Virus record (IMG/VR): IMGVR_UViG_3300030105_002848
Location: 1 to 26,397 of that record
Length of the DNA stretch: 26,397 nucleotides
Direction: 5' to 3' (one strand)
Source: a virus
In this document: positions 1 to 26,397 of the stretch, one piece after another
Layout of the letters: each line of letters begins with the position of its first letter
Numbering within the stretch: position 1 is the first letter of the stretch
Position numbers and translations under genes: made by a program
The notes under the pieces: model-generated
Told to the model about the DNA's origin: nothing
Database searches by the model: none
What the model saw: only the letters and a program-made list of their open reading frames with translations

Positions 1-177
1 TGGAACAGGAAAGCCAGTGAATATGCACCCGCCAACAACCTTTCCTCTGTGAATTAATCCCACATTAAATCCGCTTTTAAACCCTGAGGATACCTTTGAC
101 AAGTAATGATGCTTTCTCATCAAGCCCCCAAGAAGATTTTTTGGTATGGGCGTAACAGAATATTCAGACTTACTCAC
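1..177 (-). CDS. Mom-like DNA modification / GNAT-fold protein, N-terminal part
   Basis: This frame opens with GTG at 177, overlaps the stop of the gene before it as GTGA, and has GGAG six bases upstream. It stays open for 59 codons to the window edge, so the C-terminus is missing. The visible part reads PIPKNLLGGLMRKHHY near residues 10-26, then a Gly/Ser stretch, then GLIHRGKVVGGCIF at about 40-53. A K-HHY motif followed by 'G-x-x-x-x-G-K-V-G' is the pattern I associate with phage Mom-like acyltransferase-fold proteins, which add a bulky group to adenine and protect phage DNA from restriction. This is family resemblance on a fragment. Another GNAT-like enzyme is possible. The gene itself is well supported by its start signals. 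Confidence 0.55.
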   Translation of the reverse strand, partial: MSKSEYSVTPIPKNLLGGLMRKHHYLSKVSSGFKSGFNVGLIHRGKVVGGCIFTGFPVP

Positions 178-590
178 TGTTTCTCCGCAGGAGGAACTTG
201 GAAGTCTAATTCAGCGGCTGTAAATATCAACATCTCAATAAGAGTGGAGTACTCTACAGTCCCAACCTCTGAACTTCTTTTTACTGGCCGTCTTATGTCG
301 CCAAGGGTGGTGGCAATGTGTTCACTTCCAAATGTTCTGCACAAAAGTTCTTCGTGCATCTCATCGTGAGTCATGCCCACAAATTTAGCGAACTCACCGC
401 ACCATTTCCTGTAGTACCTTTCCTGTGTTGATGATCTTGACTTGGTGATGCCCTTTATCTCTATGGAGATACCTCGCTTAGACTTTAAGCATAGGTTCAT
501 CAAGGCAAGGCTTCTTTCGGGGAAAAGATTGCAGAGCGGTAGAAGGATATCTACCACTCCGCTGTTCTCTTTTAGATTTAGCTTAATCAT
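174..590 (-). CDS. NinB-like recombination protein (138 aa)
   Basis: I chose the ATG at 590, four bases after the stop of the SSB-like gene, instead of a longer TTG-started version. The N-terminal half is a small mixed alpha/beta region. The central part has KSRSSTQERYYRKW followed by G-M-T-H-D-E-M-H-E-E-L, then RRPVKRSSEVGTVEYSTLIE and a final helix ending ELDFQVPP. The order 'R-S-x-x-Q-x-x-Y-W', 'T-x-D-E-x-H', then a Ser-rich segment before a helix matches the general layout of phage NinB-type proteins, which bind single-stranded DNA and act in recombination. Its neighbours (annealing protein, SSB-like protein, nuclease) fit that role. The family call is from pattern memory only. Confidence 0.5.
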   Translation of the reverse strand: MIKLNLKENSGVVDILLPLCNLFPERSLALMNLCLKSKRGISIEIKGITKSRSSTQERYYRKWCGEFAKFVGMTHDEMHEELLCRTFGSEHIATTLGDIRRPVKRSSEVGTVEYSTLIEMLIFTAAELDFQVPPAEKQ

Positions 591-594
591 GATT

Positions 595-918
595 CTAGAA
601 AGGTATGTCTTCGTCAAACTGCTCAGGTGCAGGTGCAGGAGCAGGGGCAGGAGCAGGAGCAGACTCAGGGTTATAAACCTCAGTGCTAAGATACATGTAC
701 TCTGCGCCAGTGTTCTTGGCTACACGGTTCCATGATGCAATCTGCATCTTAAGCTTGAAGTCAGGTACAGGGTTGGCTTGATTGGCTTTAGCCATCGACA
801 GGAGTTCACGCAACTGAGCGGAACTTACTTCGACATTACCCCTCCAGTCAGGTTGCTTTTCGTTCTGCTTCTCGTTTGCAAACATTGCGCCTTCGCCTTT
901 CGGATATTGCTTATTCAT
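595..918 (-). CDS. SSB-like protein with acidic C-terminal tip (107 aa)
   Basis: The protein has a short basic N-terminus, a core from about residue 24 to 82 (DWRGNVEV..., LKMQIASWNRVAKNTGAEYMYL), an Ala-Pro linker at 87-98 and the ending FDEDIPF. The core strand 'K-x-x-x-A-S-W-N-R' and the D-E-D-I-P-F tip are typical of single-stranded DNA-binding proteins, where the tip recruits other replication and recombination proteins. At 107 residues it is shorter than most SSBs, so the OB fold may be reduced or divergent. The ATG at 918 lies inside the end of the annealing-protein gene, with AAGGAAG upstream. It probably coats single-stranded DNA for the annealing protein and primase-helicase next door. 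Confidence 0.6.
   Translation of the reverse strand: MNKQYPKGEGAMFANEKQNEKQPDWRGNVEVSSAQLRELLSMAKANQANPVPDFKLKMQIASWNRVAKNTGAEYMYLSTEVYNPESAPAPAPAPAPAPEQFDEDIPF
624..659. repeat. Six tandem copies of a 6-base unit (CAGGNG)
   Basis: Six head-to-tail hexamers (CAGGTG twice, then CAGGAG/CAGGGG variants) encode the Ala-Pro linker of the SSB-like protein on the minus strand. Such an array can change length by slippage, adding or removing Ala-Pro pairs without shifting frame. Confidence 0.8.
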
Positions 919-1666
919 CGTTTCCTTCCTTTTTATCGAGTGATTTAGATAGTGCAGTGAATTTCACCTTAAGCATGTTGTATGCGTCAAGATGGTTAGT
1001 TGTTAAGTGATCAATCGTCTTCTTGTTGGCTTGCCATTGACTCCTAAGACCATCAGGCGAGTCAATCATCTTTGTTGCTACCTCAATCATCTGATCTACC
1101 CAGTAGTGAGCATCAGAATCCTTCCATGTTAAGTAGGACTCAGACGAGTCAACAACTGGAGCAACTTCGGCCTTAGCAGGACTTTCTGCGGGAGGGTTAC
1201 TTTTCGTAACAGCCTTGGATTTCACTGGCTTGCTTGCAACTTGTTCAACAACAGCGTCATCAATCATATCTTCTGGTTGAGTTTGTCCACGGTATATATG
1301 GAATCCCAAGCCGAAAAGCCCAATTGTTTTCACAAGACAACGCATTTTGTTATCGGAAATATCCCTAGATGAAGGGTTGGGTATCGTTTTATTTGCATAG
1401 TTCATAACAGGCAACCACATACTCCTGACAAGACCATGTATCTCCACCTGACAAACAACTGATACTGATCCATCTGCATAGACCTCGTTGTCTAGATAAG
1501 CAAAGGTTGCCTCTGGATAATTATCCATGAGTAAAGCCCAAGCTTCATTCCAAGCAAGGTAAGTTAGCCCGTTCTTGCTCTTGGCATTCTTCGAGCAATC
1601 TACAGCGGATAGGTTTTTCCATATAGCCCTAAAAGTTATTTCAGGATACTGTTCTTTTTTTGGCAT
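911..1666 (-). CDS. Single-strand annealing protein, Sak3/DUF1071 type (251 aa)
   Basis: Residues 8-125 match the DUF1071 layout: ITFRAIWKNLSAVDCS, then KNGLTYLAWNEAWALL at 31-46, the central strand pair with VSVVCQVEIHGLVRSMWLPV, and NKMRCLVKTIGLFGLGFHIYRG at about 106-127. This family includes the Sak3 phage proteins, which pair complementary single strands during recombination. After residue 130 a charged Ala/Val/Lys-rich linker leads to a helical C-terminal part. The ATG at 1666 has GGAG six bases upstream and follows the preceding gene closely. It sits between an exonuclease and an SSB-like protein, the usual two-component recombinase context. Confidence 0.8.
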   Translation of the reverse strand: MPKKEQYPEITFRAIWKNLSAVDCSKNAKSKNGLTYLAWNEAWALLMDNYPEATFAYLDNEVYADGSVSVVCQVEIHGLVRSMWLPVMNYANKTIPNPSSRDISDNKMRCLVKTIGLFGLGFHIYRGQTQPEDMIDDAVVEQVASKPVKSKAVTKSNPPAESPAKAEVAPVVDSSESYLTWKDSDAHYWVDQMIEVATKMIDSPDGLRSQWQANKKTIDHLTTNHLDAYNMLKVKFTALSKSLDKKEGNDE

Positions 1667-1675
1667 TTCGCACTC

Positions 1676-1957
1676 CTAGTTTTGACTTGAAAATGGGTTC
1701 TTAGTAAACCCCTTGAAATTCTTTCTATAAGCTATACCAGATTCCTTAAAGCCTATCTCAATCGACTTCTCAAGAATCTCTACAATCTCTAAAGGCTCTA
1801 GCTCGTAAAACACCTTTGCCTCTAAGTCTGTGATCCAACCTTTTGTCCAAGTAAACTTGAACGTGTCACCAATCAGTCTAGACTTTAGGTCTGGTATATC
1901 GGTGATCGACCATATCGACACCATCTTTAAATATGTAGCTTTGTCGCTTCCAATCAC
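1676..1957 (-). CDS. Small phage protein of unknown function (93 aa)
   Basis: A GTG start at 1957 overlaps the nuclease stop (GTGA) and has AGGGGAG eight bases upstream, which is a better start than the longer alternatives reaching back to 2020. The protein starts MIGSDKATYLKMVSIW, has a middle strand-rich part, an acidic helix around ELEPLEIVEILEKSIE, and a basic C-terminus ending NPFSSQN. I do not recognise a family. Being translationally coupled between the nuclease and the annealing protein suggests it acts with one of them. Confidence 0.65.
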   Translation of the reverse strand: MIGSDKATYLKMVSIWSITDIPDLKSRLIGDTFKFTWTKGWITDLEAKVFYELEPLEIVEILEKSIEIGFKESGIAYRKNFKGFTKNPFSSQN

Positions 1958-2841
1958 GAACAATACTCCCCTGTAAATTGTGGACACCATTTGCTGACTC
2001 GACACCAATCCTGAATACATCTGGTAGCCTCGCCCCTTCTAACTTCAACAGAATGTTTTTCAGGCTCAATTGCTATAGCGTCCATGAACTCATCAGCGTC
2101 TTGCTGAGAGCCTAGAACTCTAACGGCTCTTTTTCGGCCTTTTTTTACAACAGCATAACTATCATCTTTTTTCCATGTCTCAGCCTGCGTACATGGCTCG
2201 ATGTCCCCGCCAGTTAACCTTTTAAACTCAGCCTCTTGGTGGAGCCTTACCCTTCCTTCAACATAAGCATCTTGCTCCTCATCAGACCACAGAGGAATCT
2301 CAATAATCTTTATTGGTGATTGAGGGTATGTTGAATCCTCACTTGCCCGTCTGCGCTGCCAGTCCCGTATGATTGCTATAATTCTTAACTGCTTAACAAC
2401 AGCACCATGAGACTTTCTTATCAACCAAGCGTAACAATTAAGTTGGTTATGCCATTCTTTCTTGGCAAAGATAACTGACCATACTGAAGTAACCTTGTAA
2501 TCGCTGACGATTCGCCCACGGTCACTCAACTCTTGCAGATCGACAGCCCCCGATATTGTCCAACCCAAGACTTCTGCAAACATTCTTTCTTCACTAATAA
2601 CCTGATCTGCACCCTCAGCCGCCTTCTCGAACATTGTATGCACTGAGGTTCCAAACCTAGACCAAAGGAAGTCAACAGCATCCTGTTTGATGTCATCAGC
2701 GTTCTCCCTAGCTAGTATGGCTATCTGCGGTGAATCGATAAGCTGTGTAACTGACCTATTAGATTTCCCTTTAGTGTAGTCATCTTGCGTTAAGGCAGAG
2801 ACAACAACATCAGGTAGATTAAAGTTGTTAGTGACAATCAT
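1954..2841 (-). CDS. PD-(D/E)XK exonuclease, Cas4/RecB-like (295 aa)
   Basis: The catalytic signs of a RecB-type nuclease appear in order: H68 in FGTSVHTMFE, E84/E85, D101 in GAVDL, D114-Y-K116 in SDYKVTS, and Q133 followed by Y137 in NQLNCYAWL. Four cysteines at 275, 280, 286 and 294 end the protein, resembling the cysteine-rich tail that holds an iron-sulfur cluster in Cas4/AddB nucleases, though the spacing is not the classical one. It would resect double-stranded DNA ends to give single strands for the annealing protein two genes downstream. The ATG at 2841 has AAGGAAG upstream and almost touches the previous stop. Confidence 0.8.
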   Translation of the reverse strand: MIVTNNFNLPDVVVSALTQDDYTKGKSNRSVTQLIDSPQIAILARENADDIKQDAVDFLWSRFGTSVHTMFEKAAEGADQVISEERMFAEVLGWTISGAVDLQELSDRGRIVSDYKVTSVWSVIFAKKEWHNQLNCYAWLIRKSHGAVVKQLRIIAIIRDWQRRRASEDSTYPQSPIKIIEIPLWSDEEQDAYVEGRVRLHQEAEFKRLTGGDIEPCTQAETWKKDDSYAVVKKGRKRAVRVLGSQQDADEFMDAIAIEPEKHSVEVRRGEATRCIQDWCRVSKWCPQFTGEYCS

Positions 2842-2842
2842 C

Positions 2843-3175
2843 CTAGTCTTCCTTATCTTCCATGCGCCAGACTCTTACGCCCAGACGGAATGGTTCGTTC
2901 TCCATTCTTACGGAGAACAACCAATTCTCGTTGATCTCACAATCAGGTCGATCAACATACCGACTAATGGCTGCTCGTATGGCAGCTATCTTAGGCTTTT
3001 GATCCTCAACAGTAGATTCAACAAAAAAACTCTGCCCAACACTCATGTTATTCATCACTTCCTTCAGGTCTGGAGGCATTTTTATGCCCGTCCCTAGCCT
3101 TCGATCCTTGGGTGGAGGAATGTTGTCCTCTAGTACCAAGCTTCTTGTGGATGTATCGGTTTTGTCTATCGTCAT
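2843..3175 (-). CDS. Conserved-looking phage protein, unknown function (110 aa)
   Basis: Start ATG at 3175 has GGAG nine bases upstream. After a disordered N-terminus, residues 45-110 read SVGQSFFVES..., a helix with KIAAIRAAISRYVD, and a strand pair ending GVRVWRMEDKED. The 'G-x-S-F-x-V' opening and the closing 'G-V-R-V-W-R' form a small alpha/beta domain I have seen in unnamed phage proteins. No catalytic motif is visible. It precedes the nuclease by one base, so it belongs to the recombination operon. Its first 128 bases are shared, in another frame, with the gene at 3048-3230. Confidence 0.65.
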   Translation of the reverse strand: MTIDKTDTSTRSLVLEDNIPPPKDRRLGTGIKMPPDLKEVMNNMSVGQSFFVESTVEDQKPKIAAIRAAISRYVDRPDCEINENWLFSVRMENEPFRLGVRVWRMEDKED

Positions 3176-3230
3176 AACGTATTTCTCCGCTCTCTTCTGA
3201 TTCGATTAAGTAATTCCCTATCCTGCTCAT
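3048..3230 (-). CDS. Small protein gene overlapping the next gene out of frame (60 aa)
   Basis: The ATG at 3230 has AGAGGG seven bases upstream, a better ribosome site than most in this operon, and it is the first gene after the divergent promoter region. The protein begins MSRIGNYLIESEESGEIRYD, a compact start that looks like a genuine small phage protein. The second half is basic and unstructured and runs through the start of the 110-aa gene in a different frame. The N-terminal 25-30 residues may be the functional part. It may also serve as a leader that couples translation to the next gene. Confidence 0.45.
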   Translation of the reverse strand: MSRIGNYLIESEESGEIRYDDRQNRYIHKKLGTRGQHSSTQGSKARDGHKNASRPEGSDE

Positions 3231-3303
3231 TAAATTACCCTCTTAGTTGTTAAATAATTTGATTGGTATATAGTAGTATACATCTTACAACGGGAAAAGA
3301 AAT
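3231..3303 (+). promoter_or_regulatory. Divergent promoter region before rusA
   Basis: This AT-rich gap separates a minus-strand and a plus-strand transcription unit. For the plus strand, TTGTTA at 3247-3252 and TATAGT at 3269-3274 are 16 bases apart, a fair sigma70 match. I could not find an equally good pair for the minus strand, though one is expected here. Confidence 0.4.
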
Positions 3304-3702
3304 ATGACAACAGTTAACTTTACGATAACAGGTGAACCCGCAAGTAAGGCCAACTCCAGACAGATTGTTACTATACGGGGACGGCCTGCGGTGATTAAAA
3401 GCAAGAAAGCGAGAGACTATGTTAAACTTTTTGATCAGCAGTGTAAGGCTTTGCCTGAATTGTTAGAGGGCGATCTAGCGGTCATCATGACCATCCATTA
3501 CGCATCAAGAAGACCAGACCTTGATGAATCCGTTATTTTAGACTGTATGCAGGGGAAAATTTATGCCAACGATAGACAAGTCAAAGAAAAACACATCTTC
3601 TGGTCTCTTGACCGAGAATCCCCAAGATCACATATTATCGTTGTGCCGCAGGATGATCGTGCAAGCATTGAGAGATGTCTACGACAAGAACGAGAAGATT
3701 AG
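3304..3702 (+). CDS. rusA: RusA-like Holliday junction resolvase (132 aa)
   Basis: The protein opens with FTITGEPASKANSR, the usual RusA start, and carries the metal-binding core RRPDLDESVILDCMQGKIYANDRQVKE, reached in the second half. The aspartates of R-P-D-L-D and of N-D-R-Q-V correspond to the RusA acidic residues that cut four-way DNA junctions. Length fits the family (about 120-140 aa). It would resolve recombination and replication intermediates so that DNA can be packaged. It is first in the plus-strand replication operon, and its tail overlaps the next gene. Confidence 0.85.
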   Translation: MTTVNFTITGEPASKANSRQIVTIRGRPAVIKSKKARDYVKLFDQQCKALPELLEGDLAVIMTIHYASRRPDLDESVILDCMQGKIYANDRQVKEKHIFWSLDRESPRSHIIVVPQDDRASIERCLRQERED

Positions 3703-3898
3703 CTTTGAAGCGGCTGATTATTTTGTTTCAGGTGATCACCTAGAAATATGCTCAAAGATTAATCTTGATGATGAAAAAATAAGAGAGGAAGTCATTGAAG
3801 CGTTGAGGTTGGGGGGCGTAAAAAAACAAAGGATGATTGGAGATATTATTGAAGGAGTGGAGAATGATTTTAAGTTACATGACATTGTAAGCAACTAG
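3653..3898 (+). CDS. Small phage protein, unknown function (81 aa)
   Basis: The ATG at 3653 lies inside the end of rusA in another frame; a TTG three codons earlier is an alternative, and the ribosome site is poor for either, so the gene may be read by translational coupling. Residues 16-50 (KISFEAADYFVSGDHLEICSKINLDD) have the 'A-x-x-Y-F-x-S-G-x-x-x-x-I-C' layout of small helical phage proteins found beside replication genes. The C-terminal helix ends at a stop that lies within the first operator palindrome. Confidence 0.5.
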   Translation: MIVQALRDVYDKNEKISFEAADYFVSGDHLEICSKINLDDEKIREEVIEALRLGGVKKQRMIGDIIEGVENDFKLHDIVSN

Positions 3899-3964
3899 GA
3901 ATATTCCTAGTAACAGGAATATTCCTGTTAATTAGGAAGATATTTCAAACAGGAATCTTCCTAA
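3895..3964. promoter_or_regulatory. Operator cluster: AGGAA-N2-TTCCT palindromes
   Basis: Two perfect palindromes lie side by side: CTAGGAATATTCCTAG at 3895-3910 and TAACAGGAATATTCCTGTTA at 3911-3930, with centres 18 bases apart. A third site, AGGAATCTTCCT, is at 3951-3962, and a half site AGGAA is at 3934-3938. A perfect 10-base inverted repeat (3932-3941 with 3955-3964) links these last two. The array ends just before a TATAAT box for the primase-helicase gene. This is what multiple binding sites for a dimeric DNA-binding protein look like. Confidence 0.7.
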
Positions 3965-3980
3965 CAGAAGATATTATAAT
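3951..3980 (+). promoter_or_regulatory. Promoter for primase-helicase with operator at -35
   Basis: A perfect TATAAT is at 3975-3980, 24 bases before the start codon. No TTGACA-like box stands at the proper distance; instead that position is occupied by the third AGGAA-N2-TTCCT site. This suggests either an activator substituting for a -35 box or repression by occlusion. Confidence 0.45.
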
Positions 3981-4004
3981 CACATATTTCCGTGGAGTGC
4001 AAAT

Positions 4005-5765
4005 ATGAATGAAGCCGACTTGGGATATTTCTTTGAAAATATCCATGACGATTGCAGGGTTCCATGCCCTGAATGCAGTACAGAAAGAAAGAAAAAAAAC
4101 ATAAAAACACTTAGTGTGACCATCGATGGTGGCGATTGTTTATACCAATGTCATCACTGCGGCTTGTCAGGACGCTACAACAAGCCCTCCATTCAGACGC
4201 AAGTCAAACCACAAAAAGTGAGGGCTATCTCAGTGCCAAGCGCATCCAATCAAGAACTTATTAACGAATATTTACTCAGCCGAAGTATCGACCCCTTATC
4301 TGTAACAAGTTACTCAGTGGTTTCAGGGACAAAATACTTCAACGGGTCTGGTGAAATGGATGCAGTTGGTTTTGTTTACGGGGATCGTGAGGCTGTGAAG
4401 TGGCGATCCATTCAGGGTAAGAACTTTACTCAGGATGGGGCGGCAAGAACACTGTGGGGCATTGATCAGGTCAAAGAAGATGCCAAGGATATATTCATCG
4501 TTGAAGGTGAGACTGATCTCCTAGCCTGTGCATCATCAGGTCTTGAGAACGTGGTGAGTGTGCCTAATGGTGCGCCTCAGAAGGTGAGCAACCGAAAGGT
4601 TGATCCAGAAGAGGATAACAAGTTTGCCTACGTCTGGGCGGCTAGAGAACAGCTAGAGAAGGCTGAACGCATTATCCTTGCTACCGATCAGGATGAAGCG
4701 GGTATTGCCCTTAGCGAGGAACTGGCGAGGAGAATAGGTAGGGCTAAGTGTTGGACTATTGAGTATCCAAATGGATGCAAAGACCCCAATGATGTCCTTA
4801 AGCATCATGGTGCTGAGGCTGTCAGAAAGATGATGGAAAGTGCCAAGCCTGTACCTCTTGAGGGTGTTTATTCTGCGGATGATTATACTCATGATATCGA
4901 GCATCTTTACACTGAAGGCATTGTTGGCGGTGCTTCCACAGGACTTGCGAGTGTTGATGGATTGTTCACCGTTGTTCAGGGGCAGTTAAGTATAGTGACT
5001 GGAATTCCGGGAAGCGGGAAGTCCGAGTTTATTGATCAGCTTATGGTTAACTTGGCAAGAAGAGAGGGATGGAAGTTCGCCATCGCTTCGTTTGAGAACC
5101 CGCCACCACTTCACATTGCAAAGTTATCTGAGAAGTATGTTGGCAAACCATTCTTTGAGGGGAAAACTGAAAGGATGAGTAGTGACGAGAAGACTGAGGC
5201 TCTTGACTGGGTAACAGATCACTTCTTATTCTTAGAGCAGCGCGGTGGTGACTCAGCTACCATCGACAGCATCCTAGATAGGGCAAAGCAGGCGGTAATG
5301 CGCTTGGGTGTTCGCGGTTTAGTTATTGATCCTTACAATTACATTCAACAAAGCAGCAAGGTAGACAATGAGCATCAAGGCATCAATGAGATGCTTACTC
5401 GCCTTGTTACCTTTGCTAGGGCGCATGATGTACACATATGGTTCATTGCTCACCCTGCCAAGATGATGACCAATCAGGATGGTTCTACGCCCGTACCTAA
5501 AGGGATGAACATCTCAGGGTCAGCGGCATTCTTTGCCAAGGCTGACTTGGGTATCACTGTACATCTAGACAAGGAAAAGAATGTTGAGATTCATTGTTGG
5601 AAGTGCAGGTTTAAATGGGTGGGAACAACTGGTACGATCAATCTAGATTACGACATTCCAACAGGGCGTTACTCTGATATCTCTTACGGTGATTTTGTAC
5701 CAAGTGTCGGCAGTGGCGGTAGAAGCAACGACTGGCATGAGACTGGCGATGACTGGGATTTCTGA
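4005..5765 (+). CDS. Bifunctional DNA primase-helicase, T7 gp4-type (586 aa)
   Basis: Three domains follow in order. A zinc ribbon uses C21, C24, C49 and C52. The TOPRIM primase domain has FIVEGETDLLACA near residue 165 (catalytic Glu) and ILATDQDEAG near 225 (metal-binding Asp pair). The DnaB-like helicase domain has Walker A GIPGSGKSEF near 335, Walker B VIDPYN near 442 and the motif HIWFIAHPAKM near 480. It makes primers and unwinds DNA at the fork, as T7 gp4 does. Length (586) agrees with T7 gp4 (566). GGAG lies eight bases before the ATG. Zn-binding, primase and helicase residues are all present, so the enzyme looks intact. Confidence 0.93.
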   Translation: MNEADLGYFFENIHDDCRVPCPECSTERKKKNIKTLSVTIDGGDCLYQCHHCGLSGRYNKPSIQTQVKPQKVRAISVPSASNQELINEYLLSRSIDPLSVTSYSVVSGTKYFNGSGEMDAVGFVYGDREAVKWRSIQGKNFTQDGAARTLWGIDQVKEDAKDIFIVEGETDLLACASSGLENVVSVPNGAPQKVSNRKVDPEEDNKFAYVWAAREQLEKAERIILATDQDEAGIALSEELARRIGRAKCWTIEYPNGCKDPNDVLKHHGAEAVRKMMESAKPVPLEGVYSADDYTHDIEHLYTEGIVGGASTGLASVDGLFTVVQGQLSIVTGIPGSGKSEFIDQLMVNLARREGWKFAIASFENPPPLHIAKLSEKYVGKPFFEGKTERMSSDEKTEALDWVTDHFLFLEQRGGDSATIDSILDRAKQAVMRLGVRGLVIDPYNYIQQSSKVDNEHQGINEMLTRLVTFARAHDVHIWFIAHPAKMMTNQDGSTPVPKGMNISGSAAFFAKADLGITVHLDKEKNVEIHCWKCRFKWVGTTGTINLDYDIPTGRYSDISYGDFVPSVGSGGRSNDWHETGDDWDF

Positions 5766-6183
5766 TATTCAGGTAAATGAGACAGGCACAAGTGAACTGC
5801 ACAAGCGGCACAGAACTTCGCTTGAGCAAAGTGACGGTGCGTTTCTTAGGGTTAAGGTAACTGATCAGCTATACATTGATCGGTTACTTTTAACCAAGAA
5901 GATTGACGTAGGCCATCACGCTACTGCCGAATGGATTCTCAATCAAGCGGCAAGGGCTAACGTCTTTGTCAAAACTCCTTCCATGAGCGATACCTTTGGT
6001 GGTGGTAGTGGTGACAAGTACACCAACGGACTTCTGATTTTTTCTCGTACAATGAAAAGGATAAACAATAAGTTCGGAGATAGCGGTGAGAAGATTGTGT
6101 TTGATATTGTTGTTGATGACCTGAACATTAAGGATAAAAAAGTTCTGCAAACATTCAGGAAAATCTTAGATTACCTCGCATGA
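5749..6183 (+). CDS. Phage protein, unknown function (144 aa)
   Basis: The start is uncertain; the ATG at 5749 overlaps the helicase stop by 17 bases, and an in-frame ATG at 5737 is an alternative. No strong ribosome site is visible, so coupling to the helicase is likely. The middle has a helical segment, TAEWILNQAARANVF, preceded by LYIDRLLLTKKIDVGHHA, then a Gly-rich linker and a C-terminal helical half. The arrangement of a conserved helical pair before a Gly/Ser loop resembles unnamed phage proteins near replication genes. A DNA-binding role is possible but I see no clear helix-turn-helix. Confidence 0.6.
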   Translation: MTGISDIQVNETGTSELHKRHRTSLEQSDGAFLRVKVTDQLYIDRLLLTKKIDVGHHATAEWILNQAARANVFVKTPSMSDTFGGGSGDKYTNGLLIFSRTMKRINNKFGDSGEKIVFDIVVDDLNIKDKKVLQTFRKILDYLA

Positions 6184-6344
6184 CCTACTCCGACATTATG
6201 CGAGTCTACTGTCTGGGCGGAGATGCATGAAATACGGCCTTACTGTGAGCAGGTTAATAGCAGTAAGGATATAACCTACGGCTGTGTTTTGTGCGTCTGT
6301 GGTGTTTGCAGTATCCCTTATTAACAACAACTTAACAGCAATGA

Positions 6345-6369
6345 AACTCTACCGGGACGACCGGGAGTT
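6345..6369 (+). other. Hairpin in gap 6184-6398
   Basis: AACTC-TA-CCGG pairs with CCGG-GAGTT around a GACGA loop, with a two-base bulge. There is no T-run after it, so it is not a standard terminator. The surrounding gap holds only tiny frames: a 16-codon one starting by ATGA overlap at 6180, a 15-codon one chained to it by another ATGA overlap, and a 14-codon one at 6341. None has convincing support. Confidence 0.4.
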
Positions 6370-6398
6370 ATGCTACAAATATTAACAGGTTAAATATA

Positions 6399-6572
6399 AT
6401 GAGCAAAGGTTCAAAACAACGCCCGACAGACAGGGTTAGCTTTAACAATTCTTGGGATAAAATTTTTGGGGAAATCTCTAAATCCTCAAGAATTGAGGAA
6501 GAGAACTATCAGCTAGAAAAAGCTGAGAAAGAATACTTTCAGGTGAAAAAAGCGATTGACGAGTTAAACTAA
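6399..6572 (+). CDS. Small conserved phage protein (57 aa)
   Basis: The frame from the ATG at 6399 encodes MSKGSKQRPTDRVSFNNSWD, then KIFGE and a charged C-terminal helix. The opening 'M-S-K-G-S-x-x-R-P' followed by 'N-N-x-W-D-x-I-F-G' is a pattern I recognise from many phage genomes, where a small protein of this size sits near replication genes with no known function. It ends right at the two-way terminator. Confidence 0.75.
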   Translation: MSKGSKQRPTDRVSFNNSWDKIFGEISKSSRIEEENYQLEKAEKEYFQVKKAIDELN

Positions 6573-6573
6573 A

Positions 6574-6609
6574 AAAGCCCCACCCCTCAGTCAAAAGGGA
6601 TGGGGCTTT
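6574..6609. terminator. Bidirectional terminator between convergent units
   Basis: AAAGCCCCA at 6574-6582 pairs perfectly with TGGGGCTTT at 6601-6609, with further CCCT/AGGG pairing inside. Read on the minus strand it is followed by six T, making a good terminator for the minus-strand operon. On the plus strand it is weaker but closes the replication block. Confidence 0.85.
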
Positions 6610-6622
6610 GTAGGGTGTTCAT

Positions 6623-6895
6623 TTATACTGAGTTTAAAAATTCGGTTAGCTTGATGAGTATATCTTTAGCCTCCCGTCTAGCCTCTTCTCGAAAGCTAGT
6701 CGCTGTAGTCAGTATCATTCTAGCTATCTCACGATCCTCCAAGCCTTCTAAGACCTCCATTTTGTTATTGGAAATGTGCTGAAGAACCTTCTCGACACCC
6801 CAGTCCTCAAAATCATCGCCCCAGTAAGGGAACTGGTGAATTAGATATTGTTTACTAGCCCAGATTATATCGCTTGTTTTGGCCTCTTCAATCAT
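6623..6895 (-). CDS. Helical phage protein, unknown function (90 aa)
   Basis: ATG at 6895 has GGAG six to seven bases upstream. The protein is mostly helical, acidic at the start and Arg/Glu-rich in the C-terminal half (TTATSFREEARREAKDILIK). It contains a Trp-rich region, YWGDDFEDWGVEKVL. No family recognised. It is the last gene of the long minus-strand unit before the terminator. Confidence 0.65.
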   Translation of the reverse strand: MIEEAKTSDIIWASKQYLIHQFPYWGDDFEDWGVEKVLQHISNNKMEVLEGLEDREIARMILTTATSFREEARREAKDILIKLTEFLNSV

Positions 6896-6906
6896 GCGAA
6901 TCTCCT

Positions 6907-6975
6907 TTAATTAAAATCGTAAGTGTCAGGGTTTGGGTCTGGCTTAAAATTAGCGCACTCACGTTTCTGTGTCAA
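6907..6975 (-). CDS. Possible tiny frame or frameshifted tail (22 aa)
   Basis: After the zinc-ribbon gene's stop, the +1 frame encodes KRECANFKPDPNPDTYDFN and then a stop. This looks like the end of a real protein. It can be reached from a TTG at 6975 (poor ribosome site) or by a +1 frameshift near the end of the upstream gene. Chance is not excluded. Confidence 0.3.
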   Translation of the reverse strand: MTQKRECANFKPDPNPDTYDFN

Positions 6976-7423
6976 ACTCCATGATCTTGCTTATCTTGAC
7001 CACGCAGTTCCTGTCCCAGAGTTGGATGCTAAGTTCCTGATCTAGCTCATCCATCGAATCAAATTCTCGATCAAAATACACGCAATCATAGCCGCCATCA
7101 GTTCCAATGGGGATGCGCTCCATCACATTAGCAACGTACTTGCTCTTGGATTCAAAAAGATCATGGTCTTCTCTTAACGTCTTGAACATAATCCTAGTGT
7201 CACCTGTGCAGGTCAGGCAGTATGCCCGACTGTATTGAGATTCAATCGAATTCCCTCTTTCATATTGGAACAATGTGCGAGTGTACGGAAGCCCACTGCC
7301 CTCGTTTGGCACTTGCCACTCCCCATCATTCCAGACTGGGGAGCGTGTCATGCCTACGTTCTCACTGCCGCAATAGGCGCAGGTAGCTATGATTCTTTTG
7401 CCTTGCAAGTTAACTGTTCGCAT
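6959..7423 (-). CDS. Zinc-ribbon phage protein (154 aa)
   Basis: Two CxxC pairs, C15/C18 in ATCAYCGSENV and C69/C72 in AYCLTCTGD, suggest a four-cysteine zinc site. The second half is acidic, with strand and helix segments and the ending KISKIMEFDTET. I preferred the ATG at 7423 over the one at 7429 because AAGG is then nine bases upstream instead of three. The gene overlaps the end of the XRE regulator. The Cys pairs may bind DNA or another protein; I do not recognise a named family. Confidence 0.65.
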   Translation of the reverse strand: MRTVNLQGKRIIATCAYCGSENVGMTRSPVWNDGEWQVPNEGSGLPYTRTLFQYERGNSIESQYSRAYCLTCTGDTRIMFKTLREDHDLFESKSKYVANVMERIPIGTDGGYDCVYFDREFDSMDELDQELSIQLWDRNCVVKISKIMEFDTET

Positions 7424-7796
7424 TGTCATTCGCCTTATTCGTTAGCATGTTGTAGAACTTGCGGTAGAACGGAATTGAATCTTGCTTGGGTATCATTCCC
7501 ATTTCACTTTTAAGCTTATTCATAAGCCTAGAGTTTCTGATCGTTGGATCAAGCGGAACGCCATTTTTCTCTAGCAGTGAATCGATAGACACGCTATAGA
7601 ACTCAGCAATGTTTTTGATCGTGGATACTTTGGGCATAGACTTCAAGTTGAGTACCCGATTGACGGTTGCTTGCGGTACACCAATGACTCTTCCCAGATC
7701 GCCTTGAGTCATGTTGTGATTCCACATCAGTGTCCGAACATTGCTTGACAGTGACTCTAGGTCTTTTGCTTCTTTAGCTTTATTAATACTAATCAT
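7410..7796 (-). CDS. XRE-family transcriptional regulator (128 aa)
   Basis: A classic XRE/Cro-CI DNA-binding domain covers residues 17-75: helix 2 TQGDLGRVIG (30-39) and recognition helix PQATVNRVLN (41-50), then STIKNIAEFYSVSIDSLL. The C-terminal 50 residues are short and basic and lack a LexA/CI self-cleavage motif. The ATG at 7796 is just after the stop of the gene before, with AGGA eight bases upstream. As the only clear sequence-specific DNA-binding protein in the window, it is the natural candidate to bind the AGGAA-N2-TTCCT sites, but nothing in the sequence proves it. Confidence 0.88.
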   Translation of the reverse strand: MISINKAKEAKDLESLSSNVRTLMWNHNMTQGDLGRVIGVPQATVNRVLNLKSMPKVSTIKNIAEFYSVSIDSLLEKNGVPLDPTIRNSRLMNKLKSEMGMIPKQDSIPFYRKFYNMLTNKANDNANS

Positions 7797-7800
7797 TTTC

Positions 7801-8121
7801 TTATTCCTTATCTGTTGATTGGTTGTTTGTTTTTTCAATTGCAGGCATTTCTTTTTGCAGCCTAAGCCAGTGTTCCCGCATAATAGTTACCAACTTACCT
7901 TTCTTGACTGGCGATGTAAAATTATCATCCACAGAGAAGTTGACTTCTATTGTGCCATCGCTGTCGGTTGCTACCCCCTCAACAACGGCCTCGCAATCCA
8001 CATCAATGGTGAACATCTTTATTGATCCATCCTTGTTTAGCAGGTCTTTGCCATCTTCACTTGACCTGAAAAATTCAATCTTACTAATTGTTACCCATTC
8101 AAAATTTTCATCCTTCATCAT
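7801..8121 (-). CDS. Strand-rich phage protein, unknown function (106 aa)
   Basis: Start ATG at 8121 overlaps the preceding stop (ATGA), with GAGG five to six bases upstream; a GTG at 8142 is less likely. The protein alternates acidic strands, for example WVTISKIEFFRS, SIKMFTIDVDCEAVVEGV and TIEVNFSVDDNFTSPV, and ends in a helix. This suggests a small beta-sandwich or barrel. No motif or family recognised. It lies directly upstream of the XRE regulator in the same operon. Confidence 0.65.
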   Translation of the reverse strand: MMKDENFEWVTISKIEFFRSSEDGKDLLNKDGSIKMFTIDVDCEAVVEGVATDSDGTIEVNFSVDDNFTSPVKKGKLVTIMREHWLRLQKEMPAIEKTNNQSTDKE

Positions 8122-8417
8122 ACTATCCTCTTGTTTAACCACCGTCCTGAGAATTTCTCAGTAGGTGTAGTGAATGCAGACTTGATGCCTGCGCCTTTGG
8201 TTGAACCGCCCCTGATGACTCGCTTGCCCTCGTTATCATAGTTCTTATTGATTGGTCTGAGATGCGAATCATAGACCTCATAAACATTATAGAGTCGGGT
8301 TGCCATCGTACTAGCCGACAGCCCCGATACTTTCGCATAGTGGCTTGCTGTATATAGATGCCCCATGACTAACTCAGGATGACTACCCCTGAACGGTAGC
8401 AGTTTCGCTGATGCCAT
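8118..8417 (-). CDS. Small helix-turn-helix-like phage protein (99 aa)
   Basis: The ATG at 8417 has GGAGAG eight bases upstream; the ATG at 8432 has none. Residues 22-44 (YTASHYAKVSGLSASTMATRLYN) fit a helix-turn-helix, and the C-terminus reads TPTEKFSGRWLNKRIV. This 'T-P-x-E-x-x-S-x-x-W-L' ending is shared with small phage proteins I have seen near early genes. DNA binding is an inference. It is a second candidate for binding the palindromes. Confidence 0.6.
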   Translation of the reverse strand: MASAKLLPFRGSHPELVMGHLYTASHYAKVSGLSASTMATRLYNVYEVYDSHLRPINKNYDNEGKRVIRGGSTKGAGIKSAFTTPTEKFSGRWLNKRIV

Positions 8418-8607
8418 CGCCTCTCTCCTCATTGTTGTAGGTTTCTATTATATACCCTGTCTCTGCGCCAACGTCATGATGCCTCCTGAGCGCAGATTTC
8501 ATGGCTTTGACAAGACCTTCTTGGTCGATATACCGCTGACCATTTGCTCGACAGTTCATTGCATATAGCTGTCGTGTAGAACTTAGTGTCCTGAAATACT
8601 TATCCAT
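8383..8607 (-). CDS. Small phage protein, unknown function (74 aa)
   Basis: ATG at 8607 follows GGAG with an eight-base spacer. The protein is basic in the first half (LSSTRQLYAMNCRANGQRYI) and includes the helix LVKAMKSALRRHHD. Its end overlaps the next gene. No family recognised. It is the first gene after a 112-base gap, and that gap (8608-8719) holds a TTAAC-TG-GTTAA inverted repeat at 8626-8637 and a GCCCA/TGGGC hairpin at about 8694-8712, so transcription may restart here. Confidence 0.6.
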   Translation of the reverse strand: MDKYFRTLSSTRQLYAMNCRANGQRYIDQEGLVKAMKSALRRHHDVGAETGYIIETYNNEERGDGISETATVQG

Positions 8608-8719
8608 TTGTCTATCTCCTAATTATTAACTGGTTAACAACAACTGCGTTACATAACCATTGGTTTATAAAACACTGCAATAGGTACATCCTACGCCCAC
8701 CTTTCGATGGGCTTCTGTG

Positions 8720-10234
8720 TTATGCGGCAAGCAGATCGTCACTTGCCACGATGTAATCAATTCCAGACCTTTCAAGGCTTTTGCGAGTAGAGTAATTAGG
8801 GTGCTGAACCAACACTAGTACAGCCCCTGCATCAGCGCAGATGTCATAATCCTCAGCAGTCATCCAACCATCAGTGAAAATAAGATGAAGGTCACAGTCT
8901 ATGCCGTTATTTTCTAACCACTCAACAGCAGATGCCATGTAAGTCCCCCCGCCCTCTTTGATCTCGATATCCAGAAGTTCAGAGCCAGACATAACCTCAT
9001 CAACTTGACGCACATCATCCCCACACTGAATAAGAACAGCACCAGATTTAGGCTCTAAAGAATCAACAAGGGATGCAGCCTCCTGAAAGAATCTGTGGAC
9101 GGTATCTGAGAAGCGCATGCATGAATAGCTAGTATCAGCAGTAAATGCAATGCGATTAAACGTACCCTTGGTAGTCGGGCTAACAACGCCAGTATTAATA
9201 AAGCGTCTGCGATTAATACGCGCCCAACTTGGTTGGCTTCCTGCTGATTTCGCAGTTGCACGATTGGCTAACTCAGCAGGCCAGTTAGTTGACGAGACCT
9301 TAGACGCTCTGGCTCTGCCGCCACTGGCCGCTATGCTAGTGCTTGGCCTCTTCTGATCATGATCCTCACGCTCCAACGAGACATTGAAATCGTCAATCGC
9401 GTAATCTATCTCGCGCTCAATGGCTTTATCGTCAGCATTCTTTTGCTCTGCAACCTCAGCTTCGCTTCCCTCATATTGAGGCACTAAATGTATGTCATGA
9501 CCTTCACTTGTCGAGCCTTCCAGTTGAGAAGGTTCAGAGCCAGTGCCGCTATCTTTATCGCTAGAATCGTCAGGGCTTTCTGCGTCAGGCTGTTCGCTTT
9601 TACCTTTACTGCCATCGTCAGAGTTATCTGAAGAATCCCCATCAGTAGCCTTATCGCTAGGCTTATCGTCTTGATTAGAACTTTCATCACCACTGTCATT
9701 GCCGCCATCTTTATCCCCACCCTTTTTAGCTTCGTCACTCCAATCGAGATTTAGGTACATGTCATCTATCCACATCTCCCTATTCACGCCCTCTTGTAAA
9801 ATACCGCCTTCGATCATCTCCAACCCATGCGCGATCAAATCGGCATTGATGATTGCATCCCCGACTTCATTCCAGAGCCTTGGACAGAAAGGGATGGTTC
9901 CATTGCCCACCCTTCGGAAGTAGCCTCTATCGGCATATGCCTTGCCGCGTGAGCAATGCTTTAGCATTATATGCGCTACCTCATGACCTAACAGAAAAGC
10001 CCTCTGGCTAGCGTTAGGCAGGCTCCTAAAGAACACCTCGTTTATGTAGATGTGATACCCATCAGTCGCGGCAGTCGGCACAGCAGATGTCCAGATGACG
10101 TTAGTGCCTGCCAGAATCGTGTAGTGTACCCGTATCGTTGATTGCAGAACTGAGGTAGCACTCAGGAAAGGTTTCGACCGTAGCATGTCAGGATTTTCGC
10201 ACTCAAAAAGCACCTTTGCGTTGTAATTAGCCAT
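8720..10234 (-). CDS. Metallopeptidase-VWA protein, partner of MoxR ATPase (504 aa)
   Basis: Numbering here counts from the GTG at 10237; the ATG at 10234 (residue 2) is preferred because AGGGG is then seven bases upstream. The N-terminal domain has LLGHEVAHIMLKH with H85, E86 and H89, and LWNEVGDAIINADLI with D126, the zinc-site layout of DUF2201 metallopeptidases. A very acidic Asp/Ser linker covers 175-240. The C-terminal VWA-like domain keeps a MIDAS site: DTSYS at 368-372, GGGT at 429-432, TDG at 455-457. All key residues are present, so it looks functional. In bacteria such proteins pair with MoxR ATPases as remodelling or chaperone systems. The start overlaps the MoxR stop, so the two are co-translated. 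Confidence 0.85.
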   Translation of the reverse strand: MANYNAKVLFECENPDMLRSKPFLSATSVLQSTIRVHYTILAGTNVIWTSAVPTAATDGYHIYINEVFFRSLPNASQRAFLLGHEVAHIMLKHCSRGKAYADRGYFRRVGNGTIPFCPRLWNEVGDAIINADLIAHGLEMIEGGILQEGVNREMWIDDMYLNLDWSDEAKKGGDKDGGNDSGDESSNQDDKPSDKATDGDSSDNSDDGSKGKSEQPDAESPDDSSDKDSGTGSEPSQLEGSTSEGHDIHLVPQYEGSEAEVAEQKNADDKAIEREIDYAIDDFNVSLEREDHDQKRPSTSIAASGGRARASKVSSTNWPAELANRATAKSAGSQPSWARINRRRFINTGVVSPTTKGTFNRIAFTADTSYSCMRFSDTVHRFFQEAASLVDSLEPKSGAVLIQCGDDVRQVDEVMSGSELLDIEIKEGGGTYMASAVEWLENNGIDCDLHLIFTDGWMTAEDYDICADAGAVLVLVQHPNYSTRKSLERSGIDYIVASDDLLAA

Positions 10235-11364
10235 CACACTGCCCCTATATAATGTTCATTGAACTGCTTAATCAAAGGGCTGTTGGTAACCCAGTCATTC
10301 GCAGCCATAATCTTTTGCATGCGCTTGCCTCCATTGATCTTAAGATCGGCAGAGGTCATGCGTAAAATGTATAAAAATGCGCGGTCAGCACTTTCTGAGC
10401 ATGATGCTGAGGCCATCGCGTTATTTGATGCAAGTAGCTGAAAACCTGTGTCGCTAGGAACCAAACAAGATTCTGGGTCACGCTGTATGTCCTCACCGCT
10501 TGGCACTTTATCTCGCAATGCAGAGTAACTGCACAGAATCTCAGTGGCTTTTTTGCCGATATTAGATTCAATCATGCGCTTAATCACTGGCTCCTCAATA
10601 GACGCACCCTGACCATGAACATTGAGGTAATTGGTCAGATGCACAGAGGCATTAGTCAGTGACCGAAAAGAGTTATACTGCGCGTATTCGGTTGGCGGCT
10701 TATCAGCAAAAAAAGTTTCTTGCTCTTCATACTGCAAAGCACAAGCAATCATCAAGGGATGCACGTTATTTTCATCTGCCCATACAGCCCATCCACTGAC
10801 GCTTTGCTGTATCTCATAGATGCAAACAGTATCAGTTAGGTGCGCTAGCAATCTATTAGCACCGCTCCTGTCGCTTGTGCGATTCCCTGCGCCACAAACA
10901 AACCATCCGCGAGGGATCGGCCACCCGCCCAAGCTGTGGGATTTTCGATCCATTAAATCACGCGCAACTTTTTGTACAGAGTTATCGGCTTGCGGGGCTT
11001 CATCCAAGAAAACAACTCCATACTCTTTGCCTGTCTGCTCAATCTTAAGCAGTAAAGGCGGCTTGGTATATTCCATTTGATGCCTACCTGACCCATCTTT
11101 TACAGGTAGGGGAGTGCCTGCGAATTCCTGCGCGTCACGACCTGCCAGTTTCTCAGTAACGAATCCAAGATCATCAGCAGTAAGGCCAAGTGATTGGGCA
11201 TAAGCCTTGCGTAGGTTGTAGCTGACAAACCACGTTTTGCCGCCACCCGTACCGCCCAATAGTATTATTGGTTGCGGCTCAGAAGTTGCAAAATGGTACT
11301 GAAAGGTTTCTTCAATCTCCGCGAGAGTAGCTAGGGTGTGGCCGCTTTCAATTTTATTAGACAT
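10234..11364 (-). CDS. MoxR-type AAA+ ATPase (376 aa)
   Basis: Walker A is GGTGGGKT (37-44), Walker B is VVFLDEAP (117-124), sensor 1 is GAGNRTSD (N161), and the R171 region (ANRLLAHL) fits the arginine finger. The spacing matches MoxR-group AAA+ proteins, and the C-terminal third is helical. MoxR ATPases use ATP to remodel protein complexes with a VWA-domain partner, as in RavA-ViaA. Here the partner is the next gene, overlapping by three bases. AAGGA lies eight bases before the ATG. What the pair acts on in a phage infection is unknown. Confidence 0.88.
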   Translation of the reverse strand: MSNKIESGHTLATLAEIEETFQYHFATSEPQPIILLGGTGGGKTWFVSYNLRKAYAQSLGLTADDLGFVTEKLAGRDAQEFAGTPLPVKDGSGRHQMEYTKPPLLLKIEQTGKEYGVVFLDEAPQADNSVQKVARDLMDRKSHSLGGWPIPRGWFVCGAGNRTSDRSGANRLLAHLTDTVCIYEIQQSVSGWAVWADENNVHPLMIACALQYEEQETFFADKPPTEYAQYNSFRSLTNASVHLTNYLNVHGQGASIEEPVIKRMIESNIGKKATEILCSYSALRDKVPSGEDIQRDPESCLVPSDTGFQLLASNNAMASASCSESADRAFLYILRMTSADLKINGGKRMQKIMAANDWVTNSPLIKQFNEHYIGAV

Positions 11365-11389
11365 ATAATTATTCCTTAAGAGGTTAAGA

Positions 11390-12388
11390 TTAGTCGATCA
11401 GGTCGGGGAGCAAGCCCCCTGCCAGTTGAATGTTTGCGTAATCAATCTGCGTTTTAGTAACAGGCGCAGTAATCGCGGTGAGGTTTTTTCTTATTGATGT
11501 TGCGACATCAAGGGATTTTTGCCGAACAACGGGGTCATCATTCCAGATGTCGGTGGTTTTATTTGCGATGTGCAGGTCTAAATCGTCACAGATCGCCAAT
11601 ATCCTTGGGTCTTGGTCGTAAGCTTCGACCATGCCGCGCATCTTGCTACTATGGGTTTTCGCATGCTCAACAAGTGACTGGCTCAAACGCTTGCCAGTCG
11701 ATAGCTGAGTGATAATTAGCTCCATATGGCTTAAGCCATCCAACAATGATTGCGTTTTCGCCCCCTCCAACATTGCCGTTAATTCATCTTGCCCTGCTTT
11801 TGAGAACTTTTCAGCTAAGTGGACAGGCAACTGCATGTGGCTAATGTCGGCACTTTGTATACATTGTGGCGTTCCCACAGCAGTGACAAAGCGACCCGCA
11901 AGTACCGCACCACTAACTAGTATGTCGGATATGTCTATCTCCAAATCTCTGACCTCGCGCTGAATACTTGGGAGCATGTCATCCCATATTGCCGCAAGAC
12001 CGTCAGATGCTGCTTGTGCGTCATTTTTAAGCAACATTAGGTCATTGTAGATGCCCTCGATAGATGTCACTGCCGCTACCCTTTTGCCTTTACTTTGCTG
12101 CCCTTCTTTTGCCTGAGACAGTGCCATAGTGTGAGCGTAAAGATAGGTTCGTAGCAGTGACTGTCTGCCCTTCACAAAGTCGATTGGCTTTTGATAGGGC
12201 GTTAAACGCTCGACAATACGCGCTAGCCTAGCCTTTTCTGCATGTATCTGAGTACTACGCAAAAGCTTGTTGACTGCCGCAATCAGGGGTTTAAGGCCGT
12301 ATTCTGTGGATATATGCACCTGAATGGTCATTAGACTATTGCAAGCCCGTTCGTTTATTGTTTTTTGATTCTGCCCGATTAAATTCAT
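11390..12388 (-). CDS. Helical protein of MoxR/VWA cassette, unknown function (332 aa)
   Basis: The protein is nearly all helix by inspection, with no signal peptide, membrane segment or catalytic motif. It is the first of three tightly linked genes; the MoxR gene starts 25 bases after its stop. GAGGG stands seven bases before the ATG at 12388. Two cysteines only. It could be the substrate adaptor, an assembly scaffold or the target of the MoxR-metallopeptidase pair. I do not recognise a family. Fixed order (this gene, MoxR, VWA) points to a joint function. Confidence 0.7.
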   Translation of the reverse strand: MNLIGQNQKTINERACNSLMTIQVHISTEYGLKPLIAAVNKLLRSTQIHAEKARLARIVERLTPYQKPIDFVKGRQSLLRTYLYAHTMALSQAKEGQQSKGKRVAAVTSIEGIYNDLMLLKNDAQAASDGLAAIWDDMLPSIQREVRDLEIDISDILVSGAVLAGRFVTAVGTPQCIQSADISHMQLPVHLAEKFSKAGQDELTAMLEGAKTQSLLDGLSHMELIITQLSTGKRLSQSLVEHAKTHSSKMRGMVEAYDQDPRILAICDDLDLHIANKTTDIWNDDPVVRQKSLDVATSIRKNLTAITAPVTKTQIDYANIQLAGGLLPDLID

Positions 12389-12429
12389 ATTACTGCCCTC
12401 GATTTTTTTAAAAAATAAGCTGTTAGTTA

Positions 12430-12447
12430 AGAGACCACGCGGCCTCT
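12430..12447 (-). other. Hairpin before the MoxR cassette
   Basis: On the minus strand AGAGGCC pairs with GGTCTCT (one G-U pair) around a GCGT loop. A T-rich run follows only some 15 bases later, so it is at best a weak terminator or attenuator between the small early genes and the cassette. Confidence 0.35.
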
Positions 12448-12543
12448 GGAAAGTTCAATAAATAAATAGCCTAGTCAGCTATCATCTGTTTATTCAGTTG
12501 CTTGCTTACTAAACCCATGAGATGATTTTTTATTCCATTTATT

Positions 12544-12729
12544 TTACGCAGACGATATAAGTCGTATGTTTTTACAACCAATAAACGTGCGCCCTGCCGT
12601 GTCGGTGCAGATATTGGTGGCATCCGTCCCCTGACCTTCGATGCACCTAACAAAACGGCCAGTGCGCTCAATGCCTAAGCTACAGGTGAATGCATGGGTG
12701 GGGTTTGATTTTGCAATTGCGTCAGTCAT
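12544..12729 (-). CDS. Small Cys-rich protein, unknown function (61 aa)
   Basis: Start ATG at 12729 overlaps the stop of the gene before (ATGA) and has GGAG seven bases upstream. The protein has four cysteines, in FTCSLGIERT, RCIEGQGTD, NICTDTAG and GCKNIRL. This layout could bind a metal, but no known zinc-finger pattern is met. The last third may be overlapped by another frame (see findings). Confidence 0.6.
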   Translation of the reverse strand: MTDAIAKSNPTHAFTCSLGIERTGRFVRCIEGQGTDATNICTDTAGRTFIGCKNIRLISSA

Positions 12730-13016
12730 GATTGATCTCCAATAACCTCAAAATTAAATAGGATGGGGTAGCCCGAATGAGAATCAGATGCAGGTATTTC
12801 TATCTCCATTTCGATGATCCCACTGGGCATTTCAACTTCTCGACTCTCACCATAAAGGCCCCCATCCATGTCGTAATAAATTTGAATGAGAGCGGCATCG
12901 TCATGCATGGAAGGGTTAGTAAATTTCGGCATCCATGCTTCAAGTCCATAGCAATGGGCATCGACAAACTTGCGGGCGATCTCGATTTTAGCGTTGACAC
13001 GTTCTGTGATTTTCAT
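12726..13016 (-). CDS. Acidic phage protein, unknown function (96 aa)
   Basis: The ATG at 13016 overlaps the upstream stop (ATGA) with AGAGG seven bases before it. An N-terminal helix (ITERVNAKIEIARKFVDAHC) is followed by strands such as ALIQIYYDMDGG and IIEMEIEIPASDS. No motif recognised. It is coupled to genes on both sides. Confidence 0.65.
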   Translation of the reverse strand: MKITERVNAKIEIARKFVDAHCYGLEAWMPKFTNPSMHDDAALIQIYYDMDGGLYGESREVEMPSGIIEMEIEIPASDSHSGYPILFNFEVIGDQS

Positions 13017-13384
13017 GCTATTACCTCTCTGCGTTCCATTAATTCGGTAACATCCTTGATTAGGACATCGTTTAAATTCTCAAGCTTGTCAGCATCGATA
13101 TTCTTAACTAGCCACCGCTGTACCTGACCATGACTTAACTCGTAATCAGTAGAGTTATATTCAACAAATGATGAGATCACAAATCGTCTAGCCTGCCTAT
13201 GAAATGTACTTTTCTTTTTGTCTTCAGAGATCCACGACCATTCAAGATTCCATTTGTCATACGCTCGATCAGTATAATCTCCGTCCAGATATGACCTGTA
13301 GAGCCTGCGAACTGGGTGATTATCGTCATTGATTATCTCGTCAATGTTGCTGAAATCTGTTGTTATTCCGCTGTAATTATCCAT
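13013..13384 (-). CDS. Charged phage protein, unknown function (123 aa)
   Basis: ATG at 13384 follows AAGGGG with seven bases between. The N-terminal 20 residues are acidic; the centre has Trp/Tyr-rich RAYDKWNLEWSWISEDKKKS, and the C-terminus is helical with repeated Leu/Asn/Asp. No family recognised. Being first after the double hairpin at 13424-13461 suggests its expression is set by that structure. Confidence 0.65.
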   Translation of the reverse strand: MDNYSGITTDFSNIDEIINDDNHPVRRLYRSYLDGDYTDRAYDKWNLEWSWISEDKKKSTFHRQARRFVISSFVEYNSTDYELSHGQVQRWLVKNIDADKLENLNDVLIKDVTELMERREVIA

Positions 13385-13423
13385 AGTGTTTCCCCTTAGT
13401 GGAGTTGATTAGTTGGCTACCAG

Positions 13424-13461
13424 ACGCGCTACCTCAGCGCGTTTCGGCCACGCCAGTGGCC
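13424..13461 (-). other. Two tandem perfect hairpins between minus-strand genes
   Basis: ACGCGCT pairs with AGCGCGT around ACCTC (13424-13442), and GGCCAC pairs with GTGGCC around GCCA (13446-13461). On the minus strand they begin ten bases after a stop codon. No T-run follows, so they are more likely processing sites, mRNA stabilisers or attenuators than a terminator. Confidence 0.65.
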
Positions 13462-13471
13462 TCGTCAGTGG

Positions 13472-13711
13472 CTAGTAAATAATATCTAATTCACCAGTAT
13501 CGCGAAAAACCTTCAGCGTTTCTTGCAGCTCATCATGGGTTAATGCATCTACGTCTCTGCCGAAAATGCCGAATTCCTTCAACTCAGAGAGAAGCTTGAC
13601 TAGATCGCGCTTGGCACGACAAAAAGCCCAGAGAGCGATTTGATCGCCACCCATTGCGTATAGCCATTCTGTGTGGAGTTGCTCGTAGTTCATATTTTTT
13701 AAATCTCTCAT
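13472..13711 (-). CDS. Small phage protein, unknown function (79 aa)
   Basis: ATG at 13711 overlaps the preceding stop (ATGA), with GAGG seven bases upstream. The protein is helical with aromatic residues near the start (YEQLHTEWLYAMGG, IALWAFCRAKRDL) and an acidic C-terminus. No family recognised. It precedes the tandem hairpins. Confidence 0.65.
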   Translation of the reverse strand: MRDLKNMNYEQLHTEWLYAMGGDQIALWAFCRAKRDLVKLLSELKEFGIFGRDVDALTHDELQETLKVFRDTGELDIIY

Positions 13712-13833
13712 AGTGATGCCTCAATTGTTGATTGAATAGACGCGCCAACATGATTTTGCAGGGCGTTTAGTGCCGCTATATAGCAGGTGAAAGTGCCGAT
13801 AATCTCAGCGTTAATGCTCGTTAATTCGTACAT
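13708..13833 (-). CDS. Tiny protein with one hydrophobic stretch (41 aa)
   Basis: The ATG at 13833 has GGAG eight bases upstream, and the stop overlaps the next gene as ATGA. The sequence starts MYELTSINAEIIGTFTCYIA and ends STIEASL. A moderately hydrophobic middle could be a helix lying on or in the membrane. Its support is the clean translation signals and coupling. Confidence 0.6.
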   Translation of the reverse strand: MYELTSINAEIIGTFTCYIAALNALQNHVGASIQSTIEASL

Positions 13834-13835
13834 AT

Positions 13836-13964
13836 TTATGCTCCGTTAATAACTGTGAAATAAGTAGCGGTGATGACAAATGCCCACCAAGTTAATAATG
13901 CAGGCGGGTACTGATCTAGCATGCGGCCACTGATGACCTGAAATCTAAAAGTAAAATTGATCAT
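13836..13964 (-). CDS. Tiny single-span membrane protein (42 aa)
   Basis: First gene of the long minus-strand operon. The ATG at 13964 follows GAGGG with an eight-base spacer and the stop is two bases before the next ATG. The N-terminal half is polar and basic, and residues 22-40 (ALLTWWAFVITATYFTVIN) form one likely membrane helix. Short early membrane peptides in phages often disturb or guard the host envelope, but that role is only inferred. Confidence 0.6.
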   Translation of the reverse strand: MINFTFRFQVISGRMLDQYPPALLTWWAFVITATYFTVINGA

Positions 13965-14023
13965 GATTTATTCCCTCGATATGTAGTTAACAATTGAGAT
14001 TGATTTTTATTCCATGACTGCGT

Positions 14024-14242
14024 GGCTATTGCTAAAACTACTAAGTAGTAGGCTTGGCAATAACCACCCGTTGGACTGGGTGGATATCAGCGGATTTTGC
14101 CGCTCGATCTCCTCTCGTTAGAGGCCATCAGGTGTCCTATCGCGTAACGGGCTAGTCGTATTGACATCAAAGCCGTGCGCCCTTGCTAGGGGTAGTCTCT
14201 CTACTCGCATCGATGGAGCCTTGATGCTTTCGCCTGACTAGC
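14024..14242 (-). ncRNA. Structured RNA candidate (about 220 nt), orientation probably minus
   Basis: Eight stems fit without conflict. TATTGC/GCAATA (14027-14032 with 14057-14062) encloses CTACT/AGTAG (14038-14051). Then come CCACCC/GGGTGG (14064-14083), AGCGG/CCGCT (14089-14104) and CCTCT/AGAGG (14111-14124). A 7-base closing stem GCTAGTC/GACTAGC (14151-14157 with 14236-14242) encloses CATCAA/TTGATG (14165-14170 with 14221-14226), CCCT/AGGG (14080s: 14180-14191) and GTAG/CTAC (14192-14204). Read on the minus strand, 14226-14233 gives GC-GAAA-GC, a GNRA tetraloop, which favours that strand. It ends about 60 bases before the first gene of the minus operon, so it may be a leader or a separate RNA. 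I do not recognise a known class. Confidence 0.6.
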
Positions 14243-14917
14243 GTTTCAAAAATTTGCAAATCCTTTGCATACATTCTTAGTCAACACTGTTCTCAAGAAG
14301 TTCAAAAATAAGTTCAATTAATTTGAATTAGTTTTTAGGCAGGGCTAAATCACTACCTATATAGGTGCTATGTAGAGGCTATATACTATCGAAATGAAGG
14401 CTAATACACGCTTGGGGTAAAAACTAAGTGGTTGATTTTAAAGGGGTTTTTAATAGGGGATCACGTTAGGTGCTGTAAAATATCCTTTAGAATCAAAGAC
14501 TTACAAGTGTTACCATAAGTAACAAAACGTCTGTAATCGATTTTAAGCGCGTTTAGGTAGTAGGGCATCGGTTTCTGGCACTGTCCCAGACAGGGCAAAT
14601 TAGAGGCTCTGAGCGGCATCGGCACTCTCGAAAATCATGGCAAATCAGCACTCAAATCGTACAAAAAATGATCAATATCAGGCCTAAACAGGGGCTAAAA
14701 ACAATAGGCACAGTCACTGACAAATCAACACAGAGGCATCTGCAAGGCTCGCTCTACTCATAACTATTTGGGAATAGCGTGGCATAGGCAATCAGCAATG
14801 GTCTTAGATCGCAACGTAGGCACGTTATAAGACGTTTGATGTTAGTTGTTATTCGCCCATTTATACACTGAAATGAGGCCTATATACTGGGGATATTCAC
14901 CACTGGAATTAGTAATT
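14243..14917. other. Non-coding region before terS
   Basis: No convincing gene. It holds a palindrome ACCTATATAGGT (14355-14366), hairpins TGTTAC/GTAACA (14508-14524) and CTGTC/GACAG (14581-14593), a repeat of GGCATCGG near 14563 and 14614, and a motif like AGGCTATATACT near 14375 and again near 14877. On the minus strand TTGACT stands near 14281 without a proper -10 box. A location between divergent early and late blocks and beside terS makes it a candidate for replication origin, packaging site or an extension of the structured RNA. Confidence 0.5.
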
Positions 14918-15406
14918 ATGAGCGGCACAAAATTGACTGGAAAGCAGAGAGCATTTGCCAGATGCATGGCTGACGGGATGACCCAAAGCGCGGCCTATCG
15001 AGAGGCGTATGATGCTGAGAATATGAGCGGTGCTGTTATCAGGAATGAGGCCTCCTTGTTGATGGCTCGCAGTGACATCACCATGACGGTTGAGAAGCTA
15101 ATAGGGGAAAGGGATAGGGCTATACTGGCTTCAGGCCTCTCTGACAGGGACCGCGTTCTGGAGCGGCTCAGAGGCTGGATCGATGACGCAGAGCCAACGG
15201 ATTCCAATAAGCTCAGGGCCGCTGAGTTGCTAGGTAAATCCGTGGGCATGTTCAAAGAAGTGACAGAGACAGTGTCAATAGATAGGGATTCTGAGAGCGT
15301 GGCATCTGAGCTAGAGCGCAGACTGGAGAGCTTGCTGTCAAAAAGTCAGGAGCAGGAAAGTGGGGATGTTGAGCCAGAAGATTTTGGGGAAGATGCGATC
15401 CACTGA
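14918..15406 (+). CDS. terS: Terminase small subunit (162 aa)
   Basis: The protein opens KLTGKQRAFARCMADGMTQSAAYREAYDA, the standard small-terminase helix-turn-helix, followed by NEASLLMARSDITMTVEKL and a C-terminal acidic coiled part. It recognises phage DNA and recruits the large subunit. I chose the ATG at 14918 because family homology begins right there; upstream in-frame starts exist but add an unusual tail. The ribosome site is weak. Unusually, it is separated from terL by a 392-base gap and one gene. Confidence 0.8.
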   Translation: MSGTKLTGKQRAFARCMADGMTQSAAYREAYDAENMSGAVIRNEASLLMARSDITMTVEKLIGERDRAILASGLSDRDRVLERLRGWIDDAEPTDSNKLRAAELLGKSVGMFKEVTETVSIDRDSESVASELERRLESLLSKSQEQESGDVEPEDFGEDAIH

Positions 15407-15645
15407 AAAAAATCTGGGGGCAAAATGCTATCACCCACCCCCCCTTATGGCATGGCGTACCTGATATCTATATACATAGTGTTTTACACAAACAATTACT
15501 AGGTTTTACGAATCGGGTATTCCTTTTTTTTCCAAAATAAGCCGTAGTGTTTTCTTGCCTAAAATTTTTTTTAAAAAAATTAGAGTTTTTTTCCTGTTTC
15601 ACTTGCAATATCCTGTCAAGAGCGTAAAGTCTGTAAAATCTAGAG

Positions 15646-15666
15646 ATTCCTGACAGGAATATTCCT
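15646..15666. promoter_or_regulatory. Operator copy, AGGAA-N2-TTCCT
   Basis: AGGAATATTCCT is identical to the core of both perfect palindromes near 3900, and the overlapping ATTCCTG/CAGGAAT arm makes a second dyad. I found this core only at these two places in the window. Confidence 0.65.
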
Positions 15667-15720
15667 ATCTTATTCCTTCTTCTTAGTTTGACATCTTAGT
15701 TTAGTATTATTCTCACTTAG

Positions 15721-15752
15721 TAGATTCCTAAGACAGGTAGAGTCCTAAGCAG
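15721..15752 (+). repeat. Imperfect direct repeat before the late block
   Basis: TAGATTCCTAAGACAG and TAGAGTCCTAAGCAG follow one another, differing by one base change and one deletion. They lie between the operator and the next gene and may bind a regulator. Confidence 0.45.
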
Positions 15753-15798
15753 AAATAGCCTTGTAGAAAGGTGTTCTAAACTTATTAAGGAAGCTGTT

Positions 15799-16263
15799 AT
15801 GCCCAATACCCCTAAGATTGAGACTATATTTGGTAAAGTGACCCAAGAAGAATTTGATAAAAAGTCTAAGAACTTTGACAAAAATAAGTATTCTATGCCC
15901 AATATACCTGCTACGGCTCCTACGCCTAAGATGTCTGCTCGTAATGCACAAAAGCCTAATCGGAAAGAAATGACGCTTTTTGGCAGAAAGCCAAGTCCTA
16001 GAAAAAGAAGTTACCTTGATGATCTTCAGACTTATGACAAAAATATGGCTGACACCTCTGGAGCAGGCATGTTTGTTGCCGAGCCTAATTCTGAATCAAT
16101 GCGTGAGCATAAGGAATCACTAAAGGCCGCTAACAGACAGGTTGTAAATCAAGCAAGAAAAGATGCGGGCCGTAGAAACACACAGAATAAAGCGTCAGGT
16201 GGTGTTGTTAAGCCCCGTGGATATGGTATGGCCCGTAGCGGAAAAGCCTGTAAAATGATGTAA
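15799..16263 (+). CDS. Basic phage protein, unknown function (154 aa)
   Basis: ATG at 15799 follows AAGGA with seven bases between. The protein is rich in Lys, Asn and Arg and low in hydrophobic residues, so probably mostly disordered. It ends GGVVKPRGYGMARSGKACKMM. A 'R-G-Y-G-x-A-R-x-G-K-x-C-K-M' tail is a signature I associate with small virion-associated proteins of marine phages. A DNA- or virion-binding role is possible. It lies between the terminase subunits. Confidence 0.6.
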   Translation: MPNTPKIETIFGKVTQEEFDKKSKNFDKNKYSMPNIPATAPTPKMSARNAQKPNRKEMTLFGRKPSPRKRSYLDDLQTYDKNMADTSGAGMFVAEPNSESMREHKESLKAANRQVVNQARKDAGRRNTQNKASGGVVKPRGYGMARSGKACKMM

Positions 16264-16285
16264 GAGCAATCAACTAGGTATAAAT

Positions 16286-17800
16286 ATGTCCATCACGGAT
16301 AAGGTTGACCCCGCTTTACTGAAACAGATACCTAATCTGCCTTTAGAGCAACAGAAAGAAGTTCTAGGCCTATTAGAGGAGCTAGAGGAAGCAGAGTCCA
16401 AGGAGAAGGCTAGAACGCACTTCATGGGCTTCTGTAACAAGGTGTGGCCTGCTTTTATTGAAGGTAGACACCACAAGATCATGGCAGATGCCTTTGAGCG
16501 TGTTGCCAGTGGTAAGTTGAAGCGGTTAATCATTAACATGCCTCCTCGCCACACTAAATCAGAATTTGCATCTTATCTATTGCCTTCATGGTTCTTAGGT
16601 AAGTTCCCAAACAAAAAAGTAATCCAAACTGCTCACACTGCTGAGTTATCAGTAGGTTTTGGCCGAAAGGTACGAAACTTGGTTGACAGTGAAGACTATA
16701 AATCTCTCTTCCCCTCGGTCGGGTTGAGGGCTGACTCTAAAGCCGCAGGGCGATGGAGTACCAGTGCAGGTGGCGAATACTTCGCTATCGGTGTTGGTGG
16801 TGCTGTAACAGGTAAAGGCGCAGACCTTCTGATCATTGATGATCCGCACTCCGAGCAAGAAGGTCAATCAGGAGACCCCTCAGTCTTCGACAAAGCCTAT
16901 GAATGGTACACATCTGGCCCTCGACAGCGACTTCAGCCCGGAGGAGCCATCATTATTGTCATGACACGATGGCATAAACGTGATCTAACAGGACAAATAG
17001 TTAAATCGTCTGTACAGCGTACAGGAAGCGATGACTGGGAAGTAATTGAGTTCCCCGCTATTATGCCGTCAGAAACACCTCTGTGGCCTGAATTCTGGCC
17101 TATGAAGGAACTGGTAGCACTAAGAGAAGAACTGCCTTCCGCTAAATGGAACGCCCAGTATCAGCAGAACCCTACCTCAGAGGAGGGTGCGCTTATAAAG
17201 CGTAACTGGTGGAAGATATGGGAACATGACAACCCGCCACCTTGCGATTTCATTATACAGTCTTGGGATACCGCATTTCTTAAGACACAACGGGCTGACT
17301 ACTCAGCGTGTACTACATGGGGCGTATTCTATGCGCCTGATGATGACGGCCAGACTATGGCTAATATTATACTGCTAGATGCTTTTAAAGAGCGTCTAGA
17401 GTTTCCTGAGCTTAAGAAGAAAGCTCAAGAGTTTTATATTGACTGGCAACCAGATGCTTGCATCATTGAAGCAAAGGCCGCAGGTACACCTTTGATATTT
17501 GAGCTTAGAGCAATGGGTATACCAGTCTCTGACTACACTCCGTCTAGGGGTAACGACAAGATATCTAGGGTTAATGCTATATCTGACATGTTTGCTTCAG
17601 GTATCATATGGAGACCCGAAAGACGATTTGCAGAAGAGGTGGTAGAGGAATTTGCCGCATTCCCCGCAGGAGAGCATGATGACCTTGTGGATTCATCCAC
17701 TCAGGCATTACTGCGCTTTAGGCAAGGTGGCTTTTTAAAGTTAATATCTGACGAAGAAGATACACCGTTAGATACACACAGAAGAGCAGATTATTACTAA
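16286..17800 (+). CDS. terL: Terminase large subunit (504 aa)
   Basis: The N-terminal ATPase has the Walker A-like MPPRHTKSEF (residues 85-94) and Walker B LLIIDDPH (181-188, D185/D186), followed by a coupling region. The C-terminal nuclease has QSWDTAF with D328 and EHDDLVDSS with D465, D466 and D469, the RNase H-type metal site. It drives DNA into the procapsid and cuts the genome. The length is typical. AGG precedes the ATG at 16286. All catalytic residues appear intact. Confidence 0.95.
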   Translation: MSITDKVDPALLKQIPNLPLEQQKEVLGLLEELEEAESKEKARTHFMGFCNKVWPAFIEGRHHKIMADAFERVASGKLKRLIINMPPRHTKSEFASYLLPSWFLGKFPNKKVIQTAHTAELSVGFGRKVRNLVDSEDYKSLFPSVGLRADSKAAGRWSTSAGGEYFAIGVGGAVTGKGADLLIIDDPHSEQEGQSGDPSVFDKAYEWYTSGPRQRLQPGGAIIIVMTRWHKRDLTGQIVKSSVQRTGSDDWEVIEFPAIMPSETPLWPEFWPMKELVALREELPSAKWNAQYQQNPTSEEGALIKRNWWKIWEHDNPPPCDFIIQSWDTAFLKTQRADYSACTTWGVFYAPDDDGQTMANIILLDAFKERLEFPELKKKAQEFYIDWQPDACIIEAKAAGTPLIFELRAMGIPVSDYTPSRGNDKISRVNAISDMFASGIIWRPERRFAEEVVEEFAAFPAGEHDDLVDSSTQALLRFRQGGFLKLISDEEDTPLDTHRRADYY

Positions 17801-17808
17801 AGGGGCAT

Positions 17809-18507
17809 ATGTTTGTGGAAGATAAAGATTTACTGGGTATATATGCAGGTAATTTAGATAACCCAACAGCCGAAACTCTTTTGAATAAAATTCAAACAAG
17901 TGATGAGTTTGCTCAACTATATCGTGATACCCCCGTTAACCCAATGCCAATTGAAGAGCGTTTTGGCGTTCCAAATAATCGGTTTATGCCTACTGAAGCG
18001 CAGGCAACAAACGGAGAGGATAATCTTGATTTTTTTCGGGATAGTCCCAAGGCTGTCTTAAGTGCCGCTGAAACCCTTGAGGCTGCTATTTATTCTAAAG
18101 AGGTTGCAGAAAAGTTTGCAGAAGAGTTTGCTCAGACCATTGACGGCCTTTACGATGATGACATATTGGCAGAGGTAGAGGGGGGAACTCACACTATGGA
18201 TGAACTGTTGACTATGATGGACGGCACTCATCCTAAGATGCAAGATTATGAATCTAATGAGCTTGCAGGTTTAAAACGCCTTAAGATGATTTTATCAGGA
18301 AAAGACCCTGAATTTGACACAAGGCGGTTAGGCTCTAATGCGCTTGAGCTACAGCAAATAATTGAATATCAAGGTTTTGGGCAGGAAGACGCATCTAACA
18401 GGACAATAGAAGCAGGATTAAATATGGGAAAGGAAATTCCAACTCTGTTTCCAAGCGAATATATGTTTGAAGGCTATAGAGCGGGTGGCCGAACAAGGTT
18501 AATTTAA
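17809..18507 (+). CDS. Acidic phage protein, unknown function (232 aa)
   Basis: ATG at 17809, with AGGGG only three bases upstream. The protein is acidic and helical, with PSEYMFEGYRAGGRTRLI at the end, and a middle built of Glu/Ala-rich helices (AAETLEAAIYSKEVAEKFAEEF). No family recognised. Its stop overlaps the hydroxylase-like gene's start (TAATG), so the two are probably made together; a substrate or partner relation is worth testing. Confidence 0.65.
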   Translation: MFVEDKDLLGIYAGNLDNPTAETLLNKIQTSDEFAQLYRDTPVNPMPIEERFGVPNNRFMPTEAQATNGEDNLDFFRDSPKAVLSAAETLEAAIYSKEVAEKFAEEFAQTIDGLYDDDILAEVEGGTHTMDELLTMMDGTHPKMQDYESNELAGLKRLKMILSGKDPEFDTRRLGSNALELQQIIEYQGFGQEDASNRTIEAGLNMGKEIPTLFPSEYMFEGYRAGGRTRLI

Positions 18508-19229
18508 TGACGGATGGTCTTGAGGTTAGTCCGTGGAGAGTTGATCAGTTATTAAGGCCATTGTTTCGGAAGTTTTCAAAGGTAGGGAATAAGGTATACT
18601 TTGACAACTCAGAGTTTCCTGTAACAAAAGAGCTAGAGGATAACTTTAAGGTTATACTCGCTGAACTAAACCATGTAATGAAAAGAATTGACGAACTCAC
18701 TCCTTTTCAAGATATTAGCCCTGATCAGACATACATATCCAATGATGACAAATGGAAGATGTTTTTTCTTAAAGCAGGGACAGTACGGTTTAAGCGTAAT
18801 TGCGAGGAATGCCCAGATACAATGGCTATCCTTGATAAGCACAGAAATATTGTTTCTGCTTACTTTTCAGTGCTTGGCCCAAACAAAATGCTTATGCCGC
18901 ATGAAGGCCCGTGGTGTGGTGTTATAAGAATACATTTAGCCTTAATAATTCCAAAAGAAGGGAATGGTTGCACCTTGGTTGTTGGTGGCATTCCATACAG
19001 GTGGGAAGAAGGTAAATGCGTAGTATTTGATGATACATACGAACACATAGCAGTTAACGAAACTAACGAGACCAGAGTTGTTTTGTTTATAGACTACATG
19101 AGGCCTTTGCCTTTTTGGTTGTCTTGGCTTAACTGGTTAGTAGTAAGCACAGCAAGGTTTGGCTCATACTTTAAAACCCCTCTTAAAAGACACAAAGAAT
19201 GGGAGAAGAAGTTTTATGATGACAAATAA
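18507..19229 (+). CDS. Aspartyl/asparaginyl beta-hydroxylase-like protein (240 aa)
   Basis: Residues 128-200 follow the AspH family core in order: MPHEGPW (H132), GVIRIHLALIIP (R141, H143), LVVGGIPYRWEEGK, VVFDDTYEHIAVNET (H180) and TRVVLFIDYMRP (R190). In AspH-type 2-oxoglutarate oxygenases two histidines hold the iron and the arginine binds the co-substrate; H132, H180 and R190 fit. These enzymes hydroxylate Asp or Asn side chains. A hydrophobic part (PLPFWLSWLNWLVVST, 200-215) near the end could touch a membrane. Its presence between terL and portal is unusual, suggesting that a virion or host protein is modified. Confidence 0.8.
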   Translation: MTDGLEVSPWRVDQLLRPLFRKFSKVGNKVYFDNSEFPVTKELEDNFKVILAELNHVMKRIDELTPFQDISPDQTYISNDDKWKMFFLKAGTVRFKRNCEECPDTMAILDKHRNIVSAYFSVLGPNKMLMPHEGPWCGVIRIHLALIIPKEGNGCTLVVGGIPYRWEEGKCVVFDDTYEHIAVNETNETRVVLFIDYMRPLPFWLSWLNWLVVSTARFGSYFKTPLKRHKEWEKKFYDDK

Positions 19230-19437
19230 GGAACAAGATCGAATAGAGTCTGCGTTTATCAAGAAAGGGTTTGTACGCAACCCTGAGTTATCCACCTCTA
19301 GGTATGTTACACTTGAAGACGAACAGAACAGTGTATACATCTCAACGCTAGGCGAACTAGCTTGGGAGTCAAGATCAGTGGAAAATACTGGCGCAGAAAA
19401 GGTATTTCAACCCGTTTGGCGAGTAGCAGGAGTTTAG
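19216..19437 (+). CDS. Small phage protein, unknown function (73 aa)
   Basis: ATG at 19216 (ATG at 19219 is possible) overlaps the hydroxylase end, with GGGAG about ten bases upstream. The sequence has a helix IESAFIKKGFVRN and ends EKVFQPVWRVAGV. No family recognised. Confidence 0.6.
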   Translation: MMTNKEQDRIESAFIKKGFVRNPELSTSRYVTLEDEQNSVYISTLGELAWESRSVENTGAEKVFQPVWRVAGV

Positions 19438-19438
19438 C

Positions 19439-19597
19439 ATGAAAGGCATGAAGAAAAAAGAACCAAAAGGTTATATGGGTGGCGGTGCAATGGGCCACAA
19501 AGCCAATAAGGTTAAAGCTTACAAGGCAGGTGGAGAAACCACTATTGCCCGTGGAAGCGGTGCAGCACGACCTCAGAAGTTTGGGAAGAATGGATAA
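19439..19597 (+). CDS. Small Gly/Lys-rich protein (52 aa)
   Basis: The ATG at 19439 has AGGAG six bases upstream, and its stop touches the portal start. It begins MKGMKKKEPKGYMGGGAMGH and continues with Gly, Lys and Ala to GAARPQKFGKNG. Small Met/Gly/Lys-rich proteins just before the portal gene are common in marine phages; their job is not known. Some resemblance to the tail of the 154-aa protein at 15799 exists in composition only. Confidence 0.7.
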   Translation: MKGMKKKEPKGYMGGGAMGHKANKVKAYKAGGETTIARGSGAARPQKFGKNG

Positions 19598-22063
19598 GTG
19601 GCAATTGAAAAGCCTCTAGTTACTCCAGATCAACTGTCTGCCTCTGAAGCAGATGGCCCGTTGGAGATATCAATAGTAAATCCTGACTCTGTTGGGATTG
19701 AAACACCTGACGGTGGAATCACGTTTGATTTTGATTCTGGAAGTGACTCTATGGGTGACGTTCCATTTGATGACAATCTAGCGGAATACATTGAAGACAA
19801 AGAGTTATCGCTTATAGCCAGTGAGCTAGTTGGCGCATTTAAGTCTGACAAAGAAAGCCGATCAGACTGGGAAAAGACCTATGTAGAGGGATTATCGCTT
19901 CTAGGCCTAAAGCATGAAGACCGAACTACTCCGTGGGATGGTGCGTGTGGCGTATTCCATCCACTGCTAACCGAATCTGTTATTAAGTTTCAATCACAGT
20001 CTATACAAGAACTGTTTCCTGCGGGAGGCCCAGTCAAGACAACTGTTGTAGGCGTTATTGACCAAGAAAGAGAAAAGCAGGCCAGTAGAGTTCAAGATTA
20101 TCTAAACTACTTAGTCACTGAGAAGATGACTGAGTATCGAGCTGAAACAGAGCGACTGTTGTTTTCGCTACCTTTAGCAGGGTCTGCCTTTAGGAAGGTA
20201 TACTTTGATCCTAACATGGGTCGGCCTTGTAGCATGTTTGTACCTGCTGAAGACTTCGTGGTTAGCTACGGAGCTTCTGACTTAGTAACATGTGAACGTG
20301 CAACTCACATCATGAAGCGAACTAGCAATGAAGTTAGAAAGCTACAGGTGTCAGGATTCTACTCAGATATTGAACTAGGCAACCCTAGTGACAACACTGA
20401 TCAGATTGAAAGCAAGTACAACGAGCTGACGGGTAATTCTCACGGCTACGATAACGATTCTCGCCATACAATCTTAGAAATGCAGATTGATCTTAATCTA
20501 GTCGGCTTTGAAGACATGATTGACGGTGAAGAAACTGGAATACAGCTTCCTTATGTTGTTAGTATTGATCTAAGCTCACGAAAAATCCTTTCTATACGCA
20601 GAAATTACTACGAAGATGACGAAAATCGCATGAAGCGCGAGCATTTTGTTCATTACCAGTATATGCCCGGACTTGGATTTTACGGATTTGGTCTAATACA
20701 CATGATTGGTGGGCTTGCTAAGTCTGCAACCTCTCTTTTGCGTCAACTTGTTGATGCGGGAACTCTCAGCAATTTGCCGGGAGGTCTAAAATCTAGAGGA
20801 TTACGCATTAAAGGTGATGATACGCCAATAATGCCCGGAGAATTCCGAGATGTTGACGTTCCCGGAGGCTCAATACGCGATAATATTAGCTTTTTACCCT
20901 ACAAAGAGCCAAGCAACGTCCTGTATCAGCTTATGGGGGACATTGTAGAGGAAGGCCGTAGGTTCGCATCAGCCGCAGACGTAAAAGCGGCAGACATGAA
21001 CTCAGAGGCTCCTGTAGGAACTACCCTTGCCATCCTAGAGCGATCTATGAAGGTAATGAGTGCAGTTCAAGCACGATTACATGCCTCAATGCGTAAGGAA
21101 TTGCGCCTATTATCGAAGATTGTGTACGATTTTGGCCCCTCAGAGTACCCATATTCGACTAAAGATAACGCTGTAGTAGCTGAAGATTTTGACGGAAGAG
21201 TGGACGTTATTGCCGTAAGTGACCCTAATTCAGGCACTATGGCGCAAAGAATCATGCAATATCAGGCTGCATTGCAGTTGTCTCAACAAAACCCAGATAT
21301 GTATGACCTCCCTTTGCTTCACCGACAGATGCTTGAAGTGCTTAACATACGGGATGCAGATAAGATTATTCCGTTAGAAGATGAAATGAAACCAACAGAC
21401 CCAGTTAGTGAGAATATGAATATTCTTAGAGGTGAGCCTGTTAAGCCATTCCTATACCAAGATCATGAAGCGCACATTCAGACTCACATAGCTTTCCTAG
21501 AAGACCCGAAAATTCAGGAGCTTGCAGGAAAAAGTCCAAACGCTAAAAAAATGCAAGCGGCAATGGCTGCTCACCTTCAAGATCACCTTGCCTTCTCTTA
21601 TCGTCAACAGGTTGAGAAAGAGCTTGGTATTGAGTTACCTCCAGAAGGCGAGGCAATGCCTGAAGATATTGAACTTAGAATATCTCGTCTGGTTGCACCT
21701 GCGGCAGAGCAACTTAAAAATAAGAACCAGAAAGAGCAGCAACAGAAGAAAACTCAAGAGCAACAGAAAGACCCAATTGTTCAGATGGCTCAAAAAGAAT
21801 TACAAATCAAAGAGATGCAAGCGCAAGCTAAAGTACAACTTGATCAAGCTAAGATGCAACTTGAACAGGCTAAGGCTCAGAGCAAGGCTCAGTTTGATAT
21901 TCAGAAGCTTGACCAACAAGCAGAGATTGAAAAAGCTAAGTTGGCAGTAAAGATTGCTGAAGACAATGTTAGAGAGCAACTTGAGGCTAGGCGTATTTCA
22001 TCTAAAGATCAGATTGAAGGATTTAGGATTGGTAAAGAAATTGTGGACTCGATGACACCATGA
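19598..22063 (+). CDS. Portal protein (821 aa)
   Basis: Starts with GTG at 19598. The N-terminal 70 residues are acidic and variable. The core has DGACGVFHPLLTESVIKFQS, the type of motif seen in large portal proteins of marine podo- and siphoviruses, then a strand-rich middle and GLGFYGFGLIHMIGGLAKSA in the wing-to-crown region. From about residue 705 a long Gln/Lys/Glu-rich coiled coil (QEQQKDPIVQMAQ...) forms a tail resembling the barrel of P22-like portals. It makes the ring for DNA entry and exit. Its stop overlaps the next gene (ATGA). Confidence 0.9.
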   Translation: MAIEKPLVTPDQLSASEADGPLEISIVNPDSVGIETPDGGITFDFDSGSDSMGDVPFDDNLAEYIEDKELSLIASELVGAFKSDKESRSDWEKTYVEGLSLLGLKHEDRTTPWDGACGVFHPLLTESVIKFQSQSIQELFPAGGPVKTTVVGVIDQEREKQASRVQDYLNYLVTEKMTEYRAETERLLFSLPLAGSAFRKVYFDPNMGRPCSMFVPAEDFVVSYGASDLVTCERATHIMKRTSNEVRKLQVSGFYSDIELGNPSDNTDQIESKYNELTGNSHGYDNDSRHTILEMQIDLNLVGFEDMIDGEETGIQLPYVVSIDLSSRKILSIRRNYYEDDENRMKREHFVHYQYMPGLGFYGFGLIHMIGGLAKSATSLLRQLVDAGTLSNLPGGLKSRGLRIKGDDTPIMPGEFRDVDVPGGSIRDNISFLPYKEPSNVLYQLMGDIVEEGRRFASAADVKAADMNSEAPVGTTLAILERSMKVMSAVQARLHASMRKELRLLSKIVYDFGPSEYPYSTKDNAVVAEDFDGRVDVIAVSDPNSGTMAQRIMQYQAALQLSQQNPDMYDLPLLHRQMLEVLNIRDADKIIPLEDEMKPTDPVSENMNILRGEPVKPFLYQDHEAHIQTHIAFLEDPKIQELAGKSPNAKKMQAAMAAHLQDHLAFSYRQQVEKELGIELPPEGEAMPEDIELRISRLVAPAAEQLKNKNQKEQQQKKTQEQQKDPIVQMAQKELQIKEMQAQAKVQLDQAKMQLEQAKAQSKAQFDIQKLDQQAEIEKAKLAVKIAEDNVREQLEARRISSKDQIEGFRIGKEIVDSMTP

Positions 22064-22257
22064 GTAGATCATCAAACAATTCTTTTGAATACCTAAGAGA
22101 TAAGATCAGAAGCCAGATGAATGATATGAGTGATCATATTTCAGGTGGCGCATGTAAAGATTACAATGAGTACGCAAAATGTTGCGGAGTCATAGAGGGT
22201 TTAGCCCTTGCAGAACGCGAGCTTTTAGACTTAAAGAGTAAGATAGAAGCCGAGTAA
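22060..22257 (+). CDS. Small conserved portal-downstream protein (65 aa)
   Basis: ATGA overlap with the portal stop. It reads MSDHISGGACKDYNEYAKCC then GVIEGLALAERELLDL. The pattern 'I-x-G-G-A-x-x-D-Y-x-E-Y-x-x-x-x-G-V-I-x-G-L' followed by a helix recurs in small proteins next to phage portal genes, with unknown role. Confidence 0.7.
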   Translation: MSRSSNNSFEYLRDKIRSQMNDMSDHISGGACKDYNEYAKCCGVIEGLALAERELLDLKSKIEAE

Positions 22258-22259
22258 TT

Positions 22260-22300
22260 CATCGCATTACGCGATGCACAGCGACTCTGGACGCTTTTTT
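22260..22300 (+). terminator. Weak terminator or attenuator after portal block
   Basis: CATCGC/GCGATG forms a perfect six-base stem (22260-22276). It is followed by a short AGCG/CGCT stem (22280-22295) that runs into six T. Both are modest, so partial termination is the best guess. Confidence 0.4.
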
Positions 22301-22321
22301 CCAGTGCAGAAGGTGTATCTA

Positions 22322-22720
22322 ATGAGTAAATCATTAGCAAAAAAAGTAGAGGCAGATGATTCAAAGGATGATCTCGCTTCTAAAAAGGCCAGTCAATTGC
22401 CTAAGCCGAAAGGCTATAAGATATTGATTGCTTTGCCAGAAAGAGTTGAGAAGACCGAAGGTGGAATTATTAAATCCGCTAGATCGTTGCAAGAAGACGA
22501 AGTGGGTTCAATTGTAGGTATGGTGCTAGAACTTGGCCCAGATGCTTACTCTGATCCTCAACGGTTCCCTTCTGGGGCTTGGTGTTCTCAAGGTGATTGG
22601 ATCGTTATGCGTTCTTATTCAGGTACTAGGTTAAAGGTACATGGAAAAGAGTTCCGCTTAATTAACGATGACAGCGTTGAAGCTGTAGTCGAAGACCCAA
22701 GAGGCATAAGTAAAGCATGA
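22322..22720 (+). CDS. GroES-like co-chaperonin (132 aa)
   Basis: I start at the ATG at 22322 with AAGG upstream. PKGYKILIALPERVEKTEGGIIKS matches the GroES opening strands and mobile loop, with GGII taking the place of the GGIV/GGIL that contacts GroEL. LELGPDAYSDPQRFPSGAWC, GDWIVMRSYSGTRLKVHGKEFRLINDDSVEAVV follow the later strands of the GroES fold. T4 gp31 and other phage proteins replace host GroES to fold large capsid proteins. An N-terminal extension (about 25 residues) is extra. Lying between portal and scaffold fits capsid folding. Confidence 0.75.
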   Translation: MSKSLAKKVEADDSKDDLASKKASQLPKPKGYKILIALPERVEKTEGGIIKSARSLQEDEVGSIVGMVLELGPDAYSDPQRFPSGAWCSQGDWIVMRSYSGTRLKVHGKEFRLINDDSVEAVVEDPRGISKA

Positions 22721-23769
22721 GTGATTCTAATCAAGAGGTAGACACCTCACAAACATCCCCTGAAGATCGCTTCTTTGGTGTTAAAACAAAGATTGTTAAG
22801 CGTTCTAATGACGATGTGACAGAAGAAAAAGAATCTGACATTGAGCTTGAAGTTGTTGATGATCGTCCACCCGAAGACCGAAGACCTGCAAAGGCTGAGG
22901 CATTAGATGATGCAGACGATGATGAGCTATCGGGCTACAGTGAAAAGGTTCAGAAGCGTATAAACAAATTACGCTACGAGCAAAATGAAGAGCGGAGACA
23001 GCGAGAAGCCGCAGAAAGAATGAGAGACGAAGCAGTTCGTGTTACTCAGACTCTTAATAATAAGAATCGAGAGTACGAGTCAATCATTCAACGTGGTGAA
23101 TCGGCTCTAGTAGGTCAGATCAAGACCAAAGCCCAGATGGCACTAGAGAATGCAAAGTCAGTTTATAAGAAGGCTTATGAGGAGGGAGATACCGACACTG
23201 TCGTTAATTCTCAAGAAACTCTATATAAGGCTCAATCTGAACTTGCAGAAGCTGAGAAGTATGAGCAAAACCTTCAGGGTCAACAGAACCAGAGGGCGCA
23301 ACAAGCTCAATATGATGAACAGTACCGCAATCAACAAGCTCAACAAGCTCAACAGCAGCCTGCTCAACAAGCTCCACAAGTTGATCCAGAAGCTAAAGAG
23401 TGGGCTGATAAGAACAAATGGTTTATGGATACCAAGAATAAGCGAATGACTGCAACAGCATATGGGTTGCACGAAGAAGCTATTGTTGATAACAATATTA
23501 AACCAAACTCTCCTGAATACTTCGAGTTTATTGACGGTGGTATGAGAGAGAGTTATCCAACTTTTGACTGGCAGGATAGCGATTCCAATGGACGTAACGC
23601 GCCTGCGACTGCTAGTCAACGCTCCACGGTAGTGGCTTCATCTGGTAGGAATAATGGAGCAAAACCGCGCAAAGTGCAGCTAACGTCCACCCAAGTTTCT
23701 CTCGCTAGGAAGCTAGGGATTACCCCTGAACAGTACGCCAGACAACTCGCTAAGGAGAACCTGAAATGA
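22717..23769 (+). CDS. Scaffolding protein (350 aa)
   Basis: The protein is acidic at the start, has a long charged coiled coil at about 75-180 (EKVQKRINKLRYEQNEERRQ...), a Gln/Ala-rich stretch at 185-230 and a basic C-terminus with VQLTSTQVSLARKLGITPEQ. This order and the position just before the capsid gene are typical of phage scaffolds. It would direct capsid assembly and then leave. The Gln/Ala stretch is coded by CAA/CAG/GCT repeats. Its start overlaps the GroES-like gene (ATGA). Confidence 0.8.
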   Translation: MSDSNQEVDTSQTSPEDRFFGVKTKIVKRSNDDVTEEKESDIELEVVDDRPPEDRRPAKAEALDDADDDELSGYSEKVQKRINKLRYEQNEERRQREAAERMRDEAVRVTQTLNNKNREYESIIQRGESALVGQIKTKAQMALENAKSVYKKAYEEGDTDTVVNSQETLYKAQSELAEAEKYEQNLQGQQNQRAQQAQYDEQYRNQQAQQAQQQPAQQAPQVDPEAKEWADKNKWFMDTKNKRMTATAYGLHEEAIVDNNIKPNSPEYFEFIDGGMRESYPTFDWQDSDSNGRNAPATASQRSTVVASSGRNNGAKPRKVQLTSTQVSLARKLGITPEQYARQLAKENLK

Positions 23770-24218
23770 CTGAAGAGCGCAAACCAAGAGAAACAATTTC
23801 ACGCAAGGCCGATACACGACCAGATGATACATGGGTTCCCGCCTCCATCTTACCAGACCCCACACCGCAGGACGGTTGGGTATTTAGATGGGTACGGACA
23901 GCCACACTGGGAGAGGCAGACAATACTCACGTTTCCAAAATGTTTAGAGAAGGTTGGGAAGCCTGTAGGCTAGAAGACCACCCTGAACTTATGTTAACGT
24001 CAGATATTGGCTCTCAATTCCAAGGTAATATCGAAGTTGGCGGATTACTGTTATGCAAGGCAAGCAAGGAAAAGATGGAAGCACGAACCAGACATTTCCA
24101 AAAAGCGGCTGATAACCAATTGCAGTCAGTAGACAATAACTACTTGCGAGAAAACGATCCAAGGATGCCTCTGTTACAACCAGAGCGCACTACTAGGACA
24201 ACCTTTGGAAGGAATTAA
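23766..24218 (+). CDS. Conserved structural-block protein, unknown function (150 aa)
   Basis: ATGA overlap with the scaffold stop. The sequence includes GWVFRWVRTATLGEADNTHV and FREGWEACRLEDHPEL, then a central Gly-rich strand (VGGLLLCKASKEKMEARTRHF). Proteins with 'F-R-W-x-R-x-x-x-L-G-x-A-D-N-x-x-V' followed by 'R-E-G-W-E' regularly lie between scaffold and capsid genes of marine phages, often without a name. A minor head role is likely. Confidence 0.7.
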   Translation: MTEERKPRETISRKADTRPDDTWVPASILPDPTPQDGWVFRWVRTATLGEADNTHVSKMFREGWEACRLEDHPELMLTSDIGSQFQGNIEVGGLLLCKASKEKMEARTRHFQKAADNQLQSVDNNYLRENDPRMPLLQPERTTRTTFGRN

Positions 24219-24236
24219 CCCGCAGTATGGGGTTAA
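24215..24236 (+). other. Hairpin over the stop codon
   Basis: TTAACCC (24215-24221) pairs with GGGTTAA (24230-24236), covering the stop codon of the 150-aa gene. No T-run follows; it may protect or process the capsid mRNA. Confidence 0.45.
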
Positions 24237-24279
24237 GTTCCTTAACTAAGATTAACTTTGTTATTTAAGGAGGCCTATA

Positions 24280-24861
24280 ATGGCTACCACTGCTACCCCA
24301 ACAGGCGCAGAACCAGTTAACACTCTTAGTGCGAGCGGCTCTTATTCAGGAAAAGTTCGGCACATGAAGATTGCTAATAATTATGGAACTGCTATTTTTT
24401 ATGGTGACTTTGTTCAACCAGTTGCCGCAGGCGTTATTGAGAAAGATACAAAAACTGCAACTCTAACCCCAATTGGGATTTTTGTTGGTTGTTCTTTCAC
24501 TGACCCTACAACTAAGCAACTAACTTTTAGTCAGTTTTATCCTGCCAGTACAGCGGCAGACGATGTATCTGCTTATGTTGTTGATGATCCAAATGTAGTC
24601 TTCAAGATACAAGGTGATGCAACTTTGGCTCAGACTTCTATGTTTTTGAATGCAGGTGTTGTTCAAACAGCAGGAAGCGTTGATTTTGGTCGCAGCAAGA
24701 ACGCGCTCGATTCAAGCACAGCCGCAACAACAAACACGCTCCCCCTACGAATTTTAGAATTTGTAGACGGGCCTACTAGCTCAGTTGGCGATGCTTTTAC
24801 TGATGTCCTTGCAATTTTTGCAGCAGGCGATCATGCATACAGCAACGCAACTGGCGTTTAA
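24280..24861 (+). CDS. Head decoration/stabilisation-type protein (193 aa)
   Basis: GGAGG ahead of the ATG at 24280 is one of the strongest ribosome sites here, fitting abundant synthesis. The sequence is strand-rich with many Ala, Thr and Gly residues (SGKVRHMKIANNYGTAIFYG, FVGCSFTDPTTKQL). Its location directly before the major capsid gene and its composition fit a capsid decoration or stabilising protein. This is inferred; I see no named motif. Confidence 0.65.
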   Translation: MATTATPTGAEPVNTLSASGSYSGKVRHMKIANNYGTAIFYGDFVQPVAAGVIEKDTKTATLTPIGIFVGCSFTDPTTKQLTFSQFYPASTAADDVSAYVVDDPNVVFKIQGDATLAQTSMFLNAGVVQTAGSVDFGRSKNALDSSTAATTNTLPLRILEFVDGPTSSVGDAFTDVLAIFAAGDHAYSNATGV

Positions 24862-24874
24862 GGAGATATAACGA

Positions 24875-25813
24875 ATGGCTATTTCACGCGCACAAATGCT
24901 CAAAGAACTACTTCCGGGTCTTAACGCCCTGTTTGGTCTTGAGTATGAAAAATATGATGACGAACATACTCTTATCTATGACACTGAGAGTTCTGATCGT
25001 TCATTTGAAGAAGAAACCAAGCTAAGTGGCTTTGGTGCGGCTCCAGTTAAGAACGAAGGCTCTGCAATCACTTATGATTCAGCGCAAGAGTCTTTCTCTG
25101 CTCGCTACAACCACGAAACTATCGGTATGGGTTTTGCTATTACTGAAGAAGCTATGGAAGATAACCTGTATGACTCTTTGTCTGCTCGTTATACCAAGGC
25201 TCTTGCTCGCGGTATGTCTTACACTAAGCAAGTTAAGGCGGCTAACCCACTCAACAACGGTTTCACTAACTCCTTTCAGTCTGGTGACGGTGTAAACCTG
25301 TTCACTGCTGTTAGTGACGGTGTTACTGGTGGTGGTGGTCACCCAACTGTAGGTGGTGGCTTTAACAGCAACCGTCCTACTACTGGTGCTGACCTAAACG
25401 AAACATCTTTGGAAAATGCGATTATTTCTATCGCAGGATACACTGATGAGCGCGGATTGCTTATTGCAGCCCGTCCTACTCGTTTGATCGTTCCACCCGC
25501 GTTGATGTTTACAGCAAATCGTTTGTTGGAAACTAACCAACGTGTTGGTACTGCTGACAACGACATAAATGCTATCCGTAATATGGGTGCGATTCCAGAA
25601 GGCTATGCAGTCAATCATTACCTGACTGACAGCAACGCTTTCTTCATTCTCACTGATATTCCTAACGGTATGAAGCATTTTGAGCGTACTGCTCTAGAAA
25701 CTAGCATGGACGGAGATTTCGACACAGGCAATGTACGTTACAAAGCCCGTGAGCGTTACTCGTTCGGTGTTTCTGATCCACTTGGCATTTACGGTTCTCC
25801 GGGATCAAGCTAA
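24875..25813 (+). CDS. Major capsid protein, HK97-fold (312 aa)
   Basis: GGAG precedes the ATG at 24875. The N-terminal part has KYDDEHTLIYDTESSDRSFE, then FSARYNHETIGMGFAITEEAMEDN, a helix-rich part and QVKAANPLNNGF. The run 'E-T-I-G-x-G-F-A-I-T-E-E-A' then 'L-Y-D-S-L-S-A-R-Y' is the Mu gpT-like capsid pattern. Length is typical for an HK97-fold capsid without a protease domain. No head protease gene is visible in this window. It is followed by a strong terminator. Confidence 0.9.
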   Translation: MAISRAQMLKELLPGLNALFGLEYEKYDDEHTLIYDTESSDRSFEEETKLSGFGAAPVKNEGSAITYDSAQESFSARYNHETIGMGFAITEEAMEDNLYDSLSARYTKALARGMSYTKQVKAANPLNNGFTNSFQSGDGVNLFTAVSDGVTGGGGHPTVGGGFNSNRPTTGADLNETSLENAIISIAGYTDERGLLIAARPTRLIVPPALMFTANRLLETNQRVGTADNDINAIRNMGAIPEGYAVNHYLTDSNAFFILTDIPNGMKHFERTALETSMDGDFDTGNVRYKARERYSFGVSDPLGIYGSPGSS

Positions 25814-25823
25814 GTAGTTAAGC

Positions 25824-25852
25824 AAAAAGGGGGTGTAAAAACCCCCTTTTTT
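25824..25852 (+). terminator. Strong intrinsic terminator after capsid gene
   Basis: AAAAAGGGGGT (25824-25834) pairs perfectly with ACCCCCTTTTT (25841-25851), with a six-base loop and a T-rich tail. It ends or slows transcription after the abundant capsid message. Confidence 0.92.
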
Positions 25853-25921
25853 ATTTGTAATAAGTTACTATTAACTATCCCTGACTGCTTAACAGCAGAC
25901 TAACCCTGACAGGAGATTGAC

Positions 25922-26397
25922 ATGGGTACTACAACTTATACTGGAGCGGTTCGCTCCGAAAATGGTTTTTCAGATATAACTAAAAACAGCGATACAGGTG
26001 TTATCACAACTAACTCTACTTACGGAAATAATGCTTCCGTTGGTGGGACTCTCGTTGTAAATGGCACTACAAAACTTGTATCTGCTGTAAACAGCAAGTT
26101 CGTTAAGCACGTTGGTCTTGCTACTGGAGTTACTGTTAACTCTACCGCAGGCGACAGCCCTACTATTGCTACATTCGTACAACCTGCAAATACTATTATC
26201 ACAAACATTAAAATCTTTTGTGTGACTGCTCCAGTTATTGGGTCAGGTGATATTGGTTACGAAGTTGGAACTTCTTCTTCTGGCGCACAAATTGTTGCGA
26301 CTCAAGCTGATGAGATTCTAGATGCAGGAACAACTGTTGTTGTTGGTAACGTAACATTAACCGCCTTAGTTCTGCAAACTCAAGATGGAACAACTGC
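25922..26397 (+). CDS. Virion structural protein, 5' part
   Basis: ATG at 25922 has AGGAG six bases upstream and the frame stays open to the window end (158 codons). It reads MGTTTYTGAVRSENGFSDIT, then Thr/Gly/Asn/Val-rich strands (GGTLVVNGTTKLV, TVNSTAGDSPTIATFVQPA), giving a beta-rich protein. Such a composition right after the capsid gene fits a decoration, tail or fibre protein. A small CTGCT/AGCAG hairpin lies upstream at 25885-25898. Confidence 0.65.
   Translation, partial: MGTTTYTGAVRSENGFSDITKNSDTGVITTNSTYGNNASVGGTLVVNGTTKLVSAVNSKFVKHVGLATGVTVNSTAGDSPTIATFVQPANTIITNIKIFCVTAPVIGSGDIGYEVGTSSSGAQIVATQADEILDAGTTVVVGNVTLTALVLQTQDGTT

Follow-up and report, generated by a model that had tools for sequence, protein, structure and literature searches.

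Structured phage leader RNAs with GAAA/GAGUA hairpin modules: a probable uncatalogued family at the head of operons with predicted hammerhead ribozymes

Here, we have analysed a viral record of 26,397 bases from IMG/VR (the window, by which we mean its whole length) and found that positions 14024-14242 are a real, gene-free and structured element, with the minus strand as the one that matters. We consider it very probable (about 85%) that this element, with its margins (14020..14275), forms the 5' leader on the RNA of the minus operon and belongs to a family of structured leader RNAs in phages that is not yet catalogued. That leaders of this family, present at the same spot in several phage lineages, usually head operons with predicted hammerhead cuts suggests an RNA device serving transcription rather than one gene. 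Few phage leader RNAs modify transcription, put being the textbook case of one that works as RNA only, and the leader adds an RNA family missing from Rfam 15. A leader that recurs at the head of hammerhead-punctuated operons links such RNAs with the question of what hammerheads in phage operons are for, and leader and hammerhead operons in different phages make a testable system.

Setting and folding of the leader

The terS, terL, portal and capsid genes of the window lie rightward of 14.9 kb, while the minus operon on the left side encodes small uncharacterised proteins, a 332-aa protein, a MoxR-like ATPase and a DUF2201 metallopeptidase/VWA protein (Table 1). The leader sits between the minus operon and the plus-strand terS, which agrees with the location between divergent blocks given in an earlier note on this DNA. 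Its presumed ends were taken from the promoter-like block and the first ORF, and its size is ~220-250 nt. The only ORFs within 14024-14242 are 30-35 aa long and lack conservation, so the stretch is without a gene, as had been claimed. The 42-aa ORF begins 60 nt past the leader end, at the distance of about 60 bases noted before, and encodes what is probably a membrane peptide.

Table 1. Positions of the leader, its parts and neighbouring features (window coordinates unless a contig is named)
Feature	Position	Strand	Basis or remark
Structured 5' leader RNA of the minus operon (probable)	14020..14275	-	gene-free, fold z -3.5, homologous leaders in relatives
GAAA/GAGUA (bulged-G type) hairpin module	14193..14240	-	descriptor match, covariance model, pair table
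Upper hairpin of the module	14207..14227	-	pair table and fold
Alternative fold closed by 7-bp stem GCUAGUC/GACUAGC	14151..14242	-	minimum-energy fold
Long hairpin at the leader 3' terminus	14024..14064	-	predicted fold
Conserved promoter-like block AATTAAT..TTGAAC..AGAACAGTGTTGNCTAAG, presumed leader promoter	14260..14345	-	aligned with five relatives
First ORF past the leader, 42-aa peptide	13836..13964	-	relatives in L006, L022
Type I hammerhead ribozyme, flanked by the 79-aa and 123-aa genes	13418-13474	-	predicted cut after GUC (13423/13422)
Minus operon genes	8720..13711	-	include MoxR-like ATPase 10234-11364 and DUF2201 metallopeptidase/VWA protein 8720-10237
terS (terminase small subunit), divergent from the minus operon	14921..15406	+	
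Type III hammerheads	L121 4406-4459, L130 4256-4310, L131 1144-1197, L145 2440-2493	-	leader motif GAACTGAACGGC.CAG

The minus-strand fold of 14024-14242 has an energy of -76.8 kcal/mol (z -3.5; 0 of 200 shuffles equally good), and the plus-strand fold has a z of -2.7. In an energy scan across the whole window, the 200-nt pieces at the place of the leader ranked only 11th and 12th of 212. Energy alone therefore proves little, and we dropped the z-score as sole proof of the leader, several coding and terminator regions doing better. The compact multi-stem fold proposed earlier is thus borne out by the minus-strand z-score, but its energy is unexceptional. The best z-score in the window comes from a strong terminator-type hairpin at 6560-6620 (AAGCCCCA..TGGGGCTTTTTT), after the minus ORF 6623-6895. 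At the place of the predicted hairpin of the leader 3' terminus, L006, L016, L082 and L023 also have hairpins, of different sequence. A terminator-like site at the end of the leader was looked for in the window and not found.

The promoter-like block occurs once in the window and does not match the sigma-70 consensus; a second match to it, at L165 6449-6513, was rejected as AT-rich chance. Behind the leaders of L016, L082, L091, L092 and L023, the 42-aa gene is swapped for other genes, the first-gene types being the 42-aa peptide and the MNSAHLDY-, MRQIESE- and MDNYSGI-types. Since the gene behind the leader changes, the job of the leader appears untied to it, and among the relatives compared we found no single gene or pathway that consistently follows it. 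The reading of the element as a minus-strand leader RNA is backed by its position, by the conservation of the promoter-like block and by compensatory changes in homologous leaders.

The GAAA/GAGUA module and its relatives

In the window, the module consists of a lower stem (UAGUC/GACUA), an internal loop (GAAA/GAGUA) and an upper stem (GCAUC/GAUGC). The layout that window and relatives have in common, by eye, is lower stem-(purines)-GAAA-hairpin-GAGUA-(GAGA)-lower stem. The facing GAAA and GAGUA strands resemble an internal loop of the bulged-G (loop E/sarcin-ricin-like) kind. The minus-strand GAAA had been taken for a GNRA tetraloop. In the relatives, GAAA is instead one side of the internal loop, with covarying stems flanking it, and most likely the GAAA of the window is not a GNRA tetraloop.

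A descriptor scan of 1.4 Mb, with a chance rate of 0.15 per window on both strands, located the module in the leaders of the window, L006, L016, L082 and L091 and at an intergenic site upstream of an ATPase gene in L161/L164; the other matches were scattered singletons. Since MAFFT misaligned the module in the most diverged members, pair counts were taken from a hand alignment. Every one of the 40 cells of the upper stem is paired, C-G/G-C and A-U/C-G/U-A exchanges being seen there, and in the inner lower stem A-U, U-A, C-G and G-C all occur. The covarying pairs for which the earlier note had proposed a search in homologues are thus present, as compensating changes in the module stems. A covariance model built from seven modules, with the window left out, matched the window at 14193-14241(-) with an E-value of 4.7e-4 (next best 2.1) and on the operon strand only; the pattern that recruited distant members was partly derived from the window, and L006 and L091 are independent of that pattern. 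At L161 4000-4110(-), in the intergenic region that immediately precedes the MoxR-like ATPase gene, there are two GAAA/GAGUA pairs, possibly nested.

The UAGUC of the window has two possible GACUA partners, that of the module itself and that in the GACUAGC further on. Because UAGUC can pair with only one copy at a time, the module and the 7-bp closing stem are mutually exclusive. By nearest-neighbour energies, in which the special stability of a bulged-G loop has no term, the closing-stem fold is better by ~12 kcal/mol. Comparative support belongs to the module fold only, which is not the minimum-energy fold of the window. The closing stem described earlier is therefore present in the predicted fold, but it lacks comparative support and competes with the module. 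It is conceivable from these predicted structures that the two folds act as a switch.

Close relatives were gathered by TerL and terS searches of IMG/VR. L002 is almost identical to the window across the leader, and a structured, gene-free leader occurs at the same place, behind the shared promoter-like block, in L006, L016, L082/L168, L091/L165 and L092/L166. L020, L022 and L023 have a longer leader at this location. The leaders of L006, L016, L082 and L091 can be aligned with each other and show double changes in 6 of 53 consensus pairs; those of the window and L006 are unalignable except for the module, the sequence diverging fast among relatives. The module is common to the window, four of the five same-place relatives and two further distant groups. 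A pattern from three lineages led to leaders of ~400 nt in L264, L211, L270 and L272, each with two to four GAAA..GAGUA hairpins. Of the 75 consensus pairs of these leaders, 24 show double changes, and the leaders of L270/L272 have blocks in common with those of L022/L023. In L211 and L270, terS (in L211 also terL) is on the opposite strand, the leader heads an operon of small genes, and the proteins are unrelated to those of the window. The layout of promoter-like block, leader, long operon and divergent terS is therefore found also in phages with unrelated terminases. The leader of the window occupies this position too, since it follows the promoter block, diverges from terS and precedes the operon, and it contains the module, both stems of which lie on the operon strand.

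Among Rfam 15 families, covariance searches at gathering and relaxed thresholds gave no match to the leader, in keeping with the earlier statement that it belonged to no known class. No related leader was found by blastn (window leader against cultured phages, L264/L270 leaders against phages, L264 against plasmids) or by pattern scans of bacterial and archaeal genomes. By terminase comparison, the closest cultured phages are 023Pt_psg01, HTVC027P and DSL-LC04 (54-59% identity); in these and in HTVC023P, neither the module nor type I hammerheads were found. Many pattern matches around L198 (CCAGTGACTAAGACTCGAAAGCGT...) were rejected as coding, an open frame for a conserved-looking basic peptide running through them. 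A conserved block of ~165 nt with repeat-like AATGACTTACAG / AATGATTACAGTGACTTAG words lies between the leader promoter and terS in L016 (1465-1630), L022 (4617-4779) and L023 (4623-4785) and is a possible operator or origin.

Hammerhead ribozymes in the same operons

Hammerheads are known from phages (Perreault 2011, PMC3088659), where they are intergenic. The minus operon of the window has one, and the operons of relatives have arrays. The site in the window, a conserved intergenic element, has the CUGACGA, GAAA and GUC core together with stems I, II and III, and self-cleavage is predicted. A hammerhead model (R2) from which the window had been left out matched it (E 7.6e-10), as did a hand-made descriptor with 0 matches expected in shuffles; the RAGATH-1 hammerhead core aligned to it below cut-off, and the site is overlooked at Rfam gathering thresholds. 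In the leader at 14024-14242, descriptor and model detected no CUGANGA / GAAA / UH core with three stems. The earlier guess at a ribozyme thus holds for the operon, with a hammerhead 550 nt downstream, but not, as far as a hammerhead core is concerned, for the leader itself.

Hammerheads on the operon strand were found in L006, L016 (2), L168 (2), L165, L166, L171, L172, L270 (4, one weak), L272 and L211 (9), so that nearly all leader-bearing phages have them, with a maximum of nine per operon. None were found in L161 or in L264, whose contig covers little of the operon. The nine model matches of L211 (6692-10865, plus strand) lie unusually densely in one operon of small genes. In a more distant group (L121, L130, L131, L132, L142, L145 and L160), a type III hammerhead lies exactly between a conserved leader and the first start codon; TerS in this group is ~50-55% identical. 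We found no description of the pairing of leader and hammerheads in the literature searched.

Proposed function and alternatives

By analogy with known phage systems, we tentatively propose, at somewhat less than even odds, that the leader is a nut- or put-like RNA acting on RNA polymerase. Transcription would begin in the conserved block, at ~14280, and the leader would fold while emerging from the polymerase. The bulged-G hairpin module or modules could keep the leader with the polymerase, either directly, as in HK022 put, or via a bound protein, as in lambda nut, and the polymerase would thereby read on through the long operon in the face of terminators and hammerhead cuts, whatever the first gene. 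Still more tentatively, the leaders may form a large new, uncatalogued class that extends across unrelated terminases, heads operons whose transcripts hammerhead arrays would divide into pieces of gene size, is independent of the first gene and rides RNA polymerase or a dedicated protein via repeated bulged-G hairpins.

HK022 put is likewise structured, lies close to the beginning of an early phage operon and does not depend on the first gene; its action reaches at least 10 kb and needs no tether through the transcript (PMC9378689). Since put acts untethered, hammerhead cuts would not abolish a put-like action. A put- or nut-like role is also consistent with the leader lying always directly behind the promoter-like block, before a long operon and divergent from terS. 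The repetition of the module two to four times in other leaders fits a binding scaffold, and RNA hairpins near a promoter are possible protein-binding sites as in lambda-type nut (boxA/boxB). On the other hand, put, which brings about factor-independent antitermination via the zinc-binding domain of RNAP beta', has ~70 nt and two stem-loops, while the leaders, of 220-450 nt with GAAA/GAGUA modules, are 3-6 times as long and are set apart from put by length and stem count. HK022 has two put sites, whereas the window has such a leader on one operon only. The intergenic module upstream of the ATPase gene in L161/L164 and the disagreement between the comparatively supported and the minimum-energy fold also speak against this role. 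The module is larger than boxB, and a nut site proper was rejected for the window leader, which lacks boxA (GCTCTTTA, up to one mismatch); a boxA-like octamer is present in some relatives only.

The main rival is that the leader, freed by hammerheads or host RNases, is a trans-acting RNA that, for example, binds a host or phage protein via its bulged-G hairpins. We regard this as rather unlikely. The type III hammerheads exactly at the border of leader and first gene in the L121 group would release such an RNA, and the multiple module copies, the length, the strong structure and the independence of the first gene suit it, but in the window group no ribozyme was found at the 3' end of the leader, and the sequence changes fast between relatives. 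The L121 group bears also on control of the first gene in cis, be it by a riboswitch or attenuator, as suggested earlier, by translation control or by protection of the 5' end of the mRNA. A 5' UTR ending ~60 nt ahead of the first ORF and two mutually exclusive folds would be expected of such a regulator; however, the hammerheads are predicted to sever the leader from its gene, homologous leaders precede differing first genes, and the leader end has no terminator-like site. Regulation of a single gene is unlikely because the first gene changes and relatives would cut the leader off.

The same neighbour reasoning that took hammerhead-neighbour (RAGATH) RNAs to new ribozymes could make the GAAA/GAGUA element a new self-cleaving ribozyme or a processing site that replaces hammerheads. 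RAGATH motifs are RNAs tied to neighbour genes of hammerhead and twister; the leader is likewise structured and beside hammerheads, and no RAGATH family in Rfam 15 matches it. The element occurs where relatives have hammerheads, namely at the end of the leader, as judged from the L121 group, and ahead of the ATPase gene, as judged from L161/L164 compared with L115. We nevertheless hold a ribozyme to be improbable, as no fixed cleavage-site sequence was seen, a leader may carry several copies, and an internal loop of GAAA and GAGUA is a frequent structural element for which catalysis is not required. That the stretch is GC-richer, hairpin-forming DNA without any RNA function (an operator, an origin or chance) seems very improbable to us. 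Both strands fold well, other parts of the window have energy z-scores as good, and relatives have the conserved repeat-like block between leader and terS, but the compensating changes in the module stems, the GAAA/GAGUA conserved unpaired on one strand and the covariance match confined to the operon strand argue against it.

Elsewhere in the window, there is a sharp mosaic breakpoint at ~8615, L170 being 99.9% identical over 5481-8621 and ~59% past there. A 29-nt inverted repeat (6832-6860 / 13470-13498; 97% complementary) overlaps two different coding regions and is perhaps a recombination scar.
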